NCBI RefSeq assembly: GCF_014203605.1
Contig: NZ_JACHJJ010000006.1
Span: 186,001-250,000, forward strand
Source of the DNA: Thiemannella venezuelensis
GTDB lineage: Bacteria; Actinomycetota; Actinomycetes; Streptosporangiales; Streptosporangiaceae
DNA length: 64,000 nucleotides
Direction of reading: 5' to 3'
Each line of letters starts with the position of its first letter. The stretch's first letter is position 1. The notes beneath the pieces are model-generated. The model ran no database searches. It was not told the origin of the DNA and worked only from the letters and a program-made list of their open reading frames with translations. The position numbers and the translations under genes are program-made. Below, piece after piece: positions 1 to 64,000 of the stretch.

Positions 1-163
1 TCTCGTCCCCGGTCGCTCCGTCACGCCAGAAGGGGTAGTTGTTGGAGGTGTCCAGCATCGTGCCGCCGGCCTCGGCGAACCGGTCCAGGATCGCGAAGGT
101 CGTCTGCTCGTCGACGGCGGTGCCGAACGGGATGGTGCCCAGGGCGAAGGGGAGACGTGTCAT
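1..163 (-). CDS. Aldo/keto reductase, N-terminal part (runs off the window)
   Basis: Only the first 54 codons are present; the gene continues beyond base 1. The visible protein begins MTRLPFALGTIPFGTAVDEQ and continues with an aspartate-containing LDTSNNYP segment. This is the first beta strand and the catalytic Asp/Tyr region of the aldo/keto reductase TIM barrel, so an NAD(P)H-dependent carbonyl or sugar reductase is likely; the substrate is unknown. The ATG lies 7 bases after the -10 box of a MerR-type promoter, so the mRNA is probably leaderless. It is divergent from the MerR gene at 327 and shares its regulatory architecture with a second aldo/keto reductase at 45555. Confidence 0.8.
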   Translation of the reverse strand, partial: MTRLPFALGTIPFGTAVDEQTTFAILDRFAEAGGTMLDTSNNYPFWRDGATGDE

Positions 164-170
164 ACGGCAC

Positions 171-201
171 ACCCTGGGAGCTGGAGTGGACTCCATGTCA
201 A
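171..201 (-). promoter_or_regulatory. MerR-type promoter of the truncated aldo/keto reductase
   Basis: Read on the minus strand, TTGACA (201-196) is followed by a 19-base spacer and CAGGGT (176-171). The spacer contains the dyad TGGAG-TCCA-CTCCA (195-182). An overlong 19-base spacer with an embedded inverted repeat is the hallmark of promoters untwisted by MerR-family activators. Seven bases separate the -10 box from the ATG. Confidence 0.72.
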
Positions 202-288
202 ACCGTCCGCCCCGGACCTTTCCGGCGGAGGTTCCGCGGGGTCTCCCCGGATGCGAGGTCTTCCGGGCGCGGCCGGGGACCGCCCGGC

Positions 289-319
289 TTGACCTGGAGC
301 CGACTCCAGGTGCGATGCT
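289..319 (+). promoter_or_regulatory. MerR-type promoter, probably autoregulatory
   Basis: TTGACC (289-294), a 19-base spacer and GATGCT (314-319). A perfect dyad ACCTGGAG-CCGA-CTCCAGGT (292-311) fills the spacer. The ATG of the MerR gene starts 7 bases after the -10 box. The same CTGGAG-NNNN-CTCCAG core occurs in the promoters at 171-201 and 45517-45547. Confidence 0.75.
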
Positions 320-326
320 GCCGGGC

Positions 327-692
327 ATGAGTGTGTACACGCCGGGACAGGTGGCCGAGGAGACCGGGTTCAGCCTCGACACTCTGCGCTACTACGAGCG
401 CATCGGGCTGCTGGAGCCGGTCGGGCGCAACGCCGCGGGCCAGCGCCGCTTCACCCAGGACGACATCGGCTGGCTCGGCATGATCAGGTGCCTGCGGGAC
501 ACCGGCATGCCGATCGCCGGGATGCTCCGCTTCGCCGAGCTGGTCCGGGCGGGCGAGCACACGGTCCCGGACCGGATCGCGCTCCTGGAGGCCCACGACC
601 GCCGGGTGGAGGCGCAGGTGGCCAACCTGCGGGAGAAGCAGGCGGCGATCCGCAACAAGATCGGCTACTACCGTTCGGTGGCCGCCGGCTGA
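327..692 (+). CDS. MerR family transcriptional regulator
   Basis: A 121-residue MerR protein. The winged helix-turn-helix starts with YTPGQVAEETGFSLDTLRYY and ERIGLLEP, followed by a long helical dimerisation segment (roughly residues 75-115) rich in Arg, Glu and Gln. There is no cysteine cluster, so it is not a metal sensor of the MerR/CueR kind; the class with short C-terminal tails often answers to small organic or oxidative signals. I chose the ATG at 327 because it is 7 bases from the -10 box (leaderless); an in-frame ATG at 315 would overlap that box. It probably activates itself, the divergent aldo/keto reductase, and the one at 45555. Confidence 0.88.
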   Translation: MSVYTPGQVAEETGFSLDTLRYYERIGLLEPVGRNAAGQRRFTQDDIGWLGMIRCLRDTGMPIAGMLRFAELVRAGEHTVPDRIALLEAHDRRVEAQVANLREKQAAIRNKIGYYRSVAAG

Positions 693-851
693 CCACCGGC
701 ACCGCCGTGCGGAGCCTGCCCGCCGGTCACCGCGGCACACCGGTCGTCATCGGGCGTCCGCCGTACGGAGGTGTGCGTCTTTGCCCGGGGGCGGGGGTCC
801 CTTTCCCGGCCGGCTGTTAGACCGGATAGCCGGATCTCAGGGAGGGGGGCC

Positions 852-2315
852 ATGGCCGCTCCGCGCGCGCGCCGGATCAACGTCCCGCTGCGGCACGTCG
901 CCGCTGGGTGCGGGATGCTGCTGTTCGCGCTGCTCGGCAACGTCACCTACATCCAGGCGTTCGACGCCGGCCGGCTGAAGGAGAACCCGCACAACCAGCG
1001 GCCGCTGATCGCCCGCTTCGACCGGCCCCGGGGTGAGATCCTGCTGCGCGACGGCACCGTCGTGGCGACCGTCGCGCCGGCCGGCCGGGAGACGGGCGGC
1101 CGGTTCAGGCACCGGCGGGTCTACCCGGAGGGACCGCTCTACGCGCCGGTCACCGGGCACCTGTCGCGCTACGGCGCCACCGGGCTGGAGCGGGCCGAGG
1201 ACGCGGCGCTCGCGGGAACCGACCCCCGGATCAGGGTCCGCTCGGTCATGAACGGCGCCGCGGCGGGGGCCGCGCTCGAACTCACCGTCGAGGCGCGGGC
1301 GCAGCGCGCCGCCTACGAGGGGCTGCGCGCCACCGGCCGGCCCGGGGCCGCCGTCGCGATCGACCCGGCCACCGGCGCGATCCTGGCGATGGCGTCCTTC
1401 CCCTCCTACGACCCGAACCTCTACACGACCTTCGACGTCGGCGCCCTCGACCGGGCCGACGCGCGGTTGCAGGCCGACCCCGCCGGACCGCTGCTCAACC
1501 GGGCGATCCAGCGGAACTACCCGCCCGGCTCCACCTTCAAGATCATCACCGGGGCCGCCGCACTCGCCTCCGGCGACTACAAGCCCGCCGGAAGCGTCAG
1601 CGCGCCCGCCGCCTTCCTCCTCCCGGGCACCTCGATCCACCTGCGCAACGCCCGGGGATCGTCCTGCGGCAACGGCGACCCGCCGCTGGTCTACGCCTTC
1701 AAGGCGTCCTGCAACACCCCGTTCGCGAAGATCGGGGTCGAGCTCGGCCAGGACACGCTGCGCGAGCAGGCCGAGGCGTTCGGGTTCAACGACGGCGGCC
1801 TGGCCGTGCCGATGCCGGTGGCCGAGAGCGTCTACCCCGAGGGAATGGACGCGGCGCAGACCGCGATGTCGGCGCTCGGCCAGTTCGACGACCGGGCTAC
1901 ACCGCTCATGCTCGCGATGATCTCGGCCGCGGTCGCCAACGACGGCTCGCTCATGCGTCCCCATCTGGTGCGGGAGGTCCGCCTCGGCGACGGCACGGTG
2001 ATCGACGAGACCGAGCCCGCGGAGTACCGGCGCGCGCTCGACGCCGGCGACGCCGTACGGCTCGCCGCCATGATGGCCGCGGTCACCCGGCCGGGCGGCA
2101 CCGGAACGGCGGCCGCCATCCGGGGCGTCGCGGTGGCGGCCAAGACCGGCACCGCGGAGACCGCTCCCGGGGAGCGGGACCACGCCGTCTTCACCGGATT
2201 CGCCCCGGCGGGTTCGCCCCGGGTGGCCGTGGGGGTCGTCGTGGAGGGCGGCGGGTCCGGCGGCCGGGTCGCGGCCCCCATCGCGAAGGCGATCATGCGG
2301 GCCGTCCTGCGCTGA
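852..2315 (+). CDS. pbpA: Penicillin-binding protein 2-type transpeptidase (PbpA-like)
   Basis: A 487-residue class B penicillin-binding protein that cross-links peptidoglycan outside the membrane. One N-terminal membrane anchor lies near residues 15-35. A short dimerisation domain precedes the transpeptidase domain, which has all three active-site motifs: S227-T-F-K230, S286-C-N288 and K431-T-G433. Length and motifs match actinobacterial PbpA, which normally sits with rodA/ftsW and a PASTA kinase near the origin. Here it stands alone, so it may be a paralogue. The ATG at 852 follows a strong purine-rich Shine-Dalgarno (841-849); an upstream in-frame start at 771 would lack one and would disrupt the N-terminal anchor. 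Confidence 0.9.
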   Translation: MAAPRARRINVPLRHVAAGCGMLLFALLGNVTYIQAFDAGRLKENPHNQRPLIARFDRPRGEILLRDGTVVATVAPAGRETGGRFRHRRVYPEGPLYAPVTGHLSRYGATGLERAEDAALAGTDPRIRVRSVMNGAAAGAALELTVEARAQRAAYEGLRATGRPGAAVAIDPATGAILAMASFPSYDPNLYTTFDVGALDRADARLQADPAGPLLNRAIQRNYPPGSTFKIITGAAALASGDYKPAGSVSAPAAFLLPGTSIHLRNARGSSCGNGDPPLVYAFKASCNTPFAKIGVELGQDTLREQAEAFGFNDGGLAVPMPVAESVYPEGMDAAQTAMSALGQFDDRATPLMLAMISAAVANDGSLMRPHLVREVRLGDGTVIDETEPAEYRRALDAGDAVRLAAMMAAVTRPGGTGTAAAIRGVAVAAKTGTAETAPGERDHAVFTGFAPAGSPRVAVGVVVEGGGSGGRVAAPIAKAIMRAVLR

Positions 2316-2396
2316 CGGCTCCCTTCCCGCGGCGGCCGACCTCCCGCCGGGGCCCGTACGACTGGCCGCTTCCCCACACCGGTGACCCGGCCGCCG

Positions 2397-2572
2397 TCAG
2401 GCCGAGTAGGCGCGGGCCTGGAGATCGTAGAGCTCCGTGTAGAGATCGCGTCGTACCTCCGCATCAGGAAGCCGCGCATGGTGAACGAACGCACCTCCGC
2501 GGCGGGCTCGCGGTCGGCCGACAGTTCGGCGATGATCCATTTGTGGCGGTGCGCGGGGATCAGCGCGTACAT
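2397..2572 (-). pseudogene. ABC exporter remnant: internal TMD fragment joined out of frame to the C-terminus
   Basis: From 2572 downwards one frame reads like the cytoplasmic loop of an ABC exporter membrane domain (ADREPAAEVRSF then GFLMRRYDAI). A second frame, sharing the bases near 2435-2470, reads the extreme C-terminus of the same family (LYTELYDLQARAYSA, stop at 2397). The nucleotide-binding domain that should lie between is missing. This is an internally deleted, frame-shifted remnant. The 5' end of what looks like the same gene survives at 4519-4749, beyond the IS605-type element. Confidence 0.62.
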
Positions 2573-2584
2573 CGTCGTTTGACG

Positions 2585-2690
2585 CGCTCTCCGGCCTTGA
2601 AGGCCGGGGATTCAGCCCGTGCCGCGTCATGCGGCACCTCTGCGGCTTCCTGTTTCACCGGGTCCTGCCCTCCGCTAGGCGGCGGGTCTC
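2585..2690 (-). ncRNA. Probable omega-RNA region at the tnpB end of the element
   Basis: In this family the DNA just downstream of tnpB encodes the guide RNA (omegaRNA), whose 3' end reads into flanking DNA as the guide. The stretch from the tnpB stop to the terminal hairpin at 2591-2607 is non-coding, forms a second stem around GTGCCGC/GCGGCAC (2619-2637), and is partly matched in the remnant at 36941-37264. The guide would come from bases below about 2585. Boundaries are inferred from family knowledge. Confidence 0.45.
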
Positions 2691-3826
2691 ACGGTCCCTC
2701 CGCAGGCGTTTAGCCTCTCCGCCCGTCCGGCGGCGAGGATGTTGATCGCGGCGTTGACGTCCCGGTCATGGACCGCGCCGCAGGCGCACTCCCACTCCCG
2801 GACGTTGAGCGGCATGGAGGCGGCAAGCGCCCCGCAGACCGAGCACATTTTCGACGAGGGGAACCAGCGGTCGATCCTGATGAGGGTCCGGCCGTACCGG
2901 GCGGCCTTGTAGGTGAGCATCGCGACGAACTGCGACCAGCCCGCGTCGTGCACGGACTTGGCGAGCTTTGTGCGGGCCAGGCCCTTCACGGCTAGGTCCT
3001 CCACGACCACCGCTTGGTTCTCGCGGATCAACGTGGCGGACAGCTGGTGCGCGAAGTCCCGGCGCGCGTCGGCCACTCGGGCATGAGCCTTGGCGACCTT
3101 GACGACGGCTTTCTTGCGGTGGTTCGACCCTTTCGCTGTTCGGGACAGGGCCTGCTGTGCTTTCTTCAGGCGGCGTTCGGCGCGGCGCAGGAACCTCGGG
3201 TTGTCGATCTTCCGGCCGTCCGAGAGCACCGCGAAATGCGTCAGACCCAGGTCGATGCCCACCTCCGACGCGGTCTCGGGCAGCGGCTCGTCGCTCGTCT
3301 CGACGACGAACGACGCGAAGTACCGCCCGGCCGCGTCCTTGATGACCGTCACGGTTGAGGGGGCCGACGGCAGATCCCGCGACCAGCGCACGTCCATGTC
3401 TCCGATCTTCGGCAGGCGCAGCTTCCCGCCCGCCGTGATGGAGAACCGGGCATTGCGGGTGAAGCGGATCGCCTGCCGGTTGTCCCTCTTCGACCGGAAC
3501 CGGGGTGGGGTGACCTTCGGCCCCTTGCGCTTGCCCGACAGGGAGGCGAAGAAGTTGCGGTAGGCGGTGTTCAGATCGGCCAGGGCCTGCTGGAGCACTA
3601 CCGCCGACACCTCGGAAAGCCAGGAGCGTTCCGAGGTCTGCTTGGCCTGCGTGATGACCCGCTTGGACAACTCGGTGTCCGAGACGTACGGCAATCCTTG
3701 GGCGCGGGCATCCTGACGTGCACGCAGCCCGTCGTTGTACACCGTCCGCGCGCACCCGAACGCCCGCGCCAGCGCGGCGCGCTGACCCGGCTTCGGGTAG
3801 AGGCGGAAGTTGTACCGGAGTTGCAC
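2675..3826 (-). CDS. tnpB: RNA-guided endonuclease TnpB
   Basis: A 383-residue TnpB, full length for the family. The N-terminal region (YNFRLYPKPGQ) is followed by a RuvC-like nuclease with all acidic residues present: D192 in GIDLGLTH, E276 in VVVEDLAVKGL and D354 in HDRDVNAA. The zinc finger C328-SV-C331 ... C347-A-C349 lies between the last two, as in ISDra2 TnpB. It is expected to cut DNA matching its omegaRNA guide, which helps the element persist at its donor site. The GTG at 3826 was chosen because it directly precedes the conserved QLRYNFRLYP start; the reading frame is open further upstream into tnpA, but that part is antisense. Confidence 0.9.
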   Translation of the reverse strand: MQLRYNFRLYPKPGQRAALARAFGCARTVYNDGLRARQDARAQGLPYVSDTELSKRVITQAKQTSERSWLSEVSAVVLQQALADLNTAYRNFFASLSGKRKGPKVTPPRFRSKRDNRQAIRFTRNARFSITAGGKLRLPKIGDMDVRWSRDLPSAPSTVTVIKDAAGRYFASFVVETSDEPLPETASEVGIDLGLTHFAVLSDGRKIDNPRFLRRAERRLKKAQQALSRTAKGSNHRKKAVVKVAKAHARVADARRDFAHQLSATLIRENQAVVVEDLAVKGLARTKLAKSVHDAGWSQFVAMLTYKAARYGRTLIRIDRWFPSSKMCSVCGALAASMPLNVREWECACGAVHDRDVNAAINILAAGRAERLNACGGTVRPAA

Positions 3827-3848
3827 GCCCTGATCCCCCCATTGGGTT

Positions 3849-4265
3849 ATGGCCGAGTATGGAGACATCAGAACAGGTAGACACTGCGTTTTCGCCCTGC
3901 ATGCCCATTTGGTCTTCGTGACCAAGTTTCGGCACCCGGTCTTCGCCGGCACCCATCTGGAGCGCCTGGAGCAGATCACGAGGGACGTATGCGCCGACTT
4001 CGAGACGGAACTGACCGAGTTCGACGGCGAGAGCAACCACGTGCACCTGCTGGTGAACTTCCCGCCGAAGATCGCCGTCTCCAAGCTCGTCAACTCCCTC
4101 AAGGGCGTCTCCTCCCGCAGGCTGCGCACCGAGTTCCCCGAACTGGCCCGCCACTACTACCGGGCGAACAAGCTGTGGTCGGGCTCCTACTTCGCCGGGT
4201 CGGTGGGCGGGGCGCCGCTCAGCGTCCTGCGGCAGTACATCGAGCAGCAGAACCACCCGGCTTAG
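3849..4265 (+). CDS. tnpA: IS200/IS605 family transposase TnpA (Y1 HUH)
   Basis: A 138-residue single-domain HUH transposase, the usual length. It has the metal-binding H64-V-H66 motif (SNHVHLLVNF) and a single catalytic tyrosine, Y130 (QYIEQQ). It acts as a dimer on single-stranded DNA, recognises the subterminal hairpins and performs 'peel and paste' transposition, typically at replication forks. It begins 22 bases from the divergent tnpB start. Nothing suggests damage. Confidence 0.92.
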   Translation: MAEYGDIRTGRHCVFALHAHLVFVTKFRHPVFAGTHLERLEQITRDVCADFETELTEFDGESNHVHLLVNFPPKIAVSKLVNSLKGVSSRRLRTEFPELARHYYRANKLWSGSYFAGSVGGAPLSVLRQYIEQQNHPA

Positions 4266-4308
4266 GGCAGGCGCGGGCCTGACGGCTCTCCCGCGCAGGC
4301 CTTCACCC

Positions 4309-4440
4309 CCGGCCGGAAGGACTCCGTTGCCCAATTCGGCGCGACGCCGTGGAAGCGGCTCGTGTCCTGCATCAGAATGACCTGCTGCTGGAGCTCACCG
4401 GGTGATCCACGTAATTGGGCAACGGAGTCCTTCCGGCCGG
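4309..4440. mobile_element. 132-bp MITE-like element with 28-bp perfect inverted repeats
   Basis: Bases 4309-4336 and 4413-4440 are exact inverted copies (outer ends CCGGCCGG, inner ends CCAATT). They enclose 76 bases with no complete gene. This is the size and shape of an internally deleted insertion sequence. I could not assign it to a transposase family. It directly abuts the IS605-type element and lies in the exporter pseudogene region. No target duplication is obvious. Confidence 0.6.
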
Positions 4441-4518
4441 AGCACTGGCCCGTATCCCGGTAGCGCACGCGCGCCGTGCGCACGGCCGCCCAGGCGTCGG
4501 GCAGTACCGGGTGCAGGA

Positions 4519-4749
4519 CACGGCGTGCACGACGAGGGCGGGCAGGCGGCGGGCGATGGTCAGGAAGCCGATGCCGACGAGTTTGTCCGCGCGGGCGTGC
4601 CTGTCGGAGAAGGTGAGCTCGCCGAGCTCGGGGGTGGATTCCCCGGGCGCTTCGGGGGCGGCGTCCGCCAGGGGAGGGCTGTCCGCCGTGCGGGAGCCCG
4701 GCTGCGGGTGCGGAGCCGGTGGGTGTGGTTCCGGGGGAGTGTCCGCCAT
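4519..4749 (-). pseudogene. ABC exporter, 5' fragment
   Basis: From ATG at 4749 the frame encodes a Pro-rich leader and then LTFSDRHARADKLVGIGFLT and ARRLPALVVHAV, resembling the N-terminal cytoplasmic part of fused-type (membrane plus ATPase) ABC exporters. At about 4518 the similarity stops and no transmembrane helix follows. Together with 2397-2572 this suggests an exporter gene broken by the IS605-type element, the MITE and deletions. Assignment rests on recognising family-like segments. Confidence 0.5.
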
Positions 4750-4932
4750 GCCAGCAGTGTGAGCGCCGCCACCGACAGTTCGCCATCGGATAACCGGTGG
4801 AGCGGCGGCCGCCGTACCGGGGGAGGTGGTGCGCGGCCCGCCGTGCCGGGAGGGCGGCCCCGCCCGGCGTGGCGCAGACGTTATGCGCGCGGCCTTGACG
4901 CCGGTCGGGGTGAAGTGGGTTGATTGCCCTAC

Positions 4933-4946
4933 TGACAACGTTGTCA
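4933..4946. promoter_or_regulatory. LacI-type operator of the sugar ABC operon
   Basis: A perfect 14-base palindrome TGACAACGTTGTCA, 62 bases before the binding-protein start at 5008. The central CG and overall form are typical of LacI-family sites. Thirteen of 14 bases recur at 11707-11720, just upstream of the LacI gene, linking the two. Confidence 0.78.
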
Positions 4947-5007
4947 CCTTTCTCGGGGGACCGGCGGCGCACATGCCGCACCAATGACCCAGGAGGGACG
5001 GGAAGTT

Positions 5008-6294
5008 ATGCGACGACGGTGGATGTCGGCCGTCGCGGTCACCGTGGCGGGCCTGCTCACCCTGACCGCGTGCGGCGACGGCGGAGGGTCCGCGCAGAGC
5101 CCGCAGGCCGATGCGGCGAAGAAGGTCGAGGTCTTCTCCTGGTGGACCGGGCCCGGCGAGGCCGACGGTCTGAAGGCCATGAAGGAGATCTTCGAGAAGC
5201 AGAACACCGGGCTGACGTTCTTCGACGCGGCCGTGGCCGGCGGCTCCGGGGACAAGGCGAGGGCCCTGCTCGCCACGAAGCTGCAGGCCGACACGCCGCC
5301 GGACACCTTCCAGGGGCACGCGGGCGCGGAGCTGCAGGGCTACATCAAGGCCGGTGACCTGGAGTCGGTCAACTTCCTCTACGACGAGCTCAAGCTCAGG
5401 GACGTCTTCCCGCAGCAGCTCGTCGACCAGATCAGCGTGGACGGCCAGATCTACTCGGTGCCGGTGAACATCCACCGCTCCAACGTGATGTGGTTCAGCC
5501 CCGTCGTGCTGAAGGAGGCGGGCGTCACGGAGGTGCCCGCCACGATCGAGGACTTCGTCGCGGCGCTGGAGAAGGTCAAGCAGAAGGGCAAGGTCCCGCT
5601 CTCGATCGGCTCGGAGTGGACGGTCGTGCACCTGCTGGAGAGCGTGCTGCTCGGCTCGCTCGGCACCGAGGCCTACAACCGGCTGTGGACGGCGAACTCC
5701 GACTGGTCCGGCCCGGCGATGACCAAGGCCCTGAACGACTTCAAGACGATCATGTCCTACGCGGGCGACCCGCAGGACGACTGGCAGCCCGCGGCCAAGC
5801 AGGTGGCCGACGGCGAGGCCGGGTTCACCATCATGGGCGACTGGGCCTACGGCTACTTCCACAACCCGCCCGACGGCGGCCTGGGCAAGACGTCCAAGAC
5901 CGACTTCGACTGGGCGCCCGCGCCCGGCACCGGCGGCACGTTCATGTGGCTGTCGGACAGCTTCACCCTGCCCAAGGGCGCGCCCAACAGGGACGGGGCC
6001 GTGGCCTGGCTGAAGGTGGCCGCGAGCAAGGAGGGCCAGGACGCCTTCAACCCGAAGAAGGGCTCGATCCCGGCCCGCAAGGACGCCGACGCCTCGCTCT
6101 ACACCGACTACCTGGCCGACGCGCTGAAGGACTGGGGGAGCAACAAGCTCGCCGGCTCCATCCAGCACGGCGTGACGGTCAACGACGCCTGGCGGACGGC
6201 GATCAACGAGGCGGTCGGCCTGTTCCAGCAGTCGCAGGACGTGGCGGCGCTGCAGACCGCCCTGGCCGAGGCCGCCAAGAACTCCGGCCAGTGA
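5008..6294 (+). CDS. Sugar ABC transporter substrate-binding lipoprotein
   Basis: A 428-residue family 1 extracellular solute-binding protein. A signal peptide ends in a lipobox (LLTLTAC), so the mature protein is lipid-anchored outside the membrane. The mature start VEVFSWWTGPGEADGLKAM is typical of carbohydrate-binding members. It delivers a sugar to the two permeases that follow. I chose the ATG at 5008, preceded by AGGAGGG (4991-4997); a start at 4984 would place extra acidic residues before the signal peptide. The operon has no ATPase gene, as is usual for actinobacterial CUT1 importers that share MsiK. The LacI site at 4933 implies repression in the absence of the sugar. Confidence 0.9.
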   Translation: MRRRWMSAVAVTVAGLLTLTACGDGGGSAQSPQADAAKKVEVFSWWTGPGEADGLKAMKEIFEKQNTGLTFFDAAVAGGSGDKARALLATKLQADTPPDTFQGHAGAELQGYIKAGDLESVNFLYDELKLRDVFPQQLVDQISVDGQIYSVPVNIHRSNVMWFSPVVLKEAGVTEVPATIEDFVAALEKVKQKGKVPLSIGSEWTVVHLLESVLLGSLGTEAYNRLWTANSDWSGPAMTKALNDFKTIMSYAGDPQDDWQPAAKQVADGEAGFTIMGDWAYGYFHNPPDGGLGKTSKTDFDWAPAPGTGGTFMWLSDSFTLPKGAPNRDGAVAWLKVAASKEGQDAFNPKKGSIPARKDADASLYTDYLADALKDWGSNKLAGSIQHGVTVNDAWRTAINEAVGLFQQSQDVAALQTALAEAAKNSGQ

Positions 6295-6474
6295 TCTCCG
6301 GCCAGTGATCTCCGGGCCGCCGGCCGGCCGTGATCGGCCGGTGGCCGCCGGTACGGCCCGTGTCCCGGCGGGGCGCGGGCCGTACCGGAGGGGTGTGCGC
6401 CGTGAGAGCCGCGCGCCGGGCCGTGCGCCAGAAACAGGGTGTACGTCGGAAAGGGCGTCGGAGAAAGGACGTCA

Positions 6475-7362
6475 GTGACACGGGTACGCAGGTGGCTGCC
6501 GGGGTTGTTGCTGGTGGCGCCGTCGATCGCGGCCATCGCCGTCTTCGTGTACGGCATGCTCGGCTGGAACTTCCGGCTGGCGATGACCGACAAGCACGAC
6601 GAGATCTCCGAGGGGAGCTTCGTCGGACTGGAGAACTTCATCGGGCTCTGGGACCAGCAGCGCTGGCACCTCTCGGTGAACCACGCGATCGTCTTCACGG
6701 CGGTGTTCGTGGGCGGGGCGCTGGTGCTGGGCTGGCTGCTGGCGTTCCTGATGGAGAAGGGCATCCGGGGTGAGGGGACCTTCCGGGCGATCTACCTCTT
6801 CCCGATGGCGATCTCGTTCGTGGCGACCGGGGTCGTCTGGCGCTGGCTGATGAACTCCGGCACCGGGGAGCGCGCGGTCGGGCTGAACCGGCTCCTGGAC
6901 GGCCTCGGGCTGGAGTTCCTGCAGTGGCAGTGGTTCCGGGATCCGGACTGGGGGATGGCCGCCATGGCCGTCCCGGCGATCTGGCAGATGTCCGGCTATG
7001 TCATGGCACTGTTCCTGGCGGGTTTCCGGGGCGTCCCGGAGGAACTGCGCGAGGCCGCCCGGGTGGACGGCTGCACCGAGTGGGACGTCTACCGGCGCAT
7101 CGTGCTCCCGATGCTCCGCCCGGTCACCCTGTCGGCGCTGATCATCCTCGGCCACATCTCGCTGAAGGCCTTCGACCTGATCGTCGCGGTCTCCGGCAAG
7201 CAGATCATCACCGATGTGCCCGCCGTGTTCATGTGGGTCGCGGTCTTCGACTCCCACGACCCGGCCAAGGGCGCCACCATCGCGGCCTACATCGTGATCG
7301 CGGTGAGCGTCTTCGTCATCCCCTACCTGGTCTGGTCGTTGCGCAAGGAGAGGCGGTCATGA
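6475..7362 (+). CDS. Sugar ABC transporter permease (MalF/UgpA-like)
   Basis: A 295-residue inner-membrane permease with about six helices and the cytoplasmic EAA loop (EAARVDGCTEWDVYRRIVLP) that docks the ATPase. It forms a heterodimer with the next gene product. The GTG at 6475 follows GAGAAAGGA (6461-6469); an ATG at 6439 has no good ribosome site. About 180 bases separate it from the binding protein. The stop overlaps the next start (ATGA at 7359), indicating translational coupling. Confidence 0.9.
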   Translation: MTRVRRWLPGLLLVAPSIAAIAVFVYGMLGWNFRLAMTDKHDEISEGSFVGLENFIGLWDQQRWHLSVNHAIVFTAVFVGGALVLGWLLAFLMEKGIRGEGTFRAIYLFPMAISFVATGVVWRWLMNSGTGERAVGLNRLLDGLGLEFLQWQWFRDPDWGMAAMAVPAIWQMSGYVMALFLAGFRGVPEELREAARVDGCTEWDVYRRIVLPMLRPVTLSALIILGHISLKAFDLIVAVSGKQIITDVPAVFMWVAVFDSHDPAKGATIAAYIVIAVSVFVIPYLVWSLRKERRS

Positions 7363-8267
7363 CGGCGCAGGACGTACGGGCACCGGAGACCCGGGGCGCC
7401 GGGGACGGGGGCGAGCGGGCCGTACGGCGGGCGCGGTGGGCCCGCGGCGTCCGGCTGGCGGTGCTCGCCGCCTTCGTGGTGGTCTTCCTGATCCCCGTCT
7501 ACGTGCTGCTGGTCACCAGCTTCAAGCCGCTGACCGAGGCCGACCCCTCCCGGGCCTGGGCCCTGCCCGAGACGTGGACGTTCGAGCCGTGGCGGGTGGC
7601 CTGGGAGAAGCTCGCGCCGGGCATCGCCAACAGCGTGCTGCTGGCCGTGCCCGGCTCGCTGATCTCGGCGGTCCTCGGCTCGATGAACGGCTACGTGCTC
7701 TCGAAGTGGCGCTTCCCCGGCGCGGACGTGGTGTTCACGCTGTTCCTGTTCGGGATGTTCATCCCCTACCAGGGGGTCATGATCCCGCTCGTCCAGCTCC
7801 TGGTGAACCTCAACGAGCTGACCGGGCTGAACGGGGTCTTCTACGGGGGCATCCCCGGCCTGGTCCTCGCGCACGTGGTCTACGGCATCCCGATCTGCAC
7901 GCTGATCTTCCGCAACTACTACGTGACCATCCCGGACGAGATCATCGAGGCGGCCCGGGTGGACGGCGCCGGGATGCTGCGGACCTACCGCTCGGTGGTG
8001 CTGCCGGTCTCCGGCCCGGCCTTCGCCGTCGTGGTCATCTGGCAGTTCACCGCGCTCTGGAACGACTTCCTGTTCGCCGTCTTCCTCACCGGCCCGCAGA
8101 GCTGGCCCACCACGGTCATGCTCAACAACATCGCCGGGGCCCAGACCGTCCCCTACAGCCAGCAGATGGCCGCCGCCCTGCTCGCCTCCATCCCCACCAT
8201 GGTCGTCTACGTCCTGCTCGGCCGCTTCTTCATGCGCGGCCTCATGGCCGGCGCCCTCAAGGGCTGA
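7359..8267 (+). CDS. Sugar ABC transporter permease (MalG/UgpE-like)
   Basis: A 302-residue partner permease. The N-terminal cytoplasmic tail is charged and the first helix is near residues 30-52 (AVLAAFVVVFLIPVYVLLVTS). The EAA loop EAARVDGAGMLRTYRSVVLP is intact and the protein ends with the GRFFMRGLMAGALKG tail common to MalG-type permeases. It overlaps the upstream permease by four bases. An unlinked MsiK-type ATPase presumably energises the pair. Confidence 0.9.
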   Translation: MTAQDVRAPETRGAGDGGERAVRRARWARGVRLAVLAAFVVVFLIPVYVLLVTSFKPLTEADPSRAWALPETWTFEPWRVAWEKLAPGIANSVLLAVPGSLISAVLGSMNGYVLSKWRFPGADVVFTLFLFGMFIPYQGVMIPLVQLLVNLNELTGLNGVFYGGIPGLVLAHVVYGIPICTLIFRNYYVTIPDEIIEAARVDGAGMLRTYRSVVLPVSGPAFAVVVIWQFTALWNDFLFAVFLTGPQSWPTTVMLNNIAGAQTVPYSQQMAAALLASIPTMVVYVLLGRFFMRGLMAGALKG

Positions 8268-8292
8268 ACCGGGCGGGGCCCGCCCGCGTCTC

Positions 8293-9036
8293 ATGATCAT
8301 GCGACTGGCCGTCCTCCTGCTCGTCCTCGCGCTGGCCGCCTGCGGGGCACCCGTGACCACGGCGAGCCCGGTTCCCGCGGGCACCGGGACGCCCATGGCC
8401 ACGGACGCACCGGTGGCCGCACCGGCGCCGGCCTCCACAGGGCCGGACGCGCCAGAGCCCGTTTCCGTGTGTGTCCCGGCCCCCGCCCGGCAGCTGAACG
8501 TCAGGCTGCTCCGGCAGGTCGCCTACGACTACGACCCGCTCAACTCGCCGGAGGAACTGGTGGCGGAGGTCCCGCTGGTCGTCGCGGGCACCGTGGAGGA
8601 CTTCCTGCCGGGGCGGGTGGCCGAGGAGGGCATTCCCGGTGATCGCACGCACTACGTGCTCATGCCGGTGCGGGTGAGCGACCGTTTCAAGGGACAGGCC
8701 GGAGACGTGGTCCACGTCCAGTTCTTCCAGGGAGGGATCTGGAGGAACGAGACCCCGGTCCACTCGGTGGCCGACTTCCGGCGCGCGATACCCGCGGGCA
8801 CCCGGGTCCTGGTCTTCGTCCATCCGCATTCTCCGCAGGGAGCCGTGATCAAGGATCGGGCCGGGCTCCCCGCCGGGACCCCGGTCTACTCCGCCCATCC
8901 GCAGGGCGTGCTCCTCGGCCGGGGGCTGGATGTGATCGGCGGCATGGAGGAGATCGATCCGCGCTCCCGCTGGGCGGACCCCTGCGGTCTGGACGGCATC
9001 GCCGCGCGGCTGCGTGCCGCAGGTTTCACCGGCTGA
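8293..9036 (+). CDS. Putative lipoprotein of unknown function
   Basis: A 247-residue exported protein. The signal peptide ends in a lipobox (LALAAC) and is followed by a Thr/Pro/Ala-rich linker to about residue 55. The globular part (from VSVCVPAP) has mixed beta content, including VRVSDRFKGQAGDVVHVQFF, that I do not recognise as a named family. It lies 25 bases after the permease gene on the same strand and could be co-transcribed, though it is not a usual component of sugar importers. Two ATGs (8293, 8299) are possible. A strong hairpin at 9058 ends the unit. Confidence 0.75.
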   Translation: MIMRLAVLLLVLALAACGAPVTTASPVPAGTGTPMATDAPVAAPAPASTGPDAPEPVSVCVPAPARQLNVRLLRQVAYDYDPLNSPEELVAEVPLVVAGTVEDFLPGRVAEEGIPGDRTHYVLMPVRVSDRFKGQAGDVVHVQFFQGGIWRNETPVHSVADFRRAIPAGTRVLVFVHPHSPQGAVIKDRAGLPAGTPVYSAHPQGVLLGRGLDVIGGMEEIDPRSRWADPCGLDGIAARLRAAGFTG

Positions 9037-9057
9037 AGCCGGACGGCCGCCGCGCGG

Positions 9058-9106
9058 CCCGGGCGGGGACCGTCCGGTGAGGTTCTCACGGACGTCCCCG
9101 CCCGGG
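9058..9106. terminator. Hairpin between convergent genes
   Basis: The left arm CCCGGGCGGGGAC-CGTCCG (9058-9076) pairs with 9089-9106, with one bulged base and a 12-base loop. It lies between the lipoprotein stop and the convergent NmrA-like gene, so it can serve both strands. Confidence 0.65.
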
Positions 9107-9116
9107 TTGCCGGGAG

Positions 9117-9959
9117 TCAGCGGAAGACCGCGGCGTTGCGCTCGGCCCACGCGGCGAACGTGCCGGGGGAGCGGCCGAGGACGCGCTCGATGTCCGGGCT
9201 GACCCGCTGCTCGTCCCGGGTCGGCTCGCCGAGGATGGCCAGGGTGGTGTCCACGACCGGTCCGGGCATGAACGCCAGCATCTGCGCGCGGGCCTCCTCG
9301 CGGCTCTGCTCGGCGAAGGCGACGGGCTCTCCCAGCGCCCGGCCGATGGCGTCGGCGCTCTGCCGCGGGCTCACCGGCTCCGGTCCGGTGAGCTCGTAGA
9401 TCCGGCCGCCGTGCTCCGGCTTACGCAGCGCCGCGGCCGCGACCTCGGCGATGTCGTCGGGGTCGACGACCGGAAGCCCGACGTCGCCGAACGGCGCGGC
9501 GACCGTGCGCCGCGTGCGGACCGACTCGGCCCACGCGAACGTGTTGGAGGCGAACCCACCCGGGCGCAGGATCGTCCACTCCGCCCCCGAGTCCATGACC
9601 GCGCGCTCGAATCCTCCGCCGAAGCGGCCGTGGGAGACGCTGCGCGGGCGTGTCGCGACGGCCTGCGAGGAGAGGAAGACGATCCTGCCCGCTCCGCTCG
9701 TGCCGGAGATGACCTCCTCCGGGGTGCGTCCGGAGGCGAAGAGGTCTCCGGACACGAGGAGGAAGAGGGCGTCGGCGTCTTCCAGGACAGGGCGCAGGCT
9801 CTCGGGACGGGCGAGGTCCGCGGGGACCGCGCGGACGCCCCGGGGCACGTCGGAGCCGCCGATGCGGCGGGACACGGCGGTCACCTGCTCGCCCGCCTCG
9901 GCCAGCAGCCGGACCAGCGTCCGGCCGACGTTCCCGGTGGCTCCCGTGACAACGATCAT
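9117..9959 (-). CDS. NmrA/SDR-type NAD(P)-binding protein
   Basis: A 280-residue atypical short-chain dehydrogenase. It starts with the Rossmann glycine motif GATGNVGRTL (residues 5-14) and a basic residue cluster after beta 2 (AVSRR) that favours NADPH. The catalytic Tyr-x3-Lys of classical SDRs is not evident, which points to the NmrA/HSCARG group of redox sensors or azoreductase-like enzymes. It is divergent from a TetR gene 76 bases away with paired operator repeats between them. The likely role is detoxification of a compound sensed by that TetR protein. Confidence 0.82.
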   Translation of the reverse strand: MIVVTGATGNVGRTLVRLLAEAGEQVTAVSRRIGGSDVPRGVRAVPADLARPESLRPVLEDADALFLLVSGDLFASGRTPEEVISGTSGAGRIVFLSSQAVATRPRSVSHGRFGGGFERAVMDSGAEWTILRPGGFASNTFAWAESVRTRRTVAAPFGDVGLPVVDPDDIAEVAAAALRKPEHGGRIYELTGPEPVSPRQSADAIGRALGEPVAFAEQSREEARAQMLAFMPGPVVDTTLAILGEPTRDEQRVSPDIERVLGRSPGTFAAWAERNAAVFR

Positions 9960-9978
9960 GATGGTCTCCCCAGAAGTT

Positions 9979-10045
9979 AGTTAGTCGACTGACTGAGAAG
10001 GACCGTAGCACAACCGGGGCCATATAGTTAGTCGGGTGACTGACT
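9979..10045. promoter_or_regulatory. Paired TetR operators and leaderless promoter in the divergent gap
   Basis: The same half-sites occur twice: AGTTAGTC directly joined to GACTGACT (9979-9994), and AGTTAGTC-gggt-GACTGACT (10026-10045). The first lies before the NmrA-like gene. The second overlaps the -10-like TATAGT (10023-10028) and the GTG start (10036) of the TetR gene, which begins 7 bases after the -10, so that mRNA is probably leaderless. Repression of both genes by the TetR protein is inferred. Confidence 0.7.
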
Positions 10046-10638
10046 CGAAGGGCTCCCGGGGGAGGGCCGCGGCCGGAAAGCGGCAGCGGCTGATGGCCGC
10101 CGCCGCCCGGGTCGTGCACCGGCAGGGCGCGGACCGCACCACCATCGCCGACATCGCCCGCGCCGCCGACGTGCCCGTGGGCAACGTGTACTACTACTTC
10201 AAGACCAAGGACGAGCTCGTCGCGGCCGCGCTCGGCGAGCACGCCCGGCAGCTGGAGCTGCTCACCGGGCGGCTGGACCGCCTCCCCGACCCGAGGGAGC
10301 GCCTCAAGGACCTGGTGGAGGCGTGGGTCGGCCAGCGCGACCTCGCGGCCCGCTACGGCTGCCCGACCGGAACACTCGCCGTCGAGCTGGACAAACGCCC
10401 CGAAGGGGGCCTGGACGTGGAGGCGGGCAAGGTCATCCGGCTGCTGCTGGACTGGGTCGAACGCCAGTTCCGCGAGCTCGGGCTGCCCGATCCCGACGAG
10501 CTCGCGCTGACCCTGGTGGGCGCCTACCAGGGCATGTCGCTGCTGGCCAACGCCCTGCGCGACCCCGGAGTCATGCTGCGCCAGGGCGCCCGCCTGACCG
10601 GCTGGCTCGACTCCCTGCCCGGCGGTACCCGGCTCTGA
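10036..10638 (+). CDS. TetR family transcriptional regulator
   Basis: A 200-residue repressor. The N-terminal helix-turn-helix reads TTIADIARAADVPVGNVYYY followed by FKTKDELVAAAL; the C-terminal two-thirds is an all-helical ligand pocket. The GTG start sits inside one of two operator repeats, so binding would block its own promoter and that of the divergent NmrA-like gene. The ligand is unknown. It is convergent with the LacI gene, 31 bases away. Confidence 0.9.
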   Translation: MTDSKGSRGRAAAGKRQRLMAAAARVVHRQGADRTTIADIARAADVPVGNVYYYFKTKDELVAAALGEHARQLELLTGRLDRLPDPRERLKDLVEAWVGQRDLAARYGCPTGTLAVELDKRPEGGLDVEAGKVIRLLLDWVERQFRELGLPDPDELALTLVGAYQGMSLLANALRDPGVMLRQGARLTGWLDSLPGGTRL

Positions 10639-10669
10639 CACCGGGGCGCGGGCGGTCCGGCCCCACGGG

Positions 10670-11698
10670 TCACGGCGGGAGCTCGCCCGAGCCGCGGGGG
10701 ATGAGCCGGGTCGGGAGCTCGATCCGCCGGGCGGGGCCGTGCTCGCCGGCCAGGCGGCGGAAGAGCAGCTCGGCGGCGGTGCGGCCGAGGCCGGCCGGAT
10801 CCTGGGCCACCACGGTGACCGCGGGTGAGAGCACGTCGGCCAGCTCGAAGTCGTCGAACCCGACCAGGGCGGGGCGGTGCCGGGTGCCGCGCAGCACGGC
10901 CACGGTGATCCGGCCGTTGCCGGTGAGCACCGCCGTGGGCGGCTCGGGCCCGGCGAGCATGCGCTCCAGCGCGGCCCCGGACCCCTCCGCCGGACCCATC
11001 GCGACCAGGGCGTCGTCGGGGCCGAGGCCCGCGTCCGCCAGCGCCCGCCGGTAGCCGCGCAGCCGTTCGGCGGCGGTGAAGATGGACGGGTCGTCGCCGA
11101 GGAAGGCGATCCGGCGGTGCCCGTGGCGGATCAGGTGGACCGTCCCGGCGTGCGCGCCGCCGGCGTTGTCGCAGAGCACGGTGTCGCAGCGCACGGGGCC
11201 GGCCTCCAGCCCGCCGGGCCGGTCGGCGAAGACGGCGGCGACGCCCGCGTCCAGCTCGGGCAGCAGGTAGCCGTGGTCGGATCCGGCGGGGACGATGACC
11301 AGCCCGTCCACCCGGCGGGCGCAGAAGGTGAGCACGAGCTCCCGCTCACGCAGGGGATCCTCCCTGGACGAGCCGCTGAGCACCAGCGAGCCGTGCCGGA
11401 GCGCCACGTCCTCGACCGCCCGGCTGATCTCCGAGTAGAACGGGTCCGCCACGTCCTCGATCACCAGGCCGATCGTCGCGGTCCGGCCGCCGCGCAGCAC
11501 CCGGGCGCTCTCGTTGCGCCGGTAGCCGAGCCGCTCGATGGCCGCCAGCACCCGCGCGGCCGTGGCGGGGTTGACCCCCGGCTCGCCGTTGACGACCCGT
11601 GAGACGGTCTTGAGCGCCACCTCGGCCGCCGCGGCGACGTCCTTCATCGTGGGGCGTCCCCGCATGCTCCCTGTCACAGGCCGATCATCACCCAGCAT
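10670..11698 (-). CDS. LacI family regulator of the sugar ABC operon
   Basis: A LacI-type repressor of up to 342 residues. The helix-turn-helix is TMKDVAAAAEVALKTVSRVV with the hinge region RRNESARVLRGGRT, followed by a periplasmic-binding-protein-like ligand domain. The start is uncertain: ATG at 11698 gives the full length, while ATG at 11665 (MRGRPTMKDV) gives the commoner LacI N-terminus. An operator-like palindrome (11707-11720) upstream of its start matches the site before the sugar importer at 4933, so I infer it regulates itself and that operon. Convergent with the TetR gene. Confidence 0.88.
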   Translation of the reverse strand: MLGDDRPVTGSMRGRPTMKDVAAAAEVALKTVSRVVNGEPGVNPATAARVLAAIERLGYRRNESARVLRGGRTATIGLVIEDVADPFYSEISRAVEDVALRHGSLVLSGSSREDPLRERELVLTFCARRVDGLVIVPAGSDHGYLLPELDAGVAAVFADRPGGLEAGPVRCDTVLCDNAGGAHAGTVHLIRHGHRRIAFLGDDPSIFTAAERLRGYRRALADAGLGPDDALVAMGPAEGSGAALERMLAGPEPPTAVLTGNGRITVAVLRGTRHRPALVGFDDFELADVLSPAVTVVAQDPAGLGRTAAELLFRRLAGEHGPARRIELPTRLIPRGSGELPP

Positions 11699-11706
11699 CG
11701 GCCTGC

Positions 11707-11720
11707 GGACAACGTTGTCA
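11707..11720. promoter_or_regulatory. LacI autoregulatory operator
   Basis: GGACAACGTTGTCA, identical in 13 of 14 positions to the palindrome at 4933-4946. It lies 9 bases upstream of the longest LacI start. Confidence 0.75.
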
Positions 11721-11759
11721 TCGGCGTGGCCGTACGGCGGCCGGCCGCTCCGGGAGCGT

Positions 11760-12563
11760 TCAACGGGACAGGGCGGTGGCCGCCGCCCCGGTCGCGTGCA
11801 GGTCGGCCTCCACCCGGGCCGCCGCCGCGAGCAGGGGCGGCAGCAGGTCGCGCCGGGCGGACTCGGCGGTCGTACGGCTGGCGTGGGAGGAGATGTTCAT
11901 CGCCGCGGCCACCCGGCCGGAGCGCTCCCGGATCGGGACCGCGAGCGAGCGCAGGCCCTCCTCAAGCTCCTGGTCGACCATGGACCACCCCTGGGAGCGG
12001 ACCCGCTCCAGCTCGGCGCGGAGCGCGGCGGGCGAGGTGAGGGTCCTGGCGGTGAACGCCTGCAGCTCGGCGCGGTCCAGGTAGGCGTCGAGCCGCTCGG
12101 CGGGGAGCCAGGCCAGCAGCACCCGCCCCATCGAGGTGCAGTGGGCCGGGAAGCGGGTGCCGATGCTGATCGTCACCCGCATGATCCGGGTGGTCGCCAC
12201 CCGGGAGACGTAGACGACGTCCTCGCCGTCGAGCACCGCCACCGATGCCGACTCGTGCACCTCGGCGACGAGCCGTTCCAGGTGCGGCGCGGCGACCTCG
12301 GGCAGGGAGAGGCTGGACAGGTAGGCGTAGCCCAGCTCCAGCACCCGGGGGGAGAGGGCGAACAGGCGCCCGTCGGTGCGGACGTAGCCGAGGTCCACCA
12401 GCGTCAGCAGGAACCGCCGGGCCGCCGCGCGGGTCAGCCCGGTGGCGCGGGCGACCTCGCTGAGCGTGAGCTCGGGCGCGGCCGCGCTGAACGTCCGGAT
12501 CACCGCGAGCCCTCTGGCCAGCGACTGCACGTGATCCGAGCCGCGGTCGACCGCTTCGGCCAT
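11760..12563 (-). CDS. pcaR: IclR family regulator, PcaR-like
   Basis: A 267-residue IclR protein. The N-terminal helix-turn-helix (LTLSEVARATGLTRAAARRF) is followed by the effector domain, with SMGRVLLAWL and the C-terminal VAAAMNISSHASRTT typical of the PcaR/PobR branch. It is transcribed in the same direction as, and just behind, pcaI-J-F-B, leaving an 84-base gap after pcaB. The natural role is control of protocatechuate (beta-ketoadipate) catabolism, probably through the paired sites at 17002-17035. The gene symbol rests on context and family. Confidence 0.85.
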   Translation of the reverse strand: MAEAVDRGSDHVQSLARGLAVIRTFSAAAPELTLSEVARATGLTRAAARRFLLTLVDLGYVRTDGRLFALSPRVLELGYAYLSSLSLPEVAAPHLERLVAEVHESASVAVLDGEDVVYVSRVATTRIMRVTISIGTRFPAHCTSMGRVLLAWLPAERLDAYLDRAELQAFTARTLTSPAALRAELERVRSQGWSMVDQELEEGLRSLAVPIRERSGRVAAAMNISSHASRTTAESARRDLLPPLLAAAARVEADLHATGAAATALSR

Positions 12564-12647
12564 CTGCTCCTCCTCGTCCGATCGAACCCTAGCGCCGCCC
12601 CGGACGGCACGGCGCGGCCCGGTTCCCGGTACGGCTCCGGCCCGCCG

Positions 12648-13976
12648 TCAGCCCTCCCCGCCCGCCCGGCCGAGCACCCGGTCGACGAAGACCCCGGCAG
12701 AACCGAGATGGCCCGCGGGATCGAGGGCGGCGTCCAGCTCCTCCGGCTCCAGCTCCGCACCGGGTGTGGCGAGCAGCGCCTCCCGCAGGGAGAGCCCGTC
12801 CGCGACGGCCCGCGCGCAGGCGGCGTCCACCGCCGCGCGGGCCTCGGGGGAGCCGCCGAGCACGGCGACGGCCCGCTCGGCCATCAGCAGCCCCCGGGTC
12901 GTGCCGAGATTGGCCCGCATCCGCGCGGCGTCGACGGTCAGACCCTCCAGCACCTCGCCCAGCCACGCCGCGGCGGAGCCGGTCAGGCGGAGCAGCTCGC
13001 CCAGCGTCTCCCACTCCGCCTGCCACGGCCCGGCCGCGCGCTCGTGCTCCTGGGCCATCCCGCCGAGCACCGAGGCCACCAGGCCGGGCACCCGCTGGAC
13101 GCAGGCGAGCACCGACATGGCGCCCACCGGGTTGCGCTTGTGCGGCATCGCGCTGGAGCCGCCCCGCCCGGGGGCCTGCGGCTCGGCCGCCTCGCCGACC
13201 TCGGTCTGGGCCAGCAGCTTCACATCGGTCGCGATCTTGCCGAGCACTCCCGAGGCCACGCCGAGGGCGCAGGCCAGCTCCGCGACCGGGGTCCTGTCGG
13301 TGTGCCAGGGCAGGAGCGGCTCGGCCAGCTCCAGCTCGGCCGCGAGCAGCGGCAGGACCTCGTGGCCGCGACCGCCCAGGACCGAGAGCGTGCCGGCGGC
13401 CCCGCCGTACTGCACGGGCAGGTCCAGCCCGGTCAGCAGCTCCCGGGCGCGGTCCAGCGCGCTCAGCCAGCCGGCCGCCTTCAGCCCGAAGGTGATCGGC
13501 ACGGCGTGCTGCAGGACGGTCCGCCCGGCCATCAGGGTGCCGCGGTGCTCGGCGGCGAGCCGCGCGCACGCCTCGGCCGAGGCGGCCAGGTCGGCCAGGA
13601 TCGGGACGAGGGCGCGGCAGGCGACCAGCATCGCGGCCGTGTCGTTGACGTCCTGGCTGGTCGCGCCGTGGTGCACGTACCGCCGCAGGCCGGGTTCGAC
13701 CCGCTCGCGCAGGGCGGCGACCAGGGGGATCACCGGGTTGCCCGCCGGACCCGCCCGGTGGCCCAGCTCGGCCAGGTCGTAGAGGCCGGGGTCGCAGGCC
13801 TTCGCGACCGCCTCGGCCGCCCCGGCCGGGATGAGGCCGAGCTCCGCCTGGGCGGCGGCCAGCGCCGCCTCGGCGTCCAGCATCGCCGCCAGCCACCCGG
13901 AGTCCGACACCTCCGCCGCAGCCCCGCCCCGGGAGAACGTCCCCGAGAACAACCCGTCGGCTCGTGACGAGGTCAT
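12648..13976 (-). CDS. pcaB: 3-carboxy-cis,cis-muconate cycloisomerase
   Basis: A 442-residue fumarase/aspartase superfamily enzyme that converts 3-carboxymuconate to gamma-carboxymuconolactone, the step after protocatechuate ring cleavage. The superfamily signature GGSSAMPHKRNPVGA is intact and the HHGATSQDVNDT segment carries active-site residues. I chose the ATG at 13976 because GGAGGT precedes it by 5-6 bases; the frame stays open upstream but that part is not protein-like. Last structural gene of the pca operon, 133 bases after pcaF. Confidence 0.9.
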   Translation of the reverse strand: MTSSRADGLFSGTFSRGGAAAEVSDSGWLAAMLDAEAALAAAQAELGLIPAGAAEAVAKACDPGLYDLAELGHRAGPAGNPVIPLVAALRERVEPGLRRYVHHGATSQDVNDTAAMLVACRALVPILADLAASAEACARLAAEHRGTLMAGRTVLQHAVPITFGLKAAGWLSALDRARELLTGLDLPVQYGGAAGTLSVLGGRGHEVLPLLAAELELAEPLLPWHTDRTPVAELACALGVASGVLGKIATDVKLLAQTEVGEAAEPQAPGRGGSSAMPHKRNPVGAMSVLACVQRVPGLVASVLGGMAQEHERAAGPWQAEWETLGELLRLTGSAAAWLGEVLEGLTVDAARMRANLGTTRGLLMAERAVAVLGGSPEARAAVDAACARAVADGLSLREALLATPGAELEPEELDAALDPAGHLGSAGVFVDRVLGRAGGEG

Positions 13977-14109
13977 GACCACCTCCGCTGGATGCGTATC
14001 GTTGCGCCGCCCCCGGGACGGCCGGTGCGACCGGCCCCGGCTCCGGACGCGGTTCCGGTCGTCCGGTACGGCCGCGTGCCCGTGGCCGTACCGGACCCGC
14101 CGGGGTCTT

Positions 14110-15315
14110 TCACGAGGGCATTCCCTCCAGGACCACGGCCAGTCCCTGGCCGACACCGATGCAGATGGCGGCCAGGCCGTACCCGCCGCCCCGGCGGTGC
14201 AGCGCGTGCGCGAGCGTGCCCAGGACGCGGGCGCCGGAGCAGCCGAGCGGGTGGCCGAGGGCGATGGCCCCGCCGTTCACGTTGACGATCTCCGGGTCGA
14301 GGCCGGGCCACTCGGCCAGGCAGGCGAGTGACTGGGCGGCGAACGCCTCGTTGAGCTCGACCGCGCTCAGGTCGGACCAGCCCAGCCCCGCGCGCCTGAG
14401 CGCCGTGCGGGCGGCCTCGACCGGGCCGATCCCGAACAGGTGCGGCTCCACGCCGGTCACCGCCCGGGAGACGATCCTGGCCAGCGGGCGCCGCCCGGCC
14501 CGGGCGGCGCCCGCCCCGTCGCCGAGGAGCAGGGCGGCCGCGCCGTCGTTGAGCGGGGAGGCGTTGCCCGCCGTGACGGTGCCCCCGGGGCGGAAGACCG
14601 GCTTGAGGCGGGCGAGGGACTCCGTGCTCGTGTCGGCCCGGATCGACTCGTCGCGGTCGAGGGCGGCGAGGGCGGGGCCGCCGGGGGCGTCCAGCGGGAC
14701 CACCTCGGCGGCGAAGGCGCCGGCGTCCCACGCCGCGGCGGCGCGGTGGTGGCTGCGCAGGGCGAAGGCGTCCTGCGCCTCGCGGGTGATCTTGTAGCGG
14801 TCGGCGAGGATCTCCGCGCCCTCGCCCAGCGCCACCGTCCACTCGGCGGGCATCCGCGGGTTGACCATGCGCCAGCCGAGGGCCGTGTCGTGCAGGGTCC
14901 GGGAGCCCCGGTCGAAGCCGCGCGAGGGCTTGGGCATGACCCACGGCGCGCGGCTCATCGACTCCGCGCCGCCGGCGATCACCAGTGAGGCGTCGCCCAC
15001 GGCCACCGCGCGGGAGGCGGCGATCGCGGCCTCCATGCCGGAGCCGCAGAGCCGGTTGACGGTCGTGCCGGGGACGGTGACCGGGAGCCCGGCGAGCAGG
15101 ACGGCCATCCGGGCGACGTCGCGGTTGTCCTCGCCGGCGCCGTTGGCCGCGCCGAAGAACACGTCGTCGACGGCTGCCGGGTCGAGATCGGGGGAGCGCC
15201 CGGCCAGGGCCCGCACCACGTGCGCGGCCAGGTCGTCGGGGCGGACCTCGGCCAGCGCCCCGCCGTACCGGCCGATGGGGGTGCGGACCGCGTCGAGGAC
15301 GAAGACATCGTTCAT
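14110..15315 (-). CDS. pcaF: Beta-ketoadipyl-CoA thiolase
   Basis: A 401-residue thiolase cleaving beta-ketoadipyl-CoA to succinyl-CoA and acetyl-CoA. The nucleophilic cysteine is in RLCGSGMEAA (near residue 90). The C-terminal NGGAIALGHPLGCSGAR motif supplies His and the second Cys. Length fits PcaF/PaaE-type enzymes. ATG at 15315 has GGGAGAA upstream. It lies 73 bases after pcaJ, which with pcaI makes its substrate. Confidence 0.92.
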   Translation of the reverse strand: MNDVFVLDAVRTPIGRYGGALAEVRPDDLAAHVVRALAGRSPDLDPAAVDDVFFGAANGAGEDNRDVARMAVLLAGLPVTVPGTTVNRLCGSGMEAAIAASRAVAVGDASLVIAGGAESMSRAPWVMPKPSRGFDRGSRTLHDTALGWRMVNPRMPAEWTVALGEGAEILADRYKITREAQDAFALRSHHRAAAAWDAGAFAAEVVPLDAPGGPALAALDRDESIRADTSTESLARLKPVFRPGGTVTAGNASPLNDGAAALLLGDGAGAARAGRRPLARIVSRAVTGVEPHLFGIGPVEAARTALRRAGLGWSDLSAVELNEAFAAQSLACLAEWPGLDPEIVNVNGGAIALGHPLGCSGARVLGTLAHALHRRGGGYGLAAICIGVGQGLAVVLEGMPS

Positions 15316-15388
15316 GATCGGGTTCTCCCGTCCGCCGGGCACCGGCGCCCGGCGATATCCGCTGCCGGGCACCGGTTCCCGGCGGGGT

Positions 15389-16153
15389 TCACTGTCGTTC
15401 TCCGGTGAGGCCGCGCAGGGCGGCGAGCTCCTGCGCGGTGGGGGGTTCGGTCTCGCGCAGCCCGGAGGCGGCGGCGAGTTCCCAGCCGGTGGCGGCGCGG
15501 GCCGCCTCCAGGGTGACGCCGGGGTGCAGGTGCGTGAGGACCAGTTCGCAGGTGGCGGGGTCGGGTTCGAGGACGCCGAGGTCGGTGATGACCGTCCGGG
15601 GGCCGCTGCCGCGCAGGCCGAGGCGCTCGCGGTCGCCGGGGCCCGAGCCGAAGCCGACCGAGGTGACGAAGTCCACGCGGTCGACGAACGCGCGGGGGCT
15701 CTGCCGTACGATCACGGTCACCTCGCGGCAGGAGGCGGCGATCTCGGGCGCCCCGCCCGCGCCGGGCAGCCGGACCCCGGGGTCCTCGTAGGGGCCGATC
15801 ACGGTCGTGTTGATGTTGCCGAACCGGTCGATCTGGGCCGCGCCGAGGAAGCCGACGTCGATGCGGCCGGGCTGGAGCCAGTAGTTGAAGATCTCCGGGA
15901 CGCTCACGACGGCGTCGGCGGTCTCGGCCAGCTCGCCGTCGCCGATGGACAGCGGCGGGCGGGAGGGCTTGGCGCCGACGGTCCCGGACTCGTAGATCAG
16001 CACGAGGTCCGGGGCGTGGGTGCGGCGGGCCAGGTTGGCCGCGACGCTGGGCAGGCCGATGCCGACGAAGCACGAGCCGCTCCGCAGCCGTCTGGCGGCG
16101 GCCACGGTCATCATCTCGTCGGAGGTGTAGGAGCCCGCGGGCGAGACGGTCAT
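15389..16153 (-). CDS. pcaJ: 3-oxoadipate CoA-transferase, beta subunit
   Basis: A 254-residue CoA-transferase B subunit. The catalytic glutamate is in LIYESGTVGA, as in family I CoA-transferases. With PcaI it moves CoA from succinyl-CoA to beta-ketoadipate. ATG overlaps the pcaI stop by four bases (ATGA at 16153-16150), typical of stoichiometric subunits. Confidence 0.9.
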   Translation of the reverse strand: MTVSPAGSYTSDEMMTVAAARRLRSGSCFVGIGLPSVAANLARRTHAPDLVLIYESGTVGAKPSRPPLSIGDGELAETADAVVSVPEIFNYWLQPGRIDVGFLGAAQIDRFGNINTTVIGPYEDPGVRLPGAGGAPEIAASCREVTVIVRQSPRAFVDRVDFVTSVGFGSGPGDRERLGLRGSGPRTVITDLGVLEPDPATCELVLTHLHPGVTLEAARAATGWELAAASGLRETEPPTAQELAALRGLTGERQ

Positions 16154-16983
16154 CGGCCGGCCTCCGAGGCGGTCGCGGAACGGTCGAGGACGTGGTCGCC
16201 CATCCAGGCGAGGAAGGTCTCGCGGTCCCGGGAGATCTCGTCCCAGGCCTGGTAGAAGGCGTTGTCGCGGACGGAGTAGCCCGCGCTGTAGGAGGGGTGG
16301 GAGCCGCCGGGCGCCGCCGAGACGCGGGTGATCGCCCAGCCGGGCAGCACGACCGCCCCGGGGCGGGGCTCCAGCTCCTCGACGATCTCCTCCACGGTCA
16401 CGAGGGAGCGCCGGGCCGCCAGCACGGCCTCCTTCTGCACTCCGGTGATCCCCCAGAGCTGCACGTTGCCGCTCCGGTCGGCGCGCTGGGCGTGCACGAT
16501 CGCGACGTCGGGGTTGATCGCCGGGACGGCGGTGAGCTCCTCGCCGGTGAACGGGCAGGTGATGGGCCTGATGTTCGCGGTCCGGGAGGGCAGGTCGGTG
16601 CCCCGGTAGCCGCGCAGCACGGCGAACGGCAGCCCGGAGGCCCCGGCGACGTAGGCGTTGGCGATGCCGGCGTGGCTGTGCTCCTCGATCTCCAGCGGGG
16701 CCGGCCACCGGTTCTGCACCGCGTCGCGGAAGCGGTGCAGCGAGCCGACGCCGGGGTTGCCGCCCCAGGAGAAGACCAGCCGCCGGGCGCAGCCCATCCC
16801 GATGAGCTGGTCGTAGACCAGGTCGGGGGTCATCCGGATGAGGGTGAGGTCGCGGCGCCCCTGGCGGATGATCTCGTGGCCGGCCGCGTAGGGAATGAGG
16901 TGGGTGAAGCCCTCCATGGCGACGCTGTCGCCGTCGCGGACGAGCTCCGCCACCGCCTCGGCGAGTGGGACCACCGTGGCCAT
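16150..16983 (-). CDS. pcaI: 3-oxoadipate CoA-transferase, alpha subunit
   Basis: A 277-residue CoA-transferase A subunit with the actinobacterial signature MEGFTHLIPYAAGHE and a glycine-rich CoA-binding segment (SWGGNPGVGSL). First gene of the operon pcaI-J-F-B. ATG at 16983 is preceded by AAGGGGGC; a longer frame starting at 17037 would run through the IclR-type repeats and is unlikely. Genes for the protocatechuate 3,4-dioxygenase (pcaHG) and lactone decarboxylase/hydrolase (pcaCD/L) are not in this window. Confidence 0.9.
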   Translation of the reverse strand: MATVVPLAEAVAELVRDGDSVAMEGFTHLIPYAAGHEIIRQGRRDLTLIRMTPDLVYDQLIGMGCARRLVFSWGGNPGVGSLHRFRDAVQNRWPAPLEIEEHSHAGIANAYVAGASGLPFAVLRGYRGTDLPSRTANIRPITCPFTGEELTAVPAINPDVAIVHAQRADRSGNVQLWGITGVQKEAVLAARRSLVTVEEIVEELEPRPGAVVLPGWAITRVSAAPGGSHPSYSAGYSVRDNAFYQAWDEISRDRETFLAWMGDHVLDRSATASEAGR

Positions 16984-17001
16984 CCTGCCCCCTTCACATT
17001 T

Positions 17002-17035
17002 GTTCGCTGTGCGAACGTAGGTTCTCTGTGCGAAC
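17002..17035. promoter_or_regulatory. Tandem IclR/PcaR-type operator before pcaI
   Basis: Two related 15-base dyads, GTTCGCTGTGCGAAC (17002-17016, perfect five-base arms) and GTTCTCTGTGCGAAC (17021-17035), spaced 19 bases start to start. They lie 19-52 bases upstream of the pcaI ATG. PcaR/PobR-type regulators bind repeated sites of this length. Confidence 0.72.
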
Positions 17036-17123
17036 ATACTGAATCCGGACAGGGCCGGTCAATCGCCGGCGGCGGCCTCGCCCCGGTCACCGCGGGCGCC
17101 GGGAGCTGTGCGAAGGTTGAACG

Positions 17124-18347
17124 GTGTCTGAGCGCCGGGTCGGTCTGTCGTGGACGGTGATGGTCGCGGGGTTCGTGCTCGCCTCGTTCAACCTGCGGCC
17201 CGCACTGGCGGGGATCTCGCCGGTGCTCGACGAGATCATGGGGGACCTCGGGCTGGGTCCGGCCGGGGGCGGCGCGATCACCACGGTGATGGTGGTCTGC
17301 CTGGGCGCGCTGGCCCCGCTCGCCCCGCCGCTGGCCCGCAGGTTCGGCCTGGACCGGGTGCTCCTGGCCGGGCTGCTGGTCCTGGCGGCGGGGATCCTGC
17401 TGCGCGCCGCGGGCGGCGTGCCCGCCCTGTACACGGGCGCGGCCGTCGCCGGCACGGCGATCGCGGTCATGAACGTGGTGATGCCCGCCGTCGTCAAGCA
17501 GCACTTCCCCGACCGGGTCGGCCTGTTCACCGGGGTCTACGTCTCCGCCCTGGTCCTGGGCGCGGCCGTGGCCTCCGGGCTGACGGTGCCGCTGGAGCAC
17601 GCCACCGGGTACGGCTGGCGCGAGGTGACCGCGATGGCCGCGGTCCCCGCGGTGGCGGCGGCCGTGCTCTGGCTGCCCCAGGCGCTGCGGCCCCGGGCCG
17701 GGGGGAGGGCGGAGCGCAGGCCGTTCCGGGAGCTGCTGGGCAGCAGGACGACGTGGTTCGTCACGGTCTTCATGGGCGTTCAGTCGCTGACGTTCTACGT
17801 CACGCTCGCCTGGCTGCCGACGATCTTCCAGGAGGCCGGGCTCCCGGCGGACCAGGCGGGCTACCTGCTGGGCCTGTCCAACCTCGTGCAGGTCGGGGTC
17901 ACGCTCATGGTCCCGGTGCACGCGGGGCGGGCGCGCTCGCAGGCGCCGCACGTGGCGGTCGCGACCCTGCTCACCGCCGCCGGGTACGCCGGGGTGCTGG
18001 CGGCCCCCACCACCGTCCCCTGGTTGTGGATGGTCCTCCTCGGAGTCGGCCAGGGGGCCTCGATCGCCCTGGCCCTGCTGATCATCACGCTCCGCGCTCC
18101 CGACCCCGCCGCGGTGACCGCGCTCTCGGCCGTCGCCCAGTCCGCCGGGTACGTGCTGGCGGCGCTCGGGCCGTTCCTGATCGGCGTGCTCAGGGAGGTC
18201 TCGGGCGGCTGGACGCTGCCGCTGCTCGCCGGGCTCGGCGCGTGCGCGGTGCAGCTGGCCGCCGGGTTCCCGGCCGGCCGCCCGGCGCCGTCCGGGACCG
18301 CCCGCGGGGGAGGCGCCGCGGACGCGCCCGCCGTACGCCGGGAGTGA
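17124..18347 (+). CDS. MFS transporter, CynX/NimT type
   Basis: A 407-residue major facilitator with about 12 predicted helices and few charged loops. It starts near FVLASFNLRPALAGISPVLD, a signature of the CynX/NimT (cyanate or nitroimidazole) subgroup. The substrate cannot be deduced. It is divergent from pcaI, 140 bases away, so it could be an aromatic-acid permease of the pathway, but pca permeases usually belong to other MFS groups (PcaK). GTG start at 17124. Confidence 0.85.
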   Translation: MSERRVGLSWTVMVAGFVLASFNLRPALAGISPVLDEIMGDLGLGPAGGGAITTVMVVCLGALAPLAPPLARRFGLDRVLLAGLLVLAAGILLRAAGGVPALYTGAAVAGTAIAVMNVVMPAVVKQHFPDRVGLFTGVYVSALVLGAAVASGLTVPLEHATGYGWREVTAMAAVPAVAAAVLWLPQALRPRAGGRAERRPFRELLGSRTTWFVTVFMGVQSLTFYVTLAWLPTIFQEAGLPADQAGYLLGLSNLVQVGVTLMVPVHAGRARSQAPHVAVATLLTAAGYAGVLAAPTTVPWLWMVLLGVGQGASIALALLIITLRAPDPAAVTALSAVAQSAGYVLAALGPFLIGVLREVSGGWTLPLLAGLGACAVQLAAGFPAGRPAPSGTARGGGAADAPAVRRE

Positions 18348-18396
18348 GGCCCCCGCCGCCGCCCTGGCCGTCCTCGCGACCGGTACCGTCGCCGTT

Positions 18397-19443
18397 GTGC
18401 TGAACCGACCCGAGCCCGCAGCCGCGGACCGCCGCGGCCCTGCCTCCGCCGAACCCGTCGTCATCGGCCACCGGGGCGCCAGCGCCCACCGGCCCGAGCA
18501 CACGCTGCTCTCCTACGAGGCCGCGATCGCCCTGGGCGCCGACTACATCGAGCCCGACCTGGTCTCCGCCAAGGACGGCGTTCTCGTGGCCAGGCACGAG
18601 AACGAGATCGGCGGCACCACGGACGTGGCGGGCCACCCCGAGTTCGCGGCCCGCCGTACCACCAAGACCATCGACGGCCGGCCGGTGACCGGCTGGTTCA
18701 CCGAGGACTTCACCCTCGCCGAGCTGAGGACGCTCAGGGCGGAGGAGCGCATCCCCGACCTGCGCCCGGACAACACCGTCTTCAACGGCCTCGCGCAGAT
18801 CCCGACCTTCGAGGAGGTCGTGCAGCTCGCCAAGGAGCACGGTGTCGGCGTCTACCCCGAGACCAAGCACCCCACCTACTTCGACTCCATCGGGCTCTCC
18901 CTGGAGGAGCCGCTGCTGGAGGTGCTGTCCCGGTACGGCTGGCGCGGGCGGCGCGACCCGGTCTTCATCCAGTCGTTCGAGACCGCCAACCTGCGCGAGC
19001 TGCGCAGGAGGACGCAGCTCCCGCTGATCCAGCTGATCAGCGCGAGCGGCGCGCCGTACGACTGGACCGCCGCCGGGGACCCGCGCACCTACGACACCAT
19101 GGTCACCCCGGAGGGCCTGCGCGAGGTCGCGGGCTACGCCGACGGGATCGGCGTGGACACCCGGCGGATCGTCCCGGCCGGTCCCGACGGGCGCCTGCTC
19201 GCGCCCACGACGCTGGTCGACGACGCCCACCGGGCCCGCCTGAAGGTCCACACCTGGACCGTGCGGAACGAGAACTCCCAGCTTCCGGTGGACTTCCGGC
19301 TCGGCGACCCGGCCAACCCGGCGTTCCCGAGGGCGACGGGCGACGTGATGGGCTGGCTGGAGAAGCTCTACCGGCTCGGCCTGGACGGCGTCTTCGCCGA
19401 CGACCCGGGCATCGCCCGGGCCGTCAGGGAGCGCGTGCTCTGA
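18397..19443 (+). CDS. glpQ: Glycerophosphodiester phosphodiesterase
   Basis: A 348-residue GDPD-family enzyme releasing sn-glycerol 3-phosphate from phospholipid head groups. Active-site elements are the first His in GHRGASAHRPEHT, the metal ligands in YIEPDLVSAKDGVLVARHE, and PETKHP. The length and GlpQ-like insert suggest an exported form, yet the first possible start (GTG at 18397) leaves no signal peptide. The in-frame bases just upstream (18355-18396) read as hydrophobic LAVLATGTVAVV but no ATG or GTG precedes them. Either the protein is cytoplasmic or a start was lost. It lies 49 bases after the MFS gene. Confidence 0.85.
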   Translation: MLNRPEPAAADRRGPASAEPVVIGHRGASAHRPEHTLLSYEAAIALGADYIEPDLVSAKDGVLVARHENEIGGTTDVAGHPEFAARRTTKTIDGRPVTGWFTEDFTLAELRTLRAEERIPDLRPDNTVFNGLAQIPTFEEVVQLAKEHGVGVYPETKHPTYFDSIGLSLEEPLLEVLSRYGWRGRRDPVFIQSFETANLRELRRRTQLPLIQLISASGAPYDWTAAGDPRTYDTMVTPEGLREVAGYADGIGVDTRRIVPAGPDGRLLAPTTLVDDAHRARLKVHTWTVRNENSQLPVDFRLGDPANPAFPRATGDVMGWLEKLYRLGLDGVFADDPGIARAVRERVL

Positions 19444-19456
19444 CGGGCGGCGCGCC

Positions 19457-19969
19457 TCAGGCGACGTCGCCCACGGGCTCGTCCACGGGCCGCAGCTCGT
19501 CGGCGTAGCTGACCGAGACGCGGCGCATGAGGCCGGTCTCGCCGATGGAGTACTGGCCCATCCGCCACAGCGGCGGCGAGTACGCGTGGATCGAGACGCT
19601 GCCGGGCTGTGCGCCGGTCAGCCGGTGGATGTGGTCGGGGCCGAAGGAGAACGACTCGCCCGAGGAGACCACGGTCTCCAGGTGCTCGCCGCCGATGCGG
19701 GGGTTGCACTCCAGGAGCGCCCCGGCCACCACCCGGACGGCGCCGGAGGAGATGTCGTGGTCGTGCCAGCCGGTGTCGTCGCCGGGCCGCCAGCACAGCA
19801 GCCAGACGTCGATGTGGGAGTCCCGGTAGAGGGAGGCGTAGTGGCGGCCCCCCTCCTCGGGGAAGGCCACCAGGTCCGCCCAGCGGGACGGGTCGGCGGC
19901 CAGCGCGTCGACCAGGTCGCGCAGCTCGCGCCGGTCGAGGGTGCGCGCGGGCAGGGACGCGAAGCTCAC
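19457..19969 (-). CDS. Cysteine dioxygenase-like cupin protein
   Basis: A 170-residue cupin of the type I cysteine dioxygenase family, which adds O2 to cysteine to give cysteine sulfinate. Iron-ligand histidines are in GWHDHDISSGAV, and the third in HIHRLTGAQ with the YSPPL segment following. Length is shorter than mammalian CDO but normal for bacteria. GTG at 19969 follows GGAGGG. It sits 109 bases behind the amidohydrolase gene and is probably in the same transcript. A related thiol dioxygenase (mercaptopropionate type) cannot be excluded. Confidence 0.82.
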   Translation of the reverse strand: MSFASLPARTLDRRELRDLVDALAADPSRWADLVAFPEEGGRHYASLYRDSHIDVWLLCWRPGDDTGWHDHDISSGAVRVVAGALLECNPRIGGEHLETVVSSGESFSFGPDHIHRLTGAQPGSVSIHAYSPPLWRMGQYSIGETGLMRRVSVSYADELRPVDEPVGDVA

Positions 19970-20078
19970 CGCGGCCCTCCGGGCGGCTCGGGGGACGGCC
20001 CCGCCGGGACGGGCGGCGCGGGTGGCGCGGGCCTGGGGAACGCGGGGAGCGCGCAGCGCCCACGGCTCTGGGACTGGT

Positions 20079-20975
20079 TCACGGATGGGGCTCCTCCCGG
20101 TTCAGCAGCCGGTTCGGGTTGGTGACGGTAACGGCGTGCCGGGCGGCCTCGCCGAGTGGGGGCAGCAGGTCGGGGGCGGTGGCGTAGGGCTGGTCGGAGC
20201 CGTTGACCACGACGTCGACGCCCAGCTCGCGCACCGTCGCGTCGACGGCCCGGGGGCCGTAGGAGGAGGTCTCCACGAAGACCCGCGGGTCCACCCGCCC
20301 CCGGCCCCCGCCGCCCCGGGCGGCCAGCCGCTCGGTGTGGAGCGGGGCCAGCCCGGCCAGCAGCGCGAAGCAGACCCGCAGGCCGGGGTGCCGGGGGCGG
20401 CCGAAGGCGGCGAACGCGAACCACGCGGCATGCATCTGCTGGACGTACGGCACGACCGCCGGCCACCACCCGGGGCTCTGCGAACGTCCGGCCGGGCCGG
20501 GGTGGACGAAGAGCGGCAGGCCTCGCCCGGCCAGCACGTCGAGCAGCGGGGCGACGCCCCGCCACCCCTCCTCGGTCCCCACGGCCGTCGCCGGGAGCTG
20601 GAGCCCGGCGAGGCCGCGGCCGAGGTCCGCCTCCAGCCGCACCGGGTCGGCCTCGGTGAGGCAGGTCGCGGCCCAGGCCCCGAAGGGGGCGGGGAGGGCG
20701 AGGGCGTCGTCGTGGTAGGCGTCGATGATCGGCCAGGCCTCCTCCGGCGGAAGCGTCTCGACGCCGAGCGGGCTCGACAGCGAGACCAGGGCCAGGTCGA
20801 GGCCGGCGTTGCGGGCGAGCCGGGTGGCGAGGTCGTGGTCGCGCGGGTCCGCCTCGCAGGGCGGTTCGCCGTCCAGGTGGAGGGTCCAGCCGTCGAGGCG
20901 GGGCGGTGCCGTGCGGCGCCGGAGCGCGTCGGTGAACGCGGGCGTCCACAGATGCTGGTGCACGTCGACGGCCAT
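20079..20975 (-). CDS. Amidohydrolase (TIM-barrel metal-dependent hydrolase)
   Basis: A 298-residue amidohydrolase-2 type protein. The metal site is indicated by VDVHQHLW at the N-terminus, a second His in LPLFVHPGPAG, and an Asp near the end (VVNGSDQPYA). Members act as lactonases, decarboxylases or amidases on organic acids; the substrate is not evident. I chose ATG at 20975 because GGAGGTGG precedes it; an in-frame ATG at 20987 would contain that ribosome site. Divergent from a LacI gene; the gap holds repeats. Confidence 0.82.
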   Translation of the reverse strand: MAVDVHQHLWTPAFTDALRRRTAPPRLDGWTLHLDGEPPCEADPRDHDLATRLARNAGLDLALVSLSSPLGVETLPPEEAWPIIDAYHDDALALPAPFGAWAATCLTEADPVRLEADLGRGLAGLQLPATAVGTEEGWRGVAPLLDVLAGRGLPLFVHPGPAGRSQSPGWWPAVVPYVQQMHAAWFAFAAFGRPRHPGLRVCFALLAGLAPLHTERLAARGGGGRGRVDPRVFVETSSYGPRAVDATVRELGVDVVVNGSDQPYATAPDLLPPLGEAARHAVTVTNPNRLLNREEPHP

Positions 20976-21000
20976 CTCCACCTCCATTTATCTAATTTCC

Positions 21001-21028
21001 TACCTACAATACAGGTAATCGTGTAGGT
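21001..21028. promoter_or_regulatory. Candidate LacI operator repeats
   Basis: Inverted repeat ACCTACA (21002-21008) and TGTAGGT (21022-21028), with a nested TACCT...AGGTA (21001-21017), in the AT-rich gap between the amidohydrolase and the LacI gene. Probably the site where that LacI protein represses both units; inferred from position. Confidence 0.5.
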
Positions 21029-21095
21029 TCCGGTACGCCGCCGGGCGGTGCGCCCGTCCATCCCCGGCCCGGGAGGAGGGGCATAAGCTTGCCGG

Positions 21096-22091
21096 GTGCC
21101 GCAGCCACGCAAACGCGCGACGATCCGCGAGGTCGCCAAGGCCACCGGTCTCTCCCCCGCCGCCGTCTCCTACGCCCTGCGCGGCATGCAGGTCTCCGAG
21201 GAGACCATCGAGCGGGTCCGCAGGGCCGCCGCCGAGCTCGGCTACGAGGCCGACCCGATCGCCCGCGCGCTGGCCAGCGGCCGGACCGGGATGATCGGCC
21301 TGCTCTGCGGCTCCCTGGAGGACCTCTGGCAGCAGGCGCTGGCCGTGGGCATCGGCCGAGGCCTCAAGGACAACGACCACTACGCGCTGATCCTGGACGC
21401 GGCGGGAGATCCGGCGCGGGAGCGCGTCCTGGCCGGGCAGCTCCGCGACCAGCGGGTGGACGCGCTGATCGTGCAGCCGGTGGACCCGGCGGCGCCGTTC
21501 TGGGCCTCCCTCTGCGAGGGCCTGCCGGTGGTGGCGATCGGGGACGCGCTGGCCGGGGCACGGACGGCCGGGGAGGTCGTGTTCGACAACCGGGCCGGGG
21601 TGACCCTGGCCCTGGAGCACCTGCGCGGGCGGGGGCACCGGCGGGCCGCCGTGCTCACGCCGACCCGGGCCAGCACCCCCGACCGCCCCGCCGACGTGCA
21701 CGTCCTGGCGGAGGCCGCGCGGCTGGGGCTGGACATCGAGGTCGTCACCGCCCCGCAGGCGCTGGCGGGCGCGACGGAGGCGGCCGGCCGGGCGCTGGCC
21801 GCCGGGCACCGGGCGTTCTTCTGCTTCGCCGACTCGATCGCCTACGGGGTGTACGCGGCGGCGGCCGGGCGGGGACTGGCGATCCCGGACGAGGTGGCCG
21901 TGATGGGCTACGACGACCACCCCATGTCCGGGCTGCTCACCCCGGGGCTGACGACGGTCGACTGGGACATCGACGGGATCGTCGGCGCCGCCGTCCGCCT
22001 GGTCGTCGGCGCCGCCGAGGGCGATCCGCACCACCGCCGCATCGTCCAGGCGCCCCAGCTCCGCGAACGCGGCTCGGTCGGCGCCCGCTGA
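21096..22091 (+). CDS. LacI family transcriptional regulator
   Basis: A 331-residue repressor. The helix-turn-helix is TIREVAKATGLSPAAVSYAL with hinge EADPIARALASGRTGMIGLL; the ligand domain follows and ends in the usual QLRERGSV tail. A -10-like TAAGCT lies six bases before the GTG, so the transcript is probably leaderless. It likely controls the divergent amidohydrolase/cysteine dioxygenase unit rather than the distant sugar importer, whose operator differs. Convergent with the next gene. Confidence 0.9.
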   Translation: MPQPRKRATIREVAKATGLSPAAVSYALRGMQVSEETIERVRRAAAELGYEADPIARALASGRTGMIGLLCGSLEDLWQQALAVGIGRGLKDNDHYALILDAAGDPARERVLAGQLRDQRVDALIVQPVDPAAPFWASLCEGLPVVAIGDALAGARTAGEVVFDNRAGVTLALEHLRGRGHRRAAVLTPTRASTPDRPADVHVLAEAARLGLDIEVVTAPQALAGATEAAGRALAAGHRAFFCFADSIAYGVYAAAAGRGLAIPDEVAVMGYDDHPMSGLLTPGLTTVDWDIDGIVGAAVRLVVGAAEGDPHHRRIVQAPQLRERGSVGAR

Positions 22092-22118
22092 CGGCGGGCC
22101 CGTGCGGTTCCGGTGTGA

Positions 22119-22487
22119 TCAGTCGCCGAGGACCAGGTCGAGCAGCCAGCTCACCACGCCGACGATGATCGCCCCCCAGAAGGCGGCCCAGAAGCCGTCC
22201 ACATGGAAGGGGAGGTCGAGCTGGGCGGAGATCCAGCTCGTGAGCAGGAGCAGGCCGGCGTTCACGACGAGGGCGAACAGGCCGAGGGTGAGGACGTAGA
22301 ACGCGCAGCCGACGGTCTTGATGATCGGCTTGAGGACCGCGTTGACGAGGCCGAAGATCAGGGCGGCCGCGAGCAGGGTCAGGACGTTCTTGGTGGTGGT
22401 GTCGCCCGAGACGGTGATGCCGTCCACGAGCTGGGTGGCCGCCCACAGGGCGGCCGCCACGATGAGGATTTTGACGATGATCTTCAC
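22119..22487 (-). CDS. Phage holin family IV-like membrane protein (PF04020 type)
   Basis: A 122-residue integral membrane protein with four hydrophobic helices (start KIIVKILIVAAALWAATQL). The conserved FGLVNAVLKPIIK motif after helix 2 defines the family. Despite the family name these are widespread chromosomal actinobacterial and proteobacterial proteins with no proven lytic role. GTG at 22487 was chosen because a longer frame from 22577 adds a charged, non-membrane leader. Confidence 0.85.
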   Translation of the reverse strand: MKIIVKILIVAAALWAATQLVDGITVSGDTTTKNVLTLLAAALIFGLVNAVLKPIIKTVGCAFYVLTLGLFALVVNAGLLLLTSWISAQLDLPFHVDGFWAAFWGAIIVGVVSWLLDLVLGD

Positions 22488-22570
22488 GCTGGGGCGTCCT
22501 CGCGATGTCGGTCGGATGGGCGGTCGGTCTTCACGATGAGGATGTGTATACCAAGACACTAGACACTCCG

Positions 22571-22621
22571 GGATCACTGTGGCGGTCGCCGTACCAGGAT
22601 CACTGTGGCGGTCGCCGTACC
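22571..22621. repeat. Two tandem 25-bp repeats (26-bp period)
   Basis: The unit GGATCACTGTGGCGGTCGCC plus GTACC occurs at 22571-22595 and 22597-22621 exactly, followed by a partial GGGATCG. It lies in the gap before the 22722 gene. A regulatory role or a simple slippage repeat is possible. Confidence 0.75.
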
Positions 22622-22721
22622 GGGATCGCGGATGCCGAGGGGGCGGGACGCCCGTCCGGCGCGCCGATCGTGAATGATCACCTGGATCCGGGGGCAGAGG
22701 GGGCGTAAGGGGGTGGGTTCA

Positions 22722-22997
22722 GTGAAAACGGATCAGCTGGAAGCGCTGCCGGCGCAGGAACTGCACGAGCGGGCGGTGAACTACGCCGTGCGCCACGGAG
22801 ACTTCGGGTTCCTGTGGGAGCTGCTCAAGGTGATCCCGGCGGCCGAGGCGGCCAGCGGGAACAGCGACGAGGCGGCCAACGACCTCAGCCGGGTCTCGGC
22901 CCTGCTCAGCGATGCCATGGCGGCGGGGGCGGGTGAGCTCGGCGAGGCCCTGCGCCCGTTCTACGTCGACTACCTGTCCAAGCATCCCGACGCCTGA
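22722..22997 (+). CDS. Conserved hypothetical protein
   Basis: A 91-residue, mainly helical protein (start MKTDQLEALPAQELHERAVN). It contains an FGFLWELLKVIPAAEAASG helix and ends YVDYLSKHPDA. No enzyme motif, signal or membrane segment is visible. GTG at 22722 follows AAGGGGGTGG; in-frame starts further upstream (22674) would add a basic tail that overlaps the promoter region. Function unknown. Confidence 0.7.
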   Translation: MKTDQLEALPAQELHERAVNYAVRHGDFGFLWELLKVIPAAEAASGNSDEAANDLSRVSALLSDAMAAGAGELGEALRPFYVDYLSKHPDA

Positions 22998-23070
22998 CCC
23001 GGGCAGGGGTTTCCCGCCGGGTCCGCCGGTCTCGGTAGGGTGATCGGCAGGTGACGAGAGGGGACACGCC

Positions 23071-23469
23071 GTGGCGTCGGTGAACGTGGAGCGGACCGAG
23101 GACGGATACGTCGCGCGCAACGACCGCGGGGCGGAGGTGGCCATGGGCGGCGGCGACGAGCAGGGGGTGTTCACCCCCGTGGAGCTTCTGCTCGCCGCGC
23201 TCGGCGGCTGCAACATCGTCACCGTCGAGCCCCTCACCGCCAAGCGCGGCCACCGGCTGGTCCGCCTGGCGATGACCGTGCACGCCGAGAAGGTCGAGAC
23301 CTCGAAGCTGGGCCCCATCACCGTCTCCTACGACGTCGAGCTGCCCGAGGGCGACGAGAAGGCCGAGGAGGTCTTCCGGGCGGTGGCCCACCGGGCGGAG
23401 GAGAAGTACTGCACGGTGAGCAACGCCCTGCGCAACGAGACCGAGGTGATCCTGGAGCTGCCCGGGTGA
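23071..23469 (+). CDS. OsmC family peroxiredoxin-like protein
   Basis: A 132-residue OsmC/Ohr superfamily protein. One conserved cysteine is in LLLAALGGCNIVTVE and the second in EEKYCTVSNAL near the C-terminus, the usual spacing. Members reduce organic or lipid hydroperoxides. The start is GTG at 23071 with GACGAGAGGGGA upstream. 73 bases after the 22722 gene; could be co-transcribed. Confidence 0.88.
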   Translation: MASVNVERTEDGYVARNDRGAEVAMGGGDEQGVFTPVELLLAALGGCNIVTVEPLTAKRGHRLVRLAMTVHAEKVETSKLGPITVSYDVELPEGDEKAEEVFRAVAHRAEEKYCTVSNALRNETEVILELPG

Positions 23470-23726
23470 CGGGGCGGCGACGGTCCTGGCTATACCGGGT
23501 CAACTCCGGCTGTAGGGCCAGAATCAACCTGTGGATGACGTGCTCGTTGCAATCGGCTCGGTAGTGTTGAAGCAGGTCGACAGGCCCGCAAGCCTCGCAG
23601 TGGTGCACACGGGGGCGTACGGCGGGCGTCATATGGACTTTCACCGGAACAGGACGCGGGGGATCGCGTCTCTGAGCGGAGCCGCCCGAGTCTTGGGGGA
23701 GGCGAGGGAGAGGCCCGCGAGGTAAA
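23470..23726 (+). other. Gap with a possible short gene or small RNA
   Basis: No recognised gene for about 430 bases up to the tRNA. A 64-codon frame (GTG 23531, TAA ending 23725) and an internal ATG (23633) that would give a 30-residue basic peptide both stop one base before a very strong terminator at 23727. Codon use is less GC3-biased than in true neighbours. This could be a small RNA, a short peptide gene or an untranslated region; the sequence alone does not decide. Confidence 0.35.
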
Positions 23727-23765
23727 GACGGAGCCGGACGGTTGGGGGAACCGTCCGGCTCCGTC
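23727..23765 (+). terminator. Strong hairpin terminator
   Basis: A perfect 17-base stem (GACGGAGCCGGACGGTT pairing with 23749-23765) with loop GGGGG and a following TCTT run. Confidence 0.85.
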
Positions 23766-23898
23766 GTCTTTCCCGGACGTCCGCGCGGTCGGGCGGACGG
23801 CCGGCGCCGCGTCCCCGCGACCCGCCCCGGCTCCCCGGCGGGCGCTCCGGGAGGTGTGCGTTCCACCTGGCGGGGCTGCTAGAGTTGACCCATCGCAA

Positions 23899-23972
23899 GC
23901 GCCGCTAGCTCAGTTGGTTAGAGCAGCTGACTCTTAATCAGCGGGTCCGGGGTTCGAGTCCCTGGCGGCGCA
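23899..23972 (+). tRNA. tRNA-Lys (anticodon CTT)
   Basis: A complete 74-base cloverleaf through the discriminator A and part of CCA. The acceptor stem is GCGCCGC/GCGGCGC, the anticodon loop is CTCTTAA (anticodon CTT at 23933-23935) and the T-loop is GGTTCGAGTCC. An identical copy lies at 43120. Confidence 0.97.
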
Positions 23973-23978
23973 CCGATC

Positions 23979-24011
23979 GAAGACCCAGGCCACATCGTGG
24001 CCTGGGTCTTC
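23979..24011 (+). terminator. Terminator of the tRNA-Lys gene
   Basis: A 14-base stem (GAAGACCCAGGCCA with 23998-24011), loop CATCG, and GTGTTT downstream. Confidence 0.85.
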
Positions 24012-24098
24012 GTGTTTCCGGACCGCGGTTCTCAGAGCGCTGACACCTATATGGGACTACACTTTACATAAGTGCATCCCCATATCTTGAGAGGTGAA

Positions 24099-25580
24099 GT
24101 GGACAAGCCCGCCGCGATGTTCGACCGCGACTACGAGTGGTCGGCGCTCTCCCGCTTCGCCACCGATCCGCAGCCCGGGGCGACCCTGGGCGTGGTCTCC
24201 GGCCGCCGCCGGCAGGGCAAGACCTTCCTGCTGGATGCCGTGTGCACGGCGGCGGGAGGGTTCTACTTCGGCGCGACCGAGGCCGCCGACCCCGAGTCGC
24301 TGCGGCGGATCAGCACCGCGCTCACCGCCTACGGTTCGCCGCCCACGCCGTACCACTTCGCCGACTGGTTCGAGGTGGTGGACGCGCTGCTCGCCCTGGG
24401 GCGCGACCGTCCGGTGCCGGTGGTCATCGACGAGTTCCCCTATCTGGCCAAGGCCAACCCCGAGCTGCCCTCGATCATCCAGCAGGCCTTCCGCCCACTG
24501 CGCGCGGAGCGCTCGGAGTCGCGCACGCGGCTGCTGCTGTGCGGGTCCGCGCTCTCCTCCATGGGCAAGCTGCTCGCGGGGAACGCCCCCCTCCGTGGCC
24601 GGGCCGGTCTCGAACTGGTCGTCCGCACGCTGGACCACCGGCTCGCCGCACGTTTCTGGGGGCTCTCCGATCCGCATCTGGCGCTGCGGGTGAACGCGAT
24701 CGTCGGCGGCACGCCCGCCTACCGCAAGGAGTTCGCCCGGGGAGACAGCCCGAGCGGGCCGGAGGACTTCGACGACTGGGTCGTCCGCACCGTGCTGAGC
24801 CCCGAGACCCCGCTGTTCCGCGAGGCGAGATATCTGCTGGCGGAGGAGCCGGACCTGCGGGACCCCACCCTGTACCACTCGGTGCTCGCGGCGGTGGCCG
24901 AGGGCAACGCCACCCGCAGCGGCATGGCCGGCTACCTGGAGCGGAAGGCCGCGGACATCGCGCACCCGATCAACGTCCTGGAGGACGCGGGACTGCTCCA
25001 CCGCGACGCGGACGTCTTGCGGGACAACCGCCCCGCCTACCGGATCGCCGAGCCGCTGGTCGGCTTCTACCACGCCATCATGCGGCCGGTCTGGGACCAG
25101 CTGGAGCGCCCCGGCGCGGCCGGACGGGTCTGGCAGGCCAGCCGCCGTCGCTTCGTGAGCAACATCCTCGGGCCGCACTTCGAGCAGGTCTGCCGGGACT
25201 GGGCATCGCACCACGCCGACCCCGACCTCCTGGGCGGGCTTCCCGCCAAGGTCGGGCACGGTGTCGTCAACGACGCGGCCCGCCGTACCGGCCACGAGGT
25301 GGACGTCGCGGTGGCCGGCATCGGCGATGGGCTGAAGGCGCCCCTGCTGGTGATCGGTGAGGCCAAATGGAACGACGTCATGGGGATGGGGCATCTGGAC
25401 CGCCTGCGGCATATCCGCTCCCTCATCGCCCAGGGGGGGCGGTACGACACGGCCTCGACCCGGCTCGCCTGCTTCAGCGGCGCCGGGTTCACGGACGAGC
25501 TGCGGGCTCTCGCCGCCGGGAGCGATCCCGATGTGCTGCTCGTGGACCTGGCCGAGCTCTACGGGGATCTCGGCGCCTGA
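24099..25580 (+). CDS. DUF234-type archaeal-like ATPase with C-terminal nuclease-like domain
   Basis: A protein of about 493 residues. The P-loop is GRRRQGKT and the Walker B-like VVIDEFPYL follows. A winged-helix middle region (ATRSGMAGYLERKAADIAHP) precedes a C-terminal DUF234 domain in which GHEVDVAV and VIGEAKWND resemble the PD-(D/E)xK nuclease core. In bacteria this family is scattered, often in mobile or defence contexts; no function is established. The GTG at 24099 has GAGGTGA upstream; an alternative GTG at 24072 lacks a ribosome site. It lies directly after tRNA-Lys, a common integration point, but no integrase is present. Confidence 0.82.
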   Translation: MDKPAAMFDRDYEWSALSRFATDPQPGATLGVVSGRRRQGKTFLLDAVCTAAGGFYFGATEAADPESLRRISTALTAYGSPPTPYHFADWFEVVDALLALGRDRPVPVVIDEFPYLAKANPELPSIIQQAFRPLRAERSESRTRLLLCGSALSSMGKLLAGNAPLRGRAGLELVVRTLDHRLAARFWGLSDPHLALRVNAIVGGTPAYRKEFARGDSPSGPEDFDDWVVRTVLSPETPLFREARYLLAEEPDLRDPTLYHSVLAAVAEGNATRSGMAGYLERKAADIAHPINVLEDAGLLHRDADVLRDNRPAYRIAEPLVGFYHAIMRPVWDQLERPGAAGRVWQASRRRFVSNILGPHFEQVCRDWASHHADPDLLGGLPAKVGHGVVNDAARRTGHEVDVAVAGIGDGLKAPLLVIGEAKWNDVMGMGHLDRLRHIRSLIAQGGRYDTASTRLACFSGAGFTDELRALAAGSDPDVLLVDLAELYGDLGA

Positions 25581-25738
25581 GGCCCGGGAGGGGCCGGTCT
25601 TCTCCGGAAGGGATGCCGGAACTCTGGAAATGTCAGTGGCGTTCGACATGATGGAGTTGTGAGCAGGGCATAAACGATCAGACGGGGCACCACCGGGGTC
25701 CTGAGGGGCCCGGAGAACCCCGGGGAGAGAGGCATGCG

Positions 25739-25990
25739 ATGCCGATCACGATGAGCGTTCCCGAGTTGGCACAGGTTCTCTTCGCCTCCGCGCTGCAGGC
25801 ATCCGACGACCCCTCACCGGACCAGGTCCGCACGGCCGTCGAGGAACGGCTGCGGGCCTGCCACGAGGATCTCGCCGACTGCGTGGCCTGTGTCGCCCAG
25901 GAGGCCGGCGACCACCCCGAGACCTACGCGGCCCGGATGCGCTGGGCGCTGAGCGTGGCCGGCCGGGTCGGTTCCCCCGCCGCGGCCTGA
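25739..25990 (+). CDS. Small Cys-containing conserved protein
   Basis: An 83-residue protein. The conserved parts are VPELAQVLFASALQ, the CHEDLADCVACV segment with three cysteines, and EAGDHPETYAARMRWAL. Similar small proteins are common in filamentous actinomycetes; their role is unknown to me. ATG at 25739 follows GAGAGG. It stands alone, followed by a terminator. Confidence 0.8.
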   Translation: MPITMSVPELAQVLFASALQASDDPSPDQVRTAVEERLRACHEDLADCVACVAQEAGDHPETYAARMRWALSVAGRVGSPAAA

Positions 25991-26033
25991 CCGCGACGAC
26001 CTCCGGCCCGGCGGCCGGCTGAAGGACCACCGG

Positions 26034-26071
26034 GAGCGGACGGGTCCGCGGAGACGCGGACCCGTCCGCTC
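26034..26071. terminator. Hairpin terminator between 25739 and the membrane-protein operon
   Basis: A 17-base perfect stem (GAGCGGACGGGTCCGCG with 26055-26071), loop GAGA, then CTTTC. It lies between convergent genes. Confidence 0.8.
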
Positions 26072-26181
26072 CTTTCGTCGTTGATCCGCGATGCCTGTCT
26101 GCTTACCGGCGGACGATGGAGCGGGGTGCATTCCGCGCCGGGCGCCGTTCCGCCGGGCGCCCCCGCTCCCGGCCGGTTCCC

Positions 26182-27612
26182 TCAGCCGGGCTCCGCCTGC
26201 CGGAAGGCCCTGACGACCGCCCCGGCGAGCGGGGTGACGCCGGTGACGGCCTCCCGCAGCGGCAGCAGGACGGACCTCGGGGAGTCGACCCCCCTGCCCT
26301 CGGGCCGTTCCGAGCCGGCGTAGACGATCTCGATCACGGTGGAGCCGGACAGGACGAGAACGCCGGCGGCCCCCGCGTACAGGTCCGGCGTCCGGTGCCG
26401 CCGGTACTGGGAGTAGGCCCGCTCGCCCAGCCCGCGCAGCTCGGCGACCGATCCGTAGGAGACCCCGGGGTAGGCGGGGTCCCTGCCCTCCCGCTGCAGC
26501 CGTACGGCCCGTGCGTACCGCTCGGCGTAGTGCAGGCGGGCCGCCTCGTGGTCCGGGCCTCCGGCCCGGTCGGCGAAGGAGGTGAAGCTCACCGAGACGG
26601 CGCGCAGGCTCAGCCCTCCCGGGCTGCGGATGTCCGGGTTCTCCCACCAGCAGGTGACGGTCGTCCGGTCCTGCTCCCGCGTGCGGCCCGCTCCGGTCTT
26701 CGGGCGGGGGACCAGCCTGGTGACGGCGGGTGCCAGCGCGGTGCAGGCCGGGGGGACGGCGATCGGGACGGGCGTGGGTGTGGGCGTGGCGGTGGGCGCG
26801 GGCGTGGGGGACCGCTCCGGGACGGCGGTCGGGCGCGCGTACGGCCGGCCCTCCCGCCACGCCGCGGCCGACTCCGTCGCCTGCCGGAGCAGGAGCCCGG
26901 CCTCCCGCAGCGCGTCCTTCTCGAGGCCGGGCTCCGCGGGCGCTCCCCGGAGGTAGCGGTCGTACTTCACCGCGACGGTGACGTCCCCGACCCGGCTGAA
27001 CCCCTCTGCGGAGGTGATGCCGCCGCTCTCGGCCAGGGGCCGGGAGAACCGGACGTGGGCGCCGTCGCCGACTCCGGTGAGCTGCACCGGCCGGGAGTGG
27101 CGGTATCCCTCGGGCGGGGCCGTCGCGAAGCGCCGGCCGTTCTGGAGGTCGAAGCCGTAGCCGCCCTGGGCGGCGGCGACGGCGCTCCTGTCCTGGTCGC
27201 CCTTGTGCCGGACGACCGTGATCGTGATCTTGTTGTGCACGGGGCGGCCGCCGGAGGAGGTGAAGTCCCCGCTCCAGCGGCAGCTCCAGGTGGTCCTGCC
27301 GGAGTCGTCGCTGCTGTCCCGCTCGACTTCCGGCTCCAGGATGAGGCGGCCGGTCTCGGCTCCGCCGATCATGGCGCAGACGTCGGGGGCCCCCGGCGGG
27401 GTCAGGGCGGCGGGAGAGGCGGAGGCGTCCCCGGAGGCGCCTGCCGAGGCGCTCCCGGAGAAGGGGGCCGGGCCGGGGCGGGTCGCCAGGTGGACGGCGA
27501 CGCCGCCGGTGACGGCGAGCGCGGCGGCGCCCGCCACGACCGGCGCGATCCAGCGCCGCCGCGGCCCGGCGGGGGGCGGGGCGGGATACGGGGGGGACGG
27601 CGGGGAGGCCAC
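26182..27612 (-). CDS. Membrane-anchored two-repeat protein, paralogue 2
   Basis: A 476-residue protein with a short cytoplasmic Pro-rich tail, one transmembrane helix (IAPVVAGAAALAVTGGVAVH) and an extracytoplasmic part. The latter has two related DUF3558-like halves, each with a cysteine pair (CAMIGG...WSCRW; CTALAP...VTCWW), joined by a Pro/Thr linker. It is clearly paralogous to the upstream gene. GTG at 27612 begins two bases after that gene's stop, so translation is coupled. Last gene of the kinase operon; it may be a surface partner or substrate of the kinases. Confidence 0.75.
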   Translation of the reverse strand: MASPPSPPYPAPPPAGPRRRWIAPVVAGAAALAVTGGVAVHLATRPGPAPFSGSASAGASGDASASPAALTPPGAPDVCAMIGGAETGRLILEPEVERDSSDDSGRTTWSCRWSGDFTSSGGRPVHNKITITVVRHKGDQDRSAVAAAQGGYGFDLQNGRRFATAPPEGYRHSRPVQLTGVGDGAHVRFSRPLAESGGITSAEGFSRVGDVTVAVKYDRYLRGAPAEPGLEKDALREAGLLLRQATESAAAWREGRPYARPTAVPERSPTPAPTATPTPTPVPIAVPPACTALAPAVTRLVPRPKTGAGRTREQDRTTVTCWWENPDIRSPGGLSLRAVSVSFTSFADRAGGPDHEAARLHYAERYARAVRLQREGRDPAYPGVSYGSVAELRGLGERAYSQYRRHRTPDLYAGAAGVLVLSGSTVIEIVYAGSERPEGRGVDSPRSVLLPLREAVTGVTPLAGAVVRAFRQAEPG

Positions 27613-27614
27613 CG

Positions 27615-29069
27615 CTACTCGATCCCCGTGCGCTCGAAGGCCTCGACGACGGCCTCGGTGACGGGCAGGAGCCCGGCGACGGCCTGCTTCTGCGGCATGA
27701 GGACGGACTTGGGGGAGTTGATCGGTGTTCCCTCGGGCCGTTCGGAGCCGCCGTGGGTCACCTCGATCACGGTCGGGCCGGTGAGTACGGCGCTGTCGGC
27801 GATGCCCGCGTGCGCGCTCGGCGTTCGGTTCTTCCGGTACTGGTAGTGGGCGCGCTCCCCCCAGCCCTTGGGCTCGGTCACCTTGTAGTAGAAGAGCCCC
27901 TGGAACCCGCTGCCCTCCCACTCCTTGGCCTTGGCGCGCAGGTCGATGTAGTACTGCTTGGCCGCCCCGGTGTCCGGCGCCCCGGCCCGGTTGGTGAAGG
28001 TGGTGAAGCTGACGAAGACCGTGCGCATCCCGAGCCCCTTCGCCACGGGGATCTCCCGGTTGTTCCACCGGCAGGTGACGATCGTCCTGCCGCCGTCCTG
28101 CGTCCGCTCGGACTTCGTCGCCGCGCCGGGGACCAGCGGGGTGGCGACCGGCGCCACCGCGGCGCAGGTGGCGGGCAGGGCGATCGGCACCGGCGTGGGC
28201 GTCGGGGTGGGGCCGGTCGGCGTCGGGGCGGGTGTCGAGCGCGCGTACGGGCGGCCCTCCCGCCACGCCGCGACCGACTGCGAGACCTGCCCGAGCAGGA
28301 GGGTGACCTCCCGCAGCGCGTTCTCCTCGGTGACCGCCTTCTTCCCGGTGGAGGTGAAGAGGGGCAGGTCCTTGCGCTGCTGGCTGGCCTGGTACTTCAC
28401 GGTGACGGTGACGTCCCCGATCCGGCTGAAGCCCTCGCCGAAGGCGTTCGGGGTGGTCCCCTTGTACCAGGTGTACTGGGCGTGCGCCTCGTCGCCGACG
28501 CCGGGAAGCGTCCGCACCGGGGAGTAGTAGGCCTCCTTGTTGGGGTGGTGCTCCAGGTACTGGTGGTACTCCAGGTCGTGGCCGTAGCTCGTCCGGGAGA
28601 CGGTGTCGGCGGTGTCGTTCTTCCGCGCCTGGTGCTGGGTGATCTTGACGGTGATCTCGCGCTGCCGGCTGTACTCCCCGAAGGAGTGGTTGAGGTTCTG
28701 CCAGGTGCAGCTCCAGCTGATGGAGCCGAGATCCGAGTCCCGCTTGTCCTGGACGGACTCGACCGCCTTCCCCCGGGGGACGAGGCGGTCGGTCTCCAGC
28801 GCGTCGACCGTGGCGCAGGCGTCGATCGGCCCGGCGGGGGTGCGCGCCGCGGGAGTGGTGGAGGGGGCTGCGGCGGGGGCCGGGGAGTCCTGCGGGCCGC
28901 CGGACCGGGTCACCAGGTAGGCGACGCCGCCGCCGGCGACGGCGACGGCGAGGGCGGCCGCGCCCGCCACGGCCGGGACCAGCAGCCGCCTCCGCCGCGG
29001 AGCGGGGGACGGCACGGTGGCCGTCCACCGGACCTGGGCGGTGGGGGGCTCAGGACTGTCGTGGCTCAT
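27615..29069 (-). CDS. Membrane-anchored two-repeat protein, paralogue 1
   Basis: A 484-residue protein of the same design as its downstream neighbour: cytoplasmic tail ending PAPRRRRLL, one helix (AVAGAAALAVAVAGGGVAY), a Thr/Ala/Pro linker, then two DUF3558-like repeats (CATVDALETDRL...WSCTW; CAAVAPVATPL...VTCRW). Shared blocks such as AAWREGRPYAR and FSRIGDVTVTVKY prove a tandem duplication. ATG at 29069 has GGAGGCTCC upstream. It follows the kinase genes by 84 bases. Confidence 0.78.
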   Translation of the reverse strand: MSHDSPEPPTAQVRWTATVPSPAPRRRRLLVPAVAGAAALAVAVAGGGVAYLVTRSGGPQDSPAPAAAPSTTPAARTPAGPIDACATVDALETDRLVPRGKAVESVQDKRDSDLGSISWSCTWQNLNHSFGEYSRQREITVKITQHQARKNDTADTVSRTSYGHDLEYHQYLEHHPNKEAYYSPVRTLPGVGDEAHAQYTWYKGTTPNAFGEGFSRIGDVTVTVKYQASQQRKDLPLFTSTGKKAVTEENALREVTLLLGQVSQSVAAWREGRPYARSTPAPTPTGPTPTPTPVPIALPATCAAVAPVATPLVPGAATKSERTQDGGRTIVTCRWNNREIPVAKGLGMRTVFVSFTTFTNRAGAPDTGAAKQYYIDLRAKAKEWEGSGFQGLFYYKVTEPKGWGERAHYQYRKNRTPSAHAGIADSAVLTGPTVIEVTHGGSERPEGTPINSPKSVLMPQKQAVAGLLPVTEAVVEAFERTGIE

Positions 29070-29153
29070 GGAGCCTCCTACGGGGGAGTCGGGGGAGCGG
29101 GCCCGTGGCTCGCGGGATCTCCTGTACTACGAGTCGGATGAACGGGCGATGGT

Positions 29154-30785
29154 TCACTCTTCCGGGGATCCGGACGCCCCCGCGGAGGGTCCCGCCTTCC
29201 CTCCGGGCGGCGCGCCCGCGCCGAGCCGCGCCGCCACCGCCTCGGCCGCGCGCCGTACGGCCCGCTGGTCGGCGGGGGTGACCCCGCCGTCCTCCGCGCG
29301 CACCCACTCGACCGTGGCGATCAGGTTGCCGACGCGGAGCCAGGTGGTGCAGACGGTCCGGGAGATGTTCGCGCCCACCCTGAAGTAGTCCTGGGTGAAC
29401 GCCTCGTCGCCGACGCCGGGGACGGCGCGGACGGGAGACCACGTCTGGCGGCCGAACAGCTCGTCGCTCCCGGTGGCGGAGGCGGCCTCCTGCCTCCTGC
29501 GCTCGAACAGCAGCCGGGCGGCGTCGGTCGCGCCCGTGTCCGCCTGGGCGGGTACGGCCTGCGCCTGCACGGTGATCCAGCGGTAGCGGCGCCCGGCCGG
29601 CTCCTTCCACGTGCACTCGTCGACCTTGGTCATCCTGGGGTCGGTGACCTGGCCGATCAGCTCGCGGGCCTGCTCGACGGAGAGCAGGCCGCAGGCCTCC
29701 GGCGCGGTGGCGAACCGCCCGTCGTCCAGCGCGGGCGCGGCGGGCGCGGCCGTACGCCAGGCGAGCACCGCCCCGGCGGCCGCGGCGGCCAGCAAGGCCG
29801 CCGCCGCGACCCACACGAGCCCGCGGCGCCGCCCGGGGCGCCGGGGCTGCGGGCCGTACCCGCGGACGGCCACGGTGGGGGTCCCGTCCATGCCGGGGCG
29901 TGCGGCGGCCCAGGCGCCGTGGGGGACGGCCATGCCGGGCATCGTGCCCGTGCCGGGGGCGCGCCCGGCGCGGGCGACGCCGTGCAGGGCCCGCCGGATC
30001 TCCGCGGGAGCCGGGCGCCCGTCCGGGTCCTTGGCCAGCAGGGCGAGCAGGAGCCCGCCGAGCTCGGGGCCGGCGCGTTCCGGGGCGGGCGGCTCGCGCG
30101 TCAGCACCGCGGCGGCGACGGCGGCGGGGTGGTCGCGCTGGAAGGGGGCGCGGCCCTCGGCGGCCGCGTACAGCGTCGCCCCCAGCGCCCACAGGTCGGA
30201 CTCCGGACCGGCGGGCTCCTCCCGGAGCCGCTCCGGGGCCGTGTACCCGGCGGAGCCGGCGCGGCTCGCCAGGCTCAGCTCGCCGGTCATCGGGACCGCG
30301 ATGCCGAAGTCGGCGAGCATCGCGGCGCCGTCCTCGTCGAGCAGGACGTTGCCGGGTTTGACGTCGCGGTGCAGCATGCCGTGGGCGTGCGCGGCCTCCA
30401 GCGCGTCCAGGATCCGCAGGCCGATCTCGGCGACCACGGGAGGCGGGAGGGGCCCCTCCCGGTCGATCACCCGGTCCAGCGAGCTCCCGCCGACCAGGTC
30501 CATCACGATCCACGGCCGGCCGCCGTCGGTGACCACGTCGTGGACCATGACGATGGCCGGGTGGTTGACCCGGGCGGCGGCCCTGGCCTCCCGGATCGCG
30601 CGTTCGGCGAACCCGCCGCCGCCGCGCATCTCCTTGACCGCGACGTCGCGGCGGAGCATCTCGTCGCGGGCGCGCCAGACCGTGCCCGCCCCGCCCTCGC
30701 CGAGCCGTTCCAGCAGCCGGTATCTGCCCGCCAGCGTCCGGCCGGTGCCGCCCGTTGTGCGCTCGGTCATCTCCGGTCCCGTCAT
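29154..30785 (-). CDS. Ser/Thr protein kinase with extracytoplasmic domain (second)
   Basis: A 543-residue PknB-type kinase. The N-terminal kinase domain has GEGGAGTV, VAVKEM, HRDVKPGNVLLDE, DFGIA and TAPERL, so it should be active. A Pro/Gly-rich segment leads to one helix near residues 330-350 (LVWVAAAALLAAAAAGAVLAW). The outside domain, about 165 residues, resembles DUF3558 (ACGLLSVEQARELIG...CTWKEP). No PASTA repeats. The start ATG at 30785 overlaps the first kinase's stop (ATGA). Confidence 0.88.
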   Translation of the reverse strand: MTGPEMTERTTGGTGRTLAGRYRLLERLGEGGAGTVWRARDEMLRRDVAVKEMRGGGGFAERAIREARAAARVNHPAIVMVHDVVTDGGRPWIVMDLVGGSSLDRVIDREGPLPPPVVAEIGLRILDALEAAHAHGMLHRDVKPGNVLLDEDGAAMLADFGIAVPMTGELSLASRAGSAGYTAPERLREEPAGPESDLWALGATLYAAAEGRAPFQRDHPAAVAAAVLTREPPAPERAGPELGGLLLALLAKDPDGRPAPAEIRRALHGVARAGRAPGTGTMPGMAVPHGAWAAARPGMDGTPTVAVRGYGPQPRRPGRRRGLVWVAAAALLAAAAAGAVLAWRTAAPAAPALDDGRFATAPEACGLLSVEQARELIGQVTDPRMTKVDECTWKEPAGRRYRWITVQAQAVPAQADTGATDAARLLFERRRQEAASATGSDELFGRQTWSPVRAVPGVGDEAFTQDYFRVGANISRTVCTTWLRVGNLIATVEWVRAEDGGVTPADQRAVRRAAEAVAARLGAGAPPGGKAGPSAGASGSPEE

Positions 30786-32353
30786 TTCCCGTTCTGCAGG
30801 GCCGTCCGGGCCCAGCGTGCGGCCTTGAGCGCGCCGTCCCTGATGTCGGCGTCGGTGGGTCTGCCGGAGAGCGTGGAGTACCGGGCCTCGACGACCAGGT
30901 TGAGGACCCGGAAGTGCACGGCGCCGGTGTGCGTCCGGCCGAGCTCGGAGGTCAGGTCGTGGGCGAAGGCGCCCTCGCCCAGCTCCGGCACCGCCCGCCG
31001 GGGTGTCGTGGCGGCGTTCAGGCGGCCGGCTCCGATCTCCTTCCACTCCCAGGTGATCTGCTGGGTCTGCTCGTACGACCGCTCCCGGGCGGCGAGGAAC
31101 TCCCGCGCCGCCTGCGGGCTCATCGCCCACGGCTGCGCGGCGTCGTCACCGGCGTGCGGGACCAGGGCGACCCCGCTGCCGCGGACGGTCCAGGCGCAGC
31201 CCCCCTGGTACGGCGTGCCGGCCGGAGGCCGGGGGACCCGCGTGATCTCGCGGATCTGCGCGGGGGTGAGCAGCGAGCAGAAGTCCACGGGCCCGGTGAA
31301 CTCCGTCCGCTCTCCTCCTCCGCCGAGCAGCACCACCGCGGCGGTGGCCCCCGCCGCCGCGACGAGGCAGGCCGCGGCCACGGCGATCCAGAGCCGGGAC
31401 CTGCCCCGCGCGGCCGGGCCGGGGGCCGGAGGCACGCCCGGGACCGGGGCCGGGGTCGGACCGGGAGGCGTTCCGGGGACGGGGAACGCCGGCGCGTGGG
31501 GAGGCGGGGGCGGGGCCTGCACACCGGGGGTCTCCGGGACGAGGCCCTCGGCGACCTGGGTGAGCAGCCACCGGGCCGAGCCCGCGTCCGGGCGCGCCGC
31601 CGGGTCCCTGGTCATCATCGCCATCAGGACCGGGGTGAGCGGGCCCGCCAGCCGGGGCGGCCTGACCCGTCCGGACAGCGCCGCGCTCAGCCTCGCCACG
31701 GCCTCGCCCTCGTAGGCGGCGACGCCCTCGACCCCGTAGTAGAGCGTGGCGCCGAGCGACCACAGGTCCGAGGCCGGTCCGCCCTGCTCGCCGTCGAGGC
31801 GCTCCGGGGCGATGAAGCCGGGCGAGCCGATGAGCATCCCGGTCTGGGTCAGGGTCTCCGTGCCCGCGAGCGTGGCGATGCCGAAGTCGGTCAGCACGGC
31901 GCGGCCGGAGTCGGTCAGGAAGACGTTGCCCGGCTTGACGTCCCGGTGCTGGATGCCGCGGGCGTGCGCCGCCGCGAGCCCGTCGAGGAGCTGCGCGCCG
32001 AGCGAGGCGACCTGGCGCGGGGGCAGCGGCCCCCGCTCCTCGACGAGGTCGGCGAGGCTCCGGCCGCGCAGCAGCTCCATGACGATCCACGGCTTGCCGT
32101 CGTGCACCGCCACGTCGTGCAGGGCGACGACGGCGGGGTGGCGGAGCTGCGCGGTGGCCTGCGCCTCCCGCACGGCTCGGGCGATCAGGTCGGCGCGGCG
32201 GGCCTCGTCCACACCGGGAGGCATGGTCAGCTCCTTGACCGCCACCTCGCGGTCGAGCATCTCGTCCCTCGCGAGCCAGACGGTCCCCATCCCGCCGCTG
32301 CCGAGCCGCCGCAGCAGCCGGTAGCGCGTCGCGAAGTCCTCCTTATCTGGCAT
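30782..32353 (-). CDS. Ser/Thr protein kinase with extracytoplasmic domain (first)
   Basis: A 523-residue kinase with the full catalytic set: GSGGMGTV, VAVKEL (K40), HRDVKPGNVFL, DFGIATL and APERLDGE. A long Pro-rich stretch (residues about 285-325) precedes one helix (LWIAVAAACLVAAAGATAAV). The outside domain again looks DUF3558-like (FCSLLTPAQIREITR...CAWTV). First gene of a four-gene operon with a second kinase and two membrane proteins. A -10-like TATTCT lies six bases before the ATG on the minus strand, so the mRNA is probably leaderless. Likely an envelope-sensing kinase; the signal is unknown. Confidence 0.88.
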   Translation of the reverse strand: MPDKEDFATRYRLLRRLGSGGMGTVWLARDEMLDREVAVKELTMPPGVDEARRADLIARAVREAQATAQLRHPAVVALHDVAVHDGKPWIVMELLRGRSLADLVEERGPLPPRQVASLGAQLLDGLAAAHARGIQHRDVKPGNVFLTDSGRAVLTDFGIATLAGTETLTQTGMLIGSPGFIAPERLDGEQGGPASDLWSLGATLYYGVEGVAAYEGEAVARLSAALSGRVRPPRLAGPLTPVLMAMMTRDPAARPDAGSARWLLTQVAEGLVPETPGVQAPPPPPHAPAFPVPGTPPGPTPAPVPGVPPAPGPAARGRSRLWIAVAAACLVAAAGATAAVVLLGGGGERTEFTGPVDFCSLLTPAQIREITRVPRPPAGTPYQGGCAWTVRGSGVALVPHAGDDAAQPWAMSPQAAREFLAARERSYEQTQQITWEWKEIGAGRLNAATTPRRAVPELGEGAFAHDLTSELGRTHTGAVHFRVLNLVVEARYSTLSGRPTDADIRDGALKAARWARTALQNGK

Positions 32354-32602
32354 AGCGGGAGAATAGCGGACTTGCTGATCACACCCATCGATTCGCCGTA
32401 TGCAACGCCTTACACGAGAAATATGGGACGTTCCAATGGCCCGCCGTACCGGAATGTTGGTCGGCACACCAGGGGCGGGCGGGGAAGGCCCAAAACCGCC
32501 GCTGGCCACATGTGGTCAGCGGGATCCACAGCGTTGACAGTATTCCGGGCACCGCGCAGATTTCGGACATTCCTGTGTTTCGGGGGATGTGCGGAGGTTG
32601 CG
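32354..32602. promoter_or_regulatory. Divergent promoter region with a 20-bp palindrome
   Basis: On the minus strand TATTCT (32365-32360) serves the kinase operon. On the plus strand TTGACA (32534-32539) and CAGATT (32557-32562), 17 bases apart, may serve the carboxypeptidase gene. Upstream is GCTGGCCACATGTGGTCAGC (32501-32520), a palindrome with one mismatched pair, a candidate regulator site. The rest of the 249-base gap shows nothing else. Confidence 0.5.
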
Positions 32603-35600
32603 ATGAAGCGTGCGCGATTAGCGGTTCTCGCGGTCATGGTCATGCTGCTGAGCATGGCCGTGACCCTGCCTGCGGCGGCGGTGCCGGACCCGCCCGCCGC
32701 GGGGGACGGGATCCACGTCTACACCGGTGAACTGACCCTGGAACAACTCGCGGCGCTGGTGGAGTCGGGCGTCGACCGCGAGGAACTGCGGCTCACCAGA
32801 TCGGCGGACGGCAAGAAGGTCCTCGTCGAGGTGGTCCTCGGCGCGGCCCAGGCCGAGCAGCTCACCCGGCGCGGCCTCGGGCTGAGCGTGCAGAAGGCCG
32901 CGCAGAAGCGGGCGGCGGCCAAGGGGGACGGCGTCTTCAAGCCGTACAGCGGCGCGGGCGGCATCCGCGAGCAGATCGTCGCCGCGGCGGACGCCGAGCC
33001 GGGCATCGCCAAGGTCGTCGACATCGGCACGACCGTCAAGGGGCAGAAGCTCACCGCGATCAAGGTCACCAAGGGCGCCCGCAAGCTCAGGGACGGCACG
33101 CGCAAGGCCACGCTCTACATGGCGGCCCAGCACGCCCGTGAGTGGATCACGCCGGAGATGGTCCGCCGGCTCCTGCTGCACGTCCTCAACGGCTACGGCA
33201 CCGACGCGGAGATCACCAAGCTGGTGGACACCACCGAGCTGTGGTTCATCCCGGTGGCCAACCCCGACGGCTACGACCACTCCTTCACCGAGGGAAACCG
33301 GCTCTGGCGCAAGAACCTCCGCGACAACGACGGCGACGGCCAGATCACCAGCGCCGACGGCGTGGACCTCAACCGCAACTTCGCCTACAAGTGGGGCTAC
33401 GACAACGAGGGCTCCTCGCCCAACCCGGTCAGCCTGACCTACCGCGGCCCGAGCGCCCAGTCCGAGCCGGAGACCAGGGCGGTCGACGACCTCGCCCGGC
33501 GGATCGGCTTCACCTATCTGATCAACTACCACTCGGCCGCGCAGCTGCTGCTGTACGGCGTCGGCTGGCAGCAGGCCACCCCGACCCCCGACGACCTGAT
33601 CTTCGAGGCGCTGCTCGGCGACGACGCGACGCCCGCCGTACCCGGCTACGACCCCGACATCGGCGCCGAGCTCTACACCACCAACGGCGAGACCGACGGG
33701 CACATGACGAACAGGCACCACGCCCTGTCGATCACTCCCGAGATGAGCACCTGCGAGAGCGCGGTGGAGAGCGTCCCGGACGACGAGTGGACGCTGGAGG
33801 ACTGCGCCGGCGGCCAGGGCTTCACCTTCCCCGACAGCGAGGCGCTGATCCAGGCGGAGTTCGCCAAGAACGTCCCGCTCGCGCTCTCCGTGGGCAAGTC
33901 CGTGCACACCCCGGACCGGCCGGTCTCCCCGGTCGGCCGCACCGTGCCGGACTTCCGGCCGGACAGCTTCACCGTCTCCTACGGCGACCCGCAGCCGGTG
34001 GCGGTCACCGCCCGCCGGTCGCTGCTCGCCAAGCTCATGCGCTTCCGGATCAACGGCGGGCCCGCCCAGGTCCGGCCGCTGAGCGAGTGGGACGGCGGCG
34101 AGCGCTACGGCGACGAGAACGACGACTACTTCGCCGAGTACCGCGCCACGGTGCGCGGTGCGAAGCCGGGGGACAAGGTCGAGGTCTGGTTCACCGGGTT
34201 CAAGCTCGGGGCCGGGACGGTGGAGAGCGAGCACTTCACCTACACGCTGGAGAAGAAGAGCAGGGCCAAGGTGCTCGTGCTGGCCAACGAGGACTACACC
34301 GGCCGCAACCCCGACTACCCGGCCTCGGTGACCGCGCCCAAGTACGCCGCGCAGTACGCGCAGGCGCTGCAGACGGCCGGGTACTCCTCCGAGACCTGGG
34401 ACGTCGACAAGCAGGGCGTCCCGCACCACCTGGGCGTGCTCGGCCACTTCAAGGCGGTGGCCTGGTACCTCGGCGACGACCGGCTGGCCATGGACGACCA
34501 GGACGTGGTCACCCAGACCCCGTTCGGCCCGCTGCCCGACATGGACGTCAAGCGGTCGCAGCAGGACCTGACCATCGCGGTCCGCGACTACCTCAACGAA
34601 GGCGGCAAGCTGCTGCACACCGGCGAGACCGCCGCCTACTACGGCTTCTTCGGCACCTCGCTCGGCGGCATCTACTACGGCCTCGACGGCGCGCCGGACG
34701 CCGACTGCGTCGTCACCACGGTCGACGGCTTCTTCGAGGAGTGCCTGATCCTGGCCGACGACTTCGCCCAGTACTACCTGGGCGTGTACGGCCGGACCCC
34801 GCGCAGCGGGCCGACCGGGTTCACCGGGACCGGCACCCCGCTGACCGGGACGCAGGCGGCGTTCGGCGGACCGGCCGTGGCCGACAACCCGCTGGACGAG
34901 GCCGGCAGCCTCCAGGTCACCAGCGACACGCTGCCACCGGAGGAGTTCCCGCAGTTCAAGAGCTCGGCCGCGGCGGTCTACGAGGGCGCCACCGGGCCCT
35001 TCGACCCGGCCGAGGGCGACTGGCACGTCGCCGGTCCGCACACCGACGACGCGTACATGAGGCTGACCCGCACGGTCGACCTGTCGTCGACGACCGCCGC
35101 CCAGCAGCCCAAGCTGGAGTTCCAGCTCTCCTACAACACCGAGCAGGGCTACGACAACGTCATCGTCGAGGCCCACACGGCGGGCCAGGAGGACTGGACC
35201 ACGCTGCCCGACCTGAACGGCGGGACCAGCACCGCCGTCCCGGCCGAGTGCGAGGCCGGCTTCCTGCTGGACGAGCACCCGTGGCTGACCCACTACCTGA
35301 CGCCGGGCAACCCGTGCGCGCCGACCGGCACCAGCGGGTCGTGGAACGCCTTCACCGGCGACTCGGGCGGCTGGCGGCAGGTGGCCTTCGACCTGTCGGC
35401 CTACGCCGGCAAGCAGGTCGAGGTCTCCATCAGCTACGTGACCGACCCGGGCACCGGCGGGGTCGGCGCGTTCGTGGACGACACCAGGATCACCACCACC
35501 GGCGGGACCGTGACCGCCGAGGGCTTCGAGTCCGGGCTCGGCGCCTGGTCCGTCCCCGGCCCGCCGGCCGGCAGCCCCACCGGGGCCGGTGACTTCGCCA

Positions 35601-35734
35601 GGGCCCAGGCCGACAAGACGGCCGCCGTCGCCACCAGGGACACGGTGTTCCTCGGCTTCGGCCTGGAGCAGGTGGCGGACGACGCCGCCCGGGCCGCCGC
35701 GCTCAAGAAGATCATGAAGTATCTGATCGGTTAG
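32603..35734 (+). CDS. Secreted M14 zinc carboxypeptidase, large multidomain
   Basis: A 1043-residue exported peptidase. The signal peptide (VLAVMVMLLSMAVTLPAAA) is followed by a propeptide-like region and the M14 catalytic domain: zinc ligands in QHAREWITPE (His, Glu) and NYHSAAQ (His), substrate arginine region DLNRNFAYKWG, and the catalytic Glu in SITPEMS. The C-terminal half carries beta-rich modules and a MAM/immune-inhibitor-A-like region (AFVDDTRITT). It trims C-terminal residues from peptides outside the cell. ATG at 32603 follows GGAGGT; the much longer open frame upstream is antisense to the kinases. Confidence 0.9.
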   Translation: MKRARLAVLAVMVMLLSMAVTLPAAAVPDPPAAGDGIHVYTGELTLEQLAALVESGVDREELRLTRSADGKKVLVEVVLGAAQAEQLTRRGLGLSVQKAAQKRAAAKGDGVFKPYSGAGGIREQIVAAADAEPGIAKVVDIGTTVKGQKLTAIKVTKGARKLRDGTRKATLYMAAQHAREWITPEMVRRLLLHVLNGYGTDAEITKLVDTTELWFIPVANPDGYDHSFTEGNRLWRKNLRDNDGDGQITSADGVDLNRNFAYKWGYDNEGSSPNPVSLTYRGPSAQSEPETRAVDDLARRIGFTYLINYHSAAQLLLYGVGWQQATPTPDDLIFEALLGDDATPAVPGYDPDIGAELYTTNGETDGHMTNRHHALSITPEMSTCESAVESVPDDEWTLEDCAGGQGFTFPDSEALIQAEFAKNVPLALSVGKSVHTPDRPVSPVGRTVPDFRPDSFTVSYGDPQPVAVTARRSLLAKLMRFRINGGPAQVRPLSEWDGGERYGDENDDYFAEYRATVRGAKPGDKVEVWFTGFKLGAGTVESEHFTYTLEKKSRAKVLVLANEDYTGRNPDYPASVTAPKYAAQYAQALQTAGYSSETWDVDKQGVPHHLGVLGHFKAVAWYLGDDRLAMDDQDVVTQTPFGPLPDMDVKRSQQDLTIAVRDYLNEGGKLLHTGETAAYYGFFGTSLGGIYYGLDGAPDADCVVTTVDGFFEECLILADDFAQYYLGVYGRTPRSGPTGFTGTGTPLTGTQAAFGGPAVADNPLDEAGSLQVTSDTLPPEEFPQFKSSAAAVYEGATGPFDPAEGDWHVAGPHTDDAYMRLTRTVDLSSTTAAQQPKLEFQLSYNTEQGYDNVIVEAHTAGQEDWTTLPDLNGGTSTAVPAECEAGFLLDEHPWLTHYLTPGNPCAPTGTSGSWNAFTGDSGGWRQVAFDLSAYAGKQVEVSISYVTDPGTGGVGAFVDDTRITTTGGTVTAEGFESGLGAWSVPGPPAGSPTGAGDFARAQADKTAAVATRDTVFLGFGLEQVADDAARAAALKKIMKYLIG

Positions 35735-35741
35735 GAGGTGG

Positions 35742-35772
35742 GGGCCGTACGGCGGGCGACGCCGTACGGCCC
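35742..35772 (+). terminator. Hairpin after the carboxypeptidase gene
   Basis: A 13-base stem GGGCCGTACGGCG/CGCCGTACGGCCC (35742-35754, 35760-35772), loop GGCGA. No U-tract, as is usual in high-GC actinomycetes. Confidence 0.7.
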
Positions 35773-35865
35773 GCACGGGGGCCGGGGGCCGCGCGGCGGG
35801 CTCCCGGCCCCCGCCGCGCTCCCGGCCCCCGCGTTCCGGCGAAGGGTGGTCCGCACCCAGAATTC

Positions 35866-35885
35866 TTAGTAAGGTTTCCTATTAA
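35866..35885. promoter_or_regulatory. AT-rich imperfect dyad upstream of the LPMO gene
   Basis: TTAGTAAGGTTTCCTATTAA is an imperfect 20-base palindrome in an unusually AT-rich stretch, 66 bases before the start. It resembles GTTAGGAAAC-TTTCCTAAC-type sites seen before polysaccharide-degradation genes in related actinomycetes; this link is from memory and needs checking. Confidence 0.45.
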
Positions 35886-35950
35886 TAACGTGCTATCCGT
35901 CGGCCGTTGGACATGTTCCACCTCCATCCCCCCCTGTAGGAGGAGTCCAC

Positions 35951-36826
35951 GTGCATCTGCGAAACAAGGTGGCCGCCGCGGCCGCCACACTCATGGCAGG
36001 CTCCCTGCTGGTCCTGCTCCCGTCCTCCCCGGCCGGCGCCCACGGCTCCATGTCGAACCCGCCCAGCCGCGCCTACGTCTGCAAGACCGAGGGCCCGGAC
36101 AGCCCCGACTCGGCGGCGTGCAAGGCCGCCGTCGCGGCCGGCGGCACCCAGGCCTTCTACGACTGGCACGAGGTCTCCCTGCTCACGGCGGGCGGGCGGC
36201 ACCGCCAGCTCATCCCGGACGGCAGGCTCTGCAGCGCCGGGCGCGACAAGTACCGCGGCCTCGACCTCGCCCGCGCCGACTGGCCGGCCACGAAGGTCAG
36301 CGCCGGACCGCTGACGATCACGTACCACGCGACCGCGCCGCACGCCAACAGCAACTTCGAGTTCTACATCACCAAGCCCGGCTGGAGCCCGACCCAGCCG
36401 CTGCGCTGGTCGGACCTGGAGCACATCAAGACCTTCAACAACCAGAACCCCACCACCTACACCAACTGGACGATCAACCTCCCGCAGCGGACCGGCCGCG
36501 CCATGATCTACTCGATCTGGCAGCGCGTGGTGGGCAGCGAGGAGGCCTTCTACACCTGCAGCGACGTCGACTTCGGCGGCGGCACCAACCCCACGCCGAC
36601 GCCCACGCCGACGCCGACGCCGACCGTCACCCCGACGGCCACCCCCACGCCGACGCCCACCGTCACCCCGACGCAGCAGCCGGGCGGCACCTGGGCGCCG
36701 AACACCGCCTACGCCGTGGGCGCGAGGGTGACCTACGGCGGCGCGACCTACCAGTGCCAGCAGACGCACACCTCGCTGCCGGGCTGGGAGCCGCCGAACG
36801 TGCCGGCCCTCTGGAAGCGTGTCTAG
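35951..36826 (+). CDS. AA10 lytic polysaccharide monooxygenase with chitin-binding module
   Basis: A 291-residue secreted copper enzyme that oxidatively breaks chitin or cellulose. The signal peptide is cut before H31 (PAGA-HGSMSNPPSR), giving the N-terminal histidine of the copper brace. The second copper ligand is H131 in TAPHANSNFEFYIT. A (PT)n linker (about 214-245) leads to a C-terminal CBM5/12 module (WAPNTAYAVGARVTYGG ... LPGWEPPNVPALWKRV). The module favours chitin as substrate. GTG start at 35951 with GTAGGAGGAG upstream. Confidence 0.93.
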   Translation: MHLRNKVAAAAATLMAGSLLVLLPSSPAGAHGSMSNPPSRAYVCKTEGPDSPDSAACKAAVAAGGTQAFYDWHEVSLLTAGGRHRQLIPDGRLCSAGRDKYRGLDLARADWPATKVSAGPLTITYHATAPHANSNFEFYITKPGWSPTQPLRWSDLEHIKTFNNQNPTTYTNWTINLPQRTGRAMIYSIWQRVVGSEEAFYTCSDVDFGGGTNPTPTPTPTPTPTVTPTATPTPTPTVTPTQQPGGTWAPNTAYAVGARVTYGGATYQCQQTHTSLPGWEPPNVPALWKRV

Positions 36827-36834
36827 GAGGGATC

Positions 36835-36870
36835 CCGGTGGATCCGCCGCCCCGGCCGCGGATCCACCGG
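36835..36870 (+). terminator. Hairpin after the LPMO gene
   Basis: A 13-base stem CCGGTGGATCCGC/GCGGATCCACCGG (36835-36847, 36858-36870) with a 10-base loop. Confidence 0.75.
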
Positions 36871-36940
36871 CACCGCCGGCCGGGCCGGTGGGCCGCCCCT
36901 CTCCGGCCCGGCCACCGCTTCCGCGGGAGGAGTTCCCCTG

Positions 36941-37264
36941 TTGACATCCTCCCCCTCGGGAACGAAGGGGATTCCAGCTGTCACCAGCTGGGTTTCCTGC
37001 TTCACCGCCGGTTGCCTTCCCGAGAGGACCCTCGTTGAGGTCTTACACCGGCTCCACAGGCGTTTCACCTCTCCGCCAGCCCGGCGGCGAGGGTGTTTTC
37101 GATCGTTCGCTCGGCGGCTTGGTTGTCACCGCCGTCGAACACACTACCGAACCGTGCGATGTCGTGCGGCGTTTTGACGCCGGTTCGCCTGCCGGCGAAC
37201 CGGCTGCCCCTGCCCTGCTCCGCAGGGATCCGATTCCTCCCCCGCCTGAAGGCGGGGGTCTCCT
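36941..37264. mobile_element. Decayed IS605/IS1341-type remnant with tnpB tail and both end hairpins
   Basis: This fills most of the 450-base gap before 37277. It starts TTGACATCCTCCCCCTCGGG, with an end hairpin and GGGGATTCC, and closes with CCCCCGCCTGAAGGCGGGGG (37239-37258), both typical of IS200/IS605 ends. Around 37055-37100 the sequence (CAGGCGTTTCACCTCTCCGC, then CCGGCGGCGAGGGTGTT) closely matches the 3' end of tnpB at 2703-2743, in the same orientation. The TTCCTGCTTCACC block also matches 2646-2658. The rest of tnpB is deleted. The omegaRNA-encoding end seems to be the part best kept. Confidence 0.65.
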
Positions 37265-37276
37265 CGGAGGCTTCAG

Positions 37277-37858
37277 ATGAAACGCTTCGTCCCGGGCGTC
37301 CTGCTGCTCGCCGGGCTCCTCGCCGGCTGCGGTGCGCACAGCGGTGAGTGGGCCCGGGAGGCCGTGGCCGCCCGCGCCTCCGAGGCCGCCGCCGGCCGGG
37401 ACTTCAACTCCGCCGACGTGATGTTCCTGCAGATGATGGTCGCCCACAACGGCCAGGGTGTGGAGATCGCCGGGCTGGCGCGCGACCGGGCCGCCCGTGA
37501 GGAGGTCAGAACCCTCGCGGCGGCGATCGCCGCGACGCAGGAGGACGAGATCATCTCGATGGCCGGCCTGCTGAAGGGCTGGGACCAGCCCGCGACCGCT
37601 CCGGCCGACGAGCACGCCGCCCACGGCGGGATGCCCGGGACCGGCCGCAGGGAGATCGCCGCCGTCGCGGACGCGGCACCGGCCGACTTCGAGAAGCGGT
37701 TCCTCGACACACTGATCGCGCACCAGGACGACGCCGTCCAGATGGCGAAGGCGGAGGTGATCGCCGGGCGGAACCCCGGCGTGAGGCTCCTGGCCGAGCG
37801 GATCGAGGCCTCCCGCACCGGCCAGATCGAGCACATGCTGGAGCTTCTGGACCGGTGA
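37277..37858 (+). CDS. DUF305 family lipoprotein
   Basis: A 193-residue exported lipoprotein (LLAGLLAGC lipobox). The DUF305 fold is a ferritin-like four-helix bundle with the repeated signature FLQMMVAHNGQGVEIAGLA in the first half and FLDTLIAHQDDAVQMAKAE in the second. The usual MxxHHxxA motif appears as MMVAHNGQ, with one His replaced by Asn, so metal binding may be altered. GGAGG precedes the ATG. Its promoter region is taken up by the insertion remnant. Confidence 0.88.
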   Translation: MKRFVPGVLLLAGLLAGCGAHSGEWAREAVAARASEAAAGRDFNSADVMFLQMMVAHNGQGVEIAGLARDRAAREEVRTLAAAIAATQEDEIISMAGLLKGWDQPATAPADEHAAHGGMPGTGRREIAAVADAAPADFEKRFLDTLIAHQDDAVQMAKAEVIAGRNPGVRLLAERIEASRTGQIEHMLELLDR

Positions 37859-37875
37859 TCGCAGGCTCGGCGGGC

Positions 37876-37940
37876 GCCGGCCGTACGGTCACCGCGCGCC
37901 GGAACCGTACGGCCACCGCGCCGGAACCGTACGGTCAGCG
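37876..37940. repeat. Three degenerate tandem copies containing CCGTACGG
   Basis: Three units of about 22 bases (GCCGGNNCCGTACGGYCACC form) in the gap after the DUF305 gene, the last reaching the stop of the convergent kinase-like gene. Each contains the palindrome CCGTACGG or GCCGTACGG. Confidence 0.6.
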
Positions 37941-38453
37941 CCCGCCGAGCCGCTCCAGCACCTCGGCGGCGACCTGCTCGGGCGTGAGCAGCGAGACGTC
38001 GAAGGTCAGATCCGCCACCTCGGCGAAGAGCGGTCCGCGGCGGGTGCGCTGCTTGACGAGCATCGCCTCCAGATCGGGTTCGAAGTGCGGGCGGTGCGCG
38101 CCGGAGCGCATCCGCTCGGCGAGCACCGCCGGCGGCGCGTCCAGCCAGACCACCAGCGCGGGCTCCAGCGCGGCGCGGCAGGCCGGGTCGTCCACCACGC
38201 TCGCCGCCGCGGCGACCACCGCGGCGGGCCGTTCGGCGAGGGACTCCCGCAGGTGCTCCGCCTCCCGGCGGTGCAGCGCCTCCTTGCCCTCCAGCGCCAC
38301 GGTCTGCGCGGCCGTCTCCCCGCCGTACCGCGCGGCGATGTCGGGATCGCTGTCGCGCAGCTCCCGGCCGAGCCCGGCGGCGAGGATCCGCGCCACGGAC
38401 GTTTTGCCGGAACCCATCAGTCCGGTGACGACGATCGGGCGGTCAGGTATCAC
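37935..38453 (-). CDS. Shikimate kinase-like P-loop kinase
   Basis: A 172-residue small-molecule kinase of the shikimate/gluconate kinase group. The P-loop is GLMGSGKTSVAR (residues 11-22), then RDSDPDIAARYG with the substrate-binding Asp residues, and a LID region near RRGPLFAEVAD. The DSDPDI motif departs from the DTDxxIE of AroK, and it is not in an aro operon, so a different substrate is possible. GTG at 38453; the frame upstream overlaps the divergent gene. Confidence 0.75.
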   Translation of the reverse strand: MIPDRPIVVTGLMGSGKTSVARILAAGLGRELRDSDPDIAARYGGETAAQTVALEGKEALHRREAEHLRESLAERPAAVVAAAASVVDDPACRAALEPALVVWLDAPPAVLAERMRSGAHRPHFEPDLEAMLVKQRTRRGPLFAEVADLTFDVSLLTPEQVAAEVLERLGGR

Positions 38454-38472
38454 GTACGGCCTCCGGGGCGAC

Positions 38473-38496
38473 GTTTGAGATCCGTGTGGGGGATAG
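38473..38496 (+). promoter_or_regulatory. SigmaB-like promoter
   Basis: GTTT (38473-38476), 14 bases, GGATAG (38491-38496), close to the actinobacterial sigmaB/sigmaF consensus GTTT-N14-16-GGGTAY. It precedes the 38530 gene. Confidence 0.5.
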
Positions 38497-38529
38497 GGAG
38501 GAGGTACTGGCTCGAAGGAGGGAAGACCC

Positions 38530-38793
38530 ATGACCATCGCAGGCGGCATCGTCCTCATCATGCTCGGCGCCATCTTCACATGGGCGGTCGAGTTCGATCT
38601 CGCGGGGTTCGACATCAACGTGCTCGGCGTCATCCTGATGCTCGGCGGCCTGGTGTGGCTGATGTTCGCGCTCTACCGGATCAACGCCGCCCGGCGCGCC
38701 CTGGCGACCAACACCACGGTGGTCACCGAGGACCCGGTGACCCACCAGCGCGTCTACGAGGAGCGCCGCTACGACGACCCCCCGGTCGTGTGA
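38530..38793 (+). CDS. DUF6458-like small membrane protein
   Basis: An 87-residue protein with two transmembrane helices (IAGGIVLIMLGAIFTWAVEF and INVLGVILMLGGLVWLMFAL) and a polar tail ending YEERRYDDPPVV. This pattern is common in actinobacterial stress-regulon proteins. GAAGGAGGGAAG precedes the ATG. A sigmaB-like promoter lies upstream. Confidence 0.8.
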   Translation: MTIAGGIVLIMLGAIFTWAVEFDLAGFDINVLGVILMLGGLVWLMFALYRINAARRALATNTTVVTEDPVTHQRVYEERRYDDPPVV

Positions 38794-38830
38794 GGTTCCC
38801 CCAACCCTCGAAACGGAAGGACCGGACACA

Positions 38831-39082
38831 GTGAGCAGGGTCGTATCCCGAGGCCTGAGCGCCGCGAGCGGAATGCTCGGCGGTGCTCTCGCCGGTGCCA
38901 TCTTCAAGCAGGTCTGGAAGCTCGCCTCCGGCAAGGAGGAGGCGCCGCAGGCCACCTCGGAGGAGTACGGCTGGCGCGAGGTCCTGGTGGCCGCCGCCGT
39001 CCAGGGCGCGATCTTCGGCATGGTCAAGGCCGCGATCGACCGCTCGGCGGCACAGAGCATCCACCGGGCCACCGGCAAGTGA
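38831..39082 (+). CDS. DUF4235 family membrane protein
   Basis: An 83-residue protein with a hydrophobic N-terminal segment (GMLGGALAGAIFKQVWKLAS) and a second one (REVLVAAAVQGAIFGMVKAAID), the DUF4235 pattern. Function unknown; often near holin-like and DUF3618 genes in actinomycetes. GTG at 38831, 37 bases after the 38530 gene, likely the same transcript. Confidence 0.83.
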   Translation: MSRVVSRGLSAASGMLGGALAGAIFKQVWKLASGKEEAPQATSEEYGWREVLVAAAVQGAIFGMVKAAIDRSAAQSIHRATGK

Positions 39083-39224
39083 ACCGCCGGTCTGCCGCAA
39101 CCGACCGGCGGACCGGCGAACGGCCGCCCGTCGCCTGCGACGGTCCGGCCGTTCGGTGTTCTCCTCGTTCGGCACGGTCGTCCGACGCCGTCGGGCGGGG
39201 AACCCGGACGTCCACGCCCGGGAG

Positions 39225-39278
39225 GGCCGCCTCCCTCTTCCCGGCCGCCTCCCTCTTCCCGGCCGCCGCCCTCTTCCC
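39225..39278. repeat. Three tandem 18-bp repeats
   Basis: Unit GGCCGCCTCCCTCTTCCC at 39225-39242 and 39243-39260, with a third copy at 39261-39278 differing in one base. Non-coding gap between two convergent genes; the remaining bases show nothing else. Confidence 0.85.
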
Positions 39279-39329
39279 GCCCGGCGCCCGGGCCCCGTCT
39301 CCGGGCCGCCGGCGGATCTCCGGAGGTTC

Positions 39330-39659
39330 CTAGCGCTTCCGGCGGCGGAGCGCAGCGGCGGTGACGATCCACCCGGTCAGGGCGGCCAGCCCTCCTGCGG
39401 CCGCGAGGACGGCCGGGCGGTGGCGGGAGAGCCAGGCCCGTCGGCGGTCCTCCGCGCTGCGCTCCTCGCCCGGCAGCCGCCACAGGCTGGCGACTCCGAC
39501 GGGAGGGTCTTCGCTCCTGCGGTCTCTGCTCCCGCGGTCTCCGCTCCTGGGGTCTGCGCTCCTGGGGTCTGCGCTCCTGGGGTCTGCGCCGGCCGTGCGG
39601 AGGCCCCCACGGGATCCGCTCGCGCCGGCCGGACCACCGGCCCTGCCTCTGCGCCTCAT
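39330..39659 (-). CDS. Hypothetical membrane protein with pentapeptide repeats
   Basis: A 109-residue basic protein. Residues about 26-50 repeat SADPR-like units (ADPRSADPRS...), encoded by five 15-base DNA repeats at 39506-39580. One C-terminal helix (AVLAAAGGLAALTGWIVTAAAL) ends in RRRKR, so the N-terminal part likely faces out or the tail anchors it. ATG at 39659 follows GAGGGGGGACG. Function unknown; the coding assignment rests on frame, ribosome site and helix. Confidence 0.6.
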   Translation of the reverse strand: MRRRGRAGGPAGASGSRGGLRTAGADPRSADPRSADPRSGDRGSRDRRSEDPPVGVASLWRLPGEERSAEDRRRAWLSRHRPAVLAAAGGLAALTGWIVTAAALRRRKR

Positions 39660-39861
39660 CACGTCCCCCCTCGGGCTCACGCCGACGGCCTACCCGCCGT
39701 GACGGCGGTCATTCGTACCGCCGGGCTCCGCGACCGGATCCACGGCGGCCGGTGCGGTGGAGACCCCGCAACGCCCCCTGGTCGTATCGCCTCCCGGCCC
39801 GTCTCCGGCTCCCGTCTCCCCGGTCGTCCCGGGGCCCACCGGCCTGCCGGGTTTTAAACCT

Positions 39862-39886
39862 GTTTGACCTCGATGTTCACGGGAAG
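39862..39886 (+). promoter_or_regulatory. SigmaB-like promoter before the BON/phosphoesterase operon
   Basis: GTTT (39862-39865), 15 bases, GGGAAG (39881-39886). It lies 32 bases before the BON gene start. Confidence 0.55.
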
Positions 39887-39918
39887 GCGAGCTGTTTTAA
39901 GGGGAGAGGAGTTCGATC

Positions 39919-40164
39919 ATGGAGGCTCCGCAGTACGTCGCCGCCCGGGTCCAGGGCGCGCTGGCGGAAGACGACCGGACCCACGAGCTCGGGATCCGGG
40001 TGGACGTCCGGGGGGACCAGCTCTTCCTGCGCGGCCAGGTGGGGTGTCAGGAGCGCCGCACGCTGATCGCCGACGTGGCCGCGGAGGCGGCTCCCGGACT
40101 GACGATCCACAACGAGCTCAGCGTCGTCGACATCCGTGAACCGGAAGAGGAGGAGACCCTGTGA
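39919..40164 (+). CDS. BON domain protein
   Basis: An 81-residue single BON domain (start YVAARVQGALAEDDRTHELG; LFLRGQVGCQERRTLIADVA; GLTIHNELSVVD). No signal peptide, so it is cytoplasmic. BON domains bind lipids or envelope components in exported proteins; the cytoplasmic ones are less understood. GGGGAGAGGAG precedes the ATG. Its stop overlaps the phosphoesterase start (GTGA at 40161). Confidence 0.85.
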   Translation: MEAPQYVAARVQGALAEDDRTHELGIRVDVRGDQLFLRGQVGCQERRTLIADVAAEAAPGLTIHNELSVVDIREPEEEETL

Positions 40165-40889
40165 GCCTGCGTATCGCGGCGGTCGGTGACGTGCACCTCG
40201 GTGCGGACGTCGGCGGTCGCTACCGCTCACATCTGACCGGCATCGAGGAGAAGGCCGATGTGCTGCTGCTGGCCGGGGACCTGACCAGGCACGGCACGCT
40301 GGAGGAGGGGGAGGTCGTGGTGCAGGAGTTCCGCGACCTCCCGATCCCGGTGGTCGCCGTACTGGGCAACCACGACCACCACTCGGACAAGCCCGCGGAG
40401 ATCGCGGCCATGCTCCGCGATGCGGGGATCATGGTGCTGCACGACGACTCCGTCGTCATCGACATCAACGGGACCCGGCTCGGCGTGGTCGGCGGCAAGG
40501 GCTTCGGCGGAGGGTTCGCGGGCAAGTGCGCCAGCGAGTTCGGCGAGCCGGAGATCAAGGCGTTCGTGAACCACACCAAGCGCATCGCCGACCGCTGGCG
40601 GGTGGCGCTCAAGGAGCTGGAAGCGGACAAGCGGGTGGTCCTTTCGCACTACTCGCCGGTCAACGACACGCTCGCCGGCGAGCCGCCGGAGATCTACCCC
40701 TTTCTCGGCAGCTACCTGCTGGCCGAGGCGATCGACGCGGAGGGCGCGGACCTGATCCTGCACGGTCACGCGCACATGGGGACCGAGAAGGGGATCACGT
40801 CGGCGGGTATCCGGGTGCGGAACGTGGCGCTCCCGGTACTGGGCCGGGCCTACGGGGTCTACTGCCTCAACGGAGAGGGCGGCTGCTGA
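40161..40889 (+). CDS. Calcineurin-like metallophosphoesterase
   Basis: A 242-residue metallophosphoesterase with the complete dimetal motif set: GDVHLG, GDLT, GNHDHH, SHYSP and HGHAH. No signal peptide. Substrate unknown (nucleotides, phospholipids or phosphoproteins are all possible). GTG overlaps the BON gene's stop, so the two proteins are translationally coupled and may work together. Confidence 0.9.
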   Translation: MSLRIAAVGDVHLGADVGGRYRSHLTGIEEKADVLLLAGDLTRHGTLEEGEVVVQEFRDLPIPVVAVLGNHDHHSDKPAEIAAMLRDAGIMVLHDDSVVIDINGTRLGVVGGKGFGGGFAGKCASEFGEPEIKAFVNHTKRIADRWRVALKELEADKRVVLSHYSPVNDTLAGEPPEIYPFLGSYLLAEAIDAEGADLILHGHAHMGTEKGITSAGIRVRNVALPVLGRAYGVYCLNGEGGC

Positions 40890-41014
40890 GGCACGGAACG
40901 CAAGGCCGCCGCCGCAGGCGGCGCACACGGAGGCGGGCCGGGTGGTGACCCGGCCCGCTAAGTTCTGTGTTCGGATTATGGGGCGACTTGGTGTCGGGCG
41001 AGCCACGGCTCGCC

Positions 41015-41164
41015 TCAGACGTTGAAGATGCTCACACCTCCGGGACCGACGAGGAAACCGAGGACGATGAGGACGATCCCCCAGAGGAGGTCGCGGCGGG
41101 CCAGGATCACGTAGATCCCGGCGATGACGAGAGCGACTGCGATGATCCAGAGCAAAGTAACCAT
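41015..41164 (-). CDS. 49-residue small membrane protein (GPGGVSIF type)
   Basis: A short gene from ATG at 41164 to TGA at 41017-41015. Two helices (LLWIIAVALVIAGIYVIL and LLWGIVLIVLGFLVG) are joined by ARRD, and the end is GPGGVSIFNV. This C-terminal motif is shared by small actinobacterial membrane proteins of unknown role. It lies 25 bases after the DUF6328 gene on the same strand. Confidence 0.78.
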   Translation of the reverse strand: MVTLLWIIAVALVIAGIYVILARRDLLWGIVLIVLGFLVGPGGVSIFNV

Positions 41165-41189
41165 AAGCTGCGACTGCCCTCACGATCGG

Positions 41190-41690
41190 TTAATTAACGT
41201 CTTTGGTGCGGTAAAGGTCGATGAGCGGCTGGGCGAACCAGAACCAGGCGCTGGACAGCCCGACGGCCCCGCCGAACAGCGCGGCCGGCCAGTCGCCGAT
41301 CACCGTCTCCGTGACGAGCGCCACCGAGCTGGTGATCGAGACCGCCAGCCCGATGGCGCCGGCGATGCCGAGTTCGTTGGCGCGGTGCAGCATCCGCTCC
41401 TTCAGCCCCGTCCGGAACAGCAGCCGGTGCTGCGCCGCCGGCGTGATGAAGCAGACGGAGGCCAGGGCGGCGCTCAGCAGCGCGATGAAGAACAACCACC
41501 GGCCGAGGGTGTCGACCTTGTGGAATCCCGCCGAGAACGGCAGCGTCAGCAGGAAGGCGAAGAGGACCTGCACGCCTGTCACCGCGACCCGCAGCCCCTG
41601 GAGCAGCTCGGTCAGTTCGCGGTCCACGCGTTCCTTCGGGCTCTCGCCCGGCTGGGGTCCTTCCATCTGAGGATTCGGAGGGTGGCTCAT
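41190..41690 (-). CDS. DUF6328 family membrane protein
   Basis: A 166-residue protein with a charged N-terminus (ESPKERVDRELTELLQGLRV) then four helices, including LFAFLLTLPFSAGF and WLFFIALLSAALASVCFITP. The RVAVTGVQVLFAFLLTLPF motif is characteristic. Function unknown. On the minus strand, GCAT-N15-GGGTAA (41724-41700) just upstream is a weak sigmaB-like promoter. Confidence 0.82.
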   Translation of the reverse strand: MSHPPNPQMEGPQPGESPKERVDRELTELLQGLRVAVTGVQVLFAFLLTLPFSAGFHKVDTLGRWLFFIALLSAALASVCFITPAAQHRLLFRTGLKERMLHRANELGIAGAIGLAVSITSSVALVTETVIGDWPAALFGGAVGLSSAWFWFAQPLIDLYRTKDVN

Positions 41691-41763
41691 CTCCGGCGAT
41701 TACCCCACCTTTAAGGTGTTATGCCTGGTGACTAGGGGGCGATCCTGAGGGTAATCCACCGCT

Positions 41764-42360
41764 ATGGGAAGCCACAGCCACGAGGTCACCGACGCGATCC
41801 TGGAGACGCTGAAGCGGGCGAGCACCGGGCTCAAAGACGCCGACATCAGGTTCGCCCTGGCCGGGGGGTGCGCCGCGTACGCGCGCGGGGCCGCGCCGTC
41901 CCTGCACGATGTGGACTTCGTCCTTCCCCAGGAGGACGTCCCCGCCGCGCTGGAAGCCCTGCGCGACCTGGGCTTCGAGACCGCGAAACCGCCGGAGGAC
42001 TGGCTGGTCAAGGCCTACGACGAGGGCAGGCTGGTGGACCTGATCTTCCGGATCGCGAACAACCCGGTCACCTCCGGGCTGCTGGACCGGGCCGAGCCGC
42101 TGAAGGCGTCCGCGGTGATCGTTCCGGTCCTGGAGGCGACGGACCTGGTCATCTCGTGGCTGCTGCCGCTGTCCGAGCACGCCTGCGACTACGGCTCCCT
42201 GCTCCCCCAGGTGCGGGCGTTGCGCGAGCAGGTCGACTGGGACCGGGTCGCGGCGGTGAGCCAGTCCTCGCCGTACGCGTTCACCTTCCTGACCCTTCTG
42301 GAGCGGCTGGGCGTGGTGACCGGCCCGCTCGATCCGTCGGGCGACCCGACCTGGCCCTGA
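41764..42360 (+). CDS. Nucleotidyltransferase-fold protein
   Basis: A 198-residue protein with a nucleotidyltransferase-like core: ALAGGCAAYARGAAPSLHDVDFVL has the Gly pair and the DxD metal site. LVKAYDEGRLVDLIFR supplies the next strand. Related proteins include MNT/AbiEii-type enzymes, but no partner antitoxin is next to it. A possible sigmaB-like site (GACT-N15-GGGTAA, 41730-41754) ends 9 bases before the ATG. Confidence 0.72.
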   Translation: MGSHSHEVTDAILETLKRASTGLKDADIRFALAGGCAAYARGAAPSLHDVDFVLPQEDVPAALEALRDLGFETAKPPEDWLVKAYDEGRLVDLIFRIANNPVTSGLLDRAEPLKASAVIVPVLEATDLVISWLLPLSEHACDYGSLLPQVRALREQVDWDRVAAVSQSSPYAFTFLTLLERLGVVTGPLDPSGDPTWP

Positions 42361-42390
42361 CGTCCGTACGGCGGGTTCCGTACGGACGTC
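42359..42390 (+). terminator. Hairpin after the nucleotidyltransferase-like gene
   Basis: A 13-base stem GACGTCCGTACGG/CCGTACGGACGTC, loop CGGGTT; it begins inside the stop codon. Confidence 0.75.
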
Positions 42391-42500
42391 CTCGTCTGCG
42401 GTGATCTCGTGTACGGCCGGTGCGCAGGGAGGCCGGTGCGCAGGGAGGAACGGGCCCGGTCGCCCCGTCCGGAAGGGCGGGGCGACCGGGCCGGGAACGC

Positions 42501-42532
42501 GGAAGGGCCCCGCCGTGAGGCGGGGCCCTTCC
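42501..42532 (-). terminator. Terminator of the PRC-barrel gene
   Basis: A 14-base stem GGAAGGGCCCCGCC/GGCGGGGCCCTTCC with loop GTGA, 16 bases past the stop of the minus-strand gene. Confidence 0.78.
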
Positions 42533-42547
42533 TGTGTGCCCACCGGA

Positions 42548-42919
42548 TCAGTAGGTGGCCGGGCCGCCCCCGTAGGGGAAGCGGCCGTAGTACTCGCCGA
42601 CCCGGTCGCGGTAGGAGGTCTCCTTGAAGGAGGACTCGTCGAACTCCGGCGCGTCCTTGATCTCCTGCTTGGTGCGCGCGACATAGATCTTGCGCTCCTG
42701 CGGGTCGATCTGCGTCACCGTGCTGGCCGGGAGCAGGACCTTCTTGCCGAAGATCCACGGACCGGTGTCGACGACGATGTAGCTCTCGCCGACCTCGTAG
42801 GTCGCCTCGTCGACGGAACCGATCTTGCCGTCCGTGGCCTCCACGTCGTATCCGGCGACGTCGAGGCTCTTGTTGACGTCGTAGACGTCGGTTCGGTAAG
42901 TCCACAGCTCAGGCTGCAT
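42548..42919 (-). CDS. PRC-barrel domain protein
   Basis: A 123-residue protein. The N-terminal half (VAGYDVEATDGKIGSVDEAT then YIVVDTGPWIFGKKVLLPAS) is a PRC-barrel. The tail (SSFKETSYRDRVGEYYGRFP) resembles the C-terminal segment of actinobacterial stress PRC proteins. Probably cytoplasmic. GAAGGGAGAAC precedes the ATG. The upstream sigmaB-like promoter is the best match in the window. Confidence 0.85.
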   Translation of the reverse strand: MQPELWTYRTDVYDVNKSLDVAGYDVEATDGKIGSVDEATYEVGESYIVVDTGPWIFGKKVLLPASTVTQIDPQERKIYVARTKQEIKDAPEFDESSFKETSYRDRVGEYYGRFPYGGGPATY

Positions 42920-42958
42920 GGTGTTCTCCCTTCGCTTGATTCTCCGGGCCTAACCCCA

Positions 42959-42982
42959 GTACCCGAGCAAAAGGGGGTAAAC
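42959..42982 (-). promoter_or_regulatory. SigmaB-like promoter of the PRC-barrel gene
   Basis: On the minus strand GTTT (42982-42979), 14 bases, GGGTAC (42964-42959): an exact match to GTTT-N14-GGGTAY. It is 40 bases before the start. Confidence 0.68.
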
Positions 42983-43119
42983 GGAATTTTGCCGAGCCGG
43001 ACGGCCTCAGGGCGGCCCGGCGGAGGGCCTCCCCAGGTGGAAGGCGGGATTCCGCAATCGGCATATGTCGAAAGATGTACCGACCACCTTCCGGGGTCCG
43101 GTAGTCTTTCCGAGGTCGG

Positions 43120-43193
43120 GCGCCGCTAGCTCAGTTGGTTAGAGCAGCTGACTCTTAATCAGCGGGTCCGGGGTTCGAGTCCCTGGCGGCGCA
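43120..43193 (+). tRNA. tRNA-Lys (anticodon CTT), second copy
   Basis: Identical over all 74 bases to the gene at 23899-23972, including ACC at the 3' end. The flanks differ. Anticodon CTT lies in loop CTCTTAA. Confidence 0.97.
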
Positions 43194-43200
43194 CCACGGC

Positions 43201-43235
43201 GAAGGCCCGGACCGGGTTTCCCGGTCCGGGCCTTC
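43201..43235 (+). terminator. Terminator of the second tRNA-Lys gene
   Basis: A 15-16 base stem (GAAGGCCCGGACCGG with 43221-43235), loop around TTT, then GTGTTTCCC. Confidence 0.83.
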
Positions 43236-43288
43236 GTGTTTCCCGGCCTCCGCTCCCACGGCCCGTCCCCGGCCCGTCGCCCGGCCCG

Positions 43289-45448
43289 TCACCGCGGGCC
43301 TTCCGCAGGGGCGTCCCACCCCTGCAGGCTCAGGGTGAGGCGGTGGGCGAGGGCGGTGCGGCGGCGGCGGCCGAGCCGGTGGACCGCCAGTTCCAGCGCC
43401 TCCCGCCGGCCGACGAGGACCACCCACGACCGGGCCCGGGTGACCAGGGTGTACAGCAGCCTGCGGCGCAGCATGACGCCCCCGGCCTCGGCGACGATCG
43501 GCGCGACCACGAAGGGGTACTCGCTGCCCTGGGAGCGGTGCACGCTGATGGCGTAGGCGTGGGTCAGCTCGTCGAGCTCGTCGAAGCCGTAGGTCACCGT
43601 CTCCCCGTCGTCGATGAGGACCTCCAGACGCCGCTCCTCCGGGACGACCGCGGTGATCCTGCCGGTCTCCCCGTTGAAGACGCCCTTGTCGTAGTTGTTG
43701 CGGATCGGCATGACGCGGTCGCCGACGCGGAAGGCGGAGGCGCCCGACCAGTGCTCGGCCCTGCCCTCGGCGGCCGGGTTGAGCCGCTCCTGGAGCATCC
43801 GGCCGAGCTCGGCGGTCCCCGTCGCGCCCTTGCGCATCGGGCACAGGACCTGGACCTGCTCCGGGCCGACCCCCTGCTTGCGCGGGATCGCCACCGTCGC
43901 CAGGTGCACCACCCGCTCGGCGACCTGCTCGGGATCGTCGATCTCCTCGAACCAGAAACCGCCCCCGCCGCGGGGTTCGGGCACCTCTCCGGCCCGGATC
44001 AGGTGGGCGGCCCGGATGATCCCGCTGCCCTCCGACTGGCGGAAGACGTGGGTCAGCCGGACCCGCGCGATCTCCTCCACCCTCAGCAGGTCGGCCAGGA
44101 CGCTGCCGGGGCCGATGCTCGGCAGCTGGTCGTCGTCGCCGACCAGCAGCAGGTGGCTGCCGGACGGGACGGCCGCGGTGAGCCGGGTGGCCAGGTGCAG
44201 GTCCAGCATGGACGCCTCGTCGACCACGATCAGATCGGCCTGCGCGGGCGTCTGCTCGAACAGGGCGCCGGAGTCGGGGTCCGGCTCGTGGGCCAGCATC
44301 CGGTGCACGGTCATCGCGGGCATGCCGGTGAGCTCAGACAGGCGCTTGGCCGCCTTGCCGGTCGGCGCGGTGAGGGTCACCGTGCCGCCCGCCGCCCGGA
44401 CGGTCGCCGCGATGGCCCTGACGGTGTGGCTCTTGCCGCAGCCGGGGCCGCCGGTGAGGACCGACACGGTGTTGGCCAGGACCGTGGTCACCGCGGCCCG
44501 CTGGTCGTCGTGGAGGCCGGGGTCCTCCTGGAAGGCGCGCACGGGCAGCGTCGAGCGGGCCTTCCAGAGCCGGGTCAGGTGGGCGGTGAGGGCGAGCTCG
44601 CGGCTGTGGATCTCCTTGCCGAAGACGACGGTCCGCCCGGCGTCGTCCGGGGACGCCTCGACGACCACCCGCCGCTCGGCCGCCAGGGCGTCGACCGCCC
44701 GGCGGACCAGGTCCTCGTCCTGACCGGTGAGCTCGACGGTCTGCGTGAGCACGGCGAGCAGCGGCAGGTAGCAGTGCCCGCCGCCCGCCGCCGCGGCCTC
44801 CAGCCGGTCCAGGACCGCGGCCTCGATCCGCTGGGGGCTGCTCTCCGGCACTCCGGACCGCAGCGCGATCCGGTCGGCGGTGGGGAAGGCGATCCCCCGG
44901 ACCCGGCCGATGAGCCGGTAGGGATCGGAGGCGAGGACCTCACCCGAGTCCGTGCCGAAGACCTGGTAGATCTTGGACGCGAGCAGCGGGCTGATCCCGA
45001 ACCCCTGCAGGACCACCATCAGCTCGGCGATGGCCTTCTGGTCCCTCCATGCCTCGGTGATCTGGCTCTGCCGGGCGGGGCCGATGTTGACGACCTCCCT
45101 GAGCCGCTCGGGCTCGGTGTCGATGACCGTCAGCGTCGCCTCGCCGAAATGGTCGACGATGGCGTGGGCGAGCCGCGGCCCGATGCCGCGGACCAGCCCG
45201 GAGCCCAGGTAGATCCGGATGGCCCGGACCGTGGCCGGGACCACCCGCTCGCACCCGGTGACCGCGAAGTGCCTGCCGTGGCGCGGGTGCTCGCCCCAGC
45301 CGCCGGCGAGCCGGACCGTCTCCCCCGGCTGGACCCCGGCCAGGGCCCGGCCCGAGGCGACGAAGGCGGGCACGTCCTCGGCGCTCATCCGGGCGACCGT
45401 GTACTCGTCCTCGCGGACGTACACCAGCTGCTCGACGGAGGCCTCCAC
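43289..45448 (-). CDS. recD2: RecD2-type SF1B DNA helicase
   Basis: A 719-residue 5'-3' helicase. An N-terminal OB-like part precedes helix-hairpin-helix repeats (GSGLVRGIGPRLAHAIVDHF). The helicase core has the Walker A GGPGCGKSHT, Walker B VVDEASM, motif III LVGDDDQLPSIGPG, and the late motif AISVHRSQGSEYP. Length and N-terminal HhH distinguish RecD2 from RecBCD's RecD. It acts in DNA repair and recombination without RecBC. GTG at 45448 was chosen; the frame upstream is antisense to a promoter region. Confidence 0.92.
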   Translation of the reverse strand: MEASVEQLVYVREDEYTVARMSAEDVPAFVASGRALAGVQPGETVRLAGGWGEHPRHGRHFAVTGCERVVPATVRAIRIYLGSGLVRGIGPRLAHAIVDHFGEATLTVIDTEPERLREVVNIGPARQSQITEAWRDQKAIAELMVVLQGFGISPLLASKIYQVFGTDSGEVLASDPYRLIGRVRGIAFPTADRIALRSGVPESSPQRIEAAVLDRLEAAAAGGGHCYLPLLAVLTQTVELTGQDEDLVRRAVDALAAERRVVVEASPDDAGRTVVFGKEIHSRELALTAHLTRLWKARSTLPVRAFQEDPGLHDDQRAAVTTVLANTVSVLTGGPGCGKSHTVRAIAATVRAAGGTVTLTAPTGKAAKRLSELTGMPAMTVHRMLAHEPDPDSGALFEQTPAQADLIVVDEASMLDLHLATRLTAAVPSGSHLLLVGDDDQLPSIGPGSVLADLLRVEEIARVRLTHVFRQSEGSGIIRAAHLIRAGEVPEPRGGGGFWFEEIDDPEQVAERVVHLATVAIPRKQGVGPEQVQVLCPMRKGATGTAELGRMLQERLNPAAEGRAEHWSGASAFRVGDRVMPIRNNYDKGVFNGETGRITAVVPEERRLEVLIDDGETVTYGFDELDELTHAYAISVHRSQGSEYPFVVAPIVAEAGGVMLRRRLLYTLVTRARSWVVLVGRREALELAVHRLGRRRRTALAHRLTLSLQGWDAPAEGPR

Positions 45449-45516
45449 GGCACCGATCCAACCACCTCCGCGCGCGCCGCACGCACGGCGGGCGGCGCGC
45501 GGGCGGGAGGCGGTCC

Positions 45517-45547
45517 TTGACCTGGAGCGAACTCCAGCCCGGAGGAT
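45517..45547 (+). promoter_or_regulatory. MerR-type promoter of the second aldo/keto reductase
   Basis: TTGACC (45517-45522), a 19-base spacer with dyad CTGGAG-CGAA-CTCCAG (45522-45537), GAGGAT (45542-45547). The ATG of the gene is 7 bases further on. Same architecture as 171-201 and 289-319. Confidence 0.75.
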
Positions 45548-45554
45548 GGACGGC

Positions 45555-46403
45555 ATGGAGAAACGCGTTATCGGAAACCTCCGCGTCAGCGCGATCGGAC
45601 TCGGTGCCATGCCGATGTCGGTGGCCGGGCACATGCCCGACGAGGCCCAGTCGATCAGGACGGTCCACGCCGCGCTCGACGCCGGGATCACCCTCATCGA
45701 CACCGCCGACGCGTACACCCCGTCCTCCGGCGAGGTCGGGCACAACGAGCGGCTGGTGGCCAAGGCGCTCGCCCTGTGGTCCGGCGACCGCGACGCGGTC
45801 CTGGTCGCCACCAAGGGCGGGCACACCCGCACCCCCGGCGACGGCTGGGGCGTGGACGGGCGGCCCGCCTACATCCGCCGGGCGTGCGAGGACTCCCTGA
45901 AGGCGCTCGGCGTCGAGGCGATCGGGCTCTACCAGCACCACCGGCCCGACCCCGCGGTGCCGTACGAGGAGAGCATCGGCGCGCTGCGCGACCTGCTCGA
46001 CGAGGGGAAGATCCTGCTGGCCGGGATCTCCAACGCGAACCCGGAGCAGATCAGGACGGCGCAGGAGATCCTCGGCGGGCGGCTGGCGAGCGTGCAGAAC
46101 GAGTACTCGCCGCGGTTCAGGAGCAGCGAGCCGGAGATCGACGTGTGCGCCGGGCTCGGGGTGGCGTTCCTGCCCTGGTCGCCGCTGGGCGGCATGTCGG
46201 CGGCGGGCGGGCTCGCCGGTCCCTTCGCGCAGGTGGCGGCCGCGCGGGGCGTCTCGCCGCAGCGGGTCTGCCTGGCCTGGGAGCTCGCCAGGAGCCCCGT
46301 CGTGATCCCGATCCCCGGCGCCAGCCGGCCGGAGACCATCCTCGACTCGGCGGCCGCCGCCGAACTCGTGCTGACCGACGAGGAGCTGTCCGTCCTGGGG
46401 TGA
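45555..46403 (+). CDS. Aldo/keto reductase
   Basis: A 282-residue TIM-barrel reductase. It starts NLRVSAIGLGAMPMS, has the catalytic Asp/Tyr in TLIDTADAYTP, Lys in VLVATKGGHTR, and His in LYQHHRPDP. The C-terminal VVIPIPGASRPETI loop binds the NADPH phosphate. ATG at 45555 fits a leaderless transcript; an ATG at 45546 would overlap the -10 box. Its MerR-type promoter matches that of the MerR gene at 327 about 45 kb away. Confidence 0.9.
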   Translation: MEKRVIGNLRVSAIGLGAMPMSVAGHMPDEAQSIRTVHAALDAGITLIDTADAYTPSSGEVGHNERLVAKALALWSGDRDAVLVATKGGHTRTPGDGWGVDGRPAYIRRACEDSLKALGVEAIGLYQHHRPDPAVPYEESIGALRDLLDEGKILLAGISNANPEQIRTAQEILGGRLASVQNEYSPRFRSSEPEIDVCAGLGVAFLPWSPLGGMSAAGGLAGPFAQVAAARGVSPQRVCLAWELARSPVVIPIPGASRPETILDSAAAAELVLTDEELSVLG

Positions 46404-46432
46404 GGCGCCCGCCTCCCTCGCCGCACCGCACG

Positions 46433-46464
46433 ACGCCCGCCGCCGGGAAACCGGCGGCGGGCGT
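46433..46464 (+). terminator. Terminator of the aldo/keto reductase gene
   Basis: A 14-base stem ACGCCCGCCGCCGG/CCGGCGGCGGGCGT with loop GAAA. Its last base is the first T of the next promoter's -35 box. Confidence 0.85.
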
Positions 46465-46514
46465 TGACGTATGGCCTCATTATTCCTATGGTTCATCACA
46501 GAAGTAATGAACCA
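46464..46514 (+). promoter_or_regulatory. Promoter and operator of the GntR/ABC operon
   Basis: TTGACG (46464-46469), 18 bases, TATGGT (46488-46493). A perfect inverted repeat TGGTTCAT (46489-46496), 10-base spacer, ATGAACCA (46507-46514) covers the -10 box and the transcription start. Binding there would block transcription; the GntR protein encoded next is the obvious candidate. Confidence 0.78.
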
Positions 46515-46529
46515 GCGAAGCAGGTGCCC

Positions 46530-46892
46530 ATGTTCGACGACCGGAGCCCGATCTACCGGCAGATCGCCGATCGCATCAAGGCCGACGTGCTGAGCGGGGC
46601 GCTCAAGGGCGACGAGCAGGTCATGTCGACCAACCAGTACGCCGCGTTCTACCGGATCAACCCGGCCACGGCGGCCAAGGCGTTCCAGCAGCTGGTCGAC
46701 GAAGGGGTCCTCTACAAGAAGCGAGGTATCGGCATGTTCGTCAGTCCGGCCGCCCCCGACGCGCTCAGGGCCCAACGCCGGGAGAGCTTCTTCGCCGACG
46801 TGGTGGACCCGATGGTCGCCGAGGCCAGGGCGATCGGCGTCCCGCTCGGCGACATCGTCAGGCGGATCACCGAGACCGAGGAGCGCGGATGA
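46530..46892 (+). CDS. GntR family regulator, YtrA subfamily
   Basis: A 120-residue protein: winged helix (PIYRQIADRIKADVLSGALK, then NPATAAKAFQQLVDEGVLYK) and only a short C-terminal tail of about 45 residues, the YtrA hallmark. YtrA regulators repress adjacent ABC transporter operons and answer to cell-wall stress or small compounds. I chose ATG at 46530 (GAAGCAGG upstream); starts further up fall inside the operator. The stop overlaps the ATPase start (ATGA at 46889). Confidence 0.88.
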   Translation: MFDDRSPIYRQIADRIKADVLSGALKGDEQVMSTNQYAAFYRINPATAAKAFQQLVDEGVLYKKRGIGMFVSPAAPDALRAQRRESFFADVVDPMVAEARAIGVPLGDIVRRITETEERG

Positions 46893-47836
46893 AGATCGAT
46901 GTCAACGACCTGCGGGTGGACTACGGCGACGTCCGGGCCATCGACGGCATGACGTTCTCACTCGACGCGGGCAAGATCTACGGGCTCCTGGGGCGGAACG
47001 GGTCGGGCAAGACCACCCTGCTCTCGGTGCTGGCGGGCTTCCGCAGGGAGTCGGGCGGCACGGTGCGGGTGGACGGGCGGCCCGTCTTCGAGAACGGCGC
47101 GGTCACCGGGGACGTCTGCCTGGTCAGGGACGCGGGTGAGACCATCGGCATCGGCACGGTCGAGGACGCCCTCTACTTCGCCGAGTGGCTCCGCCCGCAC
47201 TGGGACGCCGCCTACGCGGACGCGCTGCTGGACCGGTTCGGGCTGCGGCGGAAGGCGAACGTCAAGACCATGTCCAAGGGCCAGCGCTCGGCACTGGGCG
47301 TGGTGGTGGGCCTGGCCGGCCGGTCCCCGCTGACCATGTTCGACGAGTCCTACCTGGGGATGGACGCGCCCTCCCGGTACTCCTTCTACGACGCGCTGCT
47401 CGCCGACTTCATGGAGCACCCGCGCACGGTCATCCTCTCCACGCACCTGATCGAGGAGTACAGCTCGCTCTTCGAAGAGGTCCTGATCATCGACCGGGGG
47501 CGGCTGGTGCTGCACGAGGAGAGCCAGACCGTGCTGGCGCGCGGCACCTCCGTCACCGGCCCCGCCGAGCGGGTCGAGGCGTTCACCGGCGGGCTCACCG
47601 TGCTGGACACCAGGCGGCTGGGCCCGACCGCCTCGGCGATGGTCTACGGCGACCTCGACGACGCCCGGCGCGGTCAGGCCCGCGAGGCCGGGCTCGAACT
47701 CGGCCCGATCGCCATGCAGGACCTGTTCGTCCACCTCACCGAACCGGCCGGGGACGCCGCGCCCGCCGTACCGGGACGGGGCGCCCGTCCCGGGGAGCCC
47801 GCGGCGCCCGCCGAACCCTCCGGAGACGCCCGATGA
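46889..47836 (+). CDS. ABC transporter ATP-binding protein
   Basis: A 315-residue ABC-2 type ATPase. Walker A is GRNGSGKTT and the signature is MSKGQRSAL. Walker B reads LTMFDESYLGMDAP: the usual DEPTxGLD has Ser for Pro and Tyr for Thr, but the catalytic Glu is kept. His in STHLIEE is the switch histidine. The C-terminal 30 residues are Pro/Ala-rich. It energises the permease encoded next, with which it overlaps by four bases. Confidence 0.88.
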   Translation: MKIDVNDLRVDYGDVRAIDGMTFSLDAGKIYGLLGRNGSGKTTLLSVLAGFRRESGGTVRVDGRPVFENGAVTGDVCLVRDAGETIGIGTVEDALYFAEWLRPHWDAAYADALLDRFGLRRKANVKTMSKGQRSALGVVVGLAGRSPLTMFDESYLGMDAPSRYSFYDALLADFMEHPRTVILSTHLIEEYSSLFEEVLIIDRGRLVLHEESQTVLARGTSVTGPAERVEAFTGGLTVLDTRRLGPTASAMVYGDLDDARRGQAREAGLELGPIAMQDLFVHLTEPAGDAAPAVPGRGARPGEPAAPAEPSGDAR

Positions 47837-48537
47837 GATTCCCCTCCCGCCTCCTCGCCGCCAACCTGGTCTTCGCCGCGATGGTGTGGGCGGCCTTCTA
47901 CGCGGTGGTCACGCTGGTCACGGTCGGCATCGCGGTCTTCGGGACGCTCGACAAGAGCGCGTGGGAGGCCGCGACGCAGCTTCCCCGCTGGTTCGCGCTG
48001 TTCGTCGGCGTCGCCCTCATCAGGGAGTTCTTCCCGCTCTACATCGCGCACGGGCAGACCCGCAGGCAGTTCGGCGCGCAGGCGGCGGTGACCGTCGCCC
48101 TGTACGCGCCCTTCCTGTCCGCCCTGCTCGTCGCCGGCTACCTGCTGGAGAGGCTCCTGTACGGCCTGGCCGGCTGGCCGCAGGCGCTGGGCCGGCCCCA
48201 CCTGTTCACCTCCCCGGCGCAGGTGCCGCTCGTCTTCACCGAGTACCTCATCGAGTTCCTCGCCTGGATCGTCGCCGGGGCGTTCATGGCGGCGGCGTTC
48301 TACCGCTGGGAGGGCGGCGGCCTCCTGTCGGTCCCGCTCGGCATCGGGCTGATCCTGCTGGGCGAGGCGGCCGTCGGCGCGGAGCTCCGGCTGCCCTTCG
48401 TCCACCTGGAGCTGGGCATCGTCTCCGTGCCGGGCGTGGCGACGGCCCTGGCCGCCGGTCTCGGCTGCTTCCTGCTCGGCCTGGCGATGACCTGGTCGAT
48501 CATCCGGGACGTCCCGCTCCGCAACAGACTCCCGTGA
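47833..48537 (+). CDS. ABC transporter membrane protein
   Basis: A 234-residue integral membrane protein with six hydrophobic segments (from LLAANLVFAAMVWAAFYAVV to LAAGLGCFLLGLAMTWSII). Nothing identifies the substrate. Position (ATGA overlap with the ATPase, YtrA regulator first) makes it the transporter's membrane partner, probably an exporter linked to envelope stress. Confidence 0.83.
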   Translation: MRFPSRLLAANLVFAAMVWAAFYAVVTLVTVGIAVFGTLDKSAWEAATQLPRWFALFVGVALIREFFPLYIAHGQTRRQFGAQAAVTVALYAPFLSALLVAGYLLERLLYGLAGWPQALGRPHLFTSPAQVPLVFTEYLIEFLAWIVAGAFMAAAFYRWEGGGLLSVPLGIGLILLGEAAVGAELRLPFVHLELGIVSVPGVATALAAGLGCFLLGLAMTWSIIRDVPLRNRLP

Positions 48538-48609
48538 AGGCCCGTCACCCGCCCCGCGGAGGGAGGCCGCCGCGCCGTCCCCGGAGGCCGGAGGAGTGAC
48601 CGCCTCGGA

Positions 48610-48651
48610 GTCCGGTGGCCGCGCCGCGCGTCCGCGGCGCGGCCACCGGAC
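48610..48651 (+). terminator. Terminator of the GntR/ABC operon
   Basis: A perfect 19-base stem (48610-48628 with 48633-48651), loop CGTC; ends GTCCGGTGG...CCACCGGAC. Confidence 0.85.
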
Positions 48652-48720
48652 TACTCAAGCGATACGCGGTGTTTCCCCAGATAAGACCGGCTTCAGGCTA
48701 CGGTGAGGCGGGGGGCGGAT

Positions 48721-49185
48721 ATGAGGATGTTCATCTGCGCGGCGGCACTGGCCACGGCATCGGTCCTGGTCTCCGGGTGCGGTTCCACGGTCGGCGGTAC
48801 GGCGGCGCAGGTGCCCGCCGCCGGGCCGGGCGGGGGCGCGGCCCCGGCGGACCCGGCGCAGCGGGGAACGGCCCGGGCGAGCCGGGCCGAGGCGAACCCG
48901 AGGGGGGCGGGCCCGGCCGAGGTGAGTGCGGCCCAGTACCGCGTCCTGACCGGCCAGTGCCGGTACGCCGACACGGAGCGGCTGCGCGAGGAGTGCCGGT
49001 CCGCGGTCGAGCGCGACTACCGGGTCGGAAAGGCGAACCCCTCCCTCGACTGCCGGGCGTACTCCGGGATCAGTCTCTGCGGCGCCCTCCCGCTCAGCGA
49101 GCGGGAGCGCCGGTGCGCCGATGACGCCGCGGCGGCCGGGCTGGACCCGCGCCGGGCCGAGGCCGAGTGCTACGTCTCGCCCTGA
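48721..49185 (+). CDS. Putative Cys-rich lipoprotein
   Basis: A 154-residue exported protein. The lipobox is VLVSGC (residue 20 region), followed by a Gly/Ala/Pro-rich linker. The C-terminal half has six spaced cysteines (CRYADTERLREECRSA; LDCRAYSGISLCGAL; RRCADD; AECYVSP), suggesting disulfides. Not recognised. ATG at 48721 is preceded by a G-rich site; a start at 48703 would spoil the signal peptide. Confidence 0.7.
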   Translation: MRMFICAAALATASVLVSGCGSTVGGTAAQVPAAGPGGGAAPADPAQRGTARASRAEANPRGAGPAEVSAAQYRVLTGQCRYADTERLREECRSAVERDYRVGKANPSLDCRAYSGISLCGALPLSERERRCADDAAAAGLDPRRAEAECYVSP

Positions 49186-49257
49186 CCGCCGTCCCGTACG
49201 GCGCCCGTGCCACGATGATCGCCTGGCGCTCCGCCGTACCGTGAGTGAGACTCTCCG

Positions 49258-49527
49258 GTGCGTGTCGACCGGCTCGACCGGCTGGTGCTCACCGCCGCCG
49301 CCATCGAGGCGGCGATCGGCTTCTCCGGCCGCGTCCTCGGAATGGAACCGATCACCTTCGGGCGGAGCCGCCGGGCGCCGGCCTTCGGCGACTCGAAGAT
49401 CGATCTGCACGAGGCAGGCCGGGAGTTCGAAATCGAGAGCGGTGTCTCCCGGAGACACCGCGCCCTGACGGCGGCACGGTGGCGATGTCGTGCCGACAGG
49501 CCGATACGGACAGCGAGGCCCGGGTAA
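49258..49527 (+). pseudogene. Truncated VOC (glyoxalase-like) protein
   Basis: From GTG at 49258 the frame encodes the first beta-alpha-beta-beta-beta unit of a VOC protein: DRLDRLVLTAAAIEAAIGF, RVLGMEPITFG and the AFGDSKIDLHEAGREFE strand. Similarity then stops at about 49430. The remaining 30 codons are unrelated, and the second metal-binding module is absent. An inverted repeat CGGTGTCTCC-C-GGAGACACCG (49440-49460) sits at the break. Probably the broken edge of the inserted DUF262/HipA segment. Confidence 0.6.
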
Positions 49528-49591
49528 CGCGTGTGACAAGCCCGAGGGTGCTTGGGATGATGGGGCGATCCTGCGAACTGGAGAAAAGCCG

Positions 49592-51349
49592 ATGAGCACC
49601 GGTCTGGGCACCCGTCCAAGCGCGACCACCTACGATGTGGAGAAGCTGGTGGGCATGGCCTGGCAGGGTCAGATCCGGGTGCCGCACTTCCAGCGCGGGC
49701 TGCGCTGGGGGCGCGAGGACGTCATCCGGCTGTTCGACAGCATCATCAAGGGTTATCCGATCGGCAGCCTCCTGCTCTGGGTGCGGCCCGCCGCAGCACA
49801 GCGCATTACTTTCGGGGCTCTCCGCATCAACGCCCCGAGACTGGACCACTCCCTCTGGGTGGTGGACGGCCAGCAGCGTGTGACGAGCCTTGCCAATGCC
49901 CTCCACGAGGACGCCGCCAGGGATCCCCGGTTCGCGCTCGCCTACGACCTGCGGGAGGAGAAGCTCGCCCCGCTCCCGGCGATCGCGACACCTCATGTGA
50001 TCCCGCTGCCGACGCTGTTCGACCTACGGCGCGTGCTCACCTGGTTCGCGCAGAACCCCGAGGTCGCCGACCTGCAGGACCGCGCTTTCCACCTGACCGC
50101 GATCATCCGGCAGTATCCGGTCCCCGCCTACCATGTCGAGCAGGAGGACGCCGAGGTCCTGCAGGACATCTTCGACCGGATGAACAACTACGGGAAACGG
50201 CTGAGCCGTGCGGAGATCTTCTCAGCGCTCAACGCCGGACCGGAGGGCACCACGCCCCTGACGCTGGGGGAGATCGCCGAGCATATCGACGAGGATCTGT
50301 CCTTCGGGCGGATCGACAACGATACGGTCTTGTACGCCATCCTCGCCCGCCGCGGTCACGACGTGCAGCGAGAGATCCGCCTGGAGTTCGATGACGAGAA
50401 CCGGCGAGGGGTGAGCGACTTTCCCGGCGAGGACCGTGACGCGGCTTTCCGCGCAGGTGAAGAGGCGCTGCGCGAGGCCGTCACCTTCCTGCGGCAGGAC
50501 GCGGGGGTACCGCACGTCACTCTGCTGCCCTTCCGTTATCTCCTGGTCGTCCTGGCTCGGCTCTTCGGGCACTTCCCTGACCCCGATCCGGCCAACCGCC
50601 GCCTGCTGCGCCGCTGGTTCTGGCGGGCCGCCCTGGTCGGCCCGGAGATCTTTCGGGGGAGCACCACAGGAGCGGTGCGGGCGCTCTGCGCGAAGATCCA
50701 CCCGGGTGACCTCACAGGATCGGTCCAGAACCTGCTGGAGGCGGTGGACCGTCCGGCGCCGCCCCTTCCCGAACTGCGCAGGTTCAAGACCAACGAGGCG
50801 GCCGCGAAGATCACGCTCTGCTCCTGGTGGGAGCTGGATGCCTGTGACCCGACCAGCGGAGACCCGGCGCATATCCGGGATCTCGCCGAATGCCTCATCG
50901 ACCGGCCGACCCCCGCGGATGCCGTGCGGTACATCGTGCCCAGTCGCCAGGTGGCTGTGGAGCAGCGGCTGTGGGCGGCCAACCGGGTCCTGGTGCCGGT
51001 GGTGAGGTACGAGTCGGGCAAGGAGATCGGTCATCACCTGCTGCACTCCCCACTGGGCGAAGAGGACGTGTTCGCTCCTTTCGGTTCCCGGGGATACGCG
51101 AACGGATGGCGCACCATTCTCCGCTCTCACCTCGTCACACCGGAGATGGTGGAACTGCTGCGGCGCGGTGAGATCGAGGATTTCCTCAAGGCCCGGCAGG
51201 AGGCGATCCTCCGTCATCTCGACTCCTTCCTCCACCGGATGTGCGAGTGGGACTTCGAGGACACACCGCCCCTCGCCGAGCTGCTGATGGAGGATCTTCC
51301 CGGCGAGGAGCCCGCCCTCTCCGACGAGGACTCCTATGGCCCTGCCTGA
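49592..51349 (+). CDS. DUF262 (GmrSD N-terminal-like) protein
   Basis: A 585-residue protein with the ParB/Srx-like DUF262 domain found in the GmrS half of GmrSD-type modification-dependent enzymes: VPHFQRGLRWGREDVIRLFD, the DGQQRVTSLANAL loop, and FDRMNNYGKRLSRAEIFSAL. The rest (residues about 270-585) is helical with several Trp and Arg; I see no HNH (DUF1524) nuclease motif, so the usual second domain is missing or diverged. GAGAAAAG precedes ATG 49592. Its last 14 bases overlap the hipA-like start. Third codon positions look less GC-rich than in the flanks, which hints at transfer. Confidence 0.82.
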   Translation: MSTGLGTRPSATTYDVEKLVGMAWQGQIRVPHFQRGLRWGREDVIRLFDSIIKGYPIGSLLLWVRPAAAQRITFGALRINAPRLDHSLWVVDGQQRVTSLANALHEDAARDPRFALAYDLREEKLAPLPAIATPHVIPLPTLFDLRRVLTWFAQNPEVADLQDRAFHLTAIIRQYPVPAYHVEQEDAEVLQDIFDRMNNYGKRLSRAEIFSALNAGPEGTTPLTLGEIAEHIDEDLSFGRIDNDTVLYAILARRGHDVQREIRLEFDDENRRGVSDFPGEDRDAAFRAGEEALREAVTFLRQDAGVPHVTLLPFRYLLVVLARLFGHFPDPDPANRRLLRRWFWRAALVGPEIFRGSTTGAVRALCAKIHPGDLTGSVQNLLEAVDRPAPPLPELRRFKTNEAAAKITLCSWWELDACDPTSGDPAHIRDLAECLIDRPTPADAVRYIVPSRQVAVEQRLWAANRVLVPVVRYESGKEIGHHLLHSPLGEEDVFAPFGSRGYANGWRTILRSHLVTPEMVELLRRGEIEDFLKARQEAILRHLDSFLHRMCEWDFEDTPPLAELLMEDLPGEEPALSDEDSYGPA

Positions 51350-52580
51350 GACCCGGTTCGCCGTTCTCCTCGGCTCCCGGCGTGTCGGGACGCTGCTGCA
51401 GCGAGGAGATCACACGCGTTTCGTCTTCTCCGAGGAGTATCTGGACGATCCTGGACGGGCCATTCTGGGGCTTGCCTTCGAGCAGGACCTGGCCGGGCGG
51501 CACGCGGCGGCGCTGCGGCTACCTCCGTGGTTCTCCAACCTCCTTCCCGAAGGCGTGCTGCGCGACTGGATCGCCACCGACCGCGGGGTGTCGGCCGAAC
51601 GGGAGATGGAGCTCCTGGTACAGGTCGGTCACGATCTGCCGGGAGCGGTGCGAGTGGTCTCCTGTCCGGCCGGTGAGACCGCCGTGCCGTACGATTCCGA
51701 CTGGCCCGAGCCTCCCGCCGACCGGGACGGTCATGACCGCGGCCATCGGGAGCTGCGTTTCTCCCTGGCCGGGGTGGCGCTGAAATTCTCCATGCTGGCC
51801 GCGGACGACCGGCTCACACTCCCGGCGTTCGGGCAGGGCGGTGACTGGATCGTGAAACTGCCCGATCGAACCTACCCGCATGTCCCGCTCAATGAGCACG
51901 CCATGATGCGTCTGGCCGGGCGGGTGGGGATCGAGGTGCCGGAGGTCCGGCTCTACCGGCGCGACGAGCTCGACACCCTGCCCCCTGGCGTATGGCCGGG
52001 GGAGGAGGAGTGGGCTTACGCCGTACGGAGGTTCGATCGCGACAACAGGCGTGGCGCGGTCCACATGGAGGATCTCGCGCAGGTGCGCGGGGTCTATCCG
52101 AACGAGAAGTATCTGGGTAACTACGAGACGGTGGCCGCGCTCGTATACCGGCGCCGTGACATGGCCGCGCTCCGGGAGTTCGCCAGGCGGCTCGCTTTCA
52201 ACGTGCTGGTCTCCAACGGGGACGCGCATCTGAAGAACTGGTCGCTGATCTACCGCGACCCGCGGGCGCCCACCTTGTCGCCCGCCTACGACCTGGTCTG
52301 CACCAGTGCGTACATGGGTCCCGGGGAGACACTCGGCCTGAAGCTGGCCGGGTCGAGGAGATTCGACACGGTCACCGTTCGTACCTTCGAACGTTTGGAG
52401 CGCCGCCTCGGTGCTGCGGGCGCCGGACTTGGTGACATCGTCGTGGACCTGGTGGAGCGGGTTCGTCAGGCTTGGCCTGAGTGTGCCGGACTCCTGGCCG
52501 GCACTCCCGACATCCGCAAGTTCGTGACCGCCAGTATCGAGGCGCGGAGCCGTACGCTGCTGTCCGGCAGACGAGCATAG
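51336..52580 (+). CDS. HipA-like Ser/Thr kinase toxin
   Basis: A 414-residue HipA protein of normal length. The N-terminal coupling subdomain (PPWFSNLLPEGVLRDWIA) is followed by the Gly-rich loop (SLAGVALKFSML), the WIVKLPDR strand, and the catalytic centre NVLVSNGDAHLKNWSLIY and LSPAYDLV, so both acidic residues are present. HipA kinases phosphorylate translation factors (GltX, EF-Tu-type targets) and stop growth. No HipB-like DNA-binding antitoxin is adjacent; the upstream partner is instead the DUF262 protein, with a 14-base overlap indicating coupled translation. Confidence 0.85.
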   Translation: MALPETRFAVLLGSRRVGTLLQRGDHTRFVFSEEYLDDPGRAILGLAFEQDLAGRHAAALRLPPWFSNLLPEGVLRDWIATDRGVSAEREMELLVQVGHDLPGAVRVVSCPAGETAVPYDSDWPEPPADRDGHDRGHRELRFSLAGVALKFSMLAADDRLTLPAFGQGGDWIVKLPDRTYPHVPLNEHAMMRLAGRVGIEVPEVRLYRRDELDTLPPGVWPGEEEWAYAVRRFDRDNRRGAVHMEDLAQVRGVYPNEKYLGNYETVAALVYRRRDMAALREFARRLAFNVLVSNGDAHLKNWSLIYRDPRAPTLSPAYDLVCTSAYMGPGETLGLKLAGSRRFDTVTVRTFERLERRLGAAGAGLGDIVVDLVERVRQAWPECAGLLAGTPDIRKFVTASIEARSRTLLSGRRA

Positions 52581-52686
52581 AGGACGTCCACTGACCGCCC
52601 GCCTGGCCTGACGGGGCGCCGGACACACGGGAGCGTGTCATCGGATGTCACTTCTCCGGCGTGGCATTCCGTTCCATCCGCCGGGG

Positions 52687-53109
52687 TCACCGGTCCAGCG
52701 CCCTCGCCGGGACGATTCCGCTGACGGTGGTGCCCTCGCCGACCACGCTGTTGATCGTGAGGGTTCCGCCGAGTTCGGCGAAGTACGCCTTCATCGCGAT
52801 CACCCCGTGGCCGGCCGGATCGGCGTGGAAGCCGCTCCCGTCGTCGCTGACCGTCAGGCGCAGGCCGCGGTCGCCCAGGGTGAGGACGACGCCGACGGTC
52901 CGCGCATGGCTGTGCCGCTCGACGTTGTCGAGCGCCTCCCACACCGTCGCGTAGACACGCCGGGTGATCCTGGCGGAGACGCCGGGGGAGCCGTCGCCGG
53001 GCAGGACCAGCACGTCCATGGAGATCCCCGTACGCCGCGACCACCGCGCGATGTGGTCCTCCAGCAGCCGTGCGAGGTCCCGGCCCCGCAGGTGAAGTCC
53101 TTCGTGCAC
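52687..53109 (-). CDS. Stand-alone histidine-kinase-type ATPase domain
   Basis: A 140-residue protein with a complete HATPase_c fold: N-box EALDNVERHSHA, G1 DDGSGF, GHGVIAMK and the final GEGTTVSGIVP. It resembles the NarL-type sensor kinase catalytic domain but the phospho-accepting histidine region and any sensor are missing. GTG at 53109 has GGAGGCGAC upstream, so it appears to be a genuine small gene rather than a leftover; a truncated kinase gene cannot be ruled out. Divergent from the SARP gene at 53317. Confidence 0.65.
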   Translation of the reverse strand: MHEGLHLRGRDLARLLEDHIARWSRRTGISMDVLVLPGDGSPGVSARITRRVYATVWEALDNVERHSHARTVGVVLTLGDRGLRLTVSDDGSGFHADPAGHGVIAMKAYFAELGGTLTINSVVGEGTTVSGIVPARALDR

Positions 53110-53316
53110 GTGTCGCCTCCGATGACGCGGTGCGGCGGGCGGCCGTACCCGTGGGACATGGATAGGCGCACCGCGTTGCCGCCGCGTTGCCGCGTGCGGA
53201 GCGCCGGTCCTGGGACCCGCAGGGGTTCTGCAACCACCGTTCCAGCGCCGTGTCAGTGAAGTTTCAGCCCGCCGGGTGAGAGTACGGACAGCTCCAGTCA
53301 CACGCGAGGAACTGAA

Positions 53317-56300
53317 ATGGGCGGATCGGCGACCCTCTGGGCGGAACACGCCGTCGGGCGGGAGGAAGACCACGGGGCCGGGGACCGGCCGGGCGCATGG
53401 GCGATCAACGTGCTCGGGCCGATGGAGGCCTGGCGCGCGGGGCGGGCCGTCGTCCTGCCCCCGCGCCGCAGGGGCCTGCTGGCGCTGCTGGCGCTCAGGG
53501 CGGGCGGCCTGGTCACGGCAGGGCAACTGGTGGACGGGCTCTGGGGCGAGGACGCGCCGCCCACCGCCGTACGCACGCTGCACGCGCACATCGCCAAGCT
53601 GGGCGCCGCCCTGGCCGAGTCCGGAGGCGGGCGGCTGATCCGCCGGAGGGATCCGGGATACGTGCTCGACGCGGGCGCGGTGGCCGTCGACCGGGACCGG
53701 TTCGAAGACCTGGCCAGGAGCGGTCTGCGCCACTGCGCGGAGGGGCGGTACGCCGAGGCGGTGCGGAGCTTCGGCGGCGGTCTGGCGCTGTGGCGGGGGA
53801 GGGCGCTGTCGGACTGCCCGGTACGCGACTGGGCGGCCCTGGAGGCCGACTACCTGGAAGAGCTGAGGCTGCAGGCCTACGAGGGCCTGTTCGCCGCCAG
53901 GCTGGCCACCGGCGCGCACGACACCGTGGCCGGCGAGATCGAGCGCCTGGTCGCCGAGCATCCGCTGCGGGAGCGGCTCTGGGAGCTGCTGATCGTCGCG
54001 CTGCAGGTGAGCGGCCGCTCCGGCGACGCGCTCGGCAGGTACCGGCAGGCCCGCAGGACGCTCGTCGACGAGCTCGGCGTCGAGCCCGGGGAAGGGCTGC
54101 GGCACGTCGAGGCCGGCGTGCTGCAGGGGATCGCGGAGCCGCGGCGGCTCCTCCGCCTGGTGCCGGCCGCGGCACCGGGCGCCGCGGGCCCGCTGACCCT
54201 TCCCCAGGAGATCAGCACCCTCGTCGGGCGGGAGGCCGACATCGAGCGGACGCGCCACCTCCTGGACGCCTCCCGCCTGGTGACGCTGACCGGCCCCGGC
54301 GGGTGCGGGAAGACCCGGCTGGCGATCGCGGCGGCACGGGCGGCGGCCGGCTTCGCCGAGGTCGCGTTCGCCGACCTCGCCGCGGTGCACGACGAGGACG
54401 GCATCGCGGACACGATCGCGGCGGCGACGCTCACCCACGCGCGCCCCGGCGCGCGCGTGCTGGACCAGGTGGCCGGTCGCATCTCCTGCGACCGCCTCCT
54501 CATCGTCATGGACAACTGCGAGCATCTCGCCGGCGCGTGCGCCCGGATCGCCCGGGAACTGCTCACGCGCTGCCCGCAGCTGAAGATCCTCGCCACGAGC
54601 CAGGAGGCGCTCCGCCTGCCGGGCGAGGCGGTCCACGCGGTGTCCGGGCTCGGCGTGCCTGTCCCGGAGCGCGTCCGCACCGCCGCGGACCTCGCGGGCC
54701 ACGACGCGGTCGTGCTCCTCGCCGAGCGGGCCGGGATCGGGGAGATCGGGGCGCTGTCCCCCGAGGACGCGCGGGCCGCCGCCGCCATCTGCGCCCGGTG
54801 CGACGGACTGCCGCTCGCCATCGAACTGGCCGCGGCCAGGGCCCGGCTGCTGACCCTGCCCGAGATAGCGCGCCGGCTGCGGGACCCGTACACGATCCTC
54901 GCCGACGGCCCCGGCGGATCACGCCCGCAGCACCGGGCCCTGCGCGCGACGGTCGAATGGAGCTTCCACCTGCTCACCGCCGAGGAACGCAGCGCTCTCA
55001 CGAGGTTCAGCATCCTCGGCGGCGCCTTCACCCTGGAGACGGCGGCGGCGGTGCACCCGGACGCGCCGATCCTCGGGACGCTGAGCCGCCTGGTGGACAA
55101 GTCGCTCCTCAAGGCCCTGCGCACCCCCTCCGGGACGCGCTACCAGCTTCTCGAAACCATCAGGGGCTACGCGCTGGAGCAGCTCGCGGCCCGTCCCGCG
55201 GAGCACGCGTGGGCGCGCCGCGCCCACGCCGCCCACTACCTGCGCTGCGCGGAGGAGGTCGAGAGCGGACTCCAGGGGCCCGGCCTGGGCGCCCTCATGG
55301 CGGAGGTCGCCGAACATCACGAGGACCTCCGCGCGGCGATGACCTGGCTGATCGGTGACGATCCCGAGTCGGCGCTCCGCCTGGCGGCGGCGCTGTGGCG
55401 GTACCACTACCTGCGCGGCCGGTACGGGGAGGGACGCGACTGGCTCAGGGCGGCGCTGGCGGCGGCGCCCCCCGGGACGTCGCCGCGGGTGCTCGCGGGG
55501 GCGCACTGGTCCGCCGCGCGGCTCGCCTCCCTGGAGTGCGACTACCGGGAGGCCGAGGCGCTGGCGCGCGCCGCCATGGAGCTGTACGAGGGCGAGGGCG
55601 ACGGACCCGGGGTGGCCCGGTCCCAGGCGCTGCTCGGCGCCATCTGCCGGGAACTGGGCGACTACCGCCAGGCGATCGGGCTCAGCCGGCGATCGCTGGC
55701 CGCGGCCGAGCGCCGCGGCGACACGTGGGCCGTCGGCCACACGCTGCAGATGCTCGGTTTCGCGTGCTGGCTGTCGGGAGACTTCGCCGGGGCCGCCCGC
55801 TTCTCCGGACGGGCCGCCGAGCTGTTCGGCCCGATCGGGGACCGGGAGCGGCTGGCCTGGTGCCGGCTGGACCTCGGCGCGGCGGCGCTGTACACCGGGC
55901 GCACGGAGACGGCCTCGCGGCACCTGACGCAGGCGCTGCAGGCGTTCCTCGAGGTCCGCTTCAAGGAGGGCGTCGCCTGGGCGGAGAACCTCCTGGCGCT
56001 CGTGGACCTCGGCCACGGGCGGCGGCGCGAGGCGCTCCGCCGCCTCGCCACCAGCCTGCGGCTCCACCACGAGCTGGGCGACCGGTGGCGTCAGGCCGGG
56101 GTCCTCGACGCGCTCGCGCGCACGGTCGCCCTCCTCGGTGACGGCGGGTTCGCCGCCGAACTGCTCGGCGCCGCCGGGCACATCCGCGCGGCGATCGCCA
56201 CGCCGGTGCCGTCCTGCGAGCGGCCCGCCCACGCGGAGACGGAGAAGCTGGTCCGCGCCATGGTGGGCTCCGCGGCCTACGAGGAGGCGTATGCTCTCGG

Positions 56301-56376
56301 CCCGCATCTCGACATCGAGGACGTGCGGCGGCGGATCGCCGCACCGCTCGGGCCCGTACCGTCCGGCGCCCGCTGA
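53317..56376 (+). CDS. SARP/AfsR-type regulator (BTAD, NB-ARC, TPR)
   Basis: A 1019-residue regulator. The N-terminal OmpR-type winged helix (INVLGPMEAWRAG...TAVRTLHAHIAKLG) is followed by the bacterial transcription activator domain to about residue 285. Then an NB-ARC ATPase has GPGGCGKTRL and LLIVMDNCEHL with CDGLPLAIELAA, and a C-terminal TPR region of about 400 residues. AfsR-like proteins activate secondary metabolism or morphological genes. GAGGAA precedes ATG 53317. No biosynthetic genes lie within reach in this window. Confidence 0.9.
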   Translation: MGGSATLWAEHAVGREEDHGAGDRPGAWAINVLGPMEAWRAGRAVVLPPRRRGLLALLALRAGGLVTAGQLVDGLWGEDAPPTAVRTLHAHIAKLGAALAESGGGRLIRRRDPGYVLDAGAVAVDRDRFEDLARSGLRHCAEGRYAEAVRSFGGGLALWRGRALSDCPVRDWAALEADYLEELRLQAYEGLFAARLATGAHDTVAGEIERLVAEHPLRERLWELLIVALQVSGRSGDALGRYRQARRTLVDELGVEPGEGLRHVEAGVLQGIAEPRRLLRLVPAAAPGAAGPLTLPQEISTLVGREADIERTRHLLDASRLVTLTGPGGCGKTRLAIAAARAAAGFAEVAFADLAAVHDEDGIADTIAAATLTHARPGARVLDQVAGRISCDRLLIVMDNCEHLAGACARIARELLTRCPQLKILATSQEALRLPGEAVHAVSGLGVPVPERVRTAADLAGHDAVVLLAERAGIGEIGALSPEDARAAAAICARCDGLPLAIELAAARARLLTLPEIARRLRDPYTILADGPGGSRPQHRALRATVEWSFHLLTAEERSALTRFSILGGAFTLETAAAVHPDAPILGTLSRLVDKSLLKALRTPSGTRYQLLETIRGYALEQLAARPAEHAWARRAHAAHYLRCAEEVESGLQGPGLGALMAEVAEHHEDLRAAMTWLIGDDPESALRLAAALWRYHYLRGRYGEGRDWLRAALAAAPPGTSPRVLAGAHWSAARLASLECDYREAEALARAAMELYEGEGDGPGVARSQALLGAICRELGDYRQAIGLSRRSLAAAERRGDTWAVGHTLQMLGFACWLSGDFAGAARFSGRAAELFGPIGDRERLAWCRLDLGAAALYTGRTETASRHLTQALQAFLEVRFKEGVAWAENLLALVDLGHGRRREALRRLATSLRLHHELGDRWRQAGVLDALARTVALLGDGGFAAELLGAAGHIRAAIATPVPSCERPAHAETEKLVRAMVGSAAYEEAYALGPHLDIEDVRRRIAAPLGPVPSGAR

Positions 56377-56431
56377 GCGGACCGCCGCCGCACGGCCGCC
56401 GGCGGGCGGGGCGGCGGCGCCGCACGCGTCC

Positions 56432-59400
56432 TCACGGCTCCGGGACCGGCCGGAGCCTGCCCGCCAGGGCCCTGCGGTGGTCCCGTACGCAGCTCACGCT
56501 CAGGTAGAGGGCTTCGGCGATCTCGCGGTCGGACAGGCCGTCGTCCGCGAGGTCCGCGATCTGCTGCTCGGTCGGGGTGAGGGCGGTCCGGCTCTCGGCG
56601 GAGGGACCGGAGGGATCGGAGGGACCGCCGGCCGCCCCGAGGGCGGCGGTCGCGAGGCCCTGCAGGGGGCGGGCCCCGCAGAAGCGGGCGAGGTCGATCG
56701 CCGTCTGCAGGTGGACCCGCGCCTGCGGAAGGCGGTCGGCCTTCCGCAGGGCCTCTCCGAGCGCGTACCGCGAGGCCGCGTGTTCGAGCCGGGCGTCGGT
56801 GCGTTCCAGCAGCCGGACCGACTCGGCGAGCAGTTCGAGCCCGCGCTCGCCGGGCTCGGCCGCCGCCGCCAGGCGAAGGGCCCTGCCGACCGCACGGGGC
56901 GTGCCCCAGGTCTGCGCGGCGGCGAGCATCTCCCGCGCCGCGGCACGGGCCTCGTCGAGCCGGCCGAGCCGGACCAGGCACTGGACGAGCGGGCCCGCCC
57001 AGTCGACCATCACCGGATTGGTGACGCCTATCGCCCGGCACGCCTCCCTGACGGCCAGCGCCGTCTCGTACGCGCGCCTGATGCGTCCCTGGGCCAGCAG
57101 CAGCGCGAGTTCGCCGTTGGAGTAGATGGTCCGGCTGAGCTCCGTGCTCTGGGCGGCCCTGACCTGGTCGAGGACGGCCTGCGCCGCGCCGGTCTCGCCG
57201 CGCGCGGACAGGGCGGTCATGAGCCAGTTCCCGATGAACGACAGCCCGAGGTCGGCGCCGCTGCTCGTGGAGACCTCCCACGCGAGGCGCGCGTCGCGGA
57301 CCGCCTCGTCCAGATGCCCGCGCGAGAGCATGTACGCCGACCGGAAGGCGTACGCGGGCGACGCGCCGCGCAGCGAACCCGTCGTACGGCTGTAGGCGAG
57401 CACCGCCTCGATGCTCGGCAGGACCCGCGGGTGGTCGCCGGCGGTCAGCGCGTACCAGGCGCCCGTCAGCACGACCTCGTTCTGCGACCGGACCAGGCGG
57501 TCGTCGCCCACCACCCGCAACGCCCGCTCCTCGGCCGGTGCGCGCCTGTTCTGGAACATGTCGTTGAGCGCGAGACTGGCCTCGAACATCAGGCCCCCGA
57601 CGGAGGAGCCGGGCGTCTGACCGCGGAACGAGTCGAACAGCGCGACGAGGTCCCGGCCGTGGCGGGTGCCGCAGGCGAACATGCCGATGCACGCCTGCAG
57701 CGCCTGCCGCGCGTCGGCGGAGATCCCGGCCTCCCGCTCCAGCTCCGCCTGGCACACCAGCGCGGCCTGCCGGGGCCGGCCGACCAGCCAGTGCGCGGAG
57801 GCCAGCAGGCAGGCGATCTCGGCGCGCCGCCCGGGGTCGGGCTCCAGGGCGAGCGCGTGCGACAGGTGCTCGACGGCCCGGGCCATGTCCACCAGGGCCT
57901 CGGTTCCGCCGAGCCGGGCCAGGACGGCCGCCCGCCGCTCGCCGAGATCCTCCTCGAGGATCCGGCGCAGGAAGGAGACCGCGCCGTCCACCGACCCGCG
58001 GGCCAGGCTGAGATCGGTCGCCCGATCCAGGATCGCCACCGGATCGCGGTCGCCCATCCCGGGAGGCACCCGCAGCAGATGGGTGGCGGCCCTGACCGCG
58101 TCGTGGTCGTGCACAGCCGCGTCGACGGCGCGCAGGTGCAGGTCGGCCCGGGGACCCGTGCCGATCCCGTCGTAGACCGCCGCCCGGATCAGCGGGTGGA
58201 CGAAGGAGAAGCGCGCCGGTGTGCCGCGCGCGCCGACGAGCTCGCAGGCGACCAGGGCGGACAGGGCGTCGAGCACCTTCTGCTGGGAGGTGCCCAAGAC
58301 CTGCGCGAGCTCGTCGCTGCCGACGTCGTCACCGAGCACGGCCAGGGCGTGGGCCACGCCCGTCGCCGGATCCGGCAGGAGGCGCAGCTGCCTGGCGACG
58401 AACCGGGAGATGCTCGGCGAGCTGTCGGGCAGGCCCTCGGACGGCGGGCCGCCGTGTCCCGGCGCGGTCAGCTCCCGGCCGAGCTCGCGCAGCAGGAACG
58501 GGTTCCCGCGCGTCGCATCGTGACACCGCTTGACGAGCAGGGGGTCCGGTTCGCCCTCGATGACCTCGGCGAGCAGTTCCGCGGATCCCGCCGGGGTGAG
58601 CGGCTGCAGGGCGTGGGCGGACGAGTGAGGCAGTCCCGCGATGACCGACACGATGTGCTCGATCTGCTCGGCGCGCTCGTTCCGCGGCCGCAGCGCGACC
58701 ATGACCACGGCCGGCAGGTCGTCCAGCCGTGCGGCGAGGTAGGCGAGGAAGCGGATGGTGGGCAGGTCCGCCCAGTGCAGGTCGTCCAGGACGATCAGCA
58801 GGGGGTTCTGCGAGGCGAGATCGCTGGCCAGCCAGAACAGCGAGTTGATGATCGCGTACTCGCCGTGCGGCGTCTCCTGGGCGTCCGGCTGCCGGAGGAG
58901 GGCCGACGCGGCGGGGGCGGCGTCGGCGGCGAAGCGCTCGAACAGCTGGCGGACACAGCCCCAGGCGTACTCCAGCTCCAGTTCGGCGCCCCGCGCGGTG
59001 GCGGCGGTGAAGCCGAGCAGGCGGGCCCGCCCGCGGGCGTACTCCAGCACGCTGGTCTTGCCGATGCCGCCCTGGCCCTCGAAGATCAGGACGCTGCCGG
59101 ACTTGCGGGCCGCCGCCCGGTCCAGCGCGCGGTCGACGAGATCCGTCTCCCCGGCCCGCTCCACCAGGCGCGGCCCCCGGGAGACGGCGGGCCCGCCCGG
59201 GCCGGGCGCCGGAACACGGTCGAGAGCGGGATCCTGGCGCAGGATGGCCGTCTCCAGTTCGCGCAGCGGGGCACCGGGGTCGATGCCGAGTTCATCGCGC
59301 AGCCGCCTCCGCAGCCGCTGGAACGCCGCCAGCGCGTCCGCCTGCCGGCCGCTGCGGTACAGCGCGGTCATCAGCAGCCCGCACACGTCCTCGTCGAACG

Positions 59401-60034
59401 GGTTGGACTCGGCCAGGTCCTCCAGCTCCGGCACCAGCCGTACGTGCTCGCCGAGTGCCAGCCGGGCCTCCACCCGGGCCTGCCCGGCGGTGCGGCGGAC
59501 CCGCTCCAGCCGTTCCGCCTCCTCTCCGAGCCAGGACAGGTCGCAGACGTCGGCCAGGGACGGCCCCCGCCACAACTCCAGCGCGCGGTCCAGCACGGCG
59601 ACCCGCTCGGCGGGGTCGGCGGTGCCGAGGGCCCGTTCGACGAGCTGCTCGGCCAGCCGCACGTCGGTGGCCTCGGCGCCCAGCTCCAGCGCGTAGCCCG
59701 GTGCGCGCGTCACGATCGCGCCCGGCTGCTCCAGCGTCCGCCGCAGGTACGACACATGACTCTGCAGGGTGTTCACGGCCGTCGCCGGCGGACGGCCGTC
59801 CCACACGATCTCGATCAGCCGGTCGGCGCTCACCACCTCGCCCCGCCGCAGCGCCAGGACCGCCAGTACGGCCTTGCGCCGCAGCCCGGGCACCGGCCGG
59901 ACCACGCCGCCGACGGTGACGTCCACCGGCCCCAGCAGGCGTACGCGAACCGGGATCACGGGCATCGGGGACACACCGGCCGGGCCGGGCCGCGACCCGC
60001 CCTGGGCGAGACCGTCATCCGCCCTGACCGCCAT
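56432..60034 (-). CDS. Very large BTAD-AAA-TPR-LuxR hybrid regulator
   Basis: A 1200-residue protein. An N-terminal SARP-type winged helix (VRVRLLGPVDVTVGG...TLQSHVSYLRRTLE) and BTAD domain precede an AAA/LAL-type ATPase (EGQGGIGKTSVLEY, LLIVLDDLHWADL). A long TPR-like region (about 600-1130) leads to a C-terminal LuxR-like helix-turn-helix (LTPTEQQIADLADDGLSDRE then IAEALYLSVSCVRDH). The last helix departs from the usual KTVExHL form. It combines two DNA-binding ends. ATG at 60034 follows GGGAGGT; a frame open to 60193 lacks a site. Convergent with the SARP gene, 55 bases apart. Confidence 0.85.
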   Translation of the reverse strand: MAVRADDGLAQGGSRPGPAGVSPMPVIPVRVRLLGPVDVTVGGVVRPVPGLRRKAVLAVLALRRGEVVSADRLIEIVWDGRPPATAVNTLQSHVSYLRRTLEQPGAIVTRAPGYALELGAEATDVRLAEQLVERALGTADPAERVAVLDRALELWRGPSLADVCDLSWLGEEAERLERVRRTAGQARVEARLALGEHVRLVPELEDLAESNPFDEDVCGLLMTALYRSGRQADALAAFQRLRRRLRDELGIDPGAPLRELETAILRQDPALDRVPAPGPGGPAVSRGPRLVERAGETDLVDRALDRAAARKSGSVLIFEGQGGIGKTSVLEYARGRARLLGFTAATARGAELELEYAWGCVRQLFERFAADAAPAASALLRQPDAQETPHGEYAIINSLFWLASDLASQNPLLIVLDDLHWADLPTIRFLAYLAARLDDLPAVVMVALRPRNERAEQIEHIVSVIAGLPHSSAHALQPLTPAGSAELLAEVIEGEPDPLLVKRCHDATRGNPFLLRELGRELTAPGHGGPPSEGLPDSSPSISRFVARQLRLLPDPATGVAHALAVLGDDVGSDELAQVLGTSQQKVLDALSALVACELVGARGTPARFSFVHPLIRAAVYDGIGTGPRADLHLRAVDAAVHDHDAVRAATHLLRVPPGMGDRDPVAILDRATDLSLARGSVDGAVSFLRRILEEDLGERRAAVLARLGGTEALVDMARAVEHLSHALALEPDPGRRAEIACLLASAHWLVGRPRQAALVCQAELEREAGISADARQALQACIGMFACGTRHGRDLVALFDSFRGQTPGSSVGGLMFEASLALNDMFQNRRAPAEERALRVVGDDRLVRSQNEVVLTGAWYALTAGDHPRVLPSIEAVLAYSRTTGSLRGASPAYAFRSAYMLSRGHLDEAVRDARLAWEVSTSSGADLGLSFIGNWLMTALSARGETGAAQAVLDQVRAAQSTELSRTIYSNGELALLLAQGRIRRAYETALAVREACRAIGVTNPVMVDWAGPLVQCLVRLGRLDEARAAAREMLAAAQTWGTPRAVGRALRLAAAAEPGERGLELLAESVRLLERTDARLEHAASRYALGEALRKADRLPQARVHLQTAIDLARFCGARPLQGLATAALGAAGGPSDPSGPSAESRTALTPTEQQIADLADDGLSDREIAEALYLSVSCVRDHRRALAGRLRPVPEP

Positions 60035-60340
60035 GAGACCTCCCAGGACGCCGGTGAGGGACCTGCCGGACGCGCAGCCGTCGCCGGAGATCCGCTCACG
60101 TCCGAGGCTAACTTCCGAACCGGCGCAAGAACACGGTTTGTGTGCATCGCAGCCGTCTCGTGCGCGTTTCCGGCGGCAACGCGGCGGCAACACCGCCCGG
60201 CTATCCAGGTGTCACTCGCCGGGAGGCCGGCGACGGGGATTCACGACGGGGGCGCACCGCCCCCGTCGGTCAGCGGCGTCGTGGCCGGGATCGGGGCCCG
60301 GGCACGGCAGGGGGACGACTCTGAGTGGTGGGGGACGGCT
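60035..60340. other. 306-base gap, nothing identified
   Basis: Divergent gap between the large regulator and the 60341 gene. It must hold promoters for both, but I see no clear -35/-10 pair or palindrome. Base composition is slightly less GC-rich around 60110-60160. Confidence 0.5.
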
Positions 60341-60934
60341 GTGAGTATTGCGTATCTTCTGGAGGAAGGCCCCGGCGTCCACGGTGACGCCGGGCCGCCG
60401 CCCGCGGTGCTGTGCCGGCGGCGCGGTCACGCCTGGCGGCTGGAATGGGGCGGCGGGACCGTACTGGTCGGCGACAGCGTGGGGATGCGGCACCTGGCCG
60501 CCCTGATCGCCAACCCGGGGCGGGAGATCCCGGCCATCGACCTGGTCACGGGCCCGGTGCCCCCGGCGGAGGGCGCCCTCCGCGGCCGGACCGCCTCGGA
60601 CCAGCCCGTGCTGGACGAGCAGGCCAGGCAGGCCTACCGGCGGCGGCTGTCGGAGATCCAGGCCGAGGTCGACGAGTACGAATCGCTCAACGACCTCGCG
60701 CGTGCCGCCGCCGCACGGGCCGAGCGCGACTGGCTGCTCACCGAGCTGACCGCCGCGACCGGCCTGCGCGGGCGGGCGCGCACCTTCGCCGACGACCAGG
60801 AACGGGCCAGGATCGCCGTGGGCAAGGCCATCCGGCGTGCCCTGACCCGCATCGCCCGTGCCGACCCGGGAATCGGCGAGGAACTGCAGACCACGGTCCG
60901 CACCGGCCTGCGCTGCTCGTACCACCCCCGCTGA
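60341..60934 (+). CDS. Free-standing version of a regulator C-terminal domain
   Basis: A 197-residue protein. The pattern WRLEWGGGTVLVGDSVGMRH, LAALIANPGREIPAIDLVTG, then a long helical part (QARQAYRRRLSEIQAEVDEY) and the ending VRTGLRCSYHP resembles a domain often found at the C-terminus of large actinobacterial LuxR/AfsR-type regulators and ATPases. Here it is a separate gene, divergent from such a regulator. The GTG at 60341 follows GGGGGA. Function unknown. Confidence 0.65.
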   Translation: MSIAYLLEEGPGVHGDAGPPPAVLCRRRGHAWRLEWGGGTVLVGDSVGMRHLAALIANPGREIPAIDLVTGPVPPAEGALRGRTASDQPVLDEQARQAYRRRLSEIQAEVDEYESLNDLARAAAARAERDWLLTELTAATGLRGRARTFADDQERARIAVGKAIRRALTRIARADPGIGEELQTTVRTGLRCSYHPR

Positions 60935-61135
60935 CGGGGCCACCGGCCCGGCCGGCGGAACGCGCGGACCGGGAGCAGCGGGCATCGGCGGAGCCGGACC
61001 GCGGGCGGAGCCGGTGGTTCCCGGGACGGGTCCAGGAAGATCCGTCTCCGTGCGGTGAGGCGGCCTCTCACTACCGGGGGTGCCCGTACCGGCACATTCT
61101 TGTGTTCCCGGTTGATTTCCTGGAGGTGGTGACAG

Positions 61136-61387
61136 GTGCGGCTCCCCACGGAGGACGCTGTCTGGGAAGGCATGCGCAGGCGGCACGCCGAGGCGTGGTC
61201 GATCTGGAGGAGCGACGGCGGACGCTGGTACGCGACCCGGCTCACCGGAGCGTTGACGCAGGCCGAGCTGGACGCGGGGCTCGTCATGACCGCGTGCGGC
61301 GGTGACGCCGACGAGCTCGGCGCGATCCTGGCCGAGCAGGAGAGGTTCACCGGCCAGGCGCTCTCCGCTAGGTCCGGCCGGCCGTAG
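61136..61387 (+). CDS. Small hypothetical protein
   Basis: An 83-residue protein (MRLPTEDAVWEGMRRRHAEA) with a WYATRL strand and an acidic C-terminal helix (DADELGAILAEQERF). GTG at 61136 follows GGAGGTGGTGAC. No known family, signal or membrane segment. Similar short genes occur in actinomycetes near regulators. Confidence 0.6.
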   Translation: MRLPTEDAVWEGMRRRHAEAWSIWRSDGGRWYATRLTGALTQAELDAGLVMTACGGDADELGAILAEQERFTGQALSARSGRP

Positions 61388-61454
61388 CGGTCCCGGCCCC
61401 GGGAACGCCGCCGGCGCGCGACGGGGTCCCCGGGGCGGAGAGGCCGGGCGTGGA

Positions 61455-62429
61455 TCAGCCGGCGAGGGCCTTGACCAGGTCGTCGAGGACCACCTGGGCG
61501 GCGAGCGGGGCGCCGCGGGTGCTCCAGACGGAGCCGTCGACGGAGACCACGTGGTCGTCCTTGACCGCCTTCAGCTCCTTGAACGCGGGGGTCTTCTTCA
61601 CCTCGTCGAGAGCCTTCTCGCCGTCGGCGGTGAGGGTGGAGAGGAACAGCCAGTCGCCGTCGATGTCGGCCAGGGCCTCCAGGCTGAGCGGCATGGAGTG
61701 GGCGGTGCCGTCCTTGTCCTGGGCCTTGGGGCGGGTGAGGCCGAGGTCGGTGGCGACGAAGCTGGCGAACTGCCGCTTCTCCATCCAGCTCGGTCCCTGG
61801 GGGTTCCAGCGCACGATGCTCACCTCGGCGGGCTTCACCCTGGCCTTGGCCTCGGCGATCTTGGCGTCGTAGTCGGCCAGGACCTGCTTGGCGGCGTCGA
61901 GCTTGTTCAGCGTGTTGGCGATGCCCATGAACGACAGCTTCCAGTCGTCGGTGGGGGCCATCGTGACCACCGTCGCTGGGGTGATCTTGCGGAGCTGGTC
62001 GAGGATCTGCTGGTCCTGCATGTCGCCGGCGAGGATCAGGTCGGGCTGGACCTCGACGACCTTGTCGATCACGGGCTGGAGCAGGTTGCCGACCACGGGG
62101 ATGCCCTGGATCTTGTCGGCCAGGTACGCCGGGGGCGTGTCGATGCCCTGGCCGTTGGTGATGCCGACGGGGGTGACGCCGAGGGCGAGGGCGGCGTCGA
62201 GGTCCTCCTGGGTGAGGGTGACCACGCGCTTCGGCTCGGCGGGGACCTTGATCAGAGTGCCGGTGGCGTCCTTCACCTCGCGCGTGGCGGGGGCGGCGGC
62301 CGAGGACGCGGGCTGAGAGGCGGCGGGGGCGGCCGACGTGTCCGTGGAGGATGAGGAGCCGCACGCCGCGACGGTCAGGGCGGCGAGAACGGCGGCGAAG
62401 AGACCGCCGGCCCTGCGGAGGGGGGACAT
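61455..62429 (-). CDS. Iron-siderophore ABC transporter binding lipoprotein
   Basis: A 324-residue FepB/FhuD-type (class III) binding protein. The signal peptide ends in a lipobox (LTVAAC), then a Ser/Ala-rich linker. The mature domain begins VKDATGTLIKVPAEPKRVVT, the usual start of ferri-siderophore binders, with PDLILAGDMQDQQILDQLRK further on. I chose ATG 62429 (GGAG five bases upstream) over GTG 62435. Divergent from the FecCD permease across two iron boxes, so it is probably repressed by an iron regulator. Confidence 0.9.
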   Translation of the reverse strand: MSPLRRAGGLFAAVLAALTVAACGSSSSTDTSAAPAASQPASSAAAPATREVKDATGTLIKVPAEPKRVVTLTQEDLDAALALGVTPVGITNGQGIDTPPAYLADKIQGIPVVGNLLQPVIDKVVEVQPDLILAGDMQDQQILDQLRKITPATVVTMAPTDDWKLSFMGIANTLNKLDAAKQVLADYDAKIAEAKARVKPAEVSIVRWNPQGPSWMEKRQFASFVATDLGLTRPKAQDKDGTAHSMPLSLEALADIDGDWLFLSTLTADGEKALDEVKKTPAFKELKAVKDDHVVSVDGSVWSTRGAPLAAQVVLDDLVKALAG

Positions 62430-62446
62430 AGGCACTCCAGATCGAG

Positions 62447-62485
62447 TTAGGTAAGTCTTACCTATTTTAGGTTAGCCTTGCCTTA
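62447..62485. promoter_or_regulatory. Two DtxR/IdeR-type iron boxes
   Basis: TTAGGTAAGTCTTACCTAT (62447-62465) and TTAGGTTAGCCTTGCCTTA (62467-62485) both match the actinobacterial iron box TTAGGTTAGGCTAACCTAA. The second overlaps the permease ATG and a -10-like TAGCCT (62473-62478). Iron-bound DmdR/IdeR would shut off both divergent genes. Confidence 0.85.
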
Positions 62486-64000
62486 TGTTTACGCAACTCC
62501 GGGCCCCCCTCCTGGTGTTCGGATCGAGTGCGGCGGCGCTCGCCGTGCTCGCCGCGGCCTCGATGCTGACCGGCGCCGGCCGGATCGACCCCGGGCAGGT
62601 CGTGGACTACCTGCTGGGCGCACGCGGCGACCACCACCTGGACATGGTCGTCACCACCATCCGGATACCGCGTACGCTGGCCGCGCTCGCGGTGGGCGCC
62701 GCGCTGGGCGTCTCCGGCATGCTGCTGCAGGCCGTCACCCGCAACCCGCTCGCCGAGACGGGCCTGCTCGGGGTGAACTCGGGCGCCGCGCTCGGCGTCG
62801 TCCTGGGCATCGTCTACGCGGGCGCGCAGACCGGGGGCGCCTACCTGGCGTGGGCGCTCGGCGGCGCGCTGCTCGCCACCGGCATCGTGCTGCTGATCGG
62901 CTCCCGGTTCTCCCCGCTCAAACTGGTCCTGGCGGGCGCGGCGCTCTCGGCGACCCTCACCGGGATCACCTCGGCCCTGCTCGTCGCCGACCCCGTCACC
63001 TTCGACCAGTACCGGTTCTGGGTGCTCGGCTCGCTCGCCGGAGTCCCCATGGACCGGGTCCTGTCCGTCTCACCGGCGATCCTGGCCGGGCTCGTCATGG
63101 CCGCCTTCGCCGCCCGCCCGCTGGCCGCGCTCTCCCTCGGCGACGACGTGGCGGTCGCCCTGGGCCACCGGCCGGGCCGCACCCGCGTCCTGGTGACCGT
63201 GGCGGTGACGCTGCTCAGCGCCGCCGCCGTCGCGGTGGCCGGGCCGATCGGCTTCCTCGGGCTGCTGGCGGGCTACCTGGCCAGGACGGTGCTCGGCGAC
63301 CGGGTCGGCCCGCGGATCGTGTTCTCCGGACTGGCCGGGGCCGCGGTGCTGCTCGGCGCGGACGTGCTGGCCCGGGTGGTCATGCGCCCGTACGAGGCCC
63401 CGGTCTCGCTTCTCATCGCCATCATCGGCGGGCCCGTGCTGATCGTGGTCGCCCGCTCCCGCGCCGTCGCCGCGGGAGCGGGCGACCTGATCGCGGACAG
63501 GAGCCGGCGCGGAGGCCGGGGCATCCTCGGCGCCCCGCTGCGCGGGATCCGCAGGGCGCTGGAGGCCCCGCAGGCAGAGGCCCGGCCGGCCGCGGGGACC
63601 GCGTTCTCCGCGCGGGACGGGTCCCGGTCCACGCCTCCGCGTCCGTCCGACACGCTCCCGGTACGGCTCGGCGCCTACTCGGTCCTGCTCCCGCTCCGCT
63701 CCTCCGCGGCGGCCCTCGCGCTGGCCGTACTCGCCTGCGCCGCAGGAGTCGCGGCCCTGGTCGCCGGGCAGTCCGCCATGACGGCGGGACAGGCGCTGGA
63801 GGCGCTGCGCGGGATCGGCACCGGCGGGCAGGTCCTGCTCGTCCAGGAGATCCGGCTGCCCAGGATCGTCGCGGGACTGATCGCGGGCGCCGCGCTGGGC
63901 CTGTCGGGCTGCCTGACCCAGGCGCTGGCCCGCAACCGGCTGGCCACCCCCGACATGCTCGGCATCAACCAGGGCGCGGTCATCGCCGTCATGCTCGCCG
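62485..64000 (+). CDS. Fused FecCD-type siderophore permease (FhuB-like), partial
   Basis: The frame is open from ATG 62485 to the window end (505 codons). The first FecCD unit (residues about 1-325) has VGAALGVSGMLLQAVTRNPL, GFLGLLAGYLARTVLGDRVG and further helices. A basic, Pro/Ala-rich linker (about 330-395) leads to the start of a second unit (LIAGAALGLSGCLTQALARN, PDMLGINQGAVIAVM). Two permease halves in one chain is the FhuB arrangement; the C-terminal half is cut by the window edge. Probably leaderless, with the iron box over its start. Confidence 0.9.
   Translation, partial: MFTQLRAPLLVFGSSAAALAVLAAASMLTGAGRIDPGQVVDYLLGARGDHHLDMVVTTIRIPRTLAALAVGAALGVSGMLLQAVTRNPLAETGLLGVNSGAALGVVLGIVYAGAQTGGAYLAWALGGALLATGIVLLIGSRFSPLKLVLAGAALSATLTGITSALLVADPVTFDQYRFWVLGSLAGVPMDRVLSVSPAILAGLVMAAFAARPLAALSLGDDVAVALGHRPGRTRVLVTVAVTLLSAAAVAVAGPIGFLGLLAGYLARTVLGDRVGPRIVFSGLAGAAVLLGADVLARVVMRPYEAPVSLLIAIIGGPVLIVVARSRAVAAGAGDLIADRSRRGGRGILGAPLRGIRRALEAPQAEARPAAGTAFSARDGSRSTPPRPSDTLPVRLGAYSVLLPLRSSAAALALAVLACAAGVAALVAGQSAMTAGQALEALRGIGTGGQVLLVQEIRLPRIVAGLIAGAALGLSGCLTQALARNRLATPDMLGINQGAVIAVMLA

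Follow-up and report, generated by a model that had tools for sequence, protein, structure and literature searches.

HipA kinases are toxins that are kept off by a partner, and HipA of E. coli phosphorylates an aminoacyl-tRNA synthetase. In HipBA, HipBST, HipH, and other Hip kinases, a complete HipA with its N-subdomain is preceded by an overlapping gene for the HTH protein HipB. Another type of partner is found in HipAD (DS-6 / PDC-M66), where the HipA kinase is combined with a DUF3037/DUF1829 protein. Phage defence by HipAD needs the kinase, which is toxic without the partner (PMC13092281, PMC12548924).

The DUF262 proteins whose function has been worked out are NTPases of defence systems; they detect DNA or a modification of it and then activate an effector (PMC10952713, PMC8565348). 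SspE hydrolyses NTP and turns on its nuclease once phosphorothioate DNA is recognised, and in BrxU nucleotide binding shifts the dimer to a monomer (PMC10952713, PMC8565348). The functions of two motifs, RLFDS in nucleotide binding and DGQQR in hydrolysis, are known from GmrSD and BrxU (PMC8565348). The DUF262 proteins of Menshen and Dazbog are devoid of DUF1524 and work with other effectors (PMC10952713). Both a HipA with a non-HipB partner in defence (HipAD) and DUF262 proteins with non-HNH effectors (Menshen, Dazbog) are thus already known.

The window analysed here is a stretch of 64,000 nucleotides from Thiemannella venezuelensis (contig NZ_JACHJJ010000006.1, positions 186,001 to 250,000). 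It carries a gene for a DUF262 protein followed by a gene for a HipA kinase, and the two very probably make up one toxin-based, probably anti-phage, module that has not been described before. Like HipAD, it consists of two genes, with the HipA kinase accompanied by a non-HipB partner. Unlike in HipAD, this partner is a DUF262 protein without a DUF3037/DUF1829 domain according to Pfam, and the HipA has no M66 match in PADLOC. The complete HipA with its N-subdomain and the overlapping upstream partner gene are shared with HipBA, HipBST, HipH, and other Hip kinases, whereas the upstream partner is DUF262 instead of an HTH protein. Gerdes et al. 2021 list ten organisations of Hip genes (PMC8262856), none of which has the order DUF262-HipA. 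With GmrSD, BrxU, and SspE/DndI, the window protein has the DUF262 domain with RLFDS and DGQQR in common, and its fold matches BrxU over the whole length of the latter. In contrast to these enzymes, it lacks the DUF1524/HNH catalytic residues (RYIVP in place of a DHIYP-type sequence), and a kinase gene lies next downstream. Menshen and Dazbog likewise place a DUF262 gene without DUF1524 alongside a separate effector, but their effectors are OLD-like or other proteins; the NsnA profile (Menshen) matches the window protein weakly.

The candidate system PDC-M55 comprises the ATPase M55A, M55B, and the DUF262 protein M55C, which belongs to the same family and is also without HNH. The PDC-M55C profile in PADLOC scores 186.7 bits against the window protein (best stretch 148-550), a match that is not specific because HNH-bearing relatives also match the profile (269 bits). 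Unlike in PDC-M55, which has no HipA, the gene adjoining the window DUF262 encodes HipA and not an AAA ATPase or M55B. M55A was not found in the genome to which the window belongs, and the assignment to PDC-M55 is ruled out by this missing ATPase. By these scans, DUF262-HipA is not a PADLOC v2 system, and no description of DUF262 next to HipA turned up in the open-access papers searched, a set that excludes preprints and most subscription articles. PDC-M55-like operons of AAA ATPase, M55B, and DUF262 are present at four of the loci collected (L065, L067, L074, L079); their DUF262 proteins are without HNH, and the DGQQR regex matches none of the four.

Layout and genomic setting of the locus

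The DUF262 gene occupies positions 49592..51349 of the forward strand and encodes 585 residues from an ATG start. A Pfam scan places PF03235 (GmrSD_N) at residues 17-212 (E 2.8e-28), and a decayed DUF1524/HNH region forms the C-terminal part. The intact HipA Ser/Thr kinase gene (51336..52580, forward strand) encodes 414 residues with the domains Couple_hipA (PF13657, E 1.8e-20) and HipA_C (PF07804, E 2.1e-47). Both genes overlap by 14 nt at 51336..51349 on the forward strand, as read from the sequence, and this overlap would couple their translation. In the original prediction, a 585-residue DUF262 gene overlapping a complete HipA kinase by 14 bases was described, with which the coordinates and the Pfam domains agree. 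There is no HTH gene between the two, the HipA start falling within the DUF262 gene, and the only trace of an HTH in the DUF262 protein is an HTH_20 match at residues 206-235 that, with 13.8 bits, stays below the Pfam cut-off of 27. A standard HipBA with an overlooked HipB is ruled out by this position of the HipA start together with an HTH domain that never rises above the cut-off. The predicted absence of HipB is thereby upheld.

Upstream of the module, and outside it, lies a truncated VOC/glyoxalase gene (49258..49527, forward strand), which marks the left edge of an apparently acquired stretch. G014, the sole congener compared for synteny, has an intact 129-aa Glyoxalase-family counterpart (Pfam 1.2e-14). 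The window and G014 cease to be collinear at 49431, a point within the VOC gene, and collinearity is partly restored at window position 61022 and then from ~82.4 kb (window numbering). The stretch of >30 kb from 49431 to beyond 64000 is missing from G014, and the DUF262-HipA pair is its first content. From the break at 49431 and the return of collinearity only at ~61 and ~82 kb, the pair is therefore placed at the left edge of this >30 kb stretch. GC3 averages 0.905 (s.d. 0.08) over the window and is lower in both genes, with 0.835 for DUF262 and 0.809 for HipA; the GC contents of 0.672 and 0.677 are likewise lower than the 0.721 of the window, the DUF262 values being computed on the ORF with a longer upstream start. 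Judged from base composition and synteny, both observations fit an acquisition of the stretch. The broken VOC gene beside the pair and the less GC-rich codons, two further points of the original prediction, are both recovered in this comparison.

A second, diverged DUF262-HipA pair is located in the same genome on contig C1. It belongs to a subclade that, in several of the family's genomes, keeps the same chromosomal place next to purD and murA/purC-type genes (L041 on contig C1, L049, L060, L076, and L068); in L068 both genes look decayed. PADLOC matches are few both among 141 neighbours of the pairs and among 141 genes taken from randomly chosen parts of these genomes, and the neighbourhoods are not clearly richer in defence genes than the random stretches. 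A further set of 130 neighbouring genes from named genomes had no matched control.

Recurrence and co-inheritance of the pair

A profile of the HipA-paired DUF262 group was run on 84,980 bacterial and archaeal species genomes, and the best 80 loci were kept. Of the 78 testable loci, 75 have HipA directly downstream of DUF262, intact in 69 and partial or frameshifted in 6; this share of 96% holds for this clade and not for DUF262 proteins generally, as the search profile was made from HipA-paired proteins. HipA is missing downstream in the other three testable loci, and two further loci stop at contig edges. The adjacency, which the original prediction had proposed to check in sequenced genomes, is thus conserved in this clade and not rare elsewhere. 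The pair occurs in Actinomycetota, Pseudomonadota, Myxococcota, Thermomicrobiota, Acidobacteriota, and Ignavibacteriota. Two Azospirillum plasmids carry it as well; there each gene has its own annotation, 'DUF262' for one and 'HipA family toxin' for the other. Among 299 genomes of the order, HipA is next downstream of the top-scoring DUF262 relatives; the occurrence is patchy, with the pair present in ~20 of the 299 and absent from the congener G014. Other neighbours are found beside more distant DUF262 proteins, and none of 13 distant relatives on viral contigs is accompanied by HipA.

The spacing of the two genes is mostly between -17 and +4 nt, with -4 nt being the commonest value, and they overlap or abut in most loci. 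A mirror-tree comparison of the DUF262 and HipA distance matrices over 63 pairs yields r 0.869, with 0.18 as the largest value in 1000 permutations; part of this signal is shared ancestry, and r shows co-inheritance without by itself proving contact. The recurrence across phyla, the spacing, and the mirror-tree rule out that the two genes are chance neighbours. Because the pair travels together across at least six phyla, DUF262 and HipA are almost certainly one functional module.

The DUF262 protein and its lost nuclease

Both nucleotide motifs are present in the window protein, RLFDS at residues 46-50 (49727..49741, forward strand) and DGQQR at residues 92-96 (49865..49879, forward strand). 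Within RLFDS, L47, D49, and S50 are invariant in 77 homologues, and DG[QR][QH]R is found in 99 of 100 proteins of the HipA-paired group. The AlphaFold2 model (pLDDT 91) aligns with BrxU (7p9m) over residues 11-553 with Z 16.1 and a rmsd of 15.6 over 465 residues; with such a rmsd, the domain orientation must differ between the two. SspE and DndI are the next structural matches. As the alignment extends along the whole length of BrxU, we take the C-terminal region to correspond to the DUF1524 nuclease, in the form of a decayed DUF1524/HNH domain.

The former HNH site (50927..50998, forward strand) comprises RYIVP at residues 446-450 and AANRVLVP at residues 462-469, in which the catalytic HH is replaced and the second Asn deleted. 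An alignment with HNH-bearing relatives demonstrates, at the level of sequence, the loss of the catalytic HNH residues: the whole HipA-paired group has lost the HH pair and the second Asn, while HHFFP...N...N is intact in 11 of 11 relatives without HipA directly downstream. Pfam finds no HNH in the window protein, and no other nuclease domain was detected. An active restriction enzyme of the GmrSD/BrxU type is ruled out by the lost HNH residues. The original prediction had seen no HNH motif in the DUF262 protein, which holds in the sense that there is no working site, and neither Pfam nor the alignment reveals a HipB homologue or an HNH domain inside this protein. HNH-bearing relatives at L064, L069, L072, L075, and L077 have a RadC-family gene as neighbour, and type I restriction-modification genes are often close by.

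In a tree of the N-terminal part only, the HipA-paired DUF262 proteins form one group with a support of 99. HipA pairing and HNH loss therefore fit a single origin on that branch. The protein ends in a tail (residues 552-585; 51245..51346, forward strand) with the sequence EWDFEDTPPL and an acidic end. A regex for W-x(2,3)-[ED]-D-x-P-x-L with an acidic tail matches 53 of 100 HipA-paired proteins, compared with 0 of 11 of the HNH type and 0 of 4 of the M55 type. It may be speculated that this tail contacts HipA. Upstream of the DUF262 gene, six relatives have no clear shared element that could be a conserved operator.

The HipA kinase and the position of HipB

The residues S143, K150, K174, D296, N301, and D319 of HipA are invariant in an alignment of 63 paired HipAs. 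The AlphaFold2 model (pLDDT 91) matches E. coli HipA (3tpb) with Z 37.0 and Shewanella HipA with Z 33. At the level of sequence, HipA retains every kinase motif, and the N-subdomain is present as well.

In the nearest HipAs outside the DUF262 set, encoded on alphaproteobacterial plasmids, an HTH gene overlaps the HipA start by a few nt. As this HTH (HipB-type) gene has the same overlapping position, DUF262 occupies the place of HipB. An unbiased HipA_C search over other actinobacterial genomes revealed an HTH gene upstream of most HipAs, and none of the distant HipAs examined from it is beside DUF262. The DUF262-paired HipAs are not cleanly monophyletic, as five alphaproteobacterial HTH-paired HipAs nest inside with a support of 91-95; clean monophyly is rejected on this ground. 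From this nesting, an exchange of partners between HipB and DUF262 seems to have happened.

Proposed mechanism and alternative explanations

The reading favoured here, with some confidence, is a HipA module without HipB, in which a nuclease-dead, NTP-switching DUF262 protein would restrain HipA and release it on a trigger. DUF262 would bind HipA and hold the kinase off in the role of an antitoxin. Judging by GmrSD, BrxU, and SspE, the trigger read by the DUF262 scaffold would most likely be DNA that is foreign or modified. It would drive the NTP cycle of DUF262 and lead to the release of HipA, in place of the activation of a built-in nuclease. The freed HipA would then phosphorylate an essential target, probably an aminoacyl-tRNA synthetase as in E. 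coli, and the ensuing stop of translation would abort phage growth. We infer restraint, trigger, kinase target, and phage role alike. That DUF262 controls the toxicity of HipA, as other partners do, is likely and the better placed part of this proposal; that the module serves against phage or foreign DNA, argued from related systems, has about an even chance. A bolder version is put forward tentatively: a type IV restriction-family sensor of modified or foreign DNA may have lost its nuclease and outsourced killing to HipA in trans, which the NTP cycle of DUF262 would free, and this arrangement may have arisen once with the loss of HNH and spread to at least six phyla. The original prediction of a defence module stands insofar as there is one conserved module, with DUF262 as a possible sensor and HipA as a possible growth-stopping effector; the cutting of foreign DNA by DUF262 finds no support, given the lost HNH catalytic residues.

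Instead of a sensor, DUF262 could be a plain antitoxin that only neutralises, and perhaps autoregulates, HipA in an addiction module for post-segregational killing without an anti-phage role. Its location in HipB's place, the occurrence of the pair on plasmids and within an acquired stretch, and the lack of a clear enrichment in defence islands speak for this. In view of the scattered PADLOC matches and the housekeeping position of one subclade, next to purine and cell-wall genes, it is still a serious rival, even if unlikely on balance. Against it, neutralisation would call for far less than a partner of 585 residues whose NTPase motifs are conserved and whose C-terminus is large and helical, the characterised DUF262 proteins are NTPases of defence systems (PMC10952713), and some copies are stably chromosomal.

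A two-step, restriction-like defence, in which DUF262 blocks or still cuts foreign DNA and HipA is an accessory growth brake, would agree with the fold match over the whole length of BrxU and with the retained NTPase motifs. It is improbable, given the group-wide loss of the HH pair and the second Asn and a DUF262 protein in which no other nuclease domain is detected. Even less probable is a function in regulating an internal process of the cell that has no link to foreign DNA, such as a stress or nucleotide-pool response. The subclade beside purD and murA/purC-type genes is in line with such a function, while the patchy distribution (~20 of 299 genomes of the order, with none in G014), the plasmid occurrence, and the varied flanks argue against it.

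If the module with a restraining, NTP-switching DUF262 is correct, the few controllers of HipA kinases other than HipB gain a new member in the DUF262 NTPase scaffold, and HipA kinases may thereby have a defined trigger. The module would also be a clear evolutionary case of a restriction enzyme that gave up the nuclease it carried and took on a toxin from the adjoining gene instead. For specialists, the surprising part is the decay of the nuclease alongside the gain of a kinase partner. The idea of 'one sensor, interchangeable effectors' is directly testable here, as the same DUF262 scaffold is found variously with an HNH of its own, an ATPase pair (PDC-M55), or HipA.

Variant loci

In six loci (L092, L110, L112, L115, L116, L159), HipA is split or frameshifted and the DUF262 frame is mostly open. 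This looks as if the toxin partner decays first, with sequencing errors as another possible cause. Three Myxococcota loci have a HipA frame that extends for ~250 residues (L149:1844-3841, L154:1899-3896, L160:8685-10661), and by eye this extension resembles a SAM-dependent methyltransferase.
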